NCBI GenBank assembly: GCA_025355385.1
Contig: JANXZS010000164.1
Coordinates: forward strand, 1-63,389
Direction: 5' to 3'
Source of the DNA: Acidobacteriaceae bacterium
Lineage (GTDB): Bacteria; Acidobacteriota; Terriglobia; Terriglobales; Acidobacteriaceae
DNA length: 63,389 bases
Below are positions 1-63,389 of the stretch, piece after piece. Position numbers and translations under genes: made by a program. The notes beneath the pieces are model-generated. The model searched no databases, had not been told where the DNA came from, and worked only from the letters and a program-made list of their open reading frames with translations. Numbering within the stretch: the stretch's first letter is position 1; every line of letters starts with the position of its first letter.

Positions 1-587
1 GCATTCGGAGGATGGCTTCGAGGCGCAGCAGCTCCCCATCGCCTGGACCAGCTTGCTCCAGGCGATGAGTTCGGCATCCAAAGTCATGCCAAGCCTGCTG
101 CAGGTCTTTATAGTCGAGTGCGATCTGGGAGAGCGGGCGGCCGGAAGAATTATCTGTTTCCGGCTGCAAGACTCTAACGTTCCCTGATAATGCAGAACAA
201 TCTCTGGCTCATCGAGAGCAAGGCGTGAGCTGGCGTTGCAAGCGTGTGCGCAGTCCTGGTCTGCTTCACTTTAAGCTGAACCCGATCGACCGTCCTGCGG
301 GAGGCATCTCTTAGTTTGGGAGGCGCTCGCATCGCCTTCCACAAGCTTAACTATCAAAATTGATTGTGGTCGAGATTCTGGGAGAGAGCGACCCTTCGGC
401 TAAAGTGGCTAAGTGATTCGGCTAATGCAGCTGACTGAAAGCTTTATCAGCTTCCCATTTAGTTTGTTGCTTCAAGTTGACATTATGTGACAGTCTCTCA
501 ACCGTCACACTTAAGCCTGACAGGCTGCAGATATTGCGCGATCTTAGATTATTCCTACAGCAACTCTTTGTTGGCGGGTGGGTGGCG
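1..587. other. left-edge stretch without a convincing gene
   Basis: No ORF here has convincing coding character. On the minus strand an ATG at 87 opens a frame that runs off the window edge, but 29 codons are too few to judge. The right part probably carries the promoter of the GntR-type gene. It holds a TTGACA box at 477-482 and a perfect 6-bp inverted repeat, TGTGAC (486-491) and GTCACA (504-509). Confidence 0.4.
486..509. promoter_or_regulatory. inverted repeat, candidate operator of the GntR-type regulator
   Basis: The arms TGTGAC and GTCACA are perfect and 12 nt apart. They lie just downstream of a TTGACA -35-like box (477-482) and about 80 bp before the regulator's start. GntR-family proteins commonly bind short inverted repeats in their own promoters, so autoregulation is the natural inference. 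No second copy was found to support it. Confidence 0.35.
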
Positions 588-1679
588 ATGCGATTCCACA
601 TCAACAAGCAGAGTGAGATTACAGCGCATGAGCAGTTGCGCGAGCAGATCATTTTCCTGATCAGCACTGGCCAACTACCTATTGGTGAGGAGATGCCAAG
701 CGTTCGCGCGTTATCGCGCCAGTTGGGCATCTCGCTCAATACGGTTAGTAAGGTCTACTCCGAACTAGTTCGCGGATGTTGGCTGATTGGGCGCCCGGGC
801 GCTCATCACATAGTTGTCGAGCGTAAAGAAGCGAACACGACCTCGCCACCTGTGGCCGACTTAGACGACCTTATCAATCGGACTGTAAGTCTCGCTCATG
901 CTCATGGCTACTCCCTTCAACAGCTAGCCGCGCGAATCCGCGAGTGCCTGTTAGACCAACTCCCCGACCACATCCTTATCGTAGAGCCAGAACCCGGAAT
1001 GGGCGAAATTCTGCGCGCAGAAATACGCGGAAGAATTGGTTACGCTCCTCCGTCCTGTGGCATTCGCCTACTACAACAGAATCCTGCATTAGGTATAGGG
1101 GCGGTGCTGATCATGCCCACCTATCTTGTCGACAGGCTGGGATTTGTAGCGCCTCATCGTCGGCGAATCCTCTCCGTTTCCTACACTCCCCTGGATGAAG
1201 TTATGGCTACGATTTCCAAACTCGGGCGTCCATCGATGATAGGTATCTTATCTGTGAGTGAAGCAGGGCTCAAGACACTAAGCTGCATGACCGCGCCTGG
1301 GATCGGGAGCCAACATTCCCTACACCTGTTCCTAATGGAGAGGCACGACTCTGAACAAGTTGATAAGGTCCGTTTCCGTCGCTACGGGATTGAGGAATAC
1401 CACCCGACGAACATCTTGAAGCCTGCCGCCGACGGTAAGCTTTCTGCATTAGTAGTTCCTAAGCTGATACCTGAAGAGCTAAACGGTGACAATGCAGTTT
1501 CTGCTGCGGACCTGCGATGCATGGACATCATCTTCTGCGACTCGGTAGCGTATTCATTCAACGATCACCCGAAACGAATCAAATATCAGCTTCTCTCCAG
1601 TGGCTCGTTGGACAAGATTGCAGCAGAAGCTGCGAACCTGGCTGGGGAGGCCGTGCAAACGCCACCATCAGCTAGCTAA
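588..1679 (+). CDS. GntR-family transcriptional regulator
   Basis: Residues 1-75 form a GntR-type winged helix-turn-helix. The signature region around residues 30-55 reads as 'GEEMPSVRALSRQLGIS' followed by NTVSKVY. The remaining ~290 residues are an effector-type domain that I cannot place in FadR, HutC or MocR; no PLP-lysine motif of the aminotransferase class was seen. The frame is open from 477, but ATG 588 is where homology to the GntR fold begins, so I chose it. The gene stands alone, with an inverted repeat upstream at 486-509 that could be its own operator. The ligand is unknown. Confidence 0.8.
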   Translation: MRFHINKQSEITAHEQLREQIIFLISTGQLPIGEEMPSVRALSRQLGISLNTVSKVYSELVRGCWLIGRPGAHHIVVERKEANTTSPPVADLDDLINRTVSLAHAHGYSLQQLAARIRECLLDQLPDHILIVEPEPGMGEILRAEIRGRIGYAPPSCGIRLLQQNPALGIGAVLIMPTYLVDRLGFVAPHRRRILSVSYTPLDEVMATISKLGRPSMIGILSVSEAGLKTLSCMTAPGIGSQHSLHLFLMERHDSEQVDKVRFRRYGIEEYHPTNILKPAADGKLSALVVPKLIPEELNGDNAVSAADLRCMDIIFCDSVAYSFNDHPKRIKYQLLSSGSLDKIAAEAANLAGEAVQTPPSAS

Positions 1680-2106
1680 ACCTGCGATCCAAAGGCGAAC
1701 GGACTAAGTGAACTTCGGCAGATGGGAATAGCAATTGCACACCAGATCAAAGCTGTTTCTCTGAGCAGAGTACGAAGAATGTCTCCAGCAGTTGACTCCC
1801 GACAATATTGAACTTTACGCGACGAGGACTAGTTGCCGAAAGCCAGAATGTGTGACAGCAGCGAAACTGTCACCACTGCTTACCAACTGCTCCTCGCGAC
1901 TCGATACTGTGCAGTGCGAGGAACAAATCGCCATGTGTGCAAGCTATATAAACCTCGCCACCAGTTTGCCCGGCATTCACTTTCAAAACATTTTGTCTGC
2001 ATGGGAAGGCTTCACAGGCAAATACCATTACGTGCCATCTCTGATCATCGCAGGTGCCCTGTTCACAGTGCTCCATCGGCTACCGGAGCGCTTTCCCAGC
2101 TTTTCG

Positions 2107-2931
2107 ATGGCTCAGTCCGTACGATTGCAATCCCGTACCAACGCTCTGGCGGATCTAACCGCAAATTCGGCCTCTACAAGACAGGTAACGCAACCCGCGC
2201 CTCACATCCGTTCGCCTAAGAGTGGGCGGTTCCTCAGTATCCTTATGTTCGCTCGCGCGCTGCTGAGTAACCCACGACAACTTGGTGCAGTGGCACCTTC
2301 CAGTCACGTTCTGGCTGGGCTGATTACGGCGGAGATAACGCCCTACACTGGCCCGATTATCGAACTTGGCCCGGGAACGGGTGTCTTTACCCGGGCTATT
2401 CTCAAACGAGGCGTTCCCGAGGAGGAGCTGGTGCTGATCGAGTGCAACGCAAATTTTGTAAAGCGCCTAGGGCTGCAATTTGCCCGCTCTCGCATCTTTT
2501 GTCTGGATGCCTCGCGCTTGCGGAATGTGGAATTATTCCAGGACGAACGTGCAGGAGCAGTAATTAGCGGACTTCCTTTGCTGTCGATGTCACGCCAGAA
2601 AGTGATGGCCATCCTTAGCGCCTCATTCAGTCACATGCGTGACGCTGCGGCGTTCTATCAATTTACCTATGGCCTCCGTTGCCCTGTGCCTCGGACGGTC
2701 CTCGATCGTCTGGACCTGCGAGCCAAGCGTATCGGTTTCACCTACGCCAATCTACCGCCTGCGAGTGTCTATCGCATTCGGCGCCGGCGTTCTCTGTACT
2801 TGGAACGCTGCAGTCATACCTCGGACCTAAAAGAGCACCTCGAAAGCAGGGCTACTTTCTCGAAGGCTAGAAATGACTGCGAACGCGGAAAGTGCAACTT
2901 ACAAATCGAAGAAGATACCACATACGGGTGA
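2107..2931 (+). CDS. PmtA-like SAM-dependent methyltransferase (phospholipid N-methyltransferase family)
   Basis: This is a Rossmann-type methyltransferase of the group that contains phosphatidylethanolamine N-methyltransferase PmtA and KsgA-like enzymes. The SAM-binding motif I, 'IIELGPGTGVFTRAI', lies near residue 85. It is preceded by the family's typical 'NPRQLGAVAPSS' segment and followed by an acidic 'VLIECN' motif. PmtA-type enzymes methylate membrane phospholipid headgroups at the cytoplasmic face. The frame is open upstream to 1792 (TTG, and ATG at 1933), but that ~105-residue extension resembles nothing known, so ATG 2107 is preferred with moderate certainty. The last ~45 residues are hydrophilic and unassigned. 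Confidence 0.7.
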   Translation: MAQSVRLQSRTNALADLTANSASTRQVTQPAPHIRSPKSGRFLSILMFARALLSNPRQLGAVAPSSHVLAGLITAEITPYTGPIIELGPGTGVFTRAILKRGVPEEELVLIECNANFVKRLGLQFARSRIFCLDASRLRNVELFQDERAGAVISGLPLLSMSRQKVMAILSASFSHMRDAAAFYQFTYGLRCPVPRTVLDRLDLRAKRIGFTYANLPPASVYRIRRRRSLYLERCSHTSDLKEHLESRATFSKARNDCERGKCNLQIEEDTTYG

Positions 2932-3026
2932 ATTTGCGACTTAGCCGGCTGATCACGGTTTCGTTGCAATTGCCCACCTGCAACGGATTGCTGGTGGCGT
3001 AAGGGCGATGCGGTATATTAACCGAT

Positions 3027-3791
3027 ATGCCTGAACAACATGACAAGATGACTATCATCAGCATGGCGGTCATCGCGTCTGGTCTAGCCACGCTGCTGCA
3101 CGAGGGACTGGGTCATGGCGTGACTTCGTGGCTGCGCGGAGATATCGTGACGGAATTAACGAGTAATCATCTTTCGGACCTTCATCCGGACCGATGGGTG
3201 GATGCCGGTGGAACGCTCGTAAATCTCTTCGCCGGAGCCGTAGCGCTGATTATTTCTTGGGCTGCAGGAGATCGCGCAAACATACGCTATTTCTTCTGGA
3301 TTCTTGCTGCGCTGAACCTGTTGCCGGGTGCCGGCTATTTTCTTTTTTCAGGAATCGTTGGGATCGGCGATTGGAATGAGGTGATTCGAGGTCTCCCTCA
3401 TCAGGCGGCCCTGCGCATTGCCATGACGTTACTCGGCGCAGCCCTGTACTTCATTGTCGTACGTTTACTGGCACGGGCGGTTCGTCCCTTTGTGCAGCAA
3501 CGCTCTACATACAACACCATTGGCCGGTTGCCCTACTACGCAGCTTGTCTCTTCAGTTGCGCAGCGGGGGCTCTCGATCCATTGGGCATCAAGCTACTTC
3601 TCGTCTCAACGATTCCGGCTGCGCTTGGCGGTTCTTCAGGACTGATGTGGGCAGACAGTTTGCTCCCAAAAAGGACGACAGAACGCCCGCTCCTGGTGCA
3701 TCGAGAGTTCGCCTGGTGGATTGCCGCCGCTGTGCTCGGGAGCGCTTACATCGCTATCATCGGACGGGGAGTGCGCTTTGCAGCTAGGTGA
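3027..3791 (+). CDS. integral membrane protein with M50-like metalloprotease traces
   Basis: The protein has 254 residues and about six hydrophobic segments. The first helix contains 'LLHEGLGHG' (residues ~23-31), which resembles the zinc motif of site-2-protease-type M50 peptidases but spaces the histidines as HExxxH instead of HExxH. A second segment, 'LNLLPGAGY' ending in GDW (residues ~95-115), sits where M50 enzymes carry their NPxPxxxLDGG third-ligand motif. The fold assignment is therefore plausible, while activity is doubtful. The gene stands alone, with ~95 bp upstream and nothing obvious downstream. Confidence 0.55.
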   Translation: MPEQHDKMTIISMAVIASGLATLLHEGLGHGVTSWLRGDIVTELTSNHLSDLHPDRWVDAGGTLVNLFAGAVALIISWAAGDRANIRYFFWILAALNLLPGAGYFLFSGIVGIGDWNEVIRGLPHQAALRIAMTLLGAALYFIVVRLLARAVRPFVQQRSTYNTIGRLPYYAACLFSCAAGALDPLGIKLLLVSTIPAALGGSSGLMWADSLLPKRTTERPLLVHREFAWWIAAAVLGSAYIAIIGRGVRFAAR

Positions 3792-4364
3792 GTTTCTAAA
3801 ACATTTTGCACGGTTAATATACCTAGGCGGCGACCGGCTAACAGCGTCGAATGGCAAGAACATCGTGAATACTGTTCCGCTGTAGCCTTGTCTTTGGCTT
3901 GTGCGAAAGTTGAGCGTTCCGTGATGGCGCAGGACGATAGAGCTCTCAATTATTAGACTATGCAACAAGCTAACGTGGTGAGTTAGAAGTTGATCGAGCA
4001 AGGCGCTGATTTGCGGAGATCTGGCGAAGCAGATCCTTCGTTCCGTTCAGGACGACAACATTAGAAGTGACGAAGGAGATACGTCAAACCCCACAAGACA
4101 AGGGCCGCGATGCCTGGACCGCCAACGATGATGACCGCAGGCCGACGTGGTGAGTTGCTGCTGGGGTGAGGTGGTTTCGTTTACTCTGTGGGCGCCCACT
4201 GCTCGTCCGCCGATGGACCATAGAGCGCGGGGACTGGGAGGTCGTTGAGACGAAGTGACGCCGAGCTGTGCGACGTGGTGAACGAGGTGGTTGAAGCACA
4301 TCTGGCGGAAGGAGAGGAGCGCGAGGAATCTTACCTGTGATCGGCGCTGCGACGGGCTGGGTGC
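3792..4364. other. 570-bp intergenic stretch without a gene
   Basis: Every frame is broken or has poor coding character. The stretch around 4033-4061 ('cttcgttccgttcagga') resembles the short dispersed intergenic repeats ending in CAGGAYGAC that I recall from such genomes. The motif CGTGGTGA recurs three times (near 3975, 4146 and 4271). It separates the M50-like gene from the 3' end of the efflux operon and may hold that operon's terminator, though I could not point to one. Confidence 0.4.
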
Positions 4365-5561
4365 TCAATGGTCCGGTTGTTGCGCATCTTGACCAGGGTC
4401 GAGGTTCACCGCAACCGATGTTTCTGGTCGTAGCTCATCTGTGGCGCGAACGACGACCAGATCTCCCGGCTGCAAATCGCCGAACACTTCGGCGAGATCA
4501 CCTTTGGTGAGACCGGCCTGCACATTTACCCACTCTGTTTTATTGTTCGATACCCTGATGACGAACGAATGCTCAAGGTCGGAGGCGACGGCTGTCTTCG
4601 GTACAACCAGGCTTCGACCAGTTTGGTGGATGGACCAATGAACCTGAGCATAAGTGCCCGGTGTGAGTAACCCATCGCGATTCGCTACTTCCAGTTCCAC
4701 CGGCATAGTGCGGCTGCGTTGATCGACCGAATTCGCGATGCGCGCGACGGTTCCTGAAAACTTGCGATTTGCATAAGCAGGTACTGTGAACTCCGCTGTC
4801 TGGCCTTTTGAAATGCCGCTGAGATAAGCCTGTGGAACGGGTACGACGAGGCGCAGGCGATGATCAGTCTCCAGCCTCAACATCGGGACGGCGGTCGATG
4901 AGTTTGCAGACGGACCCACCAGCGCTCCGGAGTGGACATTGCGCTCCGTAATCACGCCATCGAAGGGAGCCGTGACTTGCAGATATTGCTGCATGGCGGT
5001 GTAGGAGCCGAGAGCCTGACGCGATGCGTTAACGGTTTCTTCGCTGGCTTCCACGTTGGCACGATCTGCTTCGACGGACTTGTCCGCGACGACGAGATCG
5101 TTGCCAGCCACGACACCTGGAGTCTTCGCGGCCTCTTTGAGGTGGTTGCTGGTCGCCTCATCGGATGCTAGTTTCGCCTGCGCTGCCACGAGTTGCGATT
5201 GGGCATTCTGGAATTGAGCCTTGCCTTGGGCACGACGCGCGTCGACCTCTGGCGCGGTCAGGCGGGCGAGGACTTGTCCCTTTCGAACCCGCGTGCCTCT
5301 GTCTACGCCGATCCACTGGAGGAATCCCGTTTCTTTCGGAAAGATAGCCACAGATTCGAACGGCAGCAATTCGCCGGGTAGCGTCAACGATGCCTGCAGT
5401 TGCTGTTCAACGACAGGGCGGACCGTGACCGAACGAGGCTTTTGAGGTTCGGCGCGAATTGGCTCGGTTTTGTTGCAACCCGCGGATATGCATACACACG
5501 CACTCAGCAGAATCAGGGGATAGCCAGGAAGCCTGAGTGATTGGTTTTGCAGCAGGTTCAT
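4365..5561 (-). CDS. RND efflux periplasmic adaptor (HlyD/AcrA family lipoprotein)
   Basis: This is the membrane fusion protein of a tripartite efflux pump. The N-terminus is a lipoprotein signal with lipobox ending at C29 ('ISAGC'). It is followed by a first lipoyl half near residues 60-100 ('VRKGQVLARL'), an alpha-hairpin of ~80 residues, the second lipoyl half ('VTAPFDGVITERNVHSG', ~residue 200), and beta-barrel and membrane-proximal domains ('LVVPKTAV'). It should bridge the inner-membrane RND pump and the TolC channel. It is the last gene of the operon and overlaps the pump gene by 4 bp. The substrate is unknown. Confidence 0.92.
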   Translation of the reverse strand: MNLLQNQSLRLPGYPLILLSACVCISAGCNKTEPIRAEPQKPRSVTVRPVVEQQLQASLTLPGELLPFESVAIFPKETGFLQWIGVDRGTRVRKGQVLARLTAPEVDARRAQGKAQFQNAQSQLVAAQAKLASDEATSNHLKEAAKTPGVVAGNDLVVADKSVEADRANVEASEETVNASRQALGSYTAMQQYLQVTAPFDGVITERNVHSGALVGPSANSSTAVPMLRLETDHRLRLVVPVPQAYLSGISKGQTAEFTVPAYANRKFSGTVARIANSVDQRSRTMPVELEVANRDGLLTPGTYAQVHWSIHQTGRSLVVPKTAVASDLEHSFVIRVSNNKTEWVNVQAGLTKGDLAEVFGDLQPGDLVVVRATDELRPETSVAVNLDPGQDAQQPDH

Positions 5562-8500
5562 ACTTCCTCCAGAGGATGCGAAGCGTAGCGGCTTTCAGAG
5601 TCTTCCGGGTCAAGTGAGACGGAAGTTCGTGTCGCGTTCTGCTGGGCGATGGCAAACAGAAGCGGGACAAAAAGGAGAGTGGCCGCTGTTGCTGCTAACA
5701 GGCCTCCAATAACGGCCCGACCAAGGGGTGCAGTTGCCTCCGCACCAGAGCCGAGGGCAATCGCCATCGGGACCATGCCAGCCGTCATTGCAATACTGGT
5801 CATCAGCACCGGACGCAAACGCGTCTTGGCTGCCTCCATTGCAGCGTCGAGCGCGGATCTTCCTGCTCTTCGATATTGTTCGGCGAAGGTAACGAGGAGA
5901 ATTGCATTTGCCACTGCTACGCCCAGTGCCATGATGGCACCCATGAAGGATTGAATATTCAGGGTGGTGCCGGTAAGCCAAAGCATGGTGGCGACTCCAG
6001 CCAACACGGCCGGAGTAGTTGAAAGCACCACGAGAGCCAACCGGATCGATTGAAAGTGTGCGGTCAGAAGCAGCAGGATTGCGATCAGCGCGATGGCGAA
6101 GCCGGCGCTGAGATTCTTGAAGGTTTGACGCATCGGTGCGATCTGGCCGCGAACCTCCACCGTCAAGCCACGTGGCACTGGCGCTATCTGTGCGAGCGCA
6201 TGGTCCAGCGAACGGGAAACGCGACCGAGATCCGATCCTGCAACATTGGCGGAAAGCAGGACTACTCTCCGTCCGTTGATCCGGTCATACTCGCCAACAA
6301 CTTTGCCGTTGGTGATCTTGGCGACATCTCCGATGAGAGGATGGGAACCGCTTCCTGCGGGGATGTTCGCTATATCCTGCGCAGAGTGAGTTTGTGTTTG
6401 CGGGATTTCGACCTGCACCTGATAGCCGACACCAGTTTTAGGATCAGCCCAATAGTTTGGCGTGACGAAGCGGCTGGAAGAAGTGGCAGTGAGAACCGCA
6501 TTCCCCACCTGCTGAACGGTCAGCCCCATCTGACCGGCCAGGACACGGTCGATGTTCACATTGATGCTGGGGTACTCGAGCGGCTCTTCATACCGCAAAT
6601 CGCGCAGGGTGGCGATGGATGCCATGGCACTGTGCACGCGGTCAGCGTAGGCTCGCACCTGCGTGAGATCCGAACCTTGGATTGCGACTTCGACAGGGGC
6701 GGGCGCGCCAAGATTCATAATCTGAGAAACGATGTCTCCCGCCTCAAAGGAGAAGGTGCTGCCGGGAAACTGCGCGGCTAGCACCTTTCGCAGGTGCTCT
6801 TGAAAGTCGGGAAGATTGATCTTAGCTCCAGACCGCAAGGCCACGCGGAAGATGGCCTCCTGAGGGCCGCTGGTCCAAAGATAGACGGTGTTGATGGGGT
6901 AGCTGGCGGCCTGGAGGCCCACGTAGCCGAGAGTACTTTCAACGTTGCCATTTCCCGCTTCCTGCTGAATGCTGCGAAGAACCTGGCGAACCAGTTCCTC
7001 AGTCACTGGGACACGAGTCCCGACTGGCGCATTGAAGCGCAACTGGAATTGATTTGAACCCGCAGGAGGAAAGAGGCTTTGGCCTAAATCGAGACCGACG
7101 CCGCCGATCACTATCGCCGCGATCACGAGATAAGCGAGGAAGGCAAGGCCGCGTCTTGGCATCAACCAGGACAAGGCCCATTCGAGCCGGTTCCTCAAAT
7201 GGGACAGGAAACCATGCTGGGCCGGGTCCGGTTCCCGCTGCTTCGTTTGCAGGGGCAGAAGCCAATTGGAGAGCACCGGGACTAGGGTTCCGGAAAGAAC
7301 GTAGGAAGCAGCGATGGCAAAGGCGACGGAGAGTGAGAGCGGGACGAAGAGGGCTTGCGTGATACCAGTCATGAAGAAGGACGGCACAAAGACTGCCAGG
7401 ATCGAGAACATAGCGAGCAAGCGAGGAGTCAGGACTTCCCGGCTGGCATGAAGTACGGCTATGGCACGCTGCTCGCCGCGTTCGAGATGGGCGTGGATGT
7501 TTTCGATGACCACCGTACCTTCATCGACGAGGATGCCAACCGCCAAGGCGAGGCCTCCCAAAGTCATGATGTTGATCGTCTGCCCGCTTGCCCACAAGAG
7601 CACAACCGCCGTGATGATGGCGAACGGAATCGTGACCACGACGATGCCCGCACTGCGCCAGTCGCCCAGGAAAAGAAGCACCATCAAGCCCGTAAGCAGG
7701 GCACCCAGCAAGCCTTCGCGGCCGATGGTCCAGAGAGAATCTTTTACATAGATCGATTGATCGAATCGGTAGTCGACCTGGATATCAGAAGGAACCAGCG
7801 AGCGAAAGCGATCAAGGTTCTGCTTTACTTCGTTGACGACTGTGACCGTAGATGCGTCTGGCCTCTTTGTCACCGGGATATATACGGCGCGCTTGCCGTC
7901 TATTTCCGCGTAACCGGCCAGGATGTCGGTTGCATCCTCGACCTTGGCAATGTCGCGCAGGAAAACCGTGGGTCCGGCGCCAGTGTGTAGTGGTATGTCG
8001 GCCAGTTCCTGAATATCCCGCACCACGGAATTGCTGGGAACAATCGGCTGCAAGGTGCCTTCCTGTATGTTTCCGGCAGGAATGATCACGTTGCCCGAGG
8101 CGACCGATTGTATTACCTGCTCGGGAGAAATACCGTAGGCTCGAAGCTTGGAAGCGTCGACACTGACCACGACGGCGCGTTGGTTGCCGCCAAAAGGTGG
8201 TGGCGAGGAGACCCCCGGCAGGGTGGCAAACTGGGGCCGGATGCGATTGAGTGCAAGGTCTTGAATCTCGCCGAGTGTTCGGTCAGGAGAGGTAAAGGTG
8301 AGGTAGCCGACCGGCACCGTCCCGGCGTCGTAGCGAACGATGAAGGGCGGCACTGCTCCATAGGGCATGAATGCGTGAGCGCGATTGGCGTAGGCGATGA
8401 CCTGCGCCAGTGCCTCGCTCATATCCGTGCCGGGATGAAAAGTCAGCTTGAGCAGAGCCGCACCTTGAACGGACTTTGACTCGACGCTTTCGATCCCGTT

Positions 8501-8722
8501 TACGTAGAGAAAATGGTACTCGTAGTAGTAAGTGAGGAAGCCTTCCATCTGCGCCGGGCTCATGCCGCCGTAGGGTTGGGCAACATAGATGACGGGCAGG
8601 TTGAGATTGGGGAAGATGTCCACGCGCATCCGCGTGATTGCCAGGATGGAGCACAATGCGACAGCAACCACTCCAACGATGATGGTCCACGGACGGCGCA
8701 GTGCAAGACGTATCAACCCCAT
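5558..8722 (-). CDS. RND-family inner-membrane efflux transporter (AcrB-like)
   Basis: At 1054 residues this is full length for an AcrB-type proton-driven exporter. It shows the usual duplicated arrangement: TM1 at ~10-30, a large periplasmic loop, TM2-6 at ~335-500, a second loop, and TM8-12 at ~870-1040. The TM4 proton-relay pair, usually DD, is D400-E401 here ('VGILVDEGTVVIEN'). The TM10 position usually holding Lys before Asn is Ala ('ALGVAVANAILLV'). This marks a divergent RND subgroup rather than a true AcrB/MexB orthologue. The gene sits 3 bp after the TolC-like gene and overlaps the adaptor gene by 4 bp. Confidence 0.93.
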   Translation of the reverse strand: MGLIRLALRRPWTIIVGVVAVALCSILAITRMRVDIFPNLNLPVIYVAQPYGGMSPAQMEGFLTYYYEYHFLYVNGIESVESKSVQGAALLKLTFHPGTDMSEALAQVIAYANRAHAFMPYGAVPPFIVRYDAGTVPVGYLTFTSPDRTLGEIQDLALNRIRPQFATLPGVSSPPPFGGNQRAVVVSVDASKLRAYGISPEQVIQSVASGNVIIPAGNIQEGTLQPIVPSNSVVRDIQELADIPLHTGAGPTVFLRDIAKVEDATDILAGYAEIDGKRAVYIPVTKRPDASTVTVVNEVKQNLDRFRSLVPSDIQVDYRFDQSIYVKDSLWTIGREGLLGALLTGLMVLLFLGDWRSAGIVVVTIPFAIITAVVLLWASGQTINIMTLGGLALAVGILVDEGTVVIENIHAHLERGEQRAIAVLHASREVLTPRLLAMFSILAVFVPSFFMTGITQALFVPLSLSVAFAIAASYVLSGTLVPVLSNWLLPLQTKQREPDPAQHGFLSHLRNRLEWALSWLMPRRGLAFLAYLVIAAIVIGGVGLDLGQSLFPPAGSNQFQLRFNAPVGTRVPVTEELVRQVLRSIQQEAGNGNVESTLGYVGLQAASYPINTVYLWTSGPQEAIFRVALRSGAKINLPDFQEHLRKVLAAQFPGSTFSFEAGDIVSQIMNLGAPAPVEVAIQGSDLTQVRAYADRVHSAMASIATLRDLRYEEPLEYPSINVNIDRVLAGQMGLTVQQVGNAVLTATSSSRFVTPNYWADPKTGVGYQVQVEIPQTQTHSAQDIANIPAGSGSHPLIGDVAKITNGKVVGEYDRINGRRVVLLSANVAGSDLGRVSRSLDHALAQIAPVPRGLTVEVRGQIAPMRQTFKNLSAGFAIALIAILLLLTAHFQSIRLALVVLSTTPAVLAGVATMLWLTGTTLNIQSFMGAIMALGVAVANAILLVTFAEQYRRAGRSALDAAMEAAKTRLRPVLMTSIAMTAGMVPMAIALGSGAEATAPLGRAVIGGLLAATAATLLFVPLLFAIAQQNATRTSVSLDPEDSESRYASHPLEEV

Positions 8723-8725
8723 GGA

Positions 8726-10228
8726 TCATCGACCTCCCGCGGGTTGGCTCGGCACCCTGCTGAGAAATGGAGTGACGTCGCCCTGTGCGGCATAGACAGC
8801 AAGCAGGGCCTGCCAAACTCCGATTCGTGCGAGGGCATCTTGCGCCTCTGCTTGTTCGAGGAGCGCCTGAGCCTGGGTCGCTTCGACAATATTTGCAAGC
8901 CCTGCCTGATAGCGCGCACGCGCCTGGGATTCTCCCATGCGGGCGGCTGCAAGCTGTACCGGCGTGTTTCGCGCGATCTGAAGAGCTCCATCCAGCTGGG
9001 CATGGGCTTGTTCGACCTGCGTGCTGAGGGTCTGGAGGGTGTTTTGATAGATCCATTGCTGGACGCGGGTATTTGATTCTGCAATCCTTTTTTGTTCCCG
9101 AATTAAAAAGTAGTCGAACGGGGCGAAAGTGGCCTGGATGCCTACCGCCCAGTTTTCCCGATCAGGAGCAAGACCATTCGTCCCCTGAAGGAGTGTTCCA
9201 TCAGGCTTCACACCGCTTCCTCGTCCTGAGACTGACCCTTCCAACGTTAGCCTTGGTGCATAGGCGCGAGACCAGACGCGTGCCTCTTCTTTCGATTGCT
9301 CAACCAAATTGTTTTTCGCCAGAGCCAGAGGATGGCTGGCAGCGATGAAGGGTGCAAGGCTCTCTTCTGTTGGCGAGGTCAGCAACGCGTCGCTACTGAG
9401 ATGGAATTGGCTTGAGGGTGCGCTGAGCAACTCGCCCAGGGAGGCGAGATCGACTTTCTCCGCAGTCTCCGCCTGGATGAGACGAGTGCGTGCCGCGGCT
9501 AGTTCCGCATCGGCCTGGGATGCATCTGCTCCTGGCCTCAATTGGTTGTCAACGAGTACATGAATTGTGCTCGCGAAGGTCTGGCGCCGCGAAAGATCAG
9601 CCCGGGCGCTTCGTACCTGCTCATGCACAGCCGCGACCACGAGGTAGGCGGATGCGGCCGCACCAGCGACATCCAGCTTGGTCAAGATCACTCTATTGTC
9701 AGCGGCGCCCGTGGCGGCTTTCGCAGCGTCAACTTCTGCTTTTCGATAACCGAATCGGGAGGGCTCCCAACTCATGAGTAGCCCGCCGGCGCTGCCCCAT
9801 ACTGATGCGCTTGAGGTATTGGGAAGAACCGTGCCAGAAAGAGAGGGAACGACTCCCTGGGGAATAAGCAGGCCCGGAATGTTGTTATAGGTAGCGCGGT
9901 TTGTTTGCCACAGGATATTAGCCTGCGGCAGGGATTGGGAGCGCATGAGTCCAACACGGGACCGGGCCGAGAGTGTTTCCTCGAGCGCGATTTTGACGGA
10001 CGGATAGCTGGCGAGTGCCTGTTGAACCGCATCCTGCAATGTGAGACCTGTAGGTGCGGCCGAGGGGGAAGCCGGGACAGGAGAAGATGGGGGCCTCGGC
10101 TCCGGCGCATTCTGGGCGAGAGAAACTGCAGCCAGCAGTTGAATACAAGTCAGAACCGCGATCACCTGCCGCACAAGACCAGTTGTCACCGCACTCCAAG
10201 GTAACCCTGGATCGGGATCTGCGACCAT
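8726..10228 (-). CDS. TolC-family outer membrane efflux protein
   Basis: This is the outer-membrane channel component of the pump and the first gene of its operon. The signal segment lies around residues 15-38 ('AVLTCIQLLAAVSLAQ'). It is followed by two TolC repeats, rich in long amphipathic helices, with the 'ALASYPSVKIALEE' start typical of OEP domains. ATG 10228 has a GGAG six bases upstream. A GTG at 10189 with its own GGAG would give a cleaner signal peptide and is a real alternative. A promoter and operator-like repeat lie about 35-75 bp upstream. Confidence 0.9.
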   Translation of the reverse strand: MVADPDPGLPWSAVTTGLVRQVIAVLTCIQLLAAVSLAQNAPEPRPPSSPVPASPSAAPTGLTLQDAVQQALASYPSVKIALEETLSARSRVGLMRSQSLPQANILWQTNRATYNNIPGLLIPQGVVPSLSGTVLPNTSSASVWGSAGGLLMSWEPSRFGYRKAEVDAAKAATGAADNRVILTKLDVAGAAASAYLVVAAVHEQVRSARADLSRRQTFASTIHVLVDNQLRPGADASQADAELAAARTRLIQAETAEKVDLASLGELLSAPSSQFHLSSDALLTSPTEESLAPFIAASHPLALAKNNLVEQSKEEARVWSRAYAPRLTLEGSVSGRGSGVKPDGTLLQGTNGLAPDRENWAVGIQATFAPFDYFLIREQKRIAESNTRVQQWIYQNTLQTLSTQVEQAHAQLDGALQIARNTPVQLAAARMGESQARARYQAGLANIVEATQAQALLEQAEAQDALARIGVWQALLAVYAAQGDVTPFLSRVPSQPAGGR

Positions 10229-10261
10229 ATATCGCTCCGCTCTTCACTGCGATTGCTACCT

Positions 10262-10304
10262 AATACTAGAGTCGTATTCTGTACCAGCCTGACCCTGTAT
10301 GCAA
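10262..10304 (-). promoter_or_regulatory. promoter with embedded inverted repeat upstream of the efflux operon
   Basis: Read on the minus strand, TTGCAT (10304-10299), a 17-bp spacer and CAGAAT (10281-10276) make a reasonable sigma70 promoter about 50 bp before the TolC-like gene. The inverted repeat AATAC (10262-10266) and GTATT (10274-10278) overlaps the -10 box and start site, where a repressor would block transcription. No TetR- or MarR-type gene is adjacent, so any such repressor would be encoded elsewhere. Confidence 0.45.
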
Positions 10305-10572
10305 TCTGGACTTTTTGTATGTGTTGCAATATCGAGACTTCTTCGCGGATTTCGAGCTTTGAGCGACATATTTCTAGCAACGTCAGACCCGACCCATTGG
10401 ACGCCTCAAAAAAGGTGTGGGCAGTTCGATTCTGTCCGTCGTCTCCATTGGAAGAGACATCCCGTTTCGCATGTTCTGCCGAAATTGCACATGACGAAAA
10501 GGCCTGAGACCTCTGAGGGCCAAGGTGCGGTATGATCATGGGTAGGGCCCTTACGGGGCTTCGAGTGAATCC
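10305..10572. other. divergent intergenic region between efflux operon and S41-like gene
   Basis: This is the rest of the 344-bp space between two divergent genes. Minus- and plus-strand frames of up to ~115 codons cross it, but their composition is not coding-like and none matches a known family. It presumably carries the promoter of the S41-like gene; no convincing -35/-10 pair was found. Confidence 0.35.
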
Positions 10573-11772
10573 ATGTCCAAAAATTTCAAGCGCTCTATCC
10601 TAGCCATCTCCGTTGCCCTGGTCATTTTCGTATTTGTTGGCGGCTTCGGCCCCAGTCGCGTTCGCGCCGGCACCGAGAAGGATGGTGCCTACAGAGAGAT
10701 GGAGGTTTATAGCGAAGTCCTCAAAAAAATTCAGAGCGACTACGTGGCTGACCCGAACATCGGAAACGTGACGAATGGGGCTCTCCACGGGCTTCTGGAG
10801 TCCCTGGACGCCGACTCCAGCTATCTCAGCCGCGACGAGTACAAGACTTACAAGCAGCACCTTAGCGAGGGCACAGCGCAGGTTGGTATGAACCTCTCCA
10901 AGCGCTTCGGCTATGCGACGGTGGTCTCCGTTGTACCGGGAAGCCCTGCAGAAAAGCAGCAGATCGGGGATGGAGACATCATTGAATCTATTGGCGACCA
11001 GTCAACGCGTGAGATGTCGCTGGCGATGATCCGCCTGCTTCTCGAGGGAAAGCCCGGAACCAACGTGACCTTCTCCCTGGTGCGTCCGCGCAAGGCGGAG
11101 CCGGAAAAGATTACGGTCACGCGCACTGCCCAGATTGTCCCGCCCCTCGGCGAGCAGCAGTATGAGAACAGCAGCATTCTCTACCTGAAGCCGTCGGTGC
11201 TGACCAAGGACCGTGTCTCCGAGATGGAGACACGCCTGAAGGCCATGGCTAAAAATGGCAACAAGAAGATTGTGCTCGATCTGCGCGACGTGGCGGAGGG
11301 CGACAACGACCAGGCCATTCGCCTGGCAAACGCTTTTCTGCAAAGCGGCACGATAGCGACTCTCGAAGGGCAGAAATTTGCCCGCCAGACCTTTACTGCC
11401 GAGGCGTCGAAATTCATTACTGCCGCGCCCCTGGCCTTGGTTGTCAACCATGGCACCTCGGGGCCTGGCGAATTAGTTGCTGCAGCGATTCTCGATACCA
11501 AGCGTGGAGACGTCGTGGGCGACAGAACCTTCGGCGAAGGCTCCATTCAAAAAACGATCGAGATGCAGGACGGGGCAGCGGTGATCGTGTCGGTTGCGAA
11601 ATATTCGTCGCCTTCTGGCAAGAAGATCCAGGACGAAGCAGTGACTCCGAATGTCGTAGTCGCATCGAGCATCGATCAGGAAGACAAGTCGGACGAGGGG
11701 CCGCGGGCTGCTCCTAAAGCTGACGACCAGTTGAACAAGGCGTTGGATCTGCTTAAGCAGAAGAACACTTAG
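10573..11772 (+). CDS. S41-family (CtpA-like) PDZ protein lacking catalytic Ser and Lys
   Basis: The architecture is that of a carboxy-terminal processing protease: an N-terminal signal/TM segment (residues ~8-30), an N-terminal helical region, a PDZ domain (~115-185, 'GSPAEKQQIGDGDIIESIG'), then the S41 fold with 'TFGEGSIQ'. In CtpA/CtpB the nucleophile Ser and general-base Lys are 25 residues apart, with Gln four later. Here the equivalent positions are G297 and E322, while Q326 is kept. It therefore looks like a non-catalytic pseudoprotease, perhaps a binding or scaffold protein in the periplasm. S296 is one residue off and cannot be fully excluded as a nucleophile. Confidence 0.8.
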   Translation: MSKNFKRSILAISVALVIFVFVGGFGPSRVRAGTEKDGAYREMEVYSEVLKKIQSDYVADPNIGNVTNGALHGLLESLDADSSYLSRDEYKTYKQHLSEGTAQVGMNLSKRFGYATVVSVVPGSPAEKQQIGDGDIIESIGDQSTREMSLAMIRLLLEGKPGTNVTFSLVRPRKAEPEKITVTRTAQIVPPLGEQQYENSSILYLKPSVLTKDRVSEMETRLKAMAKNGNKKIVLDLRDVAEGDNDQAIRLANAFLQSGTIATLEGQKFARQTFTAEASKFITAAPLALVVNHGTSGPGELVAAAILDTKRGDVVGDRTFGEGSIQKTIEMQDGAAVIVSVAKYSSPSGKKIQDEAVTPNVVVASSIDQEDKSDEGPRAAPKADDQLNKALDLLKQKNT

Positions 11773-11938
11773 CGCGGCCCCTCGGAAAGCGCAATCCAGG
11801 GCAACGCTCGCCTGCCAGGGATACACCTGGAATAGAAAGTAGTTCAAGCCTCAGGGGTGAGCAGGTAGAGTCCGAAGGCAGATGGTCGGTGCTCTGGAAC
11901 CGCCTGCGTGCTATCCTCGGCTCTAAACGGACATACCC

Positions 11939-14377
11939 TTGAAATCAACTGGCCAAGCTTCTCGGCCTGGTGCTGGAACCGGCTCCCAGCCCAGACGCTT
12001 TCGTCCGCCCGTACGGGCTGCGAGCCGCGGCCCTAAGAAGATCGCGGGCAATATAGCCTTGGCTGTGCTGCTGGTTCTGGCGACGTTGGTGGGCGTGTTA
12101 AGCGGACTAATGATGGTCTACTCCGCGGACCTGCCGCAGATTGACGAGTTGGAGCGCTACCGCCCAAACACAACGACTGACCTTTACGACGCGCATGGCC
12201 GCATCTTCGGCTCCTTTGCGCTCGAGCGTCGTGTGGTGGTTAACTATGGCGATTTCGCACCGCTACTTCGCCAGGCCGTCATCTCGATCGAAGACAAGAA
12301 TTTTGAAAGCCATTGGGGCATCAATGTTTTTCGAGTCATCGGCGCGGCTTACCATGATCTGACTTCGAGCAATCGCGCGCAGGGGGCTTCCACGCTGACG
12401 ATGCAGTTGGCGCGAAATCTCTTTCTGTCCTCGGAACGCCGCGTGGGACGAAAGATTCAGGAAGTATTTCTTTCCATCCAGATTGAGCGTTCGTTTACCA
12501 AGCAACAGATATTTACGCTCTACGCGAACCAGATTTACCTGGGTCACGGGATGTACGGCTTTGAGGCTGCATCGCAGTTCTACTTCAGCAAGCATGCGAG
12601 GGAGCTGACGCTGTCAGAAGCCGCGATGCTCGCAGGGCTGCCGAAAGGGCCGGTGGGTTATTCGCCGATCCTGAATCCCGACCGTGCTTTTCGCCGCAGA
12701 AACATGGTGCTGAACGCCATGCTGGAAGACGGTGTAATTACGGCTGCGCAGGCGAATGTAGCAAAGGCCGAACCGCTGGGACTGCATGTGCAGTCTCCTC
12801 CCAATTCGGTAGCTCCGTGGTTTGTCGAGGATGTGCGCCGGGAGCTGGAAAAGAAGCTGGGTGCGGACGAAGTGCACGAGGCGGGATTGCGGGTCTACAC
12901 CACGCTCGACCTTGATCTGCAGAAAGCGGCGAATCGTGCGGTGGTGGATGGCGTTGCAGCCTACGAGCGCCGCCGCGGATGGAACGATCATCTGCTCAAC
13001 GCCATCGCCGGCGGAATTTCCCTGGCTGATTTCAAACATCCGGATTGGGTCTTGCCGCCCGAGGCTGGAGGGTATGTCCATGCGCTGGCTACCGCCGTTC
13101 TGCCATACCAGGTGACGGCGAAGATCGGCTCGCGCGAAGTATTGCTGGCTCCCGAGGATTGGGAGTGGACGGGCGAGAAGACAGCCGACACGTTCCTGCG
13201 TCCCGGCGACATCCTTTACCTTCATTTGAGCGATTCGCTCCCGGCGGCGGGTGCGTTGCAGGGAACGCTTGAGCAGGATTCGGGTACAGAGGGCTCGCTC
13301 CTCGCGATGGACAATGCATCGGGCGACGTGCTCGCCATGGTGGGTGGACGCGATTTCAACCTGTCCCAGTTCAACCGCGCGACCCAGGCGCAGCGGCAGA
13401 CGGGATCTTCGTTCAAGCCTTACGTTTATACGGCAGCGGTGGAGGCGGGTGCGCGGCCGGAGGATTCTATCTCAGATAGCCCGGTCAGTTTTGGCTCCTA
13501 TGCTCCGCACGACTACGACGGCAAGTATCTTGGCTCCATCTCGCTGCTGCACGCGTTTGCGGATTCGCGCAACATCCCCGCGCTGCGGCTGGCGGATCGG
13601 GTTGGCATCCGACGGGTGATCGAGGTGGCGCACCGCTTCGGCATCACGAGCAACATCCCGGCATTTTTGCCAGTAGCGCTTGGGTCGGTTGAGGTTACGC
13701 TGGAGGAACAAGTCTCCGCCTACAGCAGTTTCCCCAATGATGGCATCCGCATAGCCCCTCGGCTCATCCGCAAGGTAACCAACGCCGACGGGCTGACGTT
13801 GATGGAGGATCTGCCGCAGGTTTCAGAGGCGACCAACAGCAAAACGGCGCGGACCATGATGGTCCTCCTGAAAGAAGTTATACGAGGTGGCACAGGGGCG
13901 GCGGCCGCTTCCCTCAACCACCCCTTCGGGGGAAAGACGGGCACAACCAATGACTTTACCGATGCGTGGTTTCTCGGGTTTTCGCCCTCAATTACTTGTG
14001 GGGTATGGGTTGGGTACGATAGCCGCCAATCCCTGGGCGAGAAAGAGACGGGGGCACGCACGGCGTTGCCGATCTGGATGCAGTTCATGAAGGTCGCGAT
14101 TGTCGGCAAGGAGGGTGAGGTCTTTACCGCGGACGAACGGACCAAGCCGACCCACGCAAATCATCCTGGGATGTCGCATTGGGCAGATGAGGCAGTTGCG
14201 TCGACGACCATCGCACCCGCGGGGAGACCTGGCAGCTTGAATCAGAAGATCATCGCGCCGCCTCAACCTGCGCCGAAACACATGGTTCTGCCCAGGCCGC
14301 GGGTTTCCGGTCATCCAACGACGGCGCGCTTGCCAGTCGCGCGCCCTACCGTGCCTTATTCTGTGCCGGGTCGCTGA
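11939..14377 (+). CDS. class A penicillin-binding protein (PBP1A family)
   Basis: This is a bifunctional peptidoglycan synthase of 812 residues with a TTG start. A basic cytoplasmic tail is followed by a TM helix (~38-62). The GT51 glycosyltransferase domain (~75-250) has 'EDKNFESHWGI' (catalytic Glu) and 'GASTLTMQLARN'. The transpeptidase domain has the SxxK motif in 'TGSSFKPYVYTA' (~485), 'SRN' and 'GGKTGTTNDFTDAWF' (KTG). It polymerises lipid II and cross-links stem peptides in the periplasm. The C-terminal ~60 residues are Pro/Ala-rich. The gene follows the S41-like gene by 166 bp and ends 34 bp from convergent ribF. Confidence 0.94.
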   Translation: MKSTGQASRPGAGTGSQPRRFRPPVRAASRGPKKIAGNIALAVLLVLATLVGVLSGLMMVYSADLPQIDELERYRPNTTTDLYDAHGRIFGSFALERRVVVNYGDFAPLLRQAVISIEDKNFESHWGINVFRVIGAAYHDLTSSNRAQGASTLTMQLARNLFLSSERRVGRKIQEVFLSIQIERSFTKQQIFTLYANQIYLGHGMYGFEAASQFYFSKHARELTLSEAAMLAGLPKGPVGYSPILNPDRAFRRRNMVLNAMLEDGVITAAQANVAKAEPLGLHVQSPPNSVAPWFVEDVRRELEKKLGADEVHEAGLRVYTTLDLDLQKAANRAVVDGVAAYERRRGWNDHLLNAIAGGISLADFKHPDWVLPPEAGGYVHALATAVLPYQVTAKIGSREVLLAPEDWEWTGEKTADTFLRPGDILYLHLSDSLPAAGALQGTLEQDSGTEGSLLAMDNASGDVLAMVGGRDFNLSQFNRATQAQRQTGSSFKPYVYTAAVEAGARPEDSISDSPVSFGSYAPHDYDGKYLGSISLLHAFADSRNIPALRLADRVGIRRVIEVAHRFGITSNIPAFLPVALGSVEVTLEEQVSAYSSFPNDGIRIAPRLIRKVTNADGLTLMEDLPQVSEATNSKTARTMMVLLKEVIRGGTGAAAASLNHPFGGKTGTTNDFTDAWFLGFSPSITCGVWVGYDSRQSLGEKETGARTALPIWMQFMKVAIVGKEGEVFTADERTKPTHANHPGMSHWADEAVASTTIAPAGRPGSLNQKIIAPPQPAPKHMVLPRPRVSGHPTTARLPVARPTVPYSVPGR

Positions 14378-14411
14378 GAAAGCAGGGCGGTCTGCCATGG
14401 CCGTGTTTTTC

Positions 14412-15389
14412 TCAGGAACCCAGGGGCGAAAGAGTGCCGTTGTCCCTGCGATAGTGCCTTGCCAAGCGGAAGTAGCGCCGGGCCTTCACAACGTCCTCGC
14501 CAATCTGCGTGCGCAGGGCGTCGGGGGAGGGCCACTGTCTTTCTTCTCGCAGGCGATCGAGAAAAGTCAGTTCGAGCGGAGTTGTTTCGTCCAGTTCGAT
14601 GGGCCGGAAGTTGAGGATGTGGGATTCGACAGCGAACGAATCGGCTCCGAAGGTAGGCCGATTGCCGACATTCGTCACCGCCTCAAAGACCTGTCCTGCC
14701 GCGCGCAGGCAAGTGATATAGACGCCGAAGGCTGGGAGCAGTTCGCCGTACTTCGCCAGGTTGACAGTGGGAACCAGGAGTTTGCCGCCGATTCCACGCC
14801 CGCGCGCCGGTGTCGACTGCACGAAAAATGCGTGTCCCATCAGGCTGCGGGCTTGTCTTACATGGCCAGCTGCGATGAGGCTGCGGATATTGCTGCTGGA
14901 GATAACCATGCCCCGGCGGCGGAGCGCCTTGTACACCTGCACCTGAAAGCCAAGGGTGCGGCCCGACTCGCGTAGCTCATCGACTCCCGCCTGCGCGCGA
15001 TGGCCAAAGCGAAAATTCGAGCCTTCATGTACCTCGACGGCTCCCAGCTTTTCACGAAGGACGTTTTGCGTGAACTCGGCTGCGGACATGCACGCTAATT
15101 CCTGAGTGAAGGGAAGGACGACAACGGCATCGATTCCGGTGGCCGCGAGCAATTCGAGACGTCCAGCAATGGGAGTGATCAGGCGGGGAGCCTGCGAGGG
15201 CCGGAGCACGCACAATGGGTGGGGATCAAAAGTGACGACTACCGACCGTGCCCCGAGCCTGTGAGATCTCTCCTTTACCCGTTCCAGAATCCAGCGGTGG
15301 CCGCGATGCACCCCATCGAAATTTCCCACGCTTACGACGGCGGGGCCAAAGCCGGAGGGAATCTCGTCGAGACTGCGGAAAATCTGCAT
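14412..15389 (-). CDS. ribF: bifunctional riboflavin kinase / FAD synthetase
   Basis: The enzyme converts riboflavin to FMN and FMN to FAD. The N-terminal nucleotidyltransferase domain carries 'VGNFDGVHRGH' (residues ~21-31) and 'ISSSNIR' (~165). The C-terminal flavokinase domain begins near 185 with 'GRGIGGKLLVPTVNL', a variant of the family GxPTxNL motif, and contains 'TNVGNRPTFG'. The 325-residue length is normal. It lies 2 bp downstream of the PhnP-like hydrolase gene, so the two are surely cotranscribed. Confidence 0.95.
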   Translation of the reverse strand: MQIFRSLDEIPSGFGPAVVSVGNFDGVHRGHRWILERVKERSHRLGARSVVVTFDPHPLCVLRPSQAPRLITPIAGRLELLAATGIDAVVVLPFTQELACMSAAEFTQNVLREKLGAVEVHEGSNFRFGHRAQAGVDELRESGRTLGFQVQVYKALRRRGMVISSSNIRSLIAAGHVRQARSLMGHAFFVQSTPARGRGIGGKLLVPTVNLAKYGELLPAFGVYITCLRAAGQVFEAVTNVGNRPTFGADSFAVESHILNFRPIELDETTPLELTFLDRLREERQWPSPDALRTQIGEDVVKARRYFRLARHYRRDNGTLSPLGS

Positions 15390-15391
15390 AA

Positions 15392-16162
15392 TTAGATTTC
15401 GAACGGAATCCGCAGGCCGTCGTAGGCCAGTCGCACGTTCGCTGGCAAATCGATCTCGGTCTCAGCGTGAAGAATGTCGTGGGACATGTGGGTGAAGTAG
15501 GTCATGCGAGGTTTGAGAAGGTTGGCCCACTCAATCGACTGGGGAAGGGTGGAGTGGCTGGGGTGTGGCGTGTGCCGCAACGCGTCAAGCACGGCCACAT
15601 CGAGATTTTCGAGCAGCGGCAGGCTGCTGTCGGGAATGTGATTCATATCGGTCAGGTAGGCTACGTTTCCAAAGCGAAAGCCAGTCACCTGCATTTCGCC
15701 GTGCAGGAGGGGGACGGGCTGGAAAGAAACGCCGAACAGGTTGATTGCGCCATTGATTCGGTTCATCTCGACACGTGCGCGGTTGGGGTAGTTGGCATCG
15801 ATTGCGAAGGTGTAGTCGAAGACCTTTTCAATAGCGCTTGCGGTGGCATCGTCGGCGTAGAGAGGGATCTTGTGTTTATTGCGGAAGCTGAGAGGACGCA
15901 GGTCGTCGAGGCCAAGGATGTGGTCGGCGTGCGAGTGCGTGTATAGGATGGCATCAATGTCGCGGATGCCTTCGCGCAATGCCTGCTCGCGGAAGTCCGG
16001 GCCGGTGTCGATCAGAATGCAGTGACTATCCCAGTTCAGCGCGACTGATGGGCGCGACCGGCGGTCCCGCGCATCTGTAGAGGTGCAGACCCGGCAATCG
16101 CAGCCGAGGGTAGGCACACCCATCGAGGTGCCACTGCCCAGAATTGTCATTACTGCATCCAT
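15392..16162 (-). CDS. MBL-fold metal-dependent hydrolase (PhnP-like)
   Basis: This is a metallo-beta-lactamase-fold phosphodiesterase-type enzyme. It has 'GSGTSMGVPTLGCDCRVC' (residues ~9-26), with cysteines placed as in the PhnP structural zinc site. The metal motif 'THSHADHILGLDDLRPL' lies near residue 76 and late histidines around residue 150-230 ('LLHGEMQ', 'FTHMSHD'). PhnP itself hydrolyses cyclic ribose phosphates. There is no phosphonate operon nearby, so the substrate here is open. The gene is cotranscribed with ribF. Confidence 0.82.
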   Translation of the reverse strand: MDAVMTILGSGTSMGVPTLGCDCRVCTSTDARDRRSRPSVALNWDSHCILIDTGPDFREQALREGIRDIDAILYTHSHADHILGLDDLRPLSFRNKHKIPLYADDATASAIEKVFDYTFAIDANYPNRARVEMNRINGAINLFGVSFQPVPLLHGEMQVTGFRFGNVAYLTDMNHIPDSSLPLLENLDVAVLDALRHTPHPSHSTLPQSIEWANLLKPRMTYFTHMSHDILHAETEIDLPANVRLAYDGLRIPFEI

Positions 16163-16325
16163 AAATCTGTTGCAGTCCTTTTCGGCGTGGGGCCAGCAAT
16201 TCCACTCTTAAGGTCTTTAGAACGAGCGAGCGAAGCGCGATTTTATAAGCGGAAAAGCCGCAGCTGGCTCGGCTACTTCGGAGGTGCGTGTAGTGGAACA
16301 TTTCCTACAGTTGTCGCCAGCACTT

Positions 16326-16979
16326 CTACTTTCTCCCCGAGGGTGGTTTTGTACCCTGCGCTGCGATGGCATTGGTCAGTTCCAGGAACATCATGCGCAA
16401 ATCGAACAGAGCGTTCTGCAACAAGTGCGACTCCCGATCGGTGAGGTTGCCTTTTGTCTTGTCGGCCAGGATTCCAAGGATATCGATGTTCTGGCGTGCT
16501 CCAACGATGTCGACCCGGGGCTGCTCGCCTGGATTTGCCGCTCCCCCCATCTGCACAATCGCGGAGAGATAGATGGACTGCACGAGCTGCTCGAAGTTTG
16601 CTGCTTCGGCGGCAGCGGCTCCGGGATTTGCGTCCCGCATCATCTTATCCAGCACGCGGGAAGACTGCTGGTAGGCGGCGTGCTGCTCGGCGGCTTCCTC
16701 CGCCGTCGGCGGGGGCCCAGTCTCTTCGGAGCCGTCGTCTTCAGTGTTCATGATGGGCTCAGGCTGAGCTGGGGTAACGAGTTGGGGTCCGGGCGCTGTC
16801 GCTGCCGGGGGCGCAGGGGAGGGGGGAGCGGGGGCCGGCGGCTCTGCAGCAGGGGCGGGCTCGGCCTTCTGTTCGGCGATGGGATCGTCGGGAGTCCAGC
16901 TTGCGCCTTCACGAAGATCGCCCTCGAGCGTGAACTTGCGCCGGTCAGTGACTACGAACTGGGGCTCTTTGTCAGCCAT
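16326..16979 (-). CDS. DUF1844 domain protein
   Basis: The protein has 217 residues. A Pro/Ala-rich low-complexity linker (residues ~30-95) separates a short conserved N-terminus ('FVVTDRRKFTLEGDL') from the C-terminal DUF1844 domain (~110-215). That domain has 'LSAIVQMGG', 'ARQNIDILGILADKTKGNLT' and 'LLQNALFDLRMMFLE'. DUF1844 proteins are widespread in Acidobacteriota, delta-proteobacteria and Planctomycetes, and their function is not established. There is no signal peptide, so it is probably cytosolic. Confidence 0.85.
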   Translation of the reverse strand: MADKEPQFVVTDRRKFTLEGDLREGASWTPDDPIAEQKAEPAPAAEPPAPAPPSPAPPAATAPGPQLVTPAQPEPIMNTEDDGSEETGPPPTAEEAAEQHAAYQQSSRVLDKMMRDANPGAAAAEAANFEQLVQSIYLSAIVQMGGAANPGEQPRVDIVGARQNIDILGILADKTKGNLTDRESHLLQNALFDLRMMFLELTNAIAAQGTKPPSGRK

Positions 16980-17057
16980 GATTCTTGTCCATTCTTGGTA
17001 GAGGATTATTTTCGATTTTGGAAAATGGCACGATTGCCGGCAGCACAGGCCTGAGGA

Positions 17058-18179
17058 TCAATCGCCCGCGATTTCCGGCGGCTTCTCTAATGCGATCGCA
17101 GTTCCTCCGTCATATTCGAGGATCGATCCGGCGCCAAGGGCATCCATACGGAGCATTCCCAGGGCAAATTTCCGGGTCGATCCATTTAGAGTGAGAACGG
17201 CCACGCTGGTGAGACCTCCCGCCGCCTTGCCGCCGGAGTGCAATTCCGCACCTGTCGGGGGCGTCGATCCATCGAGCGCAAATGCACGCAGGGCCCGGTG
17301 AATGTTGGCGCGGGAACGAATGCGCTCCACAATCTCCTGGCCAAGGTAGCAGCCCTTGGAAAAGCTGAGCGCCCGTGTCTGGGAGGTTTCCTGTGCCAGA
17401 TGCTTGTCGAGAATATCGGTTCCGTAAGCGGGAATGCCTTCGACGATGCGCAGAGTTTCCGCCGCATCCAGGCCGCACGGGCGGGCTCCATTCTCAACCA
17501 ATGCGGCCCAGACGGCAGCAACATGCTTGGCGGCGAACCACAGCTCAAAGCGCGGAACCAGCACGCTATAGGCATGCACAATCGTGAGGGGAATCTCATT
17601 CCAGACCCACTGGCGCTGTTCCAGCAGATTGAGTTGTGCAGGACCGAAACCAAGCTTTTCGAGAACTCCAGCGGCTGTCGGCCCGGCGATACCCAGTGCA
17701 GTAAGGTCACCCAGTGTCTTGAGGTCCACGTCATCCATAATGATGAAGTGGTCAAAATGCTGAGTTAAGCGGTCGATCTGGGCTGCCGATGTTTCGAGCA
17801 CGAGCCGGTCCTGATCCCTGAAGGCGTACAGATCGCCTTGGATACGCCCCTGCGCGTTGAGAACGAAGTTGTAGTTCCCGCAACCCTCGGCGAGCGTCTG
17901 GACGGCGTTGCTGGTCATCCCTGCAAGCCAGCGGGTGCGGTCCTTGCCGGTCACGGCGATACGAGCCAGCCAGCCGAGATCGAACGCAGCCGCGGAGTGC
18001 AGCGCCGTCCCTGCTTCCTGATCCGCTTCGTCAAAGCAGGAGGGCGTGAGGAAGCCTTGGTGGGGGCGCAGCTCGAGTGCTGGTGTTTTCTGCAACAGGA
18101 ACTCCGCCAGCGGCGTGGGCCTGATCGGAACCGTTTCGGCAGTCGTTGCTTCGTTGGAAGTGGGGTTGGACTCGCTCAT
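17058..18179 (-). CDS. ygfZ: YgfZ/GcvT-like folate-binding protein
   Basis: This is a homologue of the GcvT-like tetrahydrofolate-binding protein YgfZ, which supports Fe-S cluster assembly or repair. The family signature K-G-C-Y-x-G-Q-E appears as 'FSKGCYLGQEIVERIRSR' near residue 270, with the conserved Cys present. I chose ATG 18179, because the frame's upstream extension to 18233 is hydrophobic and would crowd the divergent gene at 18255. The length of 373 residues is typical. Confidence 0.88.
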   Translation of the reverse strand: MSESNPTSNEATTAETVPIRPTPLAEFLLQKTPALELRPHQGFLTPSCFDEADQEAGTALHSAAAFDLGWLARIAVTGKDRTRWLAGMTSNAVQTLAEGCGNYNFVLNAQGRIQGDLYAFRDQDRLVLETSAAQIDRLTQHFDHFIIMDDVDLKTLGDLTALGIAGPTAAGVLEKLGFGPAQLNLLEQRQWVWNEIPLTIVHAYSVLVPRFELWFAAKHVAAVWAALVENGARPCGLDAAETLRIVEGIPAYGTDILDKHLAQETSQTRALSFSKGCYLGQEIVERIRSRANIHRALRAFALDGSTPPTGAELHSGGKAAGGLTSVAVLTLNGSTRKFALGMLRMDALGAGSILEYDGGTAIALEKPPEIAGD

Positions 18180-18254
18180 AGCGGACAGTACAGCTAAATT
18201 ATAGCCTTGCAGGATGGGGACGGCTGCGGCCACGGGTAAGAAAGGTTTTCTGGA

Positions 18255-19805
18255 ATGAATTGGAAGAGGATCGGCATATGGATGGGTGGCCTGGTAGTCG
18301 CATCAGGCCTGACTGGCGCGCAACGGGTGTTGCTGGCGCAGACCGCGGCAGCGCCCACTAAGGACGCAGGACAACCGGTTCCGGCCAAGCCCGATAGCAC
18401 GATCACTACGGAGCAGGCCAAAGAGCTCTTCCGCTCGGTGGATACGATTCTGCGTTTTTCATCGGAAGACAGCAAGCTCGCGATTCGCAGCAAGGTAAAG
18501 AGACGCTTGACCACGCGCGATGCGGTTGAGCAATACATCCTCGAAAAGTTAAAGAACGATGAAGATGCGAAGCGCATGCAGCGTGGCGAAATCGTCTTGA
18601 AGAAGTTTGGACTTCTCGACCGGGACTTCCATCTGGGACCGTTCCTTGTGAGCCTGCTGAAGGAGCAGGTGGCGGGCTACTACGACGACAAGACGAAGAC
18701 GGTGAATCTATTGGACTGGATTGGACCGGATGAGCAGAAGTCAGTGCTGGCGCACGAATTGACACACGCGCTGCAGGATCAACGCGTGAATCTGGAAAAG
18801 TGGCAGACGAAGACAGATACCAGCCTCGCTCACAACGTGGCGGAGGACAATCAGCATCTGGTAGTCGACGAGGAAGATACGGCTCGAGATGCAGTGCTCG
18901 AAGGGCAGGCGATGGCGGTGTTCATCGATTGGCAATTGAAGCCGAGCGGCAGGAGCCTGTTGACCGCGGGTAAAGAGGCGGAGGATGGGATGGATCAAAT
19001 GGGGGATGCATCGGGATCGCCAGTGTTGGCGCGGGCTCCCCTGCTGCTGCAGCAGGAGTTGCTCTTTCCTTATAAGGAGGGACTAAAGTTTGAACGGTCG
19101 GTGCTGAAGGATCGCGGTGTTGAGGCGGCATTCGCAGGGGTGCTCGATCGTCCACCATCCACCAGCTACGAGATTCTGAATCCGCGCGCGTATCAGGAGG
19201 GGCAGAAGACTCCACTGCTGCGCATGCCCGATGTTCATGGGCTTCTGGATACTGACTATCAGCCGTACGACGTGGGAGTGATGGGGCAACTTGACGTACG
19301 TATTCTTACGGAATTGCTCGGCGGTCCGGTAGTTTCCGGCGCGCTGACGCCGGCCTGGAATGGTGGCCTGTACTATGCCGCGCAGAGAAAGAGCGCGCAT
19401 ACCCCGGAGGAGAAGGCGGCGACGGCATCGCTCGGTCTTCTCTACTTCTCCAACTGGAAGACGGAGCAGGCGGCGCAGGCCTTCGGCGCAATGTACGCGA
19501 AGCAGTTGAACCTGAAGTATTCCGGAGTATCGCTGGACAGCGACAGTGATACTGCTCACGGCGAGCAGATCTACAAAACGAGCGAAGGCTCCGTGCTGAT
19601 CGTGGTGAATGGCACGCAGGTGTTCGTGAGCGAGAGTTTCGACCTGGCCCTGGCGCGGAAGCTCGAACTACTGCTGACCGGCGCGCAACAGGGCGAACAG
19701 CTGCGCATGGTGGCTGCACCGGGCCTTCCGCGGCACGAACTTGTATCTTCCTTGCGGCGGTTTCTGGGCGGAAGCGGGATGATGAGAGTGGCTCTGGCGC
19801 ACTGA
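18255..19805 (+). CDS. secreted gluzincin-like metallopeptidase of unknown substrate
   Basis: The 516-residue protein has an N-terminal signal (~1-30, 'LVVASGLTGAQRVLLAQ'). It carries an HExxH zinc motif at H167-E168-L169-T170-H171 inside 'LAHELTHALQDQ', and a plausible third ligand at E216 in 'AVLEGQAMAVF'. That spacing fits a gluzincin. The rest shows no family I can name. The protein should act in the periplasm or outside the cell. It is divergent from ygfZ with 75 bp between the start codons and is followed by mtnP after 87 bp. Confidence 0.6.
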   Translation: MNWKRIGIWMGGLVVASGLTGAQRVLLAQTAAAPTKDAGQPVPAKPDSTITTEQAKELFRSVDTILRFSSEDSKLAIRSKVKRRLTTRDAVEQYILEKLKNDEDAKRMQRGEIVLKKFGLLDRDFHLGPFLVSLLKEQVAGYYDDKTKTVNLLDWIGPDEQKSVLAHELTHALQDQRVNLEKWQTKTDTSLAHNVAEDNQHLVVDEEDTARDAVLEGQAMAVFIDWQLKPSGRSLLTAGKEAEDGMDQMGDASGSPVLARAPLLLQQELLFPYKEGLKFERSVLKDRGVEAAFAGVLDRPPSTSYEILNPRAYQEGQKTPLLRMPDVHGLLDTDYQPYDVGVMGQLDVRILTELLGGPVVSGALTPAWNGGLYYAAQRKSAHTPEEKAATASLGLLYFSNWKTEQAAQAFGAMYAKQLNLKYSGVSLDSDSDTAHGEQIYKTSEGSVLIVVNGTQVFVSESFDLALARKLELLLTGAQQGEQLRMVAAPGLPRHELVSSLRRFLGGSGMMRVALAH

Positions 19806-19892
19806 GTTTCGTTCTCACCGTGGTTGTTTATACTTATCCTTCCAGCCTAAGAATTTACTACGCCTTTCCTTGAGTGGAAAGCGCGCCGGAGT

Positions 19893-20771
19893 GTGATTTT
19901 GCAACAGGCAGAGATAGGAATTATCGGTGGTAGCGGCTTATATACGATGCCGGGGCTTACGGGCACGCGCGAACAGCGCATCAGTACACCATTTGGTGAT
20001 CCCTCGGATGCATTTATCCTGGGTGAGTTGGAAGGGCGCAAGGTTGCGTTTCTCGCCCGGCACGGTCGTGGCCATCGCCTGCTGCCCTCGGAGTTGAACT
20101 TCCGCGCCAACATTCATGCGATGAAGCAACTCGGCGTAGAACGCATTGTCTCTGTTTCGGCCGTGGGGTCGCTCAAAGAGGAGCACAAGCCCACCGACTT
20201 CGTCATACCCGATCAGTTCATAGATCGCACGTTCAACCGCGTTTCGACTTTCTTTGGAGAGGGGATCGTGGGGCACGTGGCGTTTGGCGACCCGGTATGT
20301 GCGACTGTCGCAGGAACAATCGCGGATGCTTGCAAGAAGGTAGGTGTCGTGGGCAAACCCGGCGGCACATATGTGTGTATGGAAGGCCCGCAATTTTCTA
20401 CACGCGCCGAATCCAATCTGTACCGCAGCTGGGGCGCCGATGTGATTGGCATGACGAATCTGCAGGAAGCCAAGCTCGCTCGGGAAACAGAAATCTGCTA
20501 CGCGACGATGGCGATGGTGACTGACTACGACTGCTGGCATCAGTCTCACGATGCCGTGACGGTGGATCAGATTGTTGCCGTACTTAGTCAGAATGCGGCG
20601 CACGCGGCCAAGGTGGTTCGTGCGGCGGTAGCGGCCATGCCCCGAGAGCGCACCTGCGCATGTGCCACCGCGCTGCAGTTTGCAATCCTGACCCACGCGG
20701 AATCGGTGCCGCAGGCTACGCGCGAAAAACTGAAACTGCTCATCGGGAAATATCTTCCCGAACAAGAGTAA
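19893..20771 (+). CDS. mtnP: S-methyl-5'-thioadenosine phosphorylase
   Basis: The enzyme phosphorolyses methylthioadenosine to adenine and methylthioribose-1-phosphate, the first salvage step after polyamine or quorum-signal synthesis. The PNP/MTAP fold is clear: '[15 protein letters not shown]' at the N-terminus, '[22 protein letters not shown]' (~52), '[38 protein letters not shown]' split over residues ~165-205, and 'TDYDCWH'. GTG is the start. The product should be methylated-purine specific because of MTAP-type residues, though a PNP role cannot be excluded. A PfkB kinase follows 13 bp later. Confidence 0.9.
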
Positions 20772-20784
20772 TCCGGAGAAAACA

Positions 20785-21720
20785 ATGGCAATCCTGGTAG
20801 TTGGAAGCGTTGCGTTCGACAGCATTGAAACGCCGCATGGCCGTGTGGAGAACTGCTTGGGCGGCGCGGCGACTTATTTCTCACTGGCGGCGAGCTACTT
20901 CACGCCGGTTCGCGTCATCGCCGTGGTCGGCGAAGACTTTTCAAGAGAGAATGAAGCGGTGATGACAAGCCGTGGCGTAGATACGGCAGGACTGGAGCGG
21001 GCGAATGGTAAAAGTTTTCACTGGACCGGATCTTATCTGCAGAATCTGAACGAAGCCCAGACGCTCAAGACCGAGCTCAACGTCTTCGAGACTTTTTCGC
21101 CCAAGATTCCTGCTGCTTACCAGGACAGCGAATATCTTTTCCTGGCGAACATAGATCCCGTACTGCAGGAAAATGTACGCAGCCAGATGTCAGGCGTACG
21201 CATGGTGTGCGGCGATACGATGAACTACTGGATCACCGGACATACCGAGAAGCTGGCTCGCGTGCTTAAGGGCCTCGACGCTCTGTTGATCAACGACACT
21301 GAAGCCAAGATGCTGGCGAAGAACGACAACCTTGTCGGTGCCGCGAGCAGGATTCTTCAGATGGGCCCGAAGACGCTCATCATCAAACATGGCGAATATG
21401 GGGCCACGGCCTTCTTCAGCAACCGTTCCTTTCCAAGCGGGACGGAAGTGGTCACGCTGCCCTTTCGCGCACCGGCATTGCCGCTGGCCGAGGTCGTGGA
21501 TCCTACCGGCGCTGGCGACTCCTTTGCGGGGGGCTTCTTCGGATATCTGGCTTCGCAACCGGAGCAGACTCCACTCGTCTTCAAAACAGCGATGTTTTAT
21601 GGGGGGGTGATGGGATCGTTCGCGGTGGAGCGATTCGGGACCGAGCGGCTGCAAACACTCGACCGCAACGAAATCGATCTGCGCTTCAAGCTATTTCGCG
21701 GACTCAGCCATCTTGAATAG
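20785..21720 (+). CDS. PfkB-family carbohydrate/nucleoside kinase
   Basis: This is a ribokinase-fold sugar or nucleoside kinase. It has the N-terminal 'VVGSVAFDSIETPHG', the Gly-Gly motif 'CLGGAATYFSLA', and the C-terminal signature 'DPTGAGDSFAGGFF' with catalytic base D245. Because the gene is only 13 bp after mtnP, it may act on a product of methylthioadenosine salvage, for example adenosine or a ribose. This is inferred from neighbourhood only. Its 3' end overlaps the TTG start of the next gene. Confidence 0.85.
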   Translation: MAILVVGSVAFDSIETPHGRVENCLGGAATYFSLAASYFTPVRVIAVVGEDFSRENEAVMTSRGVDTAGLERANGKSFHWTGSYLQNLNEAQTLKTELNVFETFSPKIPAAYQDSEYLFLANIDPVLQENVRSQMSGVRMVCGDTMNYWITGHTEKLARVLKGLDALLINDTEAKMLAKNDNLVGAASRILQMGPKTLIIKHGEYGATAFFSNRSFPSGTEVVTLPFRAPALPLAEVVDPTGAGDSFAGGFFGYLASQPEQTPLVFKTAMFYGGVMGSFAVERFGTERLQTLDRNEIDLRFKLFRGLSHLE

Positions 21721-23350
21721 CACGGAAGCAGAGCGGCGTGGGCTGCGCCATGAGTGCCTTCTAGTGCTGGTGGCGGCGACGGCAATCTCTCTGCTCTCGT
21801 TTGCATATTGCTTCGAACATCATCTGCTGTTGCTGTACGGGGATGCGGTTGCGCACCTGCACATCGCCCGCCGCGTCTTCGACTCAAGGAATCCGGGCTT
21901 TCGGCAACTCGGCTCGGTCTGGCTGCCGCTGCCCCATTTGCTCCTGATCCCGTTTGTTCAGCGAATGAATTGGTGGCAGAACGGGGTAGCGGGGGCGCTT
22001 CCTTCGATGGCCTGCTACATCGCGAGCTGTGTGGGAATATATCGGCTGGCCCGTTTATGGCTTGCGCCGCGGGTGTCGCTGCTGGCGCTGGCAGCCTTCG
22101 CCCTCAACCCGGGATTGCTCTATCTGCAGTCCACCGCGATGACCGAGCCATTGTTTCTGGCAGAGATGATTGGGACTGCATTGCTGGTCGGCGAATTTTG
22201 TCTGGAAGTGGACAGAGACGAAACGCGGCGTGCAAACCGTCTTCTGATGGCCGCCGGATTGGTGCTGATCGCGGCAGTCTACACGCGCTACGACGGATGG
22301 ATCTACGCCAGCTTTGCGTGGCTGGTTGTGGCTACCGCGCTTTGGCGGAGCCGTAAACTGCGAGGGCCGTTGATGGGAAGCTTCCTCCTGTTTACCGTGA
22401 TGCTGGCGGCCGCGCCTGCGCTGTGGTTGGCGTACAACGCAAGGCAGTTTGGGGATCCGCTGGACTTTATGCGAGGTCCCTATTCGGCGCGCGCTATTGA
22501 GCTACGGACGGCGACTCCAGGAGCACCGCACTATCCGGGATGGCACAGCGTGCCGGTGGCGTCGCTGCATTTTCTCAAGGCCGCTGAACTTGGCGCCGTA
22601 GCGATCGCATGGGGTAATCAGCTGCTGTGGCTAACCGTCGCAGGAACACTGTTGGCTCTGTATGAGTGCCGCTCCCGGGCGATAGGAGCGGCGGTGCTGC
22701 TGTGGATTCCACTGCCCTTCTATGCTTACTCTATCGCCTACGGCTCGGTCCCGATCTTCATCCCCGTGTGGTGGCCGTTCTCGTATTACAACACGCGCTA
22801 TGGCATGGAGATGCTTCCAGCCTTCGCGCTCTTCTGCGCATTTGCCGTGGGATGGCTGCTTAATCGGGCTCAGGCGAGCTATCCGCGAATCAGCCGATGG
22901 CTGTTTGCGGCCGCGATTTTGCTTATCGCTGGAAACACGGTGGTCTTATTGCGCGCGAAGCCGATTGTTTTACAGGAAGCCATTGCCAACTCGCGTACGC
23001 GGATACCTTTTGAGGGAGCTTTCTCTGACGCCCTTCGCGCGCTGCCGCAGGAGGGACTCATCCTGATGTACACATCGGAGCATGTAGGAGCTCTTCAGAA
23101 GGCGGGGATTGCGCTGCGCCGTACCATTAACGAAACAGACTATTACCACTTCAAGCCTGCCCTCGAAGTGCCCGCGGAATCGGCGCGGTGGGTGGTTGCT
23201 ACGGAGGGCGACGTGGTGGATAAGGCAGTCAAGCTGCATCCCGACGAACTGGAACTTGTAAGCGTGACCTGCTCGACCGGTCAGCCCTGCGCGCGGATTT
23301 ATCGTTCCCAAGTGGATAACCCGGTCGCGCCAACGTCCCGGATACGGTGA
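21713..23350 (+). CDS. GT39/ArnT-like membrane glycosyltransferase
   Basis: The 545-residue protein has about ten TM helices. The first periplasmic loop bears an acidic motif ('LLYGDAVAHLHIARRVF'), and a further loop has 'TAMTEPLF', as in polyprenyl-phosphate-dependent sugar transferases of the GT-C class. The C-terminal ~150 residues form a soluble periplasmic domain. The TTG start overlaps the kinase stop by 8 bp, so translation is probably coupled. Donor and acceptor are unknown. A second GT39-type gene lies at 32.9-34.5 kb. Confidence 0.75.
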   Translation: MNSTEAERRGLRHECLLVLVAATAISLLSFAYCFEHHLLLLYGDAVAHLHIARRVFDSRNPGFRQLGSVWLPLPHLLLIPFVQRMNWWQNGVAGALPSMACYIASCVGIYRLARLWLAPRVSLLALAAFALNPGLLYLQSTAMTEPLFLAEMIGTALLVGEFCLEVDRDETRRANRLLMAAGLVLIAAVYTRYDGWIYASFAWLVVATALWRSRKLRGPLMGSFLLFTVMLAAAPALWLAYNARQFGDPLDFMRGPYSARAIELRTATPGAPHYPGWHSVPVASLHFLKAAELGAVAIAWGNQLLWLTVAGTLLALYECRSRAIGAAVLLWIPLPFYAYSIAYGSVPIFIPVWWPFSYYNTRYGMEMLPAFALFCAFAVGWLLNRAQASYPRISRWLFAAAILLIAGNTVVLLRAKPIVLQEAIANSRTRIPFEGAFSDALRALPQEGLILMYTSEHVGALQKAGIALRRTINETDYYHFKPALEVPAESARWVVATEGDVVDKAVKLHPDELELVSVTCSTGQPCARIYRSQVDNPVAPTSRIR

Positions 23351-23375
23351 TAGCATCACGCTGGATGGGATCCTG

Positions 23376-24098
23376 ATGATGGTTATTGAGTTCTTTCAAT
23401 CCGGCCACACTCTGCACTTCGATCAATTTCAGCAGATCGGGCTTGCTGGGGGAGCGATCAGCAGACTCCTGATGGCCTCGCTGCTTGGCGCGGTTATTGG
23501 ATTCGACCGCGAAATTCGCCACAAGCCGTCCGGTCTGCGAACGAATCTCCTTATCTGTTTTGGCTGTGCGCTATTTACGTTTCTCTCTGCAGTGCTAGCG
23601 GGCGAAGGCAATCCCGATAAAGGCCGCGTGGCGTCGAATATCGTGCAGGGCATTGGTTTTCTGGGTGCGGGGCTGATCCTGCACAATCGCAGTCGCGTAA
23701 GTGGGATGACGAGCGCGGCCACGGTATTCGTAGTTGCCTCGATCGGGATGGCGTGTGGTGCAGGGCTCTTTCTTCCCGCAGTGCTGGCCACTGGCGTGGT
23801 GCTGATTGCACTGGAGTCGGTGGGATTTCTGGAGACGCGACTGAACCTCAAGATTTATCCCCTGCTTTATGAGGCACGAGGGAAAGACACGACGCGCATG
23901 ATGGGAGAAATCCTGCAGGCGATGGACTGCGAGAAGCGAAGGCTATCGGATGTGCAGCAAGATAGCTTCGATCAGGTCCATCGCATTTCCTTTCCCGTCG
24001 TAGCGACCAGTAAACAGCACGTAGGACTGCTTCGGTGTTTGCGCGAAAAGAAGTCCATCGATGAAGTAGTGACATTCCGCGATCCGGAGGAAGAGTGA
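23376..24098 (+). CDS. MgtC/SapB family membrane protein
   Basis: This has a typical MgtC N-terminal membrane domain of four to five helices. Motifs include 'LLGAVIGFDREIRHKPSGLRTNLLICFGCALF' (split over ~30-62), 'RVASNIVQGIGFLGAGLI' and 'TSAATVFVVASIGM'. The cytosolic ACT-like C-terminal domain (~160-240) is short. MgtC proteins are linked to Mg2+-limited growth and inhibition of F1Fo ATPase in pathogens; in soil bacteria the role is unclear. The stop overlaps the GTG of dapF (GTGA), which ties it to the murein-recycling genes. Confidence 0.88.
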   Translation: MMVIEFFQSGHTLHFDQFQQIGLAGGAISRLLMASLLGAVIGFDREIRHKPSGLRTNLLICFGCALFTFLSAVLAGEGNPDKGRVASNIVQGIGFLGAGLILHNRSRVSGMTSAATVFVVASIGMACGAGLFLPAVLATGVVLIALESVGFLETRLNLKIYPLLYEARGKDTTRMMGEILQAMDCEKRRLSDVQQDSFDQVHRISFPVVATSKQHVGLLRCLREKKSIDEVVTFRDPEEE

Positions 24099-24904
24099 TT
24101 CCGTTTACCAAGGCGCACGCGTGCGGCAACGACTTTCTGATTGTCGAGACCCGTCACGTGGCTGAAGCGATACAACGCGAAACGGCGCGGCGACTTTGCG
24201 CGCGTAACACGGGGGTGGGCGCGGACGGTGTCGAGTATTTCGAGTGGACGGGCGAGCGTTCCGGCAGAATCACGCTGTACAACGCGGACGGCTCCATCGC
24301 GGAGATCTCCGGCAACGGCACGCGGTGCGTAGCTGCCTGGATGGCCAATACCAAGGGAGTGCCGGGGGGCGAGTTGCTGACGATTGCAACCGAGGCTGGG
24401 TTGCGGGAGTGTTCCCTCCTCGCAGCGAGAGCACCTCATTTTCAGATTGCTTCCCGCATGGGGGTGCCCACGGTCGATGAGCGCGTGGTGCATCTGGCAA
24501 CCGGCGAGCTTGTCGAAGGCGCGGTGGTTGCAACGGGCAATCCTCACTTCGTGATTTTTGTGGAGGGTGCAGAATTTACTGAGCAAGGACGGGCCTGGAA
24601 GCAAGTTGGCGAGGAGATTTGCCGTCATGCTGACTTTCCAGATCAGACAAATGTTGAGTTCGTTCGCATTCTGAATCCCGACGAAATTGAGATTCGTATC
24701 TTTGAACGCGGTGTGGGGCCGACCGCTTCTTCGGGAACCGGCACGTGCGCGACGTCCGCGGCCAGCATGGCTCTTCGAGGTGTCCATCGCAAGCTCACAG
24801 TGCATGCCCCCGGCGGCACGCAGCAGGTGGAGTGGAAGGATAGCGCGTCAGAAATATTGCTGACAGGGCCAGCGGAGCTAATAGCCCGCGGAGAGTCCTG
24901 GTAG
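24095..24904 (+). CDS. dapF: diaminopimelate epimerase
   Basis: DapF interconverts LL- and meso-diaminopimelate for lysine and peptidoglycan synthesis. Both halves of the pseudo-dimeric fold are present with their catalytic cysteines: C78 in 'SGNGTRC' and C218 in 'SSGTGTCA'. 'HACGNDF' at the N-terminus is also typical. The GTG start overlaps the upstream stop by 4 bp, and the stop codon abuts ldcA. Placing dapF beside ldcA and mpl groups DAP supply with recovery of DAP-containing murein peptides. Confidence 0.95.
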   Translation: MIPFTKAHACGNDFLIVETRHVAEAIQRETARRLCARNTGVGADGVEYFEWTGERSGRITLYNADGSIAEISGNGTRCVAAWMANTKGVPGGELLTIATEAGLRECSLLAARAPHFQIASRMGVPTVDERVVHLATGELVEGAVVATGNPHFVIFVEGAEFTEQGRAWKQVGEEICRHADFPDQTNVEFVRILNPDEIEIRIFERGVGPTASSGTGTCATSAASMALRGVHRKLTVHAPGGTQQVEWKDSASEILLTGPAELIARGESW

Positions 24905-25855
24905 ATGGCCAGCAATCCAGCATCGATCCTTAAGCCGCCTACTGTAAATCCGGGATGCACGATCGCGGTGGTATCGCCTGCCAGCCATCCGCAGCCAGAA
25001 CGCATTGAGCGTGCCATTGCGATGCTTGAGGGTCTGGGATATCGAGTGAAACGTGGCCTGCACTTGCTATCAAAGGCGAAGCCATATTTTGCCGGAACGG
25101 CGGAAGAGAGGCTCGAGGATCTCCATGCCGCTTTTGAGGATGTTGAAGTCGCGGCCATTATTTGTAGCCGTGGCGGTTACGGATCTAATTATCTGCTGAG
25201 GGGGCTTGATCTTGAGCTCATCCGGCGCAATCCCAAGCCGCTGTTCGGCTACAGCGATCTGACCGCACTGCAAACCTGGTTGCTCGATGAGGTTGGGCTG
25301 ACGGGGTTTTATGGGCCAATGCTTTCAGGAGATTTTGCCGCGGAGGACGGCGTTGATCTGATGAGCTTCCGCGCGGTCCTCGCTGGAGATCGCGTGAAGT
25401 ACGGTTCTGCGCAGGGCTTGCGGACTTTGCGCCCGGGAACGGCGACGGGAATTCTATACGGCGGCTGTCTGAGCATCCTGACTGCGGCAATGGGCACGCC
25501 GTACGCGCCGCGGACCGAGGGCAAACTGCTGTTCCTTGAGGACGTCGCCGCTAAGCCATACCAGGTGGATCGTATGCTGCGCCAGATGATTCTCGGCGGA
25601 AAGCTGGACGGGGTTCGAGGGGTGATCTTCGGAGAAATGCTGGACTGTGTTTCTCCAGGCGCTGACTCCAGCTTATTGGCCGAAGCAATTTTAGAGGTAC
25701 TCCATCGCATCGAAGGACCGATTGCAATCGGTCTGCGCTCCGGCCATGTTTCGCATGGCAATGTCACATTGCCGCTAGGGGTGATGGCGGAATTGAGTCT
25801 GGAAGGAGAGCCGATGCTTCAAATGATGGAGCCGGCTGTAAATCTAAAATACTGA
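24905..25855 (+). CDS. ldcA: LD-carboxypeptidase (peptidase S66)
   Basis: The enzyme trims the terminal D-Ala from murein tetrapeptides in the cytosol, producing the tripeptide that Mpl re-ligates. S66 features are the N-terminal 'IAVVSPASHPQPERIE', 'SRGGYGSNYLL' and nucleophile S117 in 'FGYSDLTALQ'. Later Glu and His regions are 'FLEDVAAKPYQVDRML' and 'GLRSGHVSHGNVTLPLG'. It begins directly after the dapF stop and its own stop shares a base with the mpl start. Confidence 0.93.
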   Translation: MASNPASILKPPTVNPGCTIAVVSPASHPQPERIERAIAMLEGLGYRVKRGLHLLSKAKPYFAGTAEERLEDLHAAFEDVEVAAIICSRGGYGSNYLLRGLDLELIRRNPKPLFGYSDLTALQTWLLDEVGLTGFYGPMLSGDFAAEDGVDLMSFRAVLAGDRVKYGSAQGLRTLRPGTATGILYGGCLSILTAAMGTPYAPRTEGKLLFLEDVAAKPYQVDRMLRQMILGGKLDGVRGVIFGEMLDCVSPGADSSLLAEAILEVLHRIEGPIAIGLRSGHVSHGNVTLPLGVMAELSLEGEPMLQMMEPAVNLKY

Positions 25856-27321
25856 TGCGGTCTGAAATAGGTACCCCAAAAAAGCACATTCATTTGATTG
25901 GAATCTGCGGTACGGCTATGGCTTCGCTGGCCGGCATGCTGCAACTGCTGGGCCACCGGGTTACTGGATCGGATGGCGTTGTGTATCCGCCGATGAGTGA
26001 ATTGCTGGCGGAGCTTGGCATTCCCGTGTTGCAACCCTACGCCGCCGGAAATCTTGAGCCGCATCCCGATCTTGTAATCGTAGGCAATGCGCTGTCGCGC
26101 GGCAATGCTGAGGTGGAGCATGTGCTGGATGAGCGTATCCCATTCACGTCGCTCGCGGCATGTATCCACAATCAATTTCTCGAAGGCCGCGACTCGCTGG
26201 TGGTTGCAGGCACTCACGGCAAAACGACAACGACCAGCATGCTGGCTTGGATTTACGAATTCGCATCGCGCAGCAGGCCCGAGCTGGCTCCTTCGTTTCT
26301 CATCGGAGGCGTCGCGGAGAATTTCCACACTAGTTTTCAATTACGGCCGACACGGCCGTTTGTGATTGAGGGCGATGAGTACGATACCGCTTTCTTCGAC
26401 AAAGGGCCGAAGTTTATGCATTACTTTCCGGATGCTCTGATTCTGACGCATGTGGAGTTTGACCACGCCGACATTTACCGCGATCTTGAAGCGGTGAAGA
26501 TTGCATTCAAGAGGCTGGTGAATCTAGTCCCGCGGCGGGGATGCATCCTCGCATACGACAACAGTGACAACGTTACGGAATGCGTGAGTCGGGCGTTGTG
26601 TCCAGTCGAGCGATATGGTTTTCAGCCAGGCTCCATGTGGCGCCTTGCCAATCTGAGGCATGCGGGCGGGCGGACGCATTGGAATTTGCTGCGTTCGGGT
26701 GAGCCGTGGGCGGAATTGTCATTGGGCATGGCAGGCGAGCATAACGCCCTGAACGCCACTGCTGCCGCAGCGCTGGCCGCCGGGCAGGGAATCGATGCGG
26801 CTTCGATCTCACAGGCGCTCGCCACATTCGAGAGTGTGAAGCGCCGTTTGGAAGTGCGGGCGGTGGTGAATGGAATAACGATTATCGACGACTTCGCCCA
26901 CCACCCTACTGCGATTCGCGAAACGTTGAAGGCCTTGCGGGCGTCGTATCCCGACTCGAAACTGTGGGTCCTGCTTGAACCGCGCTCGAATACCCTGCGT
27001 CGCAATGTCTTTGAGCGCGAACTGGTCGAGAGCCTGATGCTTGCGGATGAGATCGTGCTGGCCCAGGTCTTCAAGCAAGAGAGCATTCCTGCGGCGGAGC
27101 GTCTGCATCCCGAGGCAGTAGTGCAGCGTTTAATTGAATCGGGTCATCCGGCGGAGCTTCATGCCGACGCCGAGACGATTGTCGATGCTGTTGCGCCGCG
27201 CATGAAGGCGGGAGATGTTGTGGCGATTTTGTCGAATGGCGGATTCGGCGGTATCTATGAAAAGCTGCCGCAGCGCCTGGGAATACTGGCCGGGAAGCAG
27301 CGACGCGCGGGTTGCTGTTAG
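25855..27321 (+). CDS. mpl: UDP-N-acetylmuramate:L-alanyl-gamma-D-glutamyl-meso-diaminopimelate ligase
   Basis: Mpl joins recycled tripeptide directly to UDP-MurNAc, bypassing MurC-E. The Mur-ligase fold is complete: an N-terminal 'HLIGICGTAMASLAGML' (the Mpl-type start), P-loop 'VVAGTHGKTTTTSM' near residue 120, 'EGDEYDTAFFD' (the Mpl rather than MurC version), and C-terminal 'IIDDFAHHPTAI'. The 488-residue length is normal. ldcA and mpl use successive intermediates, so the overlapping genes form one recycling unit. Confidence 0.96.
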   Translation: MRSEIGTPKKHIHLIGICGTAMASLAGMLQLLGHRVTGSDGVVYPPMSELLAELGIPVLQPYAAGNLEPHPDLVIVGNALSRGNAEVEHVLDERIPFTSLAACIHNQFLEGRDSLVVAGTHGKTTTTSMLAWIYEFASRSRPELAPSFLIGGVAENFHTSFQLRPTRPFVIEGDEYDTAFFDKGPKFMHYFPDALILTHVEFDHADIYRDLEAVKIAFKRLVNLVPRRGCILAYDNSDNVTECVSRALCPVERYGFQPGSMWRLANLRHAGGRTHWNLLRSGEPWAELSLGMAGEHNALNATAAAALAAGQGIDAASISQALATFESVKRRLEVRAVVNGITIIDDFAHHPTAIRETLKALRASYPDSKLWVLLEPRSNTLRRNVFERELVESLMLADEIVLAQVFKQESIPAAERLHPEAVVQRLIESGHPAELHADAETIVDAVAPRMKAGDVVAILSNGGFGGIYEKLPQRLGILAGKQRRAGCC

Positions 27322-27461
27322 GCTAGGCCAGAAGCAGGGTCACTGTAAGGTGAGCCAGAGATCTCTGCAGGCATTTGCGTCAAGAAAATGCCTACATCGC
27401 TGACGCTGAATACATCACACTATCCCTGCTTCTGCTCTAGACGGTAGACTTAGAGCATTCC

Positions 27462-28202
27462 ATGATTCGCGCGATTATCCTGCTTCTTTGGTACTCAATT
27501 CTTGCGATCCCGGCTGCGGCCATTGGCATTCCCTGGCGGATGCTGACGGGTAACGTTATGCCTCTCTACAGCATGGCTCTGTGGATTGTGCGAACGGGAT
27601 TGAACCTGGTCGGAATTCGCGTCGATGTGGGAGGCCGGGAGAATGTGCCGGCTGGTCAAGCCTGCATCTTCATGTCGAATCACGTATCGAACCTGGACCC
27701 GCCGGTACTGGTGGGGGCTATTCCGGGCAGGACGGCGATCTTTCTGAAGCGCTCGCTGATGAAGATTCCGGTTCTCGGTCTGGGCATGAAGCTTGCCGAC
27801 TTCATTCCTGTCGATCGCGCCGGACGGCTCGACAGTGCCCGGGAGAGTGCTCGATCTGCTGCCCGGCTGCTGGCTTCCGGAATTCACATCACCACGTTTG
27901 TCGAGGGTTCGCGGTCGCGCGATGGGCATTTGTTGCCCTTCAAAAAGGGGCCATTTCACCTGGCAATGGACGCCGTCGCGCCGATTGTTCCGATTTCTAT
28001 ATGGGGAACGGAAGAACTGATGCGCGTGGGTGCCAAGCGTATCGTGCCAGGAACGGCGCACGTTCGCTTTCATGAACCGCTATGGCCGAAGGACTTTGAG
28101 AGCCGGGATGCTTTGATGGCCGCTACCAGAGCGTCGATTGCCGCATCGCTGCCGGAGTGGATGAGGGAGCCGGCCGTGCACTCCCCCGTCGCGTCTATTT
28201 GA
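27462..28202 (+). CDS. plsC: 1-acyl-sn-glycerol-3-phosphate acyltransferase
   Basis: PlsC acylates lysophosphatidate to phosphatidate in phospholipid synthesis. The N-terminal hydrophobic region (residues 1-22) is followed by the catalytic HX4D motif in 'MSNHVSNLDPPVL' (~70-82) and the substrate motif 'FVEGSRSRDGHLLPFKKG' (~148-165). 'PIVPISIWG' completes the family blocks. The 3' end overlaps the convergent SPOR gene by 8 bp, so the two transcripts are antisense at their ends. Confidence 0.9.
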   Translation: MIRAIILLLWYSILAIPAAAIGIPWRMLTGNVMPLYSMALWIVRTGLNLVGIRVDVGGRENVPAGQACIFMSNHVSNLDPPVLVGAIPGRTAIFLKRSLMKIPVLGLGMKLADFIPVDRAGRLDSARESARSAARLLASGIHITTFVEGSRSRDGHLLPFKKGPFHLAMDAVAPIVPISIWGTEELMRVGAKRIVPGTAHVRFHEPLWPKDFESRDALMAATRASIAASLPEWMREPAVHSPVASI

Positions 28203-28926
28203 TGATCGCGTTATAACCATCGGAGAGAAGCTTTTGCCGCATCGTGTCGGCATCGACATGGGTGGCAAAGGGGCCTACCTGCACGTGCATGAGCTTGTCC
28301 TGAGGTTCGCTGCGAACAGAGACCGCGTATCCGCGTTTCTTGAGAGCAGCCACGAGTGCCTGCGCATCTTCCGGGTGGGATACGGCGGCAATTTGCACCA
28401 TGCTTTGCACCGCTACGCCGGGCTGGGCTAATGGCTTAGTTGGCTGTGCCACGGTCGATGAGAACCTGGGTGCGGTAACAGGCGACGTAGCGGCAATCAG
28501 CCTGGGTGATGGCCTGCTGGGCTTGACAGGCGACTCCTCCCGCTGCGATGGACCGCCAACCGACCTGGCCGGATACCCGTTGGTGGCGGAATGCGCATTG
28601 CCGGACTGCTCGACGACTGCACGCGGCGCGGTTTCGTCTGAAGATGGCGAATCTTGCTGCGCTGGGGATGGCAATGCCTCGAGGGCGGACGGCTTGGGTC
28701 GGGATGTAGTGGACGCGCTGGCTTCCACGACCGCTGGAGTGTCGGCGGATTGAGCCACGGCTGCCTTGGCTTCAGACGAGTGCCTGCCCATGGAGTAGCC
28801 AAAGCCAAAAAACACTCCGCAGACGACCACCAATCCAAAGAAGATTGCCAGCAGGGTGCCGGTACCCAGCGTGACTTCCGAATCTTGTCGCTCTTCCCGA
28901 TCTTCCGTTTCGAAAATCGTGTTCAT
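28195..28926 (-). CDS. SPOR-domain membrane protein
   Basis: A short cytosolic N-terminus (1-22) is followed by one TM helix (~23-45), a Ser/Pro/Ala-rich periplasmic linker, and a C-terminal SPOR domain (~168-243, '[24 protein letters not shown]'). SPOR domains bind denuded glycan strands at division septa. The gene overlaps the upstream slipin gene by 4 bp and is the last in the four-gene TPR/NfeD/slipin/SPOR cluster. Confidence 0.85.
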
Positions 28927-29717
28927 GTACGTTCCTCCGGATGAGCCGGATTGTGCACATTGCTTGTGAATTTGTTGAGCAGAGACATAATCTCAATGGG
29001 TAGCGGAAAGATGATGGTCGTATTCTTCTCCACGCCAATTTCGGTCAGCGTCTGCAGATAGCGTAGCTGCAACGTAACGGGCTGCTTGGCCAGCAGGTCT
29101 GCGGCCTCTACCAATCGCTCCGCAGCGGCGAATTCGCCTTCAGCATGGATAACCTTTGAGCGCTTTTCGCGCTCGGCCTCGGCCTGTTTGGCCATGGCGC
29201 GGAGCATGGATTCCGGCAAGTCCACTTGCTTGACTTCGACGCTAACCACTTTGACCCCCCACGGCTCTGTGCGCTGATCGATAATCGTCTGGATGCGCAT
29301 GTTGAGCGAGTCGCGATGGGAGAGCAATTCGTCGAGTTCGACTTCACCCAGCACGGAGCGCAAAGTTGTCTGGGCGAACTGTGAGGTCTGGTAGACGTAG
29401 TTGGTGACTTCCATAACGGCGCGGGTGGGATCGAGCACACGCAGGGTGATGACCGCATTTACCTTGAGAGTGACATTGTCGCGGGTGATTACGTCTTGCG
29501 GAGGCACCTCGAGCACTTCCTGCCGAAGGGAGGTGCGAACCATCGAGTCGAAGGGACGGAAAACTAGAATCAAGCCGGGACCCTTGGGTTGCGGCAGAAT
29601 TCTGCCCAGACGGAAGATGACGCCCCTCTCATATTCCCTGAGAATCTTGATGGAGTTGAGGAGATAGAGGATGATGACGGCGACAACAATCAGACCAGGT
29701 ATTCCTAGAGTATCCAT
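28923..29717 (-). CDS. slipin (stomatin/SPFH family)
   Basis: This is an SPFH/band-7 membrane scaffold protein. It has an N-terminal hydrophobic hairpin (~5-25), '[30 protein letters not shown]' over residues ~29-58, the SPFH core to ~190, and a coiled-coil-prone '[20 protein letters not shown]' region after it. Slipins pair with NfeD proteins, and a ClpP-class NfeD protease lies immediately upstream. In the archaeal p-stomatin system the protease cleaves the stomatin C-terminus, so a similar partnership is likely here. Confidence 0.92.
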
Positions 29718-29757
29718 TTACCTTGAGCCTCACTCCTCCAGATTGTACCGCAGCACG

Positions 29758-31113
29758 TCAGTCCCGCATGGAGGAAACGGCGGCATGTTGACCGGAAGGA
29801 ATCCGCTCCACTAATAGCGTCAGGTCGCGAATTCCGCGGACGCGAACTTGCTCGCCCTTCTGGATGGCGTCAACGCTTTCCGACTGCCACAACTCTCCGT
29901 GGACCAGGATCTGTCCGTTGGGTGCGAGCGGCTGCATGGCTACTCCAACCTCGCCGAGCATGGCATCGGCTCCCGTGCGAGCCTTGGATCTTCGCGCGCG
30001 GACCGCCAGCCGGACGAGAAAAACGGTCACCAGCCCGAAGGCGATTCCTGTTGCGATGGCTGTTGCGGGATGGACGCGCAACTCGGGGATGGGTCCGGCC
30101 ACCAAGGTGAGCGCACCGAAGACCAGGCACAGGATTCCCACTGATGCGAGCACACCGTGGCTGGCAAACTTTGCCTCCAGCAACATCAGGGTAAAGCCCG
30201 CGAGAATAAGCAGCACCGACGTGTAATGAACCGGCAGCAGGTTGAGAGCGAAGAGAGCCAGCAGCACCATGAAGGTGCCAATCGCCCCGGGCACTACTGT
30301 CCCTGGCGTGTTGAATTCGAGATAGATGAGCAGCGCGCCGACCACCAGGATGAGCAGGGCGAGGTTTGGATCCATCAAGCGATCGAGAATCTTTTCCCGC
30401 AGCGTCGGCACAACCGTGATGATCGTTGCTCCCTGGGTATGCAGGGTAATGGTTTGTCCGTTGAAGCGAGTGATGGTACGACCATCCACTGCGCGAAGCA
30501 ACTCGTCAGTCGAGGGGGCGATGATATCAATCAGGTTAAGCTGGTGTGCCTCGTCAGCGGTGTAGGACTTGGAGTCCATCACGGCCTCGTTGGCAGCGGT
30601 GGTGTTGCGCTTGCGCTGCGCCACATAAGAGCGGAGGAATGCGGTAGTGTCGTTCTCGATCTTCTGCTTCATGATGGGATCGAGCTTGCCAATTTCGACC
30701 ACAGGATGGGCGGCTCCGGCATTGGTGCCGGGCGCCATGGCGGCCACGTCTGCCGCCTCTAACAGGAAGAAGCCGGCTGAGCCAGCGCGGCTGCCGGATG
30801 GGCTGACGAAGACGATGACGGGAACCGGCGAATCGAGAATCTGCCGGACCATGTCGCGGGTAGAATCCAGCAGGCCGCCCGGGGTATCGAGTTCAATAAC
30901 GATTGCCTCGGCGCGGCTATCGGATGCGCTCTTCAAGCCCCGTTCGAGGTATTCATCGCTCATGGGTTGAATGGTGTCGTGCAAGCGCAACAGGACGACG
31001 TGTCGCCCTGCCGAGTTGACGGAAGCTGCAGGACAGACGCTAGTCAAGCAGGCCGCCACGATCAGCGCTGGTGTCAGCAGCCAGGGCAGGGCGAATTTGC
31101 TGGAGCATTTCAT
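29758..31113 (-). CDS. NfeD-type membrane serine protease (NfeD1b, ClpP class)
   Basis: The 451-residue protein has an N-terminal signal (~8-30) and a ClpP-like domain with nucleophile S112 in 'PSGSRAGSAGFF' and candidate base K182 in 'DSKSYTADEA'. Four TM helices (~240-345) and a C-terminal OB-fold NfeD domain (~370-440, 'GQILVHGELWQSESVD') follow. The family cleaves stomatin partners at the membrane. It overlaps the TPR gene by 4 bp and lies 40 bp before the slipin gene. Confidence 0.92.
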   Translation of the reverse strand: MKCSSKFALPWLLTPALIVAACLTSVCPAASVNSAGRHVVLLRLHDTIQPMSDEYLERGLKSASDSRAEAIVIELDTPGGLLDSTRDMVRQILDSPVPVIVFVSPSGSRAGSAGFFLLEAADVAAMAPGTNAGAAHPVVEIGKLDPIMKQKIENDTTAFLRSYVAQRKRNTTAANEAVMDSKSYTADEAHQLNLIDIIAPSTDELLRAVDGRTITRFNGQTITLHTQGATIITVVPTLREKILDRLMDPNLALLILVVGALLIYLEFNTPGTVVPGAIGTFMVLLALFALNLLPVHYTSVLLILAGFTLMLLEAKFASHGVLASVGILCLVFGALTLVAGPIPELRVHPATAIATGIAFGLVTVFLVRLAVRARRSKARTGADAMLGEVGVAMQPLAPNGQILVHGELWQSESVDAIQKGEQVRVRGIRDLTLLVERIPSGQHAAVSSMRD

Positions 31114-32768
31114 GGAAGTTTATGACCTCTCGCTTCAACCGCTTGTCCCAGGCCGCGAGCGTTCGCGTTGGCTGGCTCCAGCCGGAGGGCATTGCTGACG
31201 TCGGCGGTCGCCTCTTGGATATGGTTTGCGGCCAGGTCCAGCCTACCCAGCACTAGATAAGCGGCGACATTGGGTTGGAGGGAGATCGATGTCTGGGCTT
31301 CTTTTCGTGCAGCCTCTGGATCTCCGCTGTGCTCGCGTACCTGTGCCAGCCCAGCATGTGCCAGCGCACTTAAAGGGTCGGCCTGTACGGCCTCAGAAAA
31401 TTGACGCTCGGCTTCGAGGAAGAATCCGCGGCTCACGAACAACGCACCCTGCCGGGAAAGGGCCTTGGCACGGTCGGCGGCGGGCAGCGTAGCGAGTCGC
31501 ATTGCCTCTACCTGTTCCAGCTCGAATGCAGCCTGATGGAAGGAGGCTTCATTGTATCCGCGCTTGATCCGCTCCAGAGGTTCGGAAGGTGGATCGCTCT
31601 CGGGTGCTCCAGGGTAGGCCTTGGCCAGGACAACCCGGGCCGCATCGGTCTTGAAAAGTGCCGCTACGGCCTCAACCTCGGAGTCGGATGGCCGCAGCTT
31701 CTGGGCTATCTCGATCTCCCGTTGTGCGCCGGAAAGATTATTGTGACGGCGCATGCTGACCGCAAGGTTGAAGTGATAGTCGGCGTCTTTTGGGTCCACA
31801 GCGATCGCCTGTTCAAACAGTGGTCCGCCGTCGCGGCCGTGCCTGCTGGCTGCCACACCCTCGTTGTTCACGACCTCTGGCAGGGGAAGCATAGTTGCTA
31901 CGAACGCGAAAGCATCTTCCGCCTTGGCGTAATTGCCGGTGTAGAACAGCGCCAGTCCTCGATAAAACTGGGCCTCAAGCGCATGAGAATCATTCCTCGG
32001 CAGCTTGCCCAGCGTGGTGTATGCCTGCTCGAAATCCTGATGGGCGAAGTAAGCTCTACCCAGGGCCAGCCAGGCGGCATAGAAGTTGGGATTCAGGCGG
32101 ACAGATTCTTTCAGGTGCTTGATTCGTTCAGCATGCTGTGCCTCGACCAGTCCGCGGATGAAATTCTCAAAGGCATCCAGACGAACATTCGCATTGGCCG
32201 CGACAAAGGTCTGTTCTGCCACGGAATAGCTGGGGTCGAGTTGCCGGGCTGTACGCCACGCAAGGCTATTTAATATGTCGATCAAATGGGCGAGTTCGGC
32301 CTGCTGCTCAATTGGCCGACCCAGCTGGAGCGCGGCAACGTCCAGGATTTGCGCGGTGGCCCTCAGGGTAGTGCCGTCGAGCGTGTAGGAGCCATAGATC
32401 ACGTAGTCCGCGTCGAGTGTCTGGGCCATGCGCAGCATGCTTGCCCGTGAAGGCCGAAAATCCAATGGCAGTCCCAGATGATCCAGGGCATATAGCCGGT
32501 CGGTGCGGTTGATGGGTAGAAAGCCAGCAGAGGTTAGCCGTTGATTCAAGACCTCTGGCACCGATTCGCCGATCCAATCGAGATTGGTCTGGGAGGAACG
32601 GTTCTCAAAGGGCATCACCAGCAGCAGGCGCCCGTTGCGAGGAATCGCGGCAGCCGCGGAATTGACTGCCACTGGTGCAAGTGCCGGGTTTTGCGCCGCC
32701 GCCGTTATACATACCGCGGCTACCAGCAGCGCCGACAGGACAGAGCGGATTGGGTAGAGGGACCTCAC
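31110..32768 (-). CDS. periplasmic TPR-repeat protein with TolB-N/FlgO-like head
   Basis: A GTG start at 32768 gives an immediate signal peptide ('VRSLYPIRSVLSALLVAA'); the open frame extends upstream to 32831 without such logic. After the signal, residues ~40-190 resemble the TolB N-terminal/FlgO-like alpha/beta domain ('LLVMPFENRSSQTNLDWIGE'). The rest is a TPR solenoid ('NPNFYAAWLALGRAYFAHQDFEQAYTTL' split over one repeat). It heads the NfeD/slipin/SPOR operon, which suggests a periplasmic scaffold for the same membrane machinery. Confidence 0.75.
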   Translation of the reverse strand: MRSLYPIRSVLSALLVAAVCITAAAQNPALAPVAVNSAAAAIPRNGRLLLVMPFENRSSQTNLDWIGESVPEVLNQRLTSAGFLPINRTDRLYALDHLGLPLDFRPSRASMLRMAQTLDADYVIYGSYTLDGTTLRATAQILDVAALQLGRPIEQQAELAHLIDILNSLAWRTARQLDPSYSVAEQTFVAANANVRLDAFENFIRGLVEAQHAERIKHLKESVRLNPNFYAAWLALGRAYFAHQDFEQAYTTLGKLPRNDSHALEAQFYRGLALFYTGNYAKAEDAFAFVATMLPLPEVVNNEGVAASRHGRDGGPLFEQAIAVDPKDADYHFNLAVSMRRHNNLSGAQREIEIAQKLRPSDSEVEAVAALFKTDAARVVLAKAYPGAPESDPPSEPLERIKRGYNEASFHQAAFELEQVEAMRLATLPAADRAKALSRQGALFVSRGFFLEAERQFSEAVQADPLSALAHAGLAQVREHSGDPEAARKEAQTSISLQPNVAAYLVLGRLDLAANHIQEATADVSNALRLEPANANARGLGQAVEARGHKLP

Positions 32769-32906
32769 GTCAAAGTGATTATAGTTCCCCGGGAAGACTG
32801 CGGTGGGAGTCACTGGTGGGCCGCGGAGCAATGCTACTCCTACAGTTTGCCGAGCAGGAGTATCGAACTGCGACTCTTCTTAACGGATAAGCCGCCCCCG
32901 GGTCTT

Positions 32907-34517
32907 TTACTTTGGATACGCCTGTAGTGGAGTTGCTCGAATCCGGTCAAACAGCAGGACTGCGGCCCACTGCCCGTTGCGCTCTCCATGCCAGGTCACT
33001 TTCCCTCCCAGCATCCGGGCAATCTCGGTCGGCGAGAGATCGTGATGGAAGCCGAAGTATTGCTCGTCGCTCGCCTCATATCGTGCTCCCATATGCAGAG
33101 GCAAGCGGGGCGGGTCGTATTTGGTGGAGAAGACCAGGGCTGCGGAGTAGGAGTCGGGCTGCGCCACTGCCCGGGCAAGTGCCGCGGCAGAAAAGTTATC
33201 GATAGTGACAGTATGTACCGGCTTGCGGATGTATCCGATCTCGGGCTTGCCCAGCTCGTCGCTGGCCGGCCATGCGGTTAACACTGTGGCGTCAGGTGCG
33301 TGGAGCACGATTTGGCGCACGGCCTGTTGGTGCAGCAGGATGACATCGCGGTAAGCGAGGTTATCTTCCGGCGCAAAACGGTAGGGGGGATTGATGAAAA
33401 TCCCTAGCAGAAATGCGACGGCGCTTAAAGCGCACAGGGCCTGCCAGTAGCGAACACGACGGCGAAAGGTTGAGACCGCCAGCAACAACACGAGCGGATA
33501 CATGGGCAGCAGGTAGCGCGTGAGCAGCGCCCCGCCAAGCAGAGAAAAGCCCACCGCATTGGTCAGCAGCAGCAGGTAGATCTTGACCTGGGAGGGAAGC
33601 GGAATTCTGGGTCGAAGATCGCCGTCATCGTCGCGCCGTGGATCGAGCAGCATGGCCGCGATCGTGCACAGCACCGGCACAAAAAGGTGCATGTGCACCG
33701 TTAGGTGCACAGCACGATGCGCGAATGCGACGAGCACCCGCAGCGGAGTGAAGATGGAAGTCGCGTTGTAGCGCAGATACTCGGGATTGCCGAAGATAAA
33801 ACCGGTGCGCGCGCGGTGATAGGCGTACCAGAGCGCAAGGGGCAGCAGGGGTAGAAGCAATACCCCGGCGTTCTGGGCTCTCTGCAGCCGCTGATGGGCT
33901 TCTCCGCGCGCGGCTCGCCATGCTTCATAGGGAACCAGTGTCAGGGGTATGAGAATAGCGGTCTCTTTCGCCAGAACCGCAAGCGCAAAAAAGCCCGCTC
34001 CAGCCCAGAGCTGCCGACGCGTTGGTTCAGGCACAAGGACAAAGTTGAGTGCCCAGAGAGTGCCCGCCGCCGCAAACAGGTCGGCGTGTGCCATGGTGCT
34101 CTGCGCGAACCACACCGGATAAAGCCCCGTGAGCACGGTTGTCCAGATGGCAACGCTGGCGCGGCCGTTCAGCCGGAGCGCCATACCGTAAACAGCGAGT
34201 AGCGCCAGCGCGGCGACCATGCACATCGCGGTGCGAGTGACCGCCGGGGAAAAGCCGGAAGTCTTCCACCAGAGCGCAAGGTAGAGCGAGGGGAGCGGAG
34301 GATGAGCATTCGATAAGGTGGTGGATGGAATCAGGGATCCCGTTCGCAGGAAGTCGTATGCTGCGGGAATGTAGTAGCCCGCCTCATCCCAATAGTAAGG
34401 AAGCCGCAGAAGCGTGGCGTGCGAAAGATAGACCGCAATAAAGATCACCGGGAAGACGATCCACAGGGGCAGCGGACGATCCAATGGCGGCTCGAGTTTC
34501 AGGGGCATGCGCGTCAC
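32907..34517 (-). CDS. ArnT-like glycosyltransferase, GT39 family
   Basis: The 536-residue protein has about eleven TM helices and the classical GT39/ArnT first-loop motif 'LPYYWDEAGYYIPAAYDF' (Asp-Glu pair near residue 44). A periplasmic C-terminal domain follows. Such enzymes transfer a sugar from a polyprenyl-phosphate carrier to lipid or protein in the periplasm. Start could be ATG 34517 or 34508. A 48-bp gap separates it from the DUF3467 gene upstream. Confidence 0.85.
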   Translation of the reverse strand: MTRMPLKLEPPLDRPLPLWIVFPVIFIAVYLSHATLLRLPYYWDEAGYYIPAAYDFLRTGSLIPSTTLSNAHPPLPSLYLALWWKTSGFSPAVTRTAMCMVAALALLAVYGMALRLNGRASVAIWTTVLTGLYPVWFAQSTMAHADLFAAAGTLWALNFVLVPEPTRRQLWAGAGFFALAVLAKETAILIPLTLVPYEAWRAARGEAHQRLQRAQNAGVLLLPLLPLALWYAYHRARTGFIFGNPEYLRYNATSIFTPLRVLVAFAHRAVHLTVHMHLFVPVLCTIAAMLLDPRRDDDGDLRPRIPLPSQVKIYLLLLTNAVGFSLLGGALLTRYLLPMYPLVLLLAVSTFRRRVRYWQALCALSAVAFLLGIFINPPYRFAPEDNLAYRDVILLHQQAVRQIVLHAPDATVLTAWPASDELGKPEIGYIRKPVHTVTIDNFSAAALARAVAQPDSYSAALVFSTKYDPPRLPLHMGARYEASDEQYFGFHHDLSPTEIARMLGGKVTWHGERNGQWAAVLLFDRIRATPLQAYPK

Positions 34518-34565
34518 GGCTCAGTCTACCAGCGGAATCATCAGAGCAATGTCACATCAGCGGCT

Positions 34566-34865
34566 TTAGTGTACTTGTCCGTGGGGCTGTTGCAATGGCT
34601 CCAATGCGATTTTGCCAAACGTCATTTCGTATTGTTCGAGGTTCTGTCCCAGCATGTTCCACAGAGCCTTCGCCTGTTGCGGGCTCAGATAGACCCCTTG
34701 CTGGTTGTGGATGGTGACCTCTTCCGGCGTCTGCTGTTGGGCAGTACCGAAAGTGAGAAGAAAATCCCAGACGCTGACACGGACCTGCACGCTGTTGGCG
34801 TAGGTCTCACGATAGTCGGGGGTCTGGGTCAAAATAATGCGAGGCGGTTGTGTGGGCTGGCTCAT
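34566..34865 (-). CDS. DUF3467 domain protein
   Basis: The 99-residue protein starts at ATG 34865; the longer in-frame opening to 34985 is not conserved-looking. It matches the DUF3467 pattern: an N-terminal 'YANSVQVRVSVWDFLLTFG' and a C-terminal 'GVYLSPQQAKALWNMLGQNLEQYE'. The family's function is unknown. It may be cotranscribed with the GT39 gene 48 bp downstream. Confidence 0.8.
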   Translation of the reverse strand: MSQPTQPPRIILTQTPDYRETYANSVQVRVSVWDFLLTFGTAQQQTPEEVTIHNQQGVYLSPQQAKALWNMLGQNLEQYEMTFGKIALEPLQQPHGQVH

Positions 34866-35085
34866 GATGTCTCTAGAGTAACGTGGAAGGACCGTGAGCG
34901 GCGCGCACTGATTCTTAGCGCTGGCCGGCGGAAGAACGCGGTTCGGGGAGCCACGACTCCGCACTGCGACTTCGACCTCGTTCATCGCATGCCACTTGCA
35001 GCGTTGCCTTCAAGGCCCGAGTGGACGGTCAACCAAAGGATACTTCGCTCATCCGGCGAGAAATATCGATGGAACGAGGATCCTT

Positions 35086-35382
35086 TCAAGCAGCAACTTC
35101 CTTGACCTGGATCAGCAGCATCTTGACCGGGGTCTTGGCCGAAATGGCATGAGCCAGCATAGGGGCATGTAGACAAAGGAGCCCGTGTGCGCCTTGACTT
35201 TATCCTTCCCCAACAGGACTTCGGCTTGCCCCTCAAGAAAATACAGGACTGGGGGGGGTTGGAGCAGACTGGGCAGATAGTTCCTGGCCTGCCGAGCAGG
35301 AAAACGCCGTGATGTTTACCTTGTCGTCTTTGTGGAAAGTCCGACTCAGAATTCCCTGATCGGGTAGTTCAAACTCGTTCAT
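35086..35382 (-). pseudogene. small cupin-domain gene broken by two compensating frameshifts
   Basis: Read from ATG 35382, the frame encodes a cupin start ('MNEFELPDQGILSRTF', 'ITAFSCSAGQELSA') and then hits a stop after an eight-base G run (35251-35258 on the plus strand). Shifting by one base continues the cupin ('VLYFLEGQAEVLLGKDKVK', 'GSFVYMP'). A second, opposite shift at the G4 run 35162-35165 restores 'PMLAHAISAKTPVKMLL' and the natural stop at 35086. The repaired gene is exactly 99 codons. Either it is a young pseudogene, a slippage-prone switch, or two homopolymer sequencing errors. Confidence 0.75.
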
Positions 35383-35681
35383 CAGATCGGCGATGAATGT
35401 GATCCATAAACACTTCCTTGGATAGTGGATGGCTGCGTGCGTCGCCAAGTCAGAAATGCTTAATTGGCAACAGGAAACGCGCAGGAGCACGTGATAGATC
35501 ATTTTCCCTGTTGCTGTGTACTTTTTAGAATGGCAATATGCAGCTTTTCTTATCGGAAAAGCTGCGCCATCCCTCACTTCTCCGGTCTACGCCTACAGGC
35601 AAAATGATCTAGCGTCCATACTTGTGGCGATAGTGAAAGCGTGACCGCGATACAGGGACTTAAGTCACAGGGACAGGACTT
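35383..35681. other. intergenic region with two strong inverted repeats
   Basis: No gene was seen. Two inverted repeats stand out: GCAACAGG (35467-35474) with CCTGTTGC (35507-35514), and a perfect 10-bp stem GCAGCTTTTC (35540-35549) with GAAAAGCTGC (35556-35565) around a 6-nt loop. They lie between the cupin remnant and the 3' end of the unknown two-gene unit. They could act as a terminator or mRNA-end structure for the latter, or as cupin-promoter elements. No clear T-run follows on either strand. Confidence 0.5.
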
Positions 35682-36089
35682 TCAACCTGTAACGGTCTGC
35701 GCTTGTTCCAGCGCCTGTACCAGCCCGCCAAGAGCCGTCGCGATGGTACCCGGTGTGGGCGACAGCATGGCTGCTGAAAGGTCAATGGCTGCCACTGTGA
35801 TGTCCAAAACATTTTTCACCGCGTTAACAGAATGGATGGCGGCAACGGCGTCGTGAGCAGAGGTTTGAATGCTTTCGACGGACGCGTCTATGTCGGACAT
35901 TGCCTGTTTTAACGCCTCGTCAGCGAAACTCTCGGAGGCATTCAACAATCGCCCGAAGTGGAGGTTCAACGAATTCTTCTGGTCAATCGTTAAGCTCTTG
36001 CTGTTGGCAATCCGGTAGGCGAGCGTGGTATCTGCCAGATCCTGGTACAAGGCGGAGAGGTTTCGCCAATCCAACGCGCTGATTTTCAT
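35682..36089 (-). CDS. hypothetical helical protein, partner of the adjacent lipoprotein
   Basis: The 135-residue protein has no signal peptide or known domain. It is predominantly helical by composition, with an acidic N-terminal two-thirds and a more hydrophobic segment near 95-125 ('VLDITVAAIDLSAAMLS', 'GTIATALGGLVQAL') that could insert in or pack against a membrane. It lies 12 bp downstream of the lipoprotein gene, so the two are almost certainly cotranscribed. I do not recognise either. Confidence 0.6.
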   Translation of the reverse strand: MKISALDWRNLSALYQDLADTTLAYRIANSKSLTIDQKNSLNLHFGRLLNASESFADEALKQAMSDIDASVESIQTSAHDAVAAIHSVNAVKNVLDITVAAIDLSAAMLSPTPGTIATALGGLVQALEQAQTVTG

Positions 36090-36101
36090 AGCAGTGCCCC
36101 T

Positions 36102-36959
36102 TCAGAATGCTTTCTTCATTGCCTGAGCTGCTTCAGATATCTGAGAGATCGCGGGAGCCAGATCGGTAACGAGTTGACGAGTATTCCAACGATTGCGTGC
36201 CTCGTAGAGTTTCTGGTGGGCGCTCGCGACGTCGCGAAGAGCTTGCTGATACTTCTGTATGGCCGCAATCTTTTCCGCCTGTGAGTCGAAATCCGCGGTG
36301 CATCTACGCTTCAGCAAATCCACCGCGATAGGCTCAGTTGCTACCCCCGGAACAGCAGGATCGGTCCACTGGGTGCAGAAGGCTAATTCGCGCGACTGCT
36401 CGTCCCGGATCTGCTGCGCATAGCGAAATGCGGCGTATACATCCAGAAATCCGGCGACCTGCTGGACCGCACTATTCGAGTGCTCGATGATGGCGACCAT
36501 CTTCTTCTGCTGGTAACGGCTGGCCATGACGTCGACAAGAGCGCTGGCCAATCCAATGGAGGCATTTGCCTTATTGAGACTATCCGCACTAATTTTTGGG
36601 TCAGCCTGCTGGAGCTCGGCACCAACATTTTGCAGGGAACCGGCTGTCTTGCCCGCATCGAGGTCCGCCAGTCTTCCGAGACTGCTTATGTAGGAAAACA
36701 GGCCATTGTTGACGGCTAGCAACGTTGGTTCGGCGGATTCGAAGAATAGGCAGTTGGAAACGGCCTGTCCCGGCAAAAGATAGGTGGCAGCCCGGTGACA
36801 CGATCTCAATCCGTCAACCGCCAGTGGTCGAAACTGTATGCCGACCTCGCGACTTGCCTGCGCGAATTGCTGGACGGCGATAACGTCGGTACATGAGCCA
36901 GCCAGAAGCGGAATAAACATAGAAAGGCTGAGCCGGGCTAACCGTCGTGCGGTGAGCAA
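36102..36959 (-). CDS. hypothetical lipoprotein
   Basis: The 285-residue protein starts at TTG 36959, supported by a GGAGG five bases upstream. The signal ends in a clear lipobox, 'LLAGSC', with the lipidated Cys near residue 23. The mature part is helical with two Cys-containing stretches and no recognisable domain. Regions around residues 205-260 ('AEKIAAIQKYQQALRDVASAHQKL') look coiled-coil-like. It heads a two-gene unit with the 135-residue protein, and no homologue of a known envelope system is nearby. Confidence 0.65.
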   Translation of the reverse strand: MLTARRLARLSLSMFIPLLAGSCTDVIAVQQFAQASREVGIQFRPLAVDGLRSCHRAATYLLPGQAVSNCLFFESAEPTLLAVNNGLFSYISSLGRLADLDAGKTAGSLQNVGAELQQADPKISADSLNKANASIGLASALVDVMASRYQQKKMVAIIEHSNSAVQQVAGFLDVYAAFRYAQQIRDEQSRELAFCTQWTDPAVPGVATEPIAVDLLKRRCTADFDSQAEKIAAIQKYQQALRDVASAHQKLYEARNRWNTRQLVTDLAPAISQISEAAQAMKKAF

Positions 36960-37179
36960 TGTCGCCTCCGGTAAAGTCTGGGATCAATCCAAGTTGCAGC
37001 CGGGGCTAACTACCCAGCGCAGCGATGAGTTTGACGAATCAAACGTGGGTTGGCAAGTGGCAGGAAGTTAGTTGAGGGCCATCCGCTGCTTGCCCGTTCG
37101 GTTGAGGTAGCGGAATTTGCCGACTAACCGGCATTTCTCACTTCGAACAATGTTGGGGTTGCTGGCGTGTTGATCGGCT

Positions 37180-38010
37180 TTAGTGAGCTGCGATGGAGGC
37201 CGTAATTGGACGCCCAGCAGACGTGGATATCGCGGACGGCACGGGTTCAGATCCCGCTTCGCTGGTAACTGCCTTATAGCAGAATTGCAGGCCCAGAATC
37301 AGCAACCACGCGGAGAGAGCGAGCCGTAGTTGTCGATTGGGCAGGCGCGGTGCAAGCAGGGAACCGGCCAAGGCTCCCACCACGCCGCCACAGATCAGCT
37401 TAATCAGCAAGGCGGAGTCATGTCCGCCATTCAGAACATGCATGCTGCTTCCTACCAGCGAGACGCAGAAGCCAAAGGCGAGATCGGTGCCGACAACCTG
37501 AGCCGCGGTAAGGGAGGTGAGTCCCAGAAGCGCTATGGTGCCCAGTGCTCCTGCGCCTGATGAAGAGAGGCCCACCTCGAGCCCGACCGGCAACATTAAC
37601 GCGGCAAGAGAGCGCGGGCGATTTGTCTGGAATGTGTCGCGGTCCACGGGGCGAAAGTGCCGGTAAAGATGCCAGCCGGACGAGACTATGATGATCAATC
37701 CGAGTACGACATAGAGCACACTCTGCTGGCCTTTGAGATCGAAATAGCGGAACAGAATCGAGCCTAGAATTACGCCGGGAAGGCCGCCAAGCAGCATGAA
37801 TCCTACAACGCGGTACTTGACTTGGCGGCGCCAGATCTGAACCGGGACGACGATGAACTTTACTACGGCCGAGTAGGCGAGTGCGGTGCCGACTCCCACG
37901 GCTACCGGAACGTGAAGAAAGAAGATCAGCAGCGGTGCGGTGATGGACCCCGCGCCTACTCCTGTTACAGCGATCGCAAAAGCAATCAGAAACCCGATTG
38001 CATATTCCAT
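37180..38010 (-). CDS. TauE/SafE-family sulfite/sulfur-anion transporter
   Basis: A TauE/SafE (DUF81) permease with about eight TM helices. ATG 38010 is preferred over the longer frame to 38121, because it opens straight into the first helix ('MEYAIGFLIAFAIAVTGVGAG') and leaves 17 bp after cysH. Family members move sulfite, sulfoacetate or related sulfur anions. As the last gene of the cys operon it most likely imports or exports sulfate or sulfite. This is inferred from context; specificity cannot be read from sequence. Confidence 0.82.
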   Translation of the reverse strand: MEYAIGFLIAFAIAVTGVGAGSITAPLLIFFLHVPVAVGVGTALAYSAVVKFIVVPVQIWRRQVKYRVVGFMLLGGLPGVILGSILFRYFDLKGQQSVLYVVLGLIIIVSSGWHLYRHFRPVDRDTFQTNRPRSLAALMLPVGLEVGLSSSGAGALGTIALLGLTSLTAAQVVGTDLAFGFCVSLVGSSMHVLNGGHDSALLIKLICGGVVGALAGSLLAPRLPNRQLRLALSAWLLILGLQFCYKAVTSEAGSEPVPSAISTSAGRPITASIAAH

Positions 38011-38027
38011 GCCTGCAGCCCTTCCCG

Positions 38028-38735
38028 TTACGCGGGTTGAATGTGAATACCGCACTCTACTTTGCGTCCGGACCATCGGCCGGAGCGTGGGTCGTTGGGA
38101 TCGAGAGGAAGGCTGGTACATGGCTCGCAGCCGATGCTGGAGTATCCCCTGTCATAGAGCGGCAGCAGTGGGATTTCGTGTTCAGCGGCGTACTGCCACA
38201 CATCCCGGGTGGACCAGTCGGCTAATGGACTGACTTTGCGCAACTGCTTGCCACTCGGCAAGGTGAACTGGTCAACCGCTTGAAGATTGGTGCGGGACTT
38301 CGACTGTTCCCGCCTGAGCCCGGTGAACCACACATTGAAGCGCTGCAATCCGGCAAACAGCGGTTCCACTTTACGGATGCCGCAGCACTTGTCGGGCGCG
38401 GTCTGATTCAGGATCCCGAACTGCGACTCCTGTTCCTGAACGGTCAAACGCGGTAACAGATTTTCGAGGTTCAGATTCCACTCATCTGCCATGCGGTCGC
38501 GATACTCGTACGTCTCCTTGAAGTGGTAACCCGTGTCGAGGAAGAGTACGGGAACGTGCGGAGCAAGTCGGGTGACGAGATGAAGCACCACAACGTCCTC
38601 GGCCTGAAAACTGCTAGTCACGCATAGGTCGCCTTGCGCATCCACGACCTGCCGCTCCACAAGGAACTTTGCTGCAGCGACTTTCTCTAGGTGGCTTGCA
38701 TTGGTCACGGCTGCGGCTTGAGTTGTTTGCGTCAT
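38028..38735 (-). CDS. cysH: assimilatory adenylylsulfate (APS) reductase, Fe-S type
   Basis: The enzyme reduces APS to sulfite with thioredoxin. The PP-loop-like core has 'SSFQAEDVVVLH' and 'VLFLDTGYHFKETYEYRD'. The paired cysteines C117-C118 ('DKCCGIRKVEP') and C203-x-x-C206 ('IGCEPCT') are the 4Fe-4S ligands that distinguish APS reductases from PAPS reductases. The catalytic cysteine is C228 in the C-terminal 'KVECGIH'. It overlaps cysN by 4 bp. No APS kinase is needed for this route, which fits the degenerate CysN tail. Confidence 0.95.
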   Translation of the reverse strand: MTQTTQAAAVTNASHLEKVAAAKFLVERQVVDAQGDLCVTSSFQAEDVVVLHLVTRLAPHVPVLFLDTGYHFKETYEYRDRMADEWNLNLENLLPRLTVQEQESQFGILNQTAPDKCCGIRKVEPLFAGLQRFNVWFTGLRREQSKSRTNLQAVDQFTLPSGKQLRKVSPLADWSTRDVWQYAAEHEIPLLPLYDRGYSSIGCEPCTSLPLDPNDPRSGRWSGRKVECGIHIQPA

Positions 38736-40450
38736 TTGGTCTCGTCTCCTATGCGCGCTGCGATGATTTGTTTTTTGATGAGTGCTTCAACCACAGCATG
38801 AGCTGAAGCAGTGTGGTCCGCGGCAATGCCTTGAGCGAGCGCCTCCGAAATCAATTCGGATTGACCTCCGTGAAGCGACGCGATGGATAATTCGGAGGAC
38901 TCATTCGATTCGACTATGGCTACAACACCAGCATGCAGGAGCGCGCGCCACGTATCCGGATTTTGAACGCGCGTACGGACTACAGCCACGCGCAAGGCAA
39001 GTAACCTCTCTTCAAGATCCGCAGCCAGCTCAGGACGATTCCCCACCATAAGGAGCGCGGATGCCTGAAGCAGATCCTTTTCGGCGTAAGCCCCGTCGCC
39101 GTCTGCAATCACCTGACGAATCATGCCGGCTCCCACGGTAGCGTTGCTTGTGGGATCGATCAGGATGAAGCTTCCGGTGCTCCGATTCTGGTTGTAGCTA
39201 TCGACAATCAGAGCTCGGTTTGCCTCCACAACAACGACGCCGATCGCGTTCATCTGGAGCGTATCGGCGGGTTGTTCGGCGAGTGTCTCAATGTCGATCC
39301 TGTGCCGAATCGAACTGACGCGCGCCTTCACGGTCTGCGTCGTGTGCTTCAACAGGTATGTTTTGCCGATATGCATGGCCTGGGGGTGCAACCACACCAG
39401 CGATGCTTCAAAATTCTTGGCAGCCTGCGGCGGCGCCTCCTCGCTGGCAATGACGTCGCCGCGACTGATGTCGAGTTCGTCTTCGAGTGTGACCACGATA
39501 GAGAGCGGGGCCTGCGCCTGAGCCAAATCGCCGTCAAAGGTGCTGATGGATTGCACCCGGCTTTTGCGGCCCGAGGGCAGCGCAACCACCGTGTCTCCGC
39601 GATAGATGGTGCCTGCGGCTATCTGCCCTGCGAAACCGCGGAAGTGCTGATGCGGGCGAATAACGCGTTGCACGGGCAATCGGAAGCTGAGGCGCGAATG
39701 GCGCTCAGCGACGGGAACCGTCTCGAGGTATTCCAGCAGGCTGGGTCCGGAGTACCAAGGCGTATTTTCGCCGCGCGTCACCACGTTATCGCCTTCGAGC
39801 GCGCTGACGGGAATGCACTCAATCTCGATGTTTCCCATGCGGGCAACGAGAGCCTTGAGGTCTCGCTGGTGCTGCTCGAAGACGTCCTGCGAGTAGCCGA
39901 CGAGATCCATCTTATTGACCGCGGCCACCAGCTTGGGAATGCCGAGCAGCGACGCAATATACGCATGGCGACGCGACTGGGTGAGGATTCCCTTGCGGGC
40001 ATCAAGAAGAATGATGGCCAGGTCCGCGGTGGACGCTCCGGTAGCCATGTTGCGCGTGTACTGCTCATGCCCCGGAGTATCGGCGATGATGAATTTACGC
40101 CTGCTGGTGGAGAAGTATCGATAGGCGACGTCGATGGTTATGCCCTGTTCCCGCTCGGCGCGTAATCCATCCGTCAATTGTGCAAAGTCAATGGTAGGCA
40201 GAGCGTGTGTGCCTTGAGTGCGGGTTACGGCACGCACATGATCCTCATATACATTCTGCGAGTCGTAGAGAAGGCGGCCGATCAACGTCGACTTGCCATC
40301 ATCTACGCTCCCGGCCGTGCTGAAGCGCAGCAGGTCCTTGGACTGTTCCTGCGCGAGAAATTCCTCTATCGGAATAGGCACGGGGGCATCGCCTGGTCGC
40401 GAAGATACCTCATCGATACGTGCATTGGGGGCTTCGGTAAGGTGCGGCAT
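38732..40450 (-). CDS. cysN: sulfate adenylyltransferase subunit 1 (GTPase) with degenerate C-terminal extension
   Basis: CysN is the regulatory GTPase of ATP sulfurylase. The EF-Tu-like G domain shows 'GSVDDGKSTLIGRLLYDSQ' (P-loop), 'DTPGHEQYTRNMATGAS' and 'NKMDLVGYSQ', and domains 2-3 follow. The protein is ~572 residues, about 100 longer than standalone CysN. The extra tail (~residue 460 on, 'LLMVGNRPELAADLEERLLALRVAVV') aligns in position with the APS kinase domain of CysNC fusions but lacks its GxxGxGKST P-loop. It is therefore probably a decayed CysC remnant. The gene abuts cysD (TAGATG). Confidence 0.92.
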   Translation of the reverse strand: MPHLTEAPNARIDEVSSRPGDAPVPIPIEEFLAQEQSKDLLRFSTAGSVDDGKSTLIGRLLYDSQNVYEDHVRAVTRTQGTHALPTIDFAQLTDGLRAEREQGITIDVAYRYFSTSRRKFIIADTPGHEQYTRNMATGASTADLAIILLDARKGILTQSRRHAYIASLLGIPKLVAAVNKMDLVGYSQDVFEQHQRDLKALVARMGNIEIECIPVSALEGDNVVTRGENTPWYSGPSLLEYLETVPVAERHSRLSFRLPVQRVIRPHQHFRGFAGQIAAGTIYRGDTVVALPSGRKSRVQSISTFDGDLAQAQAPLSIVVTLEDELDISRGDVIASEEAPPQAAKNFEASLVWLHPQAMHIGKTYLLKHTTQTVKARVSSIRHRIDIETLAEQPADTLQMNAIGVVVVEANRALIVDSYNQNRSTGSFILIDPTSNATVGAGMIRQVIADGDGAYAEKDLLQASALLMVGNRPELAADLEERLLALRVAVVRTRVQNPDTWRALLHAGVVAIVESNESSELSIASLHGGQSELISEALAQGIAADHTASAHAVVEALIKKQIIAARIGDETK

Positions 40451-41380
40451 CTAGAAGTAGCCCTCCCGTTTCTTGATTTCCATTGAGCCGTCCTGGTCGT
40501 GGTCGATGACGCGATTGGCGCGCTCAGAAGAGCGGAAGGAAACCAATTCAGCGATGATCTTCGGCAGTGTATCCGCATCCGAGCGGATGGCACCCGTGCA
40601 TGGACTGCAGCCGAGCGAACGGAGACGGCAGCGAATCCACTGTTCTTCACCCGGGAGACCTTTGACGAAGGGCTGCTCCACGGGAATCAGGCTGTCGCCG
40701 CGAACTAGCATGCGCCGCTCCTTGGCAAAATAGAGCGGCACGATAGGGATATGCTCCAGATGGATGTAGTGCCAGATGTCGAGTTCGGTCCAGTTAGAAA
40801 GGGGAAAGACGCGGATGCTTTCGCCCGGGCCAATGCGACCGTTGTAAAGATTCCACAATTCGGGACGCTGGTTTTTAGGGTCCCACTGTCCCGCCGAATC
40901 CCGGAAAGAGAAGATTCTTTCTTTGGCGCGGGATTTCTCTTCATCGCGGCGCGCGCCACCGAATGCTGCGTCGAAGCCGTGGTTGCGGAGCGCGTCCAGT
41001 AGCGCTGTAGTCTTCAACAGCCCGCAGCACCGTTGTGTTCCCAATCGAGCCGGATTGGTTCCGTCGCGCAGGGCTTCTTCGTTCCTGTGCACGATAAGAT
41101 TGACGCCTAGCTCGCGAGTGTAGGAGTCGCGAAACTCCAGCATCTCGCGGAATTTGTAACCCGTGTCCACATGCAGCAGAGGGAAGGGAATGGGTCCTGG
41201 ATGGAACGCTTTTTGCGCCAGGCGCAACATCACGGATGAGTCTTTGCCGATGGAATACAGCATGACGGGGTTCTGAAACTCAGCCGCTACTTCGCGAAAG
41301 ATGTGGATGCTCTCCGCCTCCAGCAGTTGCAGGTGACTGAGTTTCGCCGAGATGCTTGGAGTGTCTGCTGTCATTGCCAT
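40451..41380 (-). CDS. cysD: sulfate adenylyltransferase subunit 2
   Basis: CysD is the catalytic PP-loop subunit that adenylates sulfate. It contains '[21 protein letters not shown]' split around residue ~40, '[18 protein letters not shown]', and the C-terminal '[15 protein letters not shown]'. ATG 41380 (or 41374) is chosen, since the longer frame to 41437 would extend into the upstream terminator. It is the first gene of cysD-cysN-cysH-tauE. An attenuator with a six-Cys leader ORF precedes it at 41440-41612. Confidence 0.94.
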
Positions 41381-41439
41381 TGTTGTGTGCTCGCCGCTTT
41401 CTATGCGGAATTGATGGCTCGCTGAAGTTAAGTGCAAAG

Positions 41440-41479
41440 AAAAAAGCCCACGCGCCGAAGGGAGTCAGGCGGTGAGCTT
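41440..41479 (-). terminator. intrinsic terminator/attenuator in the cysD leader
   Basis: On the minus strand AAGCTCACCGCC (41479-41468) pairs with GGCGCGTGGGCTT (41456-41444) around an 11-nt loop, with one bulge and one G-T pair. Six T residues (41445-41440) follow. It lies 35 nt after the stop of the Cys-rich leader ORF and 60 nt before cysD, the geometry of a transcription attenuator. The 5' arm (CGCC, 41471-41468) can instead pair with GGCG (41536-41533) inside the leader ORF. Confidence 0.75.
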
Positions 41480-41513
41480 TTTATATGAGCTGATTCTAGA
41501 TTAGTAAGACTAT

Positions 41514-41612
41514 CTATCCATGCTCGCATCCACGCCGACAGATCCTCATGCTGTTGCAGGTACAACAGCTGCGGTTCATTCGACACAGGCGGAGGGTGAG
41601 CGTGGAGGCCAT
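41514..41612 (-). CDS. Cys-rich leader peptide ORF of the cysDNH operon
   Basis: An ATG at 41612 opens 32 codons with cysteines at positions 10, 16, 17, 19, 25 and 29 ('SCCTCNSMRIC' in the middle) and a TAG at 41514. The A of the ATG is nine bases past a -10-like box (41627-41622), so the message would be nearly leaderless. Codons 3-5 (TCCACGC, 41606-41600) are perfectly complementary to GCGTGGA (41535-41529), which also overlaps the pairing partner of the terminator. A further perfect stem, GCTGTTG/CAACAGC (41569-41563/41556-41550), covers the C16-C17 codons. These features fit cysteine-responsive attenuation of sulfate assimilation. Confidence 0.7.
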   Translation of the reverse strand: MASTLTLRLCRMNRSCCTCNSMRICRRGCEHG

Positions 41613-41621
41613 GCTTTTAGT

Positions 41622-41650
41622 AGATTGCTGGATATTGGCAGATATGTCAA
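41622..41650 (-). promoter_or_regulatory. promoter of the cysDNH leader
   Basis: A perfect -35 TTGACA (41650-41645) is separated by 17 bp from CAATCT (41627-41622). The -10 match is weak. However, the distance from the -10 to the leader ATG (nine bases between) is identical to that on the opposite strand, which supports both assignments. It diverges from the receptor promoter, whose -35 lies 35 bp away. Confidence 0.5.
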
Positions 41651-41684
41651 CGGAGGGCTGTCTTCAAATAGCGACTAAATCTGC

Positions 41685-41713
41685 TTGACGGCTGGCCAGA
41701 TCCTTCATACACT
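41685..41713 (+). promoter_or_regulatory. promoter of the TonB-receptor leader
   Basis: TTGACG (41685-41690), a 17-bp spacer and TACACT (41708-41713) form a good sigma70-type promoter. Transcription should start about 41720, two or three bases before the ATG of the first Cys-rich leader ORF at 41723. Confidence 0.6.
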
Positions 41714-41722
41714 ACGAAAACG

Positions 41723-41806
41723 ATGAAGCCCTCCGCCACGATCACGTGTTGTATATGTCTGACTACATGTAGTGTCATGTGGCGGCGTGGTCCTACAATC
41801 GTGTAA
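41723..41806 (+). CDS. Cys-rich leader peptide ORF upstream of the TonB-dependent receptor
   Basis: Twenty-seven codons with cysteines at 9, 10, 12 and 16 ('TCCICLTTC') end at TAA 41804-41806, 26 nt before a hairpin with a T-run. Three mutually exclusive pairings can be drawn. Segment 1 CCGCCAC (41733-41739) pairs perfectly with segment 2 GTGGCGG (41779-41785). Segment 2 can instead pair with segment 3 CCGCCGC (41834-41840; 7 bp with one G-T). Segment 3 pairs with segment 4 as the terminator. A ribosome stalled on the Cys codons would cover segment 1, free segment 2 and open the terminator. This mirrors the cysD side. Confidence 0.7.
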   Translation: MKPSATITCCICLTTCSVMWRRGPTIV

Positions 41807-41818
41807 TTCCATCCTAGA

Positions 41819-41834
41819 GTGAATTGGAATTCAC
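41819..41834. repeat. inverted repeat GTGAATT-GG-AATTCAC
   Basis: The 7-bp arms are perfect around a 2-bp centre, directly abutting the terminator hairpin in the receptor leader. The loop is too small for an RNA hairpin, so if functional it is more likely a DNA operator. It may be chance. Confidence 0.4.
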
Positions 41835-41866
41835 CGCCGCTAGAACTTAAATGTTCGGCGGTTTTT
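41833..41866 (+). terminator. intrinsic terminator/attenuator in the TonB-receptor leader
   Basis: ACCGCCG (41833-41839) and CGGCGGT (41856-41862) form a perfect 7-bp stem with a 16-nt loop, followed by a run of five T. It lies between the Cys-rich leader ORF and the receptor gene, so most transcripts would end here unless an antiterminator forms. Confidence 0.72.
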
Positions 41867-41913
41867 CATTTTCAAGGGTGGGGAATTGTGGCAAGACTAC
41901 TTCTCAGTTTCGA

Positions 41914-41982
41914 ATGGCACCACCCGGCATGCGCAAGAGCTTCTCTCCGAAGCGCTCAATCTGTTGTTGCTCCTGTTGTTGA
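41914..41982 (+). CDS. possible second poly-Cys leader ORF before the TonB-dependent receptor
   Basis: A 22-codon frame from ATG 41914 ends 'SICCCSCC' and stop, with five Cys in the last six codons; GTG 41878 is an alternative start. No Shine-Dalgarno precedes it. The run CTCCTG (41970-41975) within the Cys codons is the exact complement of CAGGAG (42069-42074), the receptor's Shine-Dalgarno. A ribosome paused there could expose that site. The low-complexity TGT/TTG stretch also gives a Leu-rich reading in another frame, so the assignment is tentative. Confidence 0.35.
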   Translation: MAPPGMRKSFSPKRSICCCSCC

Positions 41983-42081
41983 TGGCCTGTCGACGCGGCA
42001 CTCAATCTAAATCTCTGTCATCGTCCACGGCCCCCCACCAGAAATCTACATGACGTCGCATGTTTCATCAGGAGTTTGACT

Positions 42082-45000
42082 ATGTTTGCGCTTCCGCGAT
42101 TTCCGCTCTGTCCCCGAAGTTCTATCTTCGCGTTTCTATTTGCAGTGTTGACCCTGGCCTGGGCAACTTCAGTGGAAGCACAAGTCGTGGGGGGCTCGAT
42201 CTCCGGCACGGTGCGCGATCCATCTGGCGCACAGCTACCCGGAGCCAGCGTCACCTTGCGCAACATTGACACTGGCGCGGAGCGCGTATTGCTCACTGAC
42301 GCTGTCGGAAGGTACATCGCGCCTTCCATTCCAGTGGGCAACTATCACGTCTTAGCCACAAAGACCGGCTTCAACTCGCAGTTGAAGACGGGGATCACGC
42401 TGGTAGTAGGACAAAGCACATCCGTCGACTTGGAGCTTCCGCTTGGGACAGTCCAGCAGGAGATTGTGGTTGCCGAGCGTCCGCCCACTGTAAGCCTTAC
42501 TACGCAGCAAACCTCTGGGCTTGTGGACGAACGTCAAGTAAAGGAATTGCCATTGAACGGTCGCAGTTACGATGAACTAATAACTCTCAATCCGGGAGTA
42601 GTAAACTACTCCACCCAGCGGACAGGCGGAGTTGGCACATCAAACTCTGCAGTAGGCAATATGTTTGCCGTCTCCGGTCATCGTCCGCAGGAAAATATTT
42701 TTCTTTTAAATGGCATTGAATACACGGGTGCATCGCTGATCAACGTTACGCCCGGCGGTACCAGCGGCGAGCTACTTGGAGTGGACGGTATCCGCGAATT
42801 CAACGTTGTGACCGATAGCTACGGGGCGGAGTACGGAAAGCGACCGGGTGCGCAGGTAAGCATCGTTACAGCTCCGGGTACGAATAAGGTTCACGGGTCC
42901 GCCTTTGAGTTTCTTCGGAACAGCGCGGTTGACGCCCGTAACTACTTCGATCAAGGTGCGATTCCAATTTTCCAGCGCAATCAATTCGGAGGAGCAGTGG
43001 GTGGACCTTTACGCCGCAATAAGCTTTTCCTCTTTGGCAACTACGAAGGTTTTCGCCAGAATCTCGGTCTCAGCAGTGTCACGCTGGTGCCCGACAACGG
43101 CGCGCGCGCAGCAGCCGTCGCCAGTGTCCGGCCACTGCTGGCCCTGTGGCCAGTGCAGAATGGTCCTGAGCTTGGCGATGGCATCGCAACCGCTTATAGC
43201 CACCCCCGGCAAGATATTCGGGAAGACTTCGGGACGACCCGACTGGACCAGAATATCTCGAACGCAGATACCGTTTCGGCTGCATATACGATCGACGACA
43301 GCTTCGCGAATACTCCCACAGTGAACCCCTTCAGCTCCGTGATCGAAGGACTTCGCGAACAGGTCGTCAGTATTCAGGAGCAGCATGTTTTCTCAGCAAA
43401 TGTTCTGAATACCGCGCGTGTGGGATTTTCACGCGCAGCCTATGACTTCACTGGCGCAACTTCAGCGGATGTTCCCGGCTGGGTGGTTGGTCGTCCCATC
43501 GGCGCTGTGGTCGTCGGTGGAGGCACGGCATTAAACGGAGCGTCACAAATAAGCCTGGCGGGAACCAACGCCGGTAGTAACCTGACTACCGCGCGAAACC
43601 TATTCACTGTGGGTGATCACGTGTTCGTGTCCCATCGTATCAACCAACTGGAAGCAGGGATGTGGTTGCAAAGGATTCAGGCGAACGACAATCTGGCGCA
43701 GTATCAGTACGGGCAGGCCTCCTTCAGCAACTTGTCAAACTTTCTTCAGGGGAAAGTATCGACCTTTACAGTTGTCCCTTCTCCGACGGAGTTAGGATGG
43801 CGGTCTCTTGAAGGAGCCGGCTTTATTCAGGACACGATAAAGTTCCGCCCGAATCTTGAGGTCAAGGTCGGCTTCCGCTTTGAATCCACTAATGGGTGGA
43901 ATGAGGTGCGATCGCGGGCTTCAAACTACCAGTTCGATTTGAAGGGAGTTATCCAGACTACCCCCCGCATTGGAGCTTCTGCATTAACTGTGAACCGTGC
44001 TAAGTTTCTTCCTCAGCCGCGCGTTGGCCTGGCTTGGGATCCATTCCATCAGGGGAAAACAATCGTGCATGCCAGCTTTGGGATGTACAACGCCCTGCTA
44101 GACAACCTGGACTACAGGCTCGATCAGACGGCTCCGTTCAACACCACGCAGTCCTTGAAGAATGTGTCGGTGTCGAGTCTCAACATCATCCCCGGGCAGT
44201 CACTTGGAGGTAATAGCCGGGTGTCACCGAGCGGAGTGCAGCCTGATTCGCATACTCCAACGTTTCTGTCATACACACTGAAAATTGAACAGGAGATAGC
44301 GCCGAGGACTTCTTTGAGCGTTGGCTATGTCGGCTCTCATGGCTATCACGAGATGTTATCGGAGGATCTGAACGAACCCATACCTGCCATCCTTCCATCG
44401 GGAGTGGTGTACTATGCTCCGGGCTCGCCGCTTGTCAATCCGGATCTCGCCAACACGACGACGTGGGTGTCGGAGGGTGTTAGTTCTTACAACGGGTTAC
44501 AAGCGGACATTAGTCGTCGCTTTTATGGTGGCTTTCAATTGCGAGGTGTTTATACATTTTCAAAGAGTCTCGATGATGGAACCGGATGGAACAGCAGTGT
44601 TGCGGCGAATGCTCCAGGCTTCGTGATGTACCCCGCTAAGCCAAAATTGGATTGGGGACCATCGACTACGGATGTCAGGCAACTCGCCAGCGTGAACGGG
44701 GCCTACGAGCTTCCATTTGGCCGAGGTAAGCCCTACCTGTCGAAGGTAGGCAGCCTGCCCCAGAAATTTGTAGCCAAATGGACGTTGAGCGGAATTCTCA
44801 GCCTGCAGACCGGATTCCCGTTCACCCCGCAACTCGGCTTCAATCCTACAAACAATGGCGATAGCAGGAATCCGATTCGCCCCTCGGTGAACCCTGCTTT
44901 CAGGGGTAAGATCATTCTCGGCAAGGTCAATGGGTACTTCGATCCAAACGCCTTCATGTTGCCTGCGCCGGGCACCTACGGGAACCTGGCGCGCAATTCA

Positions 45001-45243
45001 CTTACCGGGCCGGGATCTACCAACCTCGATGCCGCTTTACGCAAGGGCACTGCCATCACTGAACGGGTGGACCTCGAAATTCGCGCGGAGGTCTTCAACG
45101 TCTTCAATCACACAAATCTGAATTCGCCGAATGCAGTCGTCTTCACTTCTGCAGCAGGCACGCCTTCGCCCACCGCGGGAGTGATTACTTCGAGTTCAAC
45201 AACCTCCCGACAGATTCAGTTGGGGGCGAAGATTCTCTTTTAG
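42082..45243 (+). CDS. TonB-dependent receptor with N-terminal carboxypeptidase-regulatory-like domain
   Basis: The 1053-residue outer-membrane protein is of the Oar-like group common in Acidobacteriota. It has a signal peptide (~1-31), an Ig-like carboxypeptidase-regulatory domain (~34-115, 'GSISGTVRDPSGAQLPGASV'), a plug (~120-240, 'LPLNGRSYDELITLNPGV', 'FLLNGIEYTG'), and a large beta-barrel ending in the aromatic C-terminus 'QLGAKILF'. ATG 42082 has AGGAG seven bases upstream. The frame alone does not tell the substrate. Its leader contains Cys-codon attenuator features and it diverges from the cys operon, so uptake of a sulfur-containing compound is a fair inference. Confidence 0.9.
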   Translation: MFALPRFPLCPRSSIFAFLFAVLTLAWATSVEAQVVGGSISGTVRDPSGAQLPGASVTLRNIDTGAERVLLTDAVGRYIAPSIPVGNYHVLATKTGFNSQLKTGITLVVGQSTSVDLELPLGTVQQEIVVAERPPTVSLTTQQTSGLVDERQVKELPLNGRSYDELITLNPGVVNYSTQRTGGVGTSNSAVGNMFAVSGHRPQENIFLLNGIEYTGASLINVTPGGTSGELLGVDGIREFNVVTDSYGAEYGKRPGAQVSIVTAPGTNKVHGSAFEFLRNSAVDARNYFDQGAIPIFQRNQFGGAVGGPLRRNKLFLFGNYEGFRQNLGLSSVTLVPDNGARAAAVASVRPLLALWPVQNGPELGDGIATAYSHPRQDIREDFGTTRLDQNISNADTVSAAYTIDDSFANTPTVNPFSSVIEGLREQVVSIQEQHVFSANVLNTARVGFSRAAYDFTGATSADVPGWVVGRPIGAVVVGGGTALNGASQISLAGTNAGSNLTTARNLFTVGDHVFVSHRINQLEAGMWLQRIQANDNLAQYQYGQASFSNLSNFLQGKVSTFTVVPSPTELGWRSLEGAGFIQDTIKFRPNLEVKVGFRFESTNGWNEVRSRASNYQFDLKGVIQTTPRIGASALTVNRAKFLPQPRVGLAWDPFHQGKTIVHASFGMYNALLDNLDYRLDQTAPFNTTQSLKNVSVSSLNIIPGQSLGGNSRVSPSGVQPDSHTPTFLSYTLKIEQEIAPRTSLSVGYVGSHGYHEMLSEDLNEPIPAILPSGVVYYAPGSPLVNPDLANTTTWVSEGVSSYNGLQADISRRFYGGFQLRGVYTFSKSLDDGTGWNSSVAANAPGFVMYPAKPKLDWGPSTTDVRQLASVNGAYELPFGRGKPYLSKVGSLPQKFVAKWTLSGILSLQTGFPFTPQLGFNPTNNGDSRNPIRPSVNPAFRGKIILGKVNGYFDPNAFMLPAPGTYGNLARNSLTGPGSTNLDAALRKGTAITERVDLEIRAEVFNVFNHTNLNSPNAVVFTSAAGTPSPTAGVITSSSTTSRQIQLGAKILF

Positions 45244-45409
45244 GCGAGGATTCGCGGGGTAAGTGAGGCGTGGCGAGCCGGCTGCGAGGGCCGGCCCTAA
45301 ACTTATTTGCGCGAGATGGGAAGTCGATCTGAACGCCTCGCAGCGTTAGATCCTTAGTTCATCGAGCCACAATGGAGGAGGGGCGATATCGGAATCGGCC
45401 CTGAGTTAT

Positions 45410-45495
45410 TGGTGCGAAAGGGGGGACTCGAACCCCCACGCTTTTAGGGCGCCAGATCCTAAGTCTGGTGCGTCTGCCAATTCCGCCACTCTCGC
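45410..45495 (-). tRNA. tRNA-Leu (anticodon UAG)
   Basis: On the minus strand the sequence folds as a class II tRNA. The acceptor arms GCGAGAG and CTTTCGC pair with one G-T, with discriminator A and encoded CCA. The anticodon arm CCAGA-CTTAGGA-TCTGG has anticodon TAG, and there is a long variable arm and a T arm GGGGG-TTCGAGT-CCCCC. It decodes CUA leucine. It stands at the edge of a degenerate island that starts with a recombinase remnant. Confidence 0.96.
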
Positions 45496-45594
45496 TAAGT
45501 AATTCTAAACCGCTTATTCAGTTTCATATACTTTGAGTCAACGCCTCTAGGCGGAGTGCACCCAGACCTCATCAATCGCACTCCAAAATAACCC

Positions 45595-45985
45595 TCAGCG
45601 ACGAGGCAGTCGACTGCTTCCCAGGGGCATCGGGGCAAAGTGGGCATGTTTCATGGTCCTCTGTATTGTCCCATGATTCAGCAGAGCCGACACCACGGGG
45701 ATGAACACACCCGCCTTGACCAGCCGGGCGGCAAAGGTGTGTCGGTTGCAGTGCCAGTAATAGTCGAGAGTCTTCGCCTTCTCCAGCGCTCGGCTCGAAC
45801 CAGCGCCGCGCCTCGAGCAACGCGAGTAGCGTCGCTAATGGTGAAGATCACGCCCTGCCCGTCACCGGTATTGCGCGAGAAGCGGAAAGCATCCAACCCC
45901 GATGTCGTTCAGCTTCATTGTGGCCGTCTTCCCGCGCTTGCCTTTATACGTGAGGACACGCGAGTCGAAGTCAATGCAAGGCCAC
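45595..45985 (-). pseudogene. tyrosine recombinase (phage-type integrase) C-terminal remnant
   Basis: Minus-strand frames, pieced together over at least three frameshifts, spell the catalytic half of an integrase: 'DSRVLTYKGKRGKTATMKLN', 'DAFRFSRNTGDGQGVIF', 'RRWFE' then 'ALEKAK', and 'YYWHCNRHTFAARLVKAGV'. The HxxR box is intact and 'ALLNHGTIQ' follows, but the nucleophile Tyr of the usual MRYAHL block is replaced ('TMKHAHFAP'). The N-terminal half is absent. Its place next to tRNA-Leu suggests an old integration event. The element can no longer move by this enzyme. Confidence 0.75.
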
Positions 45986-47009
45986 GTTAACCGAAATTAC
46001 GCCGTGGACGCCACGGGCAATCTGGTATCGATGGCAGCCAACTCCAGCTTCGCCGATGCCAGTCCTGAGCACATGAAGCATCTGGCCTCTGGTAAGTTGG
46101 CGTTCACGCCGAGCAGCGACACGTCTGATGTCGCCGGACATGCATAGATCGCTCCTTAGGATGCCCGTATCCAAGGGTGACATCAGTCAACCAGTGGAAG
46201 CTCGATCCCAAGACCAACAAGGCAGTTCCCGACACAAAAATTCCGGCCTACACAAGTGAAAGCCGGAGTCATCACGGGTGGGCAGGCCCGCATGGGGCGT
46301 GGAGCATGAGGCCGCACAGCGCCAGGGTTCGGTGAAGGACTACCTCGTCAACGAGAACACCAAGTCTGAGATCGGTCTGCATCAGGCTGAAGCGGCGAAG
46401 AACTATGCCGAGGCATCCGCGGCCCGCGCTGAAGCTACCATGGCCAAGGCTCCGATGGAGGCGGCCAACTGTGAGACCAACAGCAGGGCGTCAGAAAAGA
46501 CCGTATTGATCTGGACACTCTGTTCTCACGGGGGATGGGGTCCCTCGTGCTACGTGACAAGATTTCGGGCGAGATACAGGCAGACGATCCTACCTGGACC
46601 TCGGGTGACTTCAAGGTCCGCAACAAGGTCAGGACTTCGTCCGCCATCGGTGCTGATCGCACAGGTGTCGCCGAAGCTATCCTTCACAGTGGACTTGCAG
46701 GTGCGGTAACACGCGACTGGGGTCGGTCTCCTGGTCGTCATACCTACCTTGGGAGCTATTCACATTTCAGCTAGGCCTCGGCTGATTCTGGGGCGTTGCG
46801 CGAGACGAGTGTCCTGCTCAACGCGCTGCTAGCTCGATGGTGGCGGAATCGCGCTTACCAGCCTGCGCGCGGTAGTAAGGCGCGGCGGACTGCTGGGACC
46901 TATGGGTTAGCGGGACCCACCGCGTCAACCAGATCATGCTTGAAGAACTGCGTGAGGCGCGGCTGGGAGATCATCCTGCCGATCTTGGGGCTAAAGCAGC
47001 CCTGATCGG
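45986..47009. other. degenerate ~1-kb stretch with gene fragments only
   Basis: No intact gene. A 57-codon plus-strand frame (45976-46147) and an Ala/Glu-rich helical fragment (46338-46480, 'AAKNYAEASAARAEATMAK') look like broken coding matter. So does a frame at 46535-46774. None matches a family I can name. Frames switch repeatedly, as expected for decayed mobile-element cargo. Confidence 0.4.
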
Positions 47010-47606
47010 TCAAGGAAAGAGGCGAATCTTCTTCCATTCGCCGCTTTTCTGGTCAAACAGTATCCGGTCGTGCAGGCGGTCGGGGCCATCGCTCCAGAAC
47101 TCAACACGCTCCATCGCAACGCAGAATCCCTTCCAGTAAACCGGGCGCGGTACTTCGCCGGGGTATTCTTCGGCGAAGTACCGCACATCCTCTTGCAGTT
47201 TTTGTCTGCTGGCAAGTGGCCGGCTTTGCTGAGAAACTGCGGCGCTGATCTGGCTCCGCCGTGACCGACTATGGAAGTAGGCGTCTACTTCGGCATCCGC
47301 AATCGCACCCACTCGTCCCTCCACGCGCACCTGCCTTCGTAGCGACTTCCAATGAAAGCAAAGCGCTGCCTGTGGATTGTGAGCAAGCTCGTTCCCCTTT
47401 TGGCTCTCCGAGTTGGTAAAGAAGGAAAAGCCGCGTTCGTCCACCTGTTTCACCAGTACCATGCGAACACTCGGCTTGCCGTCTGCCGTGGCAGTGGCCA
47501 GCGCCGCAGCATTCGGATCGTTCGGCTCGCTATTTTCGGCCTCGGTCAGCCAAAGCCTGAAAAGTTCAAGCGGTGTCAGCTCTTCCCAATCGCCCCAATC
47601 GCCCAT
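47010..47606 (-). CDS. pdxH: pyridoxamine 5'-phosphate oxidase
   Basis: PdxH oxidises pyridoxine- or pyridoxamine-5'-phosphate to PLP with FMN. It contains 'PNAAALATATADGKPSVRMVLVK' split over residues ~27-50, 'FFTNSESQKGNELAHNPQAALCFHW', 'RQVRVEGRV', 'SRSRRSQISAAVSQQS' and the C-terminal 'RLHDRILF...WKKIRLFP' block. ATG 47606 gives the usual ~200 residues; the open frame to 47750 looks noncoding. It is intact amid degenerate surroundings, with no operon partners. Confidence 0.92.
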   Translation of the reverse strand: MGDWGDWEELTPLELFRLWLTEAENSEPNDPNAAALATATADGKPSVRMVLVKQVDERGFSFFTNSESQKGNELAHNPQAALCFHWKSLRRQVRVEGRVGAIADAEVDAYFHSRSRRSQISAAVSQQSRPLASRQKLQEDVRYFAEEYPGEVPRPVYWKGFCVAMERVEFWSDGPDRLHDRILFDQKSGEWKKIRLFP

Positions 47607-48465
47607 ATAGACATAGTAGCCTTTCCGCCGCCAACACTTGCGACTTAGCCAGCACGGGGCGTTGAGAACGGGGATTAATGTGCGTGAGGTAGATGGGACA
47701 GTATGCGCGGGAAGATGCTGCCGCAGGAAGAAGATTCGTTCAGTTTTCACGTCGGGGACAAGTTGCCGATCGACCTTGCGTTTCGAAAATACGTGCGTCG
47801 ATGGGATACGACTTCCCCAATGAACGAAAACTGGAATCGGTGGTAGGGACAGGAGTGCTGCACATGCGCTCGGAAGACATTTCTAGTCCGTTGTTGTAAT
47901 GCCCAAACCTTCATCGACAGCTTGCCGAAAACTCAGCTTTTGCGTTTTATCTAGGCTTCTCCGAGAACGCAATATGGTGCCGCTGCGTCGGTCATCCTCG
48001 GCGGGCAAGTGTTTGCCGCTGCAATTATGGGTGTTCGCTGACCGCTGATTTCGCAATTATGAAGTAGCCCGCCCTGACCGAGCGGCCTCGAAGTCTTGTC
48101 TGAGCGCGAGCATGGTCTAGGAACGCAGTTGGACTGGAGATGTAGGTGGAGCTTCGAGCGGATAGGCCGGGAGTGGGGTTTAAGGCGGGCACGAGTCAAG
48201 GAGTGGGGCGGAGGCTGGAGTCACCGGCGCGTACTGCGGGAAGCGGTCCGGACTGCAAAACCAGTACGGAGGAAGAAGGCGGTGCGCAATCTTTTGGCAG
48301 TTAGCTGTAGTTTTGCTATCCCCCTGGGGGCAGGTGACAATCTCAGTACCGGGTACCACAGGTATCTAAACGCATACAGATCACATCCTGTTTTTGGATG
48401 ATGCACCTGTTACCTAAGCGTCAAAGATGTAACCAAGAACATATGAAGGTCAGGAGGAAGAACAC
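47607..48465. other. intergenic stretch of ~860 bp, no convincing gene
   Basis: A 47-codon plus-strand frame at 47703-47846 ('MRGKMLPQEEDSFSF' start) is the only ORF with acceptable composition. It lacks homology I know of, so I leave it as a possibility. The remainder shows no gene. The end of the stretch holds the AGGAGG (48452-48457) of the next small gene. Confidence 0.35.
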
Positions 48466-48687
48466 GTGGCAAAGCTAAACAAGCCAGTTCGTAAACGGAT
48501 ACCCGCGACTAAGTTTGCCTTTCTCAACCAACGCAAGGAGCCACTGGAGAATGCCTCTCATGTCCGCAATGCCGTTGCGCGTTCCGGTCAGGTAAAGGAC
48601 GTTTCGGAAGCAGAACGTCCTGCGGCCTGGAAGCGCATGGAGTCTGCAGCAAAGCGATTTGGGGTCGAACTCAAGAAAACCGCATAA
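48466..48687 (+). CDS. small basic protein, DUF6582-like
   Basis: The 73-residue protein starts at GTG with a strong AGGAGG eight bases upstream. It is Lys/Arg-rich. The pattern 'ATKFAFLNQRKEPLENASHVRNAVAR' (split) followed by 'SEAERPAAWKRMESAAKRFGVEL' matches the small DUF6582 family, which is often seen near prophage or mobile DNA. Its function is unknown. Confidence 0.65.
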   Translation: MAKLNKPVRKRIPATKFAFLNQRKEPLENASHVRNAVARSGQVKDVSEAERPAAWKRMESAAKRFGVELKKTA

Positions 48688-49622
48688 GGAGCGACCAGCG
48701 ACAAGAACGTTGACGTCAGCAGCGTATGACAGACCCCGCGCTCCAACGCGGCGGGGGAGCTTTGAAAAGCTTAGCGAACGGCCCTCTTCAGTTTCCGCGC
48801 TGGTGCACAGTTGATATTTGGCCGGCGTGGGTCCAACGCGCGCAGGTACTGGAGACCTCACTTAAAAATCAGTTCCGAACTACTTCTCCGTGAAGACAGA
48901 GGCGCATATTCCATTCGGTGGAACGTCTGATCTTCCTGGACGAGAGTGGTGTGATCACCTCGATGACGCGGCTCTGTGCGCGTGCCGTATCCACAGGTGA
49001 TCTCCAAGGGCCTTTGCCTCCCGGTCGAACTAAAAAGTGCCAAAAGCATCGAAGGTGAGCTTGCCATCCGCTTTGTATCCCCGGCCCTCGATAATTTTCA
49101 ATGCCGGTCTATTGATTCGGGAAAGTAAACTGGTTGCTACGATTTTATAAAGCTCTACGGCACGCTTCGTCCCGATGTTTCCGCGCCATTATGGAAGCTT
49201 CTTTGCGGGAAGGGATTCCGGTGGTGGGACACGTCAACCGGCAAATGGGTGCATTTTGGGACGAGCGAGAAAAGGTGAAGCGGGCTACAGCCGAGACTAG
49301 TAAGAACGCAGAGAAAGTCAAGGTCGTCAAAGCGGAGGTTGTAAAACTTAGGATAGTGGTGATCGACAGTCGCCCGCACTTTGTAAACGAGTTCAGTGCA
49401 CATCGCGTGAAAGCCCGCGTGCTGGCTGACGAGATGGCACTGACCGCATACTTCTTTGCGCGTGATCTAGTCACGAGTGCTCGTACCAAGGGTGCCTCCC
49501 TCTGAGCAAACTTTGACCAAGATTCCCATTTCGCTTCCCGTAGCCTCGCAGATATACTCCCGGTCAACGTAATCGAAAATGCTTGTGGGTGAGTGCGCCG
49601 GTTTGGTTTGTCCGGGTCAGTT
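48688..49622. other. degenerate stretch without a convincing gene
   Basis: A GC-rich hairpin-like CCCCGCG/CGCGGcGGGG sits at ~48737-48760 after the small gene, without a T-run. A 123-codon frame at 49134-49505 has a Lys/Glu-rich centre but no recognisable domain and poor start context. I do not call it. Confidence 0.35.
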
Positions 49623-49764
49623 GACGTGGTGATCATACAAAGCGAGCATGACGAATTCATCAAACGCGAACACGCCGAATATCTCGCTGGAAGCATTCAG
49701 AACGCGAGTTCATCGTCCGCAACGCCTTGAGCAGTTGAGGAGCGATCTCATTCCGCGGACGTAA
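49623..49764 (+). pseudogene. alpha/beta-hydrolase C-terminal remnant
   Basis: The frame 'VVIIQSEHDEFIKREHAEYL' is the characteristic segment around the acid residue of a small alpha/beta-hydrolase subgroup. After 'AGSIQNA' the frame breaks, and the tail 'HRPQRLEQLRSDLIPRT' continues in another frame, with the block holding the catalytic His deleted. Only ~45 codons remain, so it is a gene relic. Confidence 0.5.
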
Positions 49765-49846
49765 GGCACGCGACGTCTTCCATTGCGACGACGTAATATC
49801 CAAAAGCATTTATGAACACAAATATTGCATTGATGGGCACTGTGCG

Positions 49847-49868
49847 ATACCATCCATGTGGATGGTAT
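49847..49868. promoter_or_regulatory. 22-bp palindrome over the regulator start, candidate autoregulatory operator
   Basis: ATACCATCCA (49847-49856) and TGGATGGTAT (49859-49868) are perfect 10-bp arms with a TG centre. The palindrome overlaps the possible GTG/ATG starts (49858, 49867) and ends 4 bp before ATG 49873 of the ribbon-helix-helix gene. RHH dimers bind exactly such symmetric sites, so negative autoregulation of the two-gene unit is likely. Confidence 0.65.
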
Positions 49869-49872
49869 GTGG

Positions 49873-50286
49873 ATGGCGCACCCTCAGGAAATATCAAAGG
49901 TCGGCGCGACTGAAAAGCTGACGATTAATCTCGGTGTGGTCGATCTAGGTCAGATTGACCTTCTGGTGCAGGAGGGCTTCTATTCCAATCGCACTGATCT
50001 GATCCGAACCGCAATTCGCACGCAGCTATCGGTTCATGCCGATGAGGTGAAGAAGACGGTCGCGCGCCGCACCCTTACGGTGGGCCTGCGAGATTTCAGC
50101 TGCGCTGACCTCGAGCGAGCACAGGCCGCTGGTGAAATGCTGCACATTCAGGTGGTCGGCCTGGCGCGCATCGCTGACGACGTCTCGCCCGAATTGGCCC
50201 GCGCCACCATTCAATCCGTCGTTGTTTTGGGCGCATTTCACGCCAACGCTGCGGTGCGAGCTGCACTCGCCGATCGCATTCTTTGA
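49873..50286 (+). CDS. ribbon-helix-helix (CopG-type) transcriptional regulator
   Basis: The 137-residue protein has an N-terminal RHH motif: 'EKLTINLGVVDLGQIDLLVQEG' (split: strand then helix) and 'FYSNRTDLIRTAIRTQL' (~residues 15-58). The C-terminal half (~70-137, 'FSCADLERAQAAGEMLHIQVVGLARIADDVSPELA') is a family-specific domain. It precedes the PHB-depolymerase-type esterase gene by 25 bp; this pairing recurs in proteobacteria. A palindrome covers its start. Start choice among 49858, 49867 and 49873 is uncertain. Confidence 0.8.
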   Translation: MAHPQEISKVGATEKLTINLGVVDLGQIDLLVQEGFYSNRTDLIRTAIRTQLSVHADEVKKTVARRTLTVGLRDFSCADLERAQAAGEMLHIQVVGLARIADDVSPELARATIQSVVVLGAFHANAAVRAALADRIL

Positions 50287-50311
50287 TGTCCTCATTTCTT
50301 GGAGATTTACT

Positions 50312-51523
50312 GTGAACCTAATCGATGCCTTGTCTGCCCAAACTTCTCTGAATGAATCAGCGCCCTGCGCGCGGTCGTTCGATGTGGGTGGAATCACTGA
50401 CACAATTCAACGTGCGCTCGCGTCGACGGGACTGGACACGCAGTCCGGACCGATGAAGGGCGTCACCGACACGGTCCACCAAGCGCTATCACGCGCAGGA
50501 CTAACCCAACGCTCCGCCGCAACGGATCCGCAAGGCGCGATCGTCGCGGGCGCCTCTCGCGGGATTTTCACGCCGGATAGCCACATGGATTCCCCACGGT
50601 TCGGGCGGACGGCACCCGCCGAACAGACATATCCCGGTGTGTTTGTCAGCCGGTCGTTCACCAACGATGCCGGTACGCGCACTTACAAGCTCTACATCCC
50701 TGCTAGCTATTTAGAGCAATCGGGCGAAAGGGTGCCACTGGTGGTGATGCTGCATGGATGCACGCAATCGCCGGACGACTTCGCTGCTGGCACGCGCATG
50801 AATGAGCTTGCCGAAAAGCATGGTTTCCTGGTGGCCTATCCCGCCCAGGCCCCCAATGCAAACGGATCGAAGTGCTGGAACTGGTTCCGGGCGGAAGATC
50901 AGAGTCGTGACCGCGGCGAGCCTTCGCTCATTGCCGGTATCACGCGCGAGGTTGCATCGAGCTATCGGGTCGATGAGCGCCGCATCTTTGTAGCTGGACT
51001 GTCGGCCGGGGCTGCTATGGCGGTAATTCTCGGCGCCACCTACCCTGAGCTTTATGCTGGCGTCGGCGCGCATTCAGGTTTGCCTTATGGCGCCGCTCAC
51101 GATATGTCTTCTGCATTTAATGCAATGCAAGGCGGTATGGCTCCTACTGGCGAGCGAAATCCGCTGGCACCACAGACGCCGCACCGGCGCCGATTTGCGC
51201 AATCAGTGCCAACCATCGTCTTCCATGGGGACTGTGACCGTACGGTGGATGCACGAAACGGCACCGCGATCGTCGAGCAGGCAACTATGGTTGGCACGGG
51301 TGAAATGCGCCTCCGTGCCAGTGTGGATGAAGTTGCGGCGTCTGATGGCCGCAGCTTCATTCGTACCGTTTATGCAGATATGACAAATCAACCGGTCGTC
51401 GAGCACTGGGTGATCCACGGAGCCGGTCACGCATGGTCAGGTGGCAGTTCGAGGGGATCGTTCACCGACGCTCGTGGTCCTGATGCTTCGGTTGAAATGA
51501 TCCGATTTTTCTATTGGCAATAG
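50312..51523 (+). CDS. PHB depolymerase-family esterase (PhaZ-like)
   Basis: The 403-residue protein starts at GTG 50312 with GGAGA seven bases upstream. Residues ~27-64 hold two copies of a 15-residue motif ('GITDTIQRALASTGL' and 'GVTDTVHQALSRAGL'). The catalytic domain (~105-400) is an alpha/beta hydrolase of the LpqC/PhaZ esterase class: oxyanion region 'LVVMLHGCTQSPDDFA', nucleophile S231 in 'GLSAGAAMA', 'FHGDCDRTVD' (acid) and 'HGAGHAWSGG' (His). There is no signal peptide, so it is probably intracellular. The natural substrate (polyhydroxyalkanoate or another ester) is not certain. Confidence 0.85.
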   Translation: MNLIDALSAQTSLNESAPCARSFDVGGITDTIQRALASTGLDTQSGPMKGVTDTVHQALSRAGLTQRSAATDPQGAIVAGASRGIFTPDSHMDSPRFGRTAPAEQTYPGVFVSRSFTNDAGTRTYKLYIPASYLEQSGERVPLVVMLHGCTQSPDDFAAGTRMNELAEKHGFLVAYPAQAPNANGSKCWNWFRAEDQSRDRGEPSLIAGITREVASSYRVDERRIFVAGLSAGAAMAVILGATYPELYAGVGAHSGLPYGAAHDMSSAFNAMQGGMAPTGERNPLAPQTPHRRRFAQSVPTIVFHGDCDRTVDARNGTAIVEQATMVGTGEMRLRASVDEVAASDGRSFIRTVYADMTNQPVVEHWVIHGAGHAWSGGSSRGSFTDARGPDASVEMIRFFYWQ

Positions 51524-51588
51524 CATGCGGGTACTACTCACCTGGCCTTGAACTTTGGATACGACTGAGCAGCATTTTTCTATCCGGG

Positions 51589-52062
51589 CTAGGCACTCAA
51601 CTGTTTGCGCAGCAACACGATTTGCCCCAGGTGATAGCTCGTGTGATCTGCGGCGAGGAGTACTTCGTGGAGGAGCGTCTGGCCTTCTCCCCACGGAATT
51701 CGGGCATACAGATTCGATTCTTCGTCCTTTATCAAATGCTCGAACGACGCGAGTCCGGCAAGGACTGCGGCGACTGACTTGTCCCATTCTCCGGCGCTGG
51801 CAGACGCTTCCTCTTTGGGCCAATAGGCCTCCGGCCATTTGGGGGCTACATAGTGGGGATTCGTGCAGAACTCCAGAAGATCATCGAGAGCGACGCGGAT
51901 GTGTTCCAGCAATTGCCAGGCATTGTGGGGCGATCCATCTGGCTTGAGCGAGCGCTTTTCCTCGGGAAAGTTATCGAGGACAGTACGGGCATCGGCGTGA
52001 GCACTTCCGCCGCGAACCAGTTCGATCAATTGTTCGCGCAGTATTGCGTCTTCAGCAGGCAT
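51589..52062 (-). CDS. DinB-family protein
   Basis: The 157-residue four-helix bundle is of the DinB/YfiT metal-binding superfamily. The three His ligands expected are visible: one in 'NAWQLLEHIRVALDDLL' (~residue 53) and two in 'LLAADHTSYHLGQIVLLR' (~138-150). Many members are thiol-dependent transferases (bacillithiol or mycothiol type), but this one's reaction cannot be assigned. It is 32 bp downstream of murA and probably the last gene of that operon. Confidence 0.85.
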   Translation of the reverse strand: MPAEDAILREQLIELVRGGSAHADARTVLDNFPEEKRSLKPDGSPHNAWQLLEHIRVALDDLLEFCTNPHYVAPKWPEAYWPKEEASASAGEWDKSVAAVLAGLASFEHLIKDEESNLYARIPWGEGQTLLHEVLLAADHTSYHLGQIVLLRKQLSA

Positions 52063-52094
52063 GAAGTCTCCTTTGCGGCTTGAGATGCATGGCC

Positions 52095-53402
52095 CTAGTT
52101 CTCAACCTCGACGGTTTCGCGGCGGGAGTTGAAGACGTTACCCATGCGGCGAATCTGGGCTCCTACGCCGCGCAGCTTTTCTTCGATGCGCTCGTAGCCT
52201 CGATCCATGTGGTACACGCGGTCGAGGATCGACTCTCCATCGGCCACCAATGCCGCCAGCACGAGGGAAGCTGAGGCGCGCAGATCGGAACACATCACCG
52301 CTGCCGCAGAGAGCGGAGTTTTGCCGCGAACCGTGGCCGTGCGCCCGTCGAGCTTGATGTTCGCGCCCATGCGAACCAGCTCCTGTACATGCATAAAGCG
52401 GTTTTCGAAGATGTTTTCCTTAACCACGGAGGAGCCTTCGGCCTGCGTCAGCAGCGCCATATATTGTGCCTGCATGTCAGTGGGAAAGCCGGGATATTCT
52501 TCTGTCGAAATGTCCGCGCTCCTCAAATTGCCTTCACTGCGCACGCGGATCGAGTCTTCGCTCAGGGTGTCGATCCGTGCGCCGCACTCTTCGAGCTTGT
52601 CGATGACACTAGAGAGATGTGCAGGGTTGCAGTTTGCCACGCAGAGGTCGCCGCCAGTGATTACTCCGGCGACGAGGAAGGTTCCTGCTTCGATGCGGTC
52701 CGGGTTGATGCGATGGCGCGCTCCGTGCAGCGTTTCAACGCCCTTGACGCGAATGGTCGAAGTACCCGCACCCTCGATCCTGGCGCCCATGGCGACGAGC
52801 AGCGTGGCAAGGTCGGTGACCTCGGGCTCGCGGGCACAATTCTCCATCAGCGTGTCACCCTCAGCGAGCACGGCGGCCATTAGCAGGTCTTCAGTGCCTG
52901 TGACGGTGATCTTATCGAAGATCAGATGCGCCCCCTTAAGACGTTGCGCGCGCGCTTCCAGGTACCCGTGCTGCTGCACGATGATCGCGCCCATCTGTTC
53001 CAGGGCCTTGATGTGCAGATCGATGGGGCGTCCTCCGATGGCACATCCCCCGGGCATGGCTACGCGGGCCAGGCCGGTGCGCGCGATCAGCGGGCCCAGC
53101 ACCAGCGAGGATGCCCGCATCGTTTTGACAATCTCATATTTGGCGACCGGATCAGAGAGCAGGCGGCAACTGATCGTAGTGCGGTGCTGCGCGCGTCCGT
53201 AACCAAGCTCGACTTCTGCGCCCATGGAGACGAGCAATTTGCGCTGGGTTTCAATGTCCCGGACCTGGGGGATGTTCTCCAGAATCACTTCATCGTCGGT
53301 GAGGATGGCGGCCGCCATGCAGGGAAGGGCAGAGTTCTTTGCGCCGCTCACGCGGATAGTGCCAAGCAGCGGATTGCCGCCGCGAATTACGAACTTGTCC
53401 AT
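52095..53402 (-). CDS. murA: UDP-N-acetylglucosamine 1-carboxyvinyltransferase
   Basis: MurA performs the first committed step of peptidoglycan synthesis, adding enolpyruvate to UDP-GlcNAc. ATG 53402 gives 435 residues. K22-N23 ('SGAKNSALP') and the active-site loop cysteine C120 ('MPGGCAIGGRP') are present. That Cys is the residue alkylated by fosfomycin, so the enzyme should be sensitive. The gene lies 58 bp after murQ, which couples recycling and synthesis. Confidence 0.97.
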   Translation of the reverse strand: MDKFVIRGGNPLLGTIRVSGAKNSALPCMAAAILTDDEVILENIPQVRDIETQRKLLVSMGAEVELGYGRAQHRTTISCRLLSDPVAKYEIVKTMRASSLVLGPLIARTGLARVAMPGGCAIGGRPIDLHIKALEQMGAIIVQQHGYLEARAQRLKGAHLIFDKITVTGTEDLLMAAVLAEGDTLMENCAREPEVTDLATLLVAMGARIEGAGTSTIRVKGVETLHGARHRINPDRIEAGTFLVAGVITGGDLCVANCNPAHLSSVIDKLEECGARIDTLSEDSIRVRSEGNLRSADISTEEYPGFPTDMQAQYMALLTQAEGSSVVKENIFENRFMHVQELVRMGANIKLDGRTATVRGKTPLSAAAVMCSDLRASASLVLAALVADGESILDRVYHMDRGYERIEEKLRGVGAQIRRMGNVFNSRRETVEVEN

Positions 53403-53460
53403 CAGCCTGCCGTTTCTTCCATGAGCATTGCCGCTGCGACGCTGACTGCGTCTGCCAGTT

Positions 53461-54432
53461 CTACAGCTCGAGGGTTGTGTCTTCGATAGCGAGGCGGACG
53501 TTGCCATCGGATTTGGCCAGGCGGCGGACTGCTTCCGGTTTATCGACTTTTGCCTTCAACATCACGAGTGCCACGGGGACACTGCGGCCTGCGGACTTGA
53601 TGGTGCCCACGGCTGTCTCGCGATCGATCTTGCAAGCGCGCATCAGCATATTGATGCCTCGCTCGACGAGTTTGGAGTTCTGCATGTGCACGTTCACCAT
53701 GAGGTTTTCATACACATAACCAAGCCGCGTCATGGCTCCGGTGGTGATCATGTTCAAAATCATCTTCTGCGCGGTAGAGGCCTTCATCCGAGTGGACCCG
53801 GAGACGACCTCGGGGCCTACTTCCGCAACAACGGTAATGTCGGCTACGGCGGAGAGTGGAGTGTTGAGGTTACATGTAACGGCGGCTGTAACGGCACCGC
53901 GGGCGCGGGCGTAAGCCACTGCGGCTACCACGTAAGGAGTGCGGCCGCTGGCGGACAGGCCGACAACTATGTCTTTGCGGGTCGGGCGTCTGCGGGCGAT
54001 ATCGCGCTGGCCCAACTCTTCCGAATCCTCGTTCACTTCCACCGCCGAAGCCAGCGCTTTGGGGCCACCGGCCATGATGTATTGCACCTGTTGCGGAGCA
54101 GTGGAGTAGCTGGGCGGGCACTCTGACGCGTCAAGGGCTGCGATGCGACCGCTTGATCCCGCTCCAATATAGATCAGGCGTCCGCCGTCGCGCAGACTTC
54201 GAGCGACTGCATCCATCACCAGGGCAATCTCCGGGAGGGCTCTCTTAACGGCACCGGCGACTTTTGAATCTTCATGGTTGATGATGCGGGCGATGTCGAG
54301 GGCGGATTTTGTGTCAAATCCCTGCGAAGCCTCGTTGGCACCCTCAGTCGAGAGGCCCTGGAGATTGTTAGCCGAATCCTGTGGTTTCTCTGCACCGCCG
54401 GAATCCGTATGTGAGGTCATGATGCTAGCCAT
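53461..54432 (-). CDS. murQ: N-acetylmuramic acid 6-phosphate etherase
   Basis: MurQ cleaves the lactyl ether of MurNAc-6-phosphate, giving GlcNAc-6-P during wall recycling. The SIS fold is clear: 'GRLIYIGAGSSGRIAALDASECPPSY' (split, residues ~85-110), 'DIVVGLSASGRTPYVVAA' (~153), and 'EVVSGSTRMKASTAQKMILNM' (~207). It sits between a beta-lactamase-fold hydrolase gene and murA. An E. coli parallel is murQ with the downstream penicillin-binding-type gene yfeW. Confidence 0.95.
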   Translation of the reverse strand: MASIMTSHTDSGGAEKPQDSANNLQGLSTEGANEASQGFDTKSALDIARIINHEDSKVAGAVKRALPEIALVMDAVARSLRDGGRLIYIGAGSSGRIAALDASECPPSYSTAPQQVQYIMAGGPKALASAVEVNEDSEELGQRDIARRRPTRKDIVVGLSASGRTPYVVAAVAYARARGAVTAAVTCNLNTPLSAVADITVVAEVGPEVVSGSTRMKASTAQKMILNMITTGAMTRLGYVYENLMVNVHMQNSKLVERGINMLMRACKIDRETAVGTIKSAGRSVPVALVMLKAKVDKPEAVRRLAKSDGNVRLAIEDTTLEL

Positions 54433-54528
54433 TGTGATTTATCCCCAAGTCTGCCTAATTACAATTCTAGCGTCATCCTGTCTTGTCTTGAAGGTGAATT
54501 TTGCATGGGGAACTCAGAGTCAACATTT

Positions 54529-55665
54529 TCAGGGAAGAAATCGGTGCGATTCTGGCAATCCGGCTACCACGGCGTCGTGAAAGGCAGGGCGCACTTGTTT
54601 GATGGACTGACTGGAGCGGTCCGGCCAGGTCCGGTTGGTTAGGAGAACAATGGCGAGTTCGCGATCATAATCGATCCACATGGAAGTACCGGTAAATCCC
54701 AGGTGACCGATGGAGCGCGGCCCAAAATGCCTGCCGGAGGAGCGCGGCTCTGCGGGCGTGTCCCATCCCAAGGCCCTGGAGGTTCCCTTGGGAAACACAC
54801 GCTTGGTAGTGAAGAGGGAGACGGTATTGGGGCGGAAGATCGATGGCTCGGTTTTCGGAGAAAGTATCGCTTTCGCGTAGCTGAGCAGATCCGGCACTGA
54901 AGAGAAGAGGCCTGCGTGACCGGCGCAGCCGCCGAGTACCGAACAATTTTCGTCGTTCACTTCTCCCTGAATAATGCGATGGCGGAAGGTGGTGTCATTC
55001 TCGGTCGGGGCGACGGCGGGACGCCATTCTTTGGGAGGGCAAAAGCGAGTACCCTCCAAGCCGAGCGGCGTAAACACCTCTCGCCCGCAGAAGGCATCGA
55101 GCGATTCGCCGCAGAGAACCTCCAGTGCTTTGCCAAGAAGCAGAAATCCGATGTCGGAATAGAGTACGCGTTCCATTGGAGCAGCTTCGAGAGGCATCAT
55201 CAGGCAGGCTCGCAGGAGTTCGTACGGAGTGGTAGCCGCCTCAAACAACCGCTCGTAGGCCGGCAAGCCTGACGAATGTGCCAGCAGCATGCGCAAGGTG
55301 ACGAGTTGCTTGGGACTTCCGGGCTCCTTACCGATCACGAAGCCTGGAAGCACCTCGCCCAGCGGAAGGTCGAGGTCGAGGATGCCGCGGTCATAAAGAA
55401 TGATGGCGGCGGATGTGGTGGCAACGACCTTGGTAAGGCTGGCTATGTCGAAGATCGTGGCAGGTGTTACCTCCGGGCTCTCTTCCTCATAGGTACACCG
55501 ACCGACCGCGTCCATTGCAACTACCTGGCCGTGCCAGAGGACGCCGAAAGCAGCGCCAGGGAAGGCGCGTTCTGCGATCGCTGTTTTTAGTAGAGAGTAT
55601 GCGGCGGCGAATCGGTTGCGCTGACCTGCAGCGGAGTCTGGGATTTGGACCGACTGCTGGGACAT
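54529..55665 (-). CDS. serine hydrolase of the class C beta-lactamase family
   Basis: The 378-residue enzyme has the AmpC/PBP4B/esterase fold: SxxK in 'FDIASLTKVVATTSAAI' (~72-75), the YxN-like 'VLYSDIGFLLLG' (~165), 'MLLAHSSGLPAYE', and 'FGPRSIGHLGFTGTS' as the KTG-equivalent HxG block. No signal peptide is evident at ATG 55665. By context with murQ and murA it most likely acts on peptidoglycan-derived peptides or a related ester, like YfeW in E. coli. Antibiotic hydrolysis should not be assumed. Confidence 0.85.
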   Translation of the reverse strand: MSQQSVQIPDSAAGQRNRFAAAYSLLKTAIAERAFPGAAFGVLWHGQVVAMDAVGRCTYEEESPEVTPATIFDIASLTKVVATTSAAIILYDRGILDLDLPLGEVLPGFVIGKEPGSPKQLVTLRMLLAHSSGLPAYERLFEAATTPYELLRACLMMPLEAAPMERVLYSDIGFLLLGKALEVLCGESLDAFCGREVFTPLGLEGTRFCPPKEWRPAVAPTENDTTFRHRIIQGEVNDENCSVLGGCAGHAGLFSSVPDLLSYAKAILSPKTEPSIFRPNTVSLFTTKRVFPKGTSRALGWDTPAEPRSSGRHFGPRSIGHLGFTGTSMWIDYDRELAIVLLTNRTWPDRSSQSIKQVRPAFHDAVVAGLPESHRFLP

Positions 55666-55830
55666 GGGCTCATTGCCTCTTTTGGCGAATGTCTATGGTA
55701 CCGCCAAGCCGAAGGTGCGCCGCGAGAAAGTAGGCATAAAGAACTGGCGATTCATCCGGGGCGGCTACCCCGCCGGGCTGATCTCAGTCTATTAGATTGG
55801 AGTCAGCGTGAGCACTGGCCTGGAGGTTAT

Positions 55831-56697
55831 ATGCGGGAACGGGTCAACTTGTGGATCGTGTGCGGAATGCTGGGGCTCTGGACATGGACGGTAGAGGGGC
55901 AGTCGGCCCCGCCCTCTGCTCCCACTGGGCCTGCGCCTGCCCCGGAGGCTTCGGTGGGGGTGTCCGCACCGGCCGCGACCACTTCATCCGCCGCCACAAA
56001 AAGCTATTTGGTTCCTCAGGGCACAAAGATTCTGCTCTTTCTTACGAGTGCAGTGAATACAAAGTCGGCCAAGGCAGGAGACGGAGTGTATCTGGTCTCG
56101 ACGTTCCCGGTGGTGGCAGGCAGTCATGTGATGATTCCCGCCGGCGTCTATGTCCAAGGCTCGGTGGATCAGGTGATTCGCCCCGGCCACATCAAGGGAC
56201 GCGCGCAAGTGGGAATGCATTTCACCTCGCTGATCTTCCCCAATGGCTCAGTGATAGAAATCCCTGGAGTAGTGAATAGCCTTCCTGGCTCCGCTGGAGC
56301 CAGGGTGAAGGACGGGGAAGGCACCATCGAGCAGCCAGGAAACAAGGGTCGGGATCTAGGTACGGTGGTGAAGGGCGCGGCCATTGGCGCGGAAGGCGGA
56401 GTGCTCGGCGGGGCAGCCACTGGAAACCTGGGGGCGGGCGTGGGATACGGATCTCTGGCCGGAGCACTGGCAGGTGGCATCTATACGCTCTTCCAGCGCG
56501 GAGAGGATGTGAACATTCCTCAGGGAACGATTGTCGAGATGGTGCTGCAGCGTCCCCTGATTCTGCAAGAAGAGAATATGAAGCCGGGAAGTGATGCTGG
56601 CCAGCCTGCGTATACTCCAGCGGCGCAACAGCAGCGGCTGCCTAAGCCGCGAAAGCCTGGAATGCTTTGTCCGGCAGGAAATCTTGGCTGCGACTAA
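55831..56697 (+). CDS. secreted protein with VirB10/TrbI-like domain
   Basis: The 288-residue protein starts at ATG 55831 (GGAGG just upstream) and has a signal peptide (~1-22). A Pro/Ala-rich linker and a VirB10-like beta-barrel domain follow (~55-260: 'YLVPQGTKILLFLTSAVNTKSAK', 'VYLVSTFPVVAGSHVMIPAGVYVQG', 'IPQGTIVEMVLQRPL'). A Gly-rich stretch (~185-230) is embedded. Conjugation-type VirB10 proteins span both membranes; this short version has no T4SS neighbours and is a recurrent single-gene form in acidobacteria. Confidence 0.75.
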   Translation: MRERVNLWIVCGMLGLWTWTVEGQSAPPSAPTGPAPAPEASVGVSAPAATTSSAATKSYLVPQGTKILLFLTSAVNTKSAKAGDGVYLVSTFPVVAGSHVMIPAGVYVQGSVDQVIRPGHIKGRAQVGMHFTSLIFPNGSVIEIPGVVNSLPGSAGARVKDGEGTIEQPGNKGRDLGTVVKGAAIGAEGGVLGGAATGNLGAGVGYGSLAGALAGGIYTLFQRGEDVNIPQGTIVEMVLQRPLILQEENMKPGSDAGQPAYTPAAQQQRLPKPRKPGMLCPAGNLGCD

Positions 56698-56750
56698 TTA
56701 GCACTGTATTCTGAATTGACAGGCTGGAACAATTCCTGGCCGACGCGACG

Positions 56751-57365
56751 ATGGAAGACAGCAACCCCGAGCCCCGACCCCAAGCAGCAATCGACCCAGA
56801 GGCCCCAAATCAGGGCGTCGTCACCAATTCATCGCAGATTGCGGAGCCAAGCACGCCGCGGAATCTGCGGGTATGGATGCGCGATCTCATCGTGTCCATG
56901 GCGGCCTCAATGCTGATCATCACCTTCCTCTATCAACCGGTAAAGGTGGAGGGGACCAGCATGCTGCCGCGGTTGGAAGATCAGGATCGACTCTTCATCA
57001 ATAAATTTGTCTACCACTTTGAGAACATTGAGCGCAGCGACGTGGTCGTCTTCTATTACCCGCGCGATCCGCAGAAGAGCTATATCAAGCGCGTCATCGC
57101 GCTGCCCGGCGACGAACTCGTGATTGATCGCGGCAACGTTTTTGTGAATGGCAAGGCTATTCCAGAGCCCTATGTGCCACGGCGCTTTTTTGACGGACGC
57201 TCGGTGGAGAAGATGTTGATTCCGGCCCATGAGTACTTCGTGATGGGCGACCATCGATCCATCTCAAGCGACAGCCGCGACTTTGGCCCGGTGGAGCGAC
57301 ACCTCATTTATGGCAAGGCAGCTTTCGTGTACTGGCCTACGGAAAAGATGGGCGTGGTGCGTTAG
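56751..57365 (+). CDS. lepB: signal peptidase I
   Basis: LepB removes signal peptides from exported proteins. The TM helix is at ~45-62, the catalytic S70 is in 'VEGTSMLPRLEDQDRL', the base K113 is in 'SYIKRVIALPGD', and 'VMGDHRSISSDSRDFG' (~166-181) is the conserved box E. The 204-residue length is typical of the Gram-negative/cyanobacterial short type. It follows the VirB10-like gene by 53 bp. Confidence 0.96.
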   Translation: MEDSNPEPRPQAAIDPEAPNQGVVTNSSQIAEPSTPRNLRVWMRDLIVSMAASMLIITFLYQPVKVEGTSMLPRLEDQDRLFINKFVYHFENIERSDVVVFYYPRDPQKSYIKRVIALPGDELVIDRGNVFVNGKAIPEPYVPRRFFDGRSVEKMLIPAHEYFVMGDHRSISSDSRDFGPVERHLIYGKAAFVYWPTEKMGVVR

Positions 57366-57418
57366 CTCCGAGAGCAAGGGGAGTGGCGCAGCACCTGCGC
57401 TGTAGTCCCGCCTCAAGA

Positions 57419-57474
57419 CAAGTAACTTCCCTATCGACGCATAATGCTGCGTTTGCACCGTCTTCAGTTACTTG
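57419..57474 (+). promoter_or_regulatory. inverted repeat in the carA leader
   Basis: CAAGTAACT (57419-57427) and AGTTACTTG (57466-57474) are perfect 9-bp arms enclosing 38 nt that itself contains CGCA/TGCG. It lies 57 bp before carA. No T-run follows, so it is more likely an operator or a leader structure than a terminator. It could serve pyrimidine or arginine control of carAB; no known regulator can be named. Confidence 0.4.
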
Positions 57475-57530
57475 CTGCTTCGCCGGCGATTCTTTGGTAA
57501 CATCGAGTGAATCCACTCGACGGAGAAGCG

Positions 57531-58679
57531 ATGCAGGCGATTCTTGCGCTCGAAGACGGGCGCATCTTCCGCGGTGAGGGCTACGGCGCCAAGGGCGAAT
57601 GTTGTGGCGAGGTGGTCTTCAATACATCGCTGACCGGCTATCAGGAAATCTTCACGGATCCATCCTATGCCGGGCAGATTGTTGTACTGACCAACCCCCA
57701 AATTGGCAACTACGGCACCAATTCCGCAGATAACGAAGCGGCTCGACCCTTTATTGAAGGTCTCGTCACGCGCGAGTTCTCTCCCATCAGTTCCAATTGG
57801 CGCTCCGAACTGGTAGCCGACGAATACCTGGAACGCTACAACGTCCCCGTCATCAGTGAGATCGATACTCGGGCGCTGGTGCGGCATTTGCGCACTTACG
57901 GGGTGATGCGCGGTGTGATCGCCACGTTTGAGGATGGCGTCAAGTTGGACAGCGACGCACTCGTTGCCAAGGCGCGCGCTATTCGCAAGATGGATGGCAC
58001 CGACCTGGCCAAGGTGGTGAGTACGAAGACCAGCTATGACTGGACCAAGGCTGATCCCCGCAACCACAATGATGCTATGTCCCCCGCGATAGTCGGGGAC
58101 GACAGGCCGGAACTCCACGTCGTCGCGTACGATTTTGGCATCAAGCACAACATTCTGCGCATGCTCGCGCGCGAGGGATGCCGGGTGACAGTGGTTCCCG
58201 CGCAAACTTCGGCGGAGGATGTCCTGGCGCTGAATCCCGACGGCATCTTTCTGTCGAATGGCCCCGGCGATCCTGAGCCTGTAACCTACGCGCAGGAGAG
58301 TATCCGCAGGCTGGCAGGCAAGAAGCCGATCTTTGGAATCTGCCTCGGGCATCAACTCATCGGGCTGGCGCTGGGTGGCAAGACCTACAAGTTGAAGTTC
58401 GGGCATCACGGCGGAAATCATCCCGTGCAGCATACGCACAGCGGCAAGGTCGAGATTACGGCACACAACCATAACTTCGCGGTCGATCCTGATTCGATTA
58501 ACCAGAGCGAAGTAGAGTTGACCCACATCGACCTGAACGACAATACGCTTGAGGGCTTGCGGCACAAGTCGCTGCCGCTCTTCAGCGTGCAATACCACCC
58601 GGAGGCGAGCCCGGGTCCGCATGATTCGAACTATCTGTTCCACGACTTCCGCACGATGATGGAGGAGTGGAAAGGGTGA
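57531..58679 (+). CDS. carA: carbamoyl-phosphate synthase small subunit
   Basis: CarA is the glutaminase that feeds ammonia to CarB for arginine and pyrimidine synthesis. ATG 57531 has GGAGA upstream; the frame opens at GTG 57507. N-terminal motifs '[22 protein letters not shown]' (split) and the class I amidotransferase site with Cys in '[12 protein letters not shown]' are present, along with '[12 protein letters not shown]' (His, Glu). The stop overlaps the next gene by 4 bp, but that gene is a GIY-YIG nuclease, not carB. Confidence 0.96.
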
Positions 58680-59260
58680 GGGATGCGGAACGCAGCTATT
58701 ACGTATACGCGTTGAAGGATCCGCGCACCAATCCAGCAAAGCCGTTTTACATCGGAAAAGGGACGGGGATACGCGCTTGGGAACATGATCTACACGCCGA
58801 CGAGACTCCAAAAGGGCAGAGAATTACCGAGATTCGTGCATCGGGGTTCGAGATAGTCGAGACAAAACTAGTTGAGAGTCTCACCGAATTCGAAGCATTG
58901 AAACTTGAGGCAGAACTAATCACGGCTTTTGGGACATTGACTACTGGTGGAATACTTACCAATTCCGTGGTTCCCGGGGGCTTGGGCAAAGGGCTCCGTG
59001 GCAGGAATCTAGTCATTCCCTCAGGCGCTATTGAGAAGGCACAGTTCGGACTGAAACTTCTGAAGGAAGCTGTTTTAGAGCTGGCCCTTGCGAATAAAGT
59101 TGGCGTCACCAATTCTGACTTGGTTCATAGTCTTGGTCTCCAAAGTGACTATAAGGGTGGGTCAAAGGATTACCTCACGTGGAGCCTGCTTGGCATCCTC
59201 ATGCGCGAAGGCAAACTAAAACGAGTAGAGAAAAAGAAACATCAGGCTCAAACCAGATAG
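58676..59260 (+). CDS. GIY-YIG nuclease (LEM-3-like) inserted between carA and carB
   Basis: The 194-residue protein starts at GTG 58676, which overlaps the carA stop as GTGA with GGAGGAG at 58661-58667. The N-terminal GIY-YIG domain reads 'YYVYALKDP' then '[15 protein letters not shown]' (~8-40), with a Glu-rich helix ('[14 protein letters not shown]'). The C-terminal ~70 residues ('[19 protein letters not shown]', '[18 protein letters not shown]') look like a winged helix. Lower GC and weaker codon bias than carA/carB suggest acquisition. Role (repair, homing or defence) is unknown. carB translation depends on the same message. Confidence 0.75.
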
Positions 59261-59267
59261 GTAGCAA

Positions 59268-62200
59268 ATGCCACGCAGAAATGACATAACCAAGATTCTC
59301 GTGATTGGCTCGGGGCCTATTGTGATTGGGCAGTCGGCCGAGTTTGACTACTCCGGCACGCAGGCGTGCAAGGCGCTCAAGGCCGAGGGCTATGAGGTTG
59401 TGCTGGTGAACTCCAATCCAGCGACCATCATGACCGATCCCGAACTCGCCGACCGCACCTACATCGAGCCGTTGACGAAGGATTACGTCGAAGAGATTCT
59501 GCGGGTTGAAAAGCAGATGCTGAAGGATGAGGGGCGCACGGGGGTCTTTGCCCTGCTACCGACTGTGGGTGGGCAAACCGCGTTGAATCTCGCTGTCGAT
59601 CTAGCTGACTCCGGCATTCTTGACAAGTACGGCGTGGAACTGATTGGAGCCAAACTTGAAGCGATCAAGAAGGCTGAGGACCGCCTGCTCTTCAAAGATG
59701 CGATGACGCGCATCGGCCTGGATATGCCACGCTCTGCGCTGGTCAACAACTTGAAGGATGGACTGGACTTCGCCAGCAAGATCGGCTTTCCAGTCGTCAT
59801 CCGGCCATCTTTCACGCTGGGCGGGTCGGGAGCCGGCATCGGCTACAACCGCGAAGAGTTGATGGAGATTCTTGCGCGGGGCCTGGATCTCTCGCCGGTA
59901 CACGAGTGCCTGATCGAAGAGTCGGTGCTGGGGTGGAAGGAATATGAGCTGGAGGTAATGCGCGACCTCGCTGACAACGTCATCATCATCTGCTCCATTG
60001 AAAACATGGATCCGATGGGTGTTCATACCGGGGATTCGATTACGGTTGCGCCTGCGCAAACGCTGACCGATCGGGAATATCAGATGATGCGCGACGCGGC
60101 GATCCGCGTGATGCGCGAGATTGGGGTGGAGACGGGCGGATCGAACGTGCAATTTGCCGTGGACCCGGCTACGGGACGCATGACGGTGATCGAAATGAAT
60201 CCGCGTGTCTCACGCTCCTCGGCGCTAGCTTCAAAGGCTACTGGCTTTCCCATTGCGAAGATTGCAGCGAAGCTGGCAGTCGGGTATACGCTCGACGAAA
60301 TTCCAAACGACATCACGAAGAAGACACCTGCTTGTTTTGAGCCGACCATCGATTACGTTGTCGTCAAAATTCCCAAGTGGCAGTTTGAAAAGTTTCCCGG
60401 AGCAGACGAGAACCTTGGGCCACAGATGAAGTCCGTGGGTGAAGTGATGGCCATCGGACGCACCTTCAAGGAATCTCTCATGAAGGCGATTCGCTCGCTG
60501 GAGACAGGCAAGCGTCTTGGTGCAGAGGCGGTTGAGCCGCGCCGTTTGACGCAGCGGTTGGTGACGGCGCAACCCGAGCGGCTGACCTATATTCGCTATG
60601 CCTTCCGCCTCGGCCACACGGTCCGCGAAGTAGCTCGCATGACTTCCATGGACCCGTGGTTCCTCTACCAGATCAAAGAGATTACGGACACCATTACTGA
60701 GGTCGGTGAAACTACTGCGGACAATGTGTCACCGCAACTGTTACGTAAAGCGAAGCGTATGGGTATCTCCGACGAGCGCATTGCTGAGGAGTGGGGCACG
60801 CCCACTCACGAGGGTATCGAAGCTGTGCGCCAGCTGCGACAGAAGATGGGATTAAAGCCGGTCTTCAAGCTCGTGGATACGTGCGCAGCGGAGTTTGAAA
60901 GTATGACTCCATACCTCTACTCCTGCTACGACGAAGAGGATGAGTCTCCCCCAACATCGAAGCGAAAGGTCATCATCCTGGGCAGCGGTCCAAACCGCAT
61001 CGGGCAGGGAATCGAGTTCGACTACTGCTGTTGCCACGCAGCGTTCGCTCTAAAGGAAGACGACTACGAGACCATTATGGTGAACTGCAATCCGGAGACG
61101 GTTTCGACCGACTACGATACCAGCGACCGCCTCTACTTTGAGCCGCTGACGCTCGAAGACGTGCTGGCGGTGTATGAGCATGAGTCGTCCGGCGGCGCTG
61201 AGGTGGGCATGATTGTGCAGTTTGGCGGGCAGACCCCGCTTAACCTGGCGCTGCGGTTGAAGGCTGCCGGAGTATCCATTATCGGCACCTCCCCCGAGTC
61301 GATTGACCTGGCGGAAGATCGCCGGCGATTCGGCAAGCTGCTGATGGATCTGGAGATTCCGCAGCCCCCAGGTGTTATGGCAACCAGCGTGGCAGAGGCG
61401 CTGGCAGGCGCGGAGAGCGTGGGATATCCGGTACTGGTGCGGCCTTCGTATGTATTGGGCGGGCGCGCCATGGTTATCGCATACGATGCCGCCGCAGTGT
61501 CGCACTATATGACGCAGGCGGTGGAGTATTCGCAAGACCGGCCTATCCTGATTGACCACTTCCTCGAAGATGCGGTTGAGGTGGACGTGGATGCGCTGTG
61601 TGACAGTCAAGATGTTGTGATTGCGGGCATCATGCAGCACATAGAGGAAGCGGGCATCCACTCCGGCGACTCCTCGTGTGTGCTGCCTGCGGTCGATCTG
61701 CCTTCGGCAACTCTCGATACCTTGCGTACTTACACGCGCAGGCTAGCGCTGGCGCTGGAAGTGGTGGGACTGGTAAATCTGCAGTTCGCTATCAAGCGGG
61801 GAAAAGTTGGCGAGCCCGACAGCGTCTACGTGATCGAGGTAAATCCACGCGCATCCCGCACGGTGCCATACGTTTCGAAGGCGACTGGTGTGCCTCTTGC
61901 AAAGCTTGCGTCGAGGCTGATGACGGGACGCAAGCTGAAGGAACTTCTGCCGGAGGTGGTTGCGTCGGGCAAGGATCTGGAGACGGGCGCGCACTTCTAC
62001 GTAAAGTCGCCGGTCTTTCCATGGAACAAGTTTCCAGGGGTTGATACGGTGCTGGGGCCGGAGATGAAGTCCACTGGCGAGGTGATGGGCGTCGCAGACA
62101 GCTTTGGCGAGGCATTCGCCAAGGCGCAGCTCTCCGCCGGGCAGATTCTGCCGCGCCAGGGCACCGTGTTCTTCAGTGTGAACGACCATGACAAGCCAGT

Positions 62201-62570
62201 GCTGGTGGAGCTTGCGCGGATCTACATGGATCTCGGCTTCAACATTGTGGCGACGCAGGGTACGGCCGACGTACTGCAGAAGGCAGGCCTGGTGGTGGAG
62301 CGGGTCTACAAGGTGAAAGAAGGCCGGCCCAATATAGTCGATCTGATCAAGGGCAATCGCATCCAGCTTATTGTGAATACACCGCGCGGGCAGGACACCT
62401 TCTTTGACGAGAAGGCAATTCGCCGGGCTGCGGTGGTGCAACGTATCCCGACAATTACGACGATTGCCGCCGCTCGAGCGGCGGCCGAAGGCATCGCGGA
62501 CATACAGCGTAATGTCACTACGGTGAATGCTCTGCAGTCGCTCCATCGACGCGAGATTGCCGTGAAGTAG
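59268..62570 (+). CDS. carB: carbamoyl-phosphate synthase large subunit
   Basis: CarB makes carbamoyl phosphate from bicarbonate, ATP and ammonia. The 1100-residue duplicated ATP-grasp enzyme shows '[26 protein letters not shown]' (split) at the N-terminus, '[16 protein letters not shown]' (first half, ~185), '[15 protein letters not shown]' (second half, ~572) and '[13 protein letters not shown]' (~727). A C-terminal MGS allosteric domain (~955-1080) follows. It starts 7 bp after the GIY-YIG gene. Confidence 0.97.
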
Positions 62571-63011
62571 TGCAAGCTTACAAGGATGAATACGGTCGAG
62601 AATACGCGGGGTGTGGCGTTTGACATTAAATCGAGCGCCTCACCCTTTTTATGTATGGTCCACTTGGCGAATTGTGAATAGACTGTTAATTCATGGGGTG
62701 GGGCAAAGCGGAGCCACTCTGCAACCCAGGCGATGACGTGCAATCCCGGTCTGGAATCGGAAGTCACGGATGATACCGAGTAGAACGAACTTCGAGGTGG
62801 TCCCAAGCCGTTTGGGATCGAGAGTTCTGTGAGTCGATGAGACCTAACGCGCGGGCCTGAGATAGCCTTCGTGCCTCGCCACTCACAGACGGATGTCAAC
62901 CTGTGAGAGAGCGAGGCTTCTACAAGAGATCTTTCCCAAGAAATCTGCCTGAAGACCCGCCCCTCCGCGAACTGGAGTCCACATTCGACTCCAAGGCGAA
63001 TAGGGGGAGTG
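62571..63011. other. 440-bp structured intergenic region after carB
   Basis: No convincing gene. Several strong stems are visible: TCCCAA/TTGGGA (62801-62806/62812-62817), a compound stem CTCGC..CTCACAG with CTGTGAG..GCGAG (62875-62915), and GGAGT/ACTCC near 62974-62992. The density of stems suggests a structured leader or small RNA before the short ORF at 63012. No known riboswitch consensus was recognised. Confidence 0.4.
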
Positions 63012-63206
63012 ATGGAACTGTTTTCCATGTATCAACTGCGTGGTAATCGCCGCGCACAGAATGTTTCCTGCGTATGGGTGGAGACGGGTAATGCGCGCCA
63101 GCCGCTAGCCTGTGTCTGGATTTCTTCCGAGGCAGATAGCGCGAGTGTTGACTGCCGCGAAACAGTGGCTGCCGGCGAAGAACATTTAGGTTTGCTGGTC
63201 GCGTAA
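63012..63206 (+). CDS. hypothetical small protein
   Basis: The 64-residue frame starts at ATG 63012 (GTG 63009 is alternative) with GGGGGAG directly upstream and ends 42 bp before a good terminator. Composition is protein-like ('MYQLRGNRRAQNVSCVWVET'), and it could be a compact beta-rich polypeptide. No family recognised. The flanking ribosome site and terminator are the main support. Confidence 0.45.
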   Translation: MELFSMYQLRGNRRAQNVSCVWVETGNARQPLACVWISSEADSASVDCRETVAAGEEHLGLLVA

Positions 63207-63248
63207 GTCTGTCCCGAGCGGCGCCCAGCAGACACGAATCACCCAATG

Positions 63249-63278
63249 AATGCCCGGCTGATTGCCGGGCATTTGTGC
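63249..63278 (+). terminator. intrinsic terminator
   Basis: AATGCCCGG (63249-63257) and CCGGGCATT (63265-63273) form a perfect 9-bp stem with a 7-nt loop and a short T-rich tail (TTTGTGCTT). It follows the small ORF and probably ends the transcript that includes it. Confidence 0.7.
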
Positions 63279-63389
63279 TTGAAAACTTATAGACGTGGAA
63301 GCCTCCAGGGTTAAGCCATTCATATAAAAACGATCTGGCGGGTGCTTAGCCAGGTCGCCAGGGGATGACGAAGAATGCTTGCGGTCACC

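Follow-up and report, generated by a model that had tools for sequence, protein, structure and literature searches.

The intergenic region between the sulfate assimilation genes cysDNH and a divergently transcribed outer-membrane receptor gene of an Acidobacteriaceae bacterium very probably holds two divergent cysteine-codon leader attenuators, which would sense the supply of Cys-tRNA; this reading is drawn from sequence comparison. The window, by which we mean the whole stretch of 63,389 nucleotides that was analysed, carries on its minus strand cysD (sulfate adenylyltransferase small subunit, 40454-41374; NCBIfam TIGR02039, 453.9 bits against a cut-off of 396.6), cysN (the large subunit, 38732-40450; TIGR02034, 582.4 against 336.1) and cysH (APS/PAPS reductase, 38028-38735; PRK02090, 250.4 against 154). 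In protein sequence, CysD shares 90% identity with its counterpart in Acidobacterium sp. S8 and 88% with the one in Granulicella sp. dw_53, and leaders are present at the cysD loci of both. After cysH, on the same strand, comes a TauE/SafE-type exporter gene (37180-38121, with the Pfam TauE domain on 37183-38016), the listed reading frame of which overlaps the end of cysH. The plus strand encodes an outer-membrane protein of the TonB-dependent-receptor type (TBDR; 42082-45243, 1053 residues) with an OMP_b-brl_4 barrel and a CarboxypepD_reg domain in Pfam and no match in the NCBIfam search; its Shine-Dalgarno sequence AGGAG lies at 42070-42074. A preliminary description of this DNA had pictured cysDNH and the receptor gene as a divergent pair with Cys-rich leaders on both strands, and this arrangement is indeed present in the window and recurs in relatives.

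The transcript of cysD has a putative promoter on the minus strand at 41622-41650, formed by TTGACA (41650-41645), a 17-nt spacer and CAATCT (41627-41622). The -10 hexamer is weak, agreeing with TATAAT at two of six positions only, and it recurs in a genome of the same genus; TTGACA is found 38 nt before the leader start also at a same-genus locus (L002) and at two others (L004 and L049; such numbers are our handles for loci). Nine nucleotides past the -10, an ATG opens the Cys leader ORF MASTLTLRLCRMNRSCCTCNSMRICRRGCEHG (41514-41612, 32 codons, 6 Cys), which is recognized in comparison with relatives and is probably leaderless. None of 200 dinucleotide shuffles of the surrounding 310 nt equals its Cys count (p 0.005). 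An intrinsic terminator, GCUCACCGCC...GGCGCGUGGGC and then a U run (41441-41482, minus strand; -21.0 kcal/mol in our own scan), begins 31 nt past the leader stop and was aligned with relatives, and the fold of the whole minus leader has a z of -4.7. The promoter, the distance to the ATG and the Cys count are thus as first described for this strand. The pairings ascribed to it fared unevenly: the 1:2 pairing UCCACGC/GCGUGGA is there, but the 2:3 pairing comes to just 4 bp (GGCG/CGCC), is not above chance (p 0.80) and is left unsupported.

On the plus strand, the promoter of the TBDR transcript (TTGACG, 17 nt, TACACT; 41685-41713) has a like spacing in orthologs, and the ATG again stands 9 nt past the -10. 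It opens the first Cys leader ORF of the receptor, MKPSATITCCICLTTCSVMWRRGPTIV (41723-41806), which is also seen in orthologs and contains the expected 4 Cys in 27 codons. Taken alone, this ORF is borderline against shuffles (p 0.065), and it gains weight because it is conserved in relatives. Its intrinsic terminator (41836-41866, -13.1 kcal/mol) follows 29 nt past the leader stop, so that the hairpin with T-run, which had been placed 26-35 nt past each stop, is found on both strands. The four attenuator segments (1, 41733-41739; 2, 41779-41785; 3, 41833-41840; 4, 41856-41862; all within 41733-41862) can form every pairing claimed for them, namely 1:2 (ccgccac/gtggcgg), 2:3 (gtggcgg/ccgccgc) and 3:4 (accgccg/cggcggt); against shuffles, p is 0.04 for 2:3 and 0.16 for 1:2. 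A joint fold of five TBDR orthologs recovered the terminator and a stem like 1:2; its covariation term was small, at -0.4. A generic scan of the region listed three promoters and one terminator, against 0.9 and 1.0 in shuffles. The TBDR promoter is on its list; the minus-strand promoter and the terminator hairpins of the cysD leader and of the first TBDR leader are not, and the sole terminator-like site that it gave is 42115-42130. Rfam covariance models yielded no family for the cysD-TBDR intergenic region, either at the gathering score or at E<=1.

The preliminary description was right about a Cys leader before the receptor gene, but it claimed a single one and overlooked a second. This second, internal Cys leader ORF, MRKSFSPKRSICCCSCC and then a stop (41929-41982, plus strand, in a frame open from an ATG at 41851), lies between the plus-strand terminator and TBDR, where it ends in ICCCSCC before the stop at 41982. 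It stands out from shuffles on its own (p 0.005), it has counterparts in orthologs, and its C-terminus is identical in a genome of the same genus (L171).

If these leaders work as attenuators, ribosomes would translate each of them from the 5' end of the mRNA. With ample Cys-tRNA, the ribosome would run through, the 3:4 terminator would form and transcription would stop. With scarce Cys-tRNA, it would stall on the Cys codons and cover region 1, leaving region 2 to pair with region 3 and allowing readthrough into cysDNH or TBDR. Cysteine shortage would in this way raise sulfate assimilation and the outer-membrane receptor together. The second Cys ORF, promoterless and just before TBDR, may give the same mRNA a second cysteine checkpoint.

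The sequences upstream of cysD in relatives offer the broadest support for the leaders. For each locus, the highest number of Cys in any short ORF of the upstream 310 nt was compared with 200 dinucleotide shuffles. A Cys-rich ORF reached p<=0.05 in 46 of 89 loci, and the mean was 4.6 Cys, compared with 2.2 for shuffled sequences and 1.6 for the opposite strand; many of the 89 share a genus and are not independent, and two further loci were left out as too short. By a hand tally, 41 of the 64 loci of the window's own family pass (about 3 are expected) and 23 miss the threshold, while other families give 5 of 25; in family f6, one of 14 passed, and weakly (p 0.045). Four loci (L003, L005, L011 and L104) have no leader, and a same-strand ORF lies 35-87 nt upstream of them. 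Among named genomes, a set which overlaps the main one, 34 of 80 cysD matches were tested and 11 reach p<=0.05. Some of the cysD leaders are very dense in Cys, such as MKSTSHLRCCCCHACCACRGFVRACMCCCC (L064) and MIFRSTPAGCRMHCNLCCCMACPCGCECCCQRS (L057). Over 51 leaders, Cys makes up 24.3% of the codons in the leader frame and 6.3% and 3.1% in the other two, a comparison with some circularity, Cys having served to choose the frame. The Cys codons are kept upstream of both cysD and the orthologous TBDR, and the remaining peptide varies. That relatives might have lost the Cys codons or the stems had been named as grounds for giving up the idea; this check did not overturn it, for the Cys codons persist and the spacings recur.

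The same comparison bears on where transcription starts. Upstream of the 51 de-duplicated cysD leaders (45 positions scanned), 27 of 46 TATAAT-like hexamers stop 5-12 nt short of the start codon, and 11 of 17 TTGACA-like hexamers (at least five of six positions matching) lie 35-38 nt before it. The corresponding distance is 6-11 nt for 10 of the 12 -10-like hexamers counted before 16 distal TBDR leaders. Because this spacing recurs, the leaders look leaderless, and the mRNAs probably start on the leader ATG itself or no more than a few nucleotides from it. Leaderless genes have been reported in silico in Acidobacteria, at an average of 13.3% in three genomes, in the available part of that study (PMC3160421).

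How the leaders exert their effect may differ between lineages. With a terminator defined as a hairpin of at most -10 kcal/mol that starts no more than 70 nt past the leader stop, 19 of 49 cysD leaders have one, against 4.7% of shuffled sequences (49 of the 51 leaders were used; two that end less than 60 nt from cysD were omitted). The other 30 have no intrinsic terminator by this criterion, so termination cannot be the universal output; in lineages with such leaders, the output would have to be Rho-dependent or translational. A family of cysD leaders with a QLRCCC core (L062, L074 and L076-L084) is without an intrinsic terminator by the criterion used. Where terminators are present, among 34 leaders of cysD, TBDR and reductase genes taken together, the median gap from stop to hairpin is 31 nt. 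For the antiterminating pairing, region 2 was taken as the leader past its first Cys codon and region 3 as the 5' arm of the terminator. The 2:3 complementarity of matched pairs is 16.66 against 14.64 when permuted (p 0.0001); the control with reversed arms is also raised (15.47 against 14.46), and the permutation signal is therefore partly compositional. One locus (L209) was dropped after the permutation comparison for a misassigned gene start. Against shuffles made per locus, p<=0.05 is reached for 2:3 at 8 of 33 loci (Wilcoxon p 0.017) and for 1:2 at 4 of 33 (Wilcoxon 0.058). The longest 2:3 cases are GCGTGGGTGTGA/TCGCACCCACGC (L056) and GTGGGTGC/GCACCCAC (L057).

One could ask whether the leaders, though genuine cysteine sensors, work chiefly by way of Rho or at translation initiation, with the window's hairpins being secondary. 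The many terminator-less cysD leaders speak for this, as does the second TBDR leader, which stops close to TBDR and lacks a promoter signal. There is precedent as well: in the accessible passages of the work on actinobacterial cys leaders, no terminators were found and Rho was proposed (PMC1262725), and mycobacterial cysteine genes are described under translation attenuation in the part of another source at hand (PMC13236596). Against it, both leaders of the window have U-run hairpins about 30 nt past the stop, a position that recurs in cysD, reductase and TBDR leaders. A translational route by which the tails of the second leaders would sequester the Shine-Dalgarno sequence, as suggested by CTCCTG/CAGGAG in the window, found no support either, with 2 of 17 orthologs at p<=0.05 and a combined Fisher p of 0.24. 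A C-rich, G-poor sequence past the leader was also considered as a Rho signature; C and G are 0.32 and 0.19 in leaders without terminators and 0.29 and 0.20 in those with them, and being so alike they are uninformative on Rho. On balance, we regard a mainly Rho-dependent or translational output as rather unlikely for the window.

Attenuation by codon reading is a well-known theme. In attenuators of the trp and his type, the leader contains codons for the amino acid of the pathway, and the RNA can form 1:2, 2:3 and 3:4 pairings. The window resembles them in having short Cys-rich leader ORFs, each with an intrinsic terminator before the first gene, and in the pairings written for the plus strand, and differs from them in the leaderless start, the divergent pair, the unsupported 2:3 pairing of the minus strand and the outer-membrane receptor as a target, TBDR not being a biosynthesis operon. 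A closer likeness is to mycobacteria, in which polycysteine leaderless short ORFs, studied by Canestrari et al. in 2020, reportedly form a cysteine-responsive attenuator. These also are leaderless Cys-rich ORFs before cysteine genes, and their typical start codon, on or beside the point where transcription begins, is matched here in silico by the -10-like hexamer 5-12 nt upstream. The present case differs by its phylum, by intrinsic terminators at part of the loci, by the receptor target and by two leaders in series. The mycobacterial work is cited in PMC9094748 and PMC13236596. Cys leader peptides were also predicted for actinobacterial cys/cbs operons, with runs of Cys codons near the stop as here; in contrast to those leaders, for which the passages at hand mention no terminators, the window's leaders have intrinsic ones (PMC1262725). 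In Rhodobacterales, which are alphaproteobacteria, uORFC-8-2 was predicted before cysS, and the available text gives it two tandem Cys codons, a conserved RNA motif and then a U run that would fit a terminator, whereas the genes downstream of the window's leaders are cysD and TBDR (PMC8632094). Among the matches listed in open-licence full texts, the closed-access literature being outside the search, there was no description of Cys-codon leaders in Acidobacteria or before TonB-dependent receptors. The best reading, going by the sequences compared, is that the type of attenuator is already known from Actinobacteria and from cysS of Rhodobacterales, and that Acidobacteriota are a further phylum with it, where it comes with intrinsic terminators and, before a receptor gene, in tandem.

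Cys-rich uORFs before receptor genes can have another meaning. In the excerpts available, CruR/DUF2946 is described as a copper-sensing, Rho-dependent protein of 145 residues that bears CXXC and RAPP motifs and whose export is predicted; its Cys-containing uORF lies before a TonB-dependent transporter, which it governs (PMC9426467). By analogy, the thiols of the window's leader peptides would bind a metal and alter translation arrest. The Cys-rich uORF before TBDR and the CruR precedent are in favour of this, and CCIC and CCTC in the window's leaders formally fit CXXC. As far as the excerpts go, however, members of the CruR family have CXXC and, at a conserved distance, a C-terminal RAPP, and most of them bear an export signal (PMC9426467), and the window's leaders are 27 and 32 residues long and have no RAPP. 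The positions of Cys differ between orthologs, and Cys-rich leaders also precede cysD. Metal sensing is in our judgement very improbable, and we return to the sensing of Cys-tRNA.

The tandem arrangement before the receptor was followed in the 21 best TBDR orthologs, the window included, at about 50% identity and up. Under a strict rule, two non-overlapping Cys ORFs are present in 10 of the 21, a single one in 8 and no such ORF in 3; two are found in 0 of 7 TBDR paralogs and in 0 of 1050 shuffles, 1.8% of which have one. A weaker test on split windows, at p<=0.05, gave 10 of 21 for the proximal window, 6 of 21 for the distal one and 3 of 21 for both. Two loci, one too short (L198) and one lacking the N-terminus (L199), were dropped from these comparisons of TBDR leaders. 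The proximal leader lies about 50-160 nt before the receptor gene and often has Cys codons at or next to its stop; besides the window's own, such endings are MSFFRTFLTCCRRGCC and MTASLKTKLSSPRAVAAARSSAFAPHTSPCCRCCCC, each directly before the stop. The distal leader tends to have a promoter at leaderless spacing. Twelve proximal leaders showed no -35 and two stray -10s in a promoter scan that split first from second leaders at 200 nt, by which some second leaders landed in the first group. Since they have no promoter signal of their own, the proximal leaders are probably on the same mRNA. At one locus (L081), about 2.9 kb separate TBDR from cysD, and both leaders remain with TBDR. CCCxCC before a stop was tried as a genome-wide marker of the second leader and rejected. 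A search of 61 genomes gave 27 matches to it and 2 to its reversal; before this TBDR, it was seen to end a short ORF only in the window and in the same-genus genome. In the bacterium's own genome, where TBDR-like proteins are greatly expanded (97 matched stretches were counted), none of the 24 TBDR paralogs tested has a significant Cys leader (mean 1.9 Cys). That the Cys-rich ORFs are artefacts of chance or of the composition of a GC-rich intergenic region is hardly credible: the first plus leader is borderline by itself and a search of many relatives will yield some false matches, but the excess upstream of cysD in the window's family, the strict tandem ORFs of the orthologs, their lack in both sets of paralogs and the recurring promoter and terminator spacings all count against it.

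The leaders extend beyond cysD and the receptor. Genes with PF01077 (NIR_SIR), of the sulfite/nitrite-reductase type, share the device, convincingly by eye in 9 of 13 printed loci; examples of their leaders are MLAACQTRCQCCMSCCTGVLSGNGRRL (L212) and MNNFSNLRRMCMCPCCCCACVCSGVGRSLT (L211). The PF01077 gene of the window's own genome (L207, contig C56) has the leader MGSLRVIPAMFCSMCMHMLSRCILR with 3 Cys after TTGACT, 17 nt, TACACT and 6 nt, followed by a hairpin GCCCGCGC...GCGCGGGC with a T-rich tail. We considered the name cysI for these genes and did not keep it: four of the proteins, the own one included, scored best with ferredoxin-nitrite reductase and NirA models and fell below every NCBIfam cut-off, so an identity as sulfite reductase is not established. 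At cysK (15 loci) and cysE (2 loci) no convincing leader was seen, with several gene starts misassigned (L337-L339, for example). Outside the class, two loci from other families (L363 and L371) have a TTGACA promoter, a Cys leader and a terminator before PF01077 genes; they come from the best 30 PF01077 loci in a sample of 199 genomes of the phylum, 29 of them outside the class and several with misassigned gene starts. These two suggest that the device is old or widespread in the phylum.

A larger picture can be drawn from this, which we offer tentatively and put at slightly less than an even chance. In it, an old cysteine regulon of the phylum would use leaderless Cys-codon leaders to gate cysDNH and a sulfite/nitrite-reductase-type gene, and the receptor, presumably for an organosulfur nutrient, would have two successive gates on one mRNA, the first a leaderless leader linked to a terminator and the second an internal poly-Cys leader with a different mechanism. 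A role of the receptor in sulfur uptake is conjecture on our part. If true, however, it would link an outer-membrane receptor to sulfur starvation and give a clue to what such receptors import; the reading of Cys codons by ribosomes would decide which nutrient importer enters the outer membrane. The tandem leader also raises the question of what a second codon-reading checkpoint adds on the same mRNA. In one genome (G149), the PF01077 gene, TBDR and cysD are found within 6 kb. As for the surroundings of the gene pair in the window, two adjacent ORFs (135 and 285 residues, 35682-36959, minus strand) without a Pfam match lie downstream of the cys cluster, and a tRNA-Leu gene (45410-45495, minus strand) stands directly past TBDR on the opposite strand.
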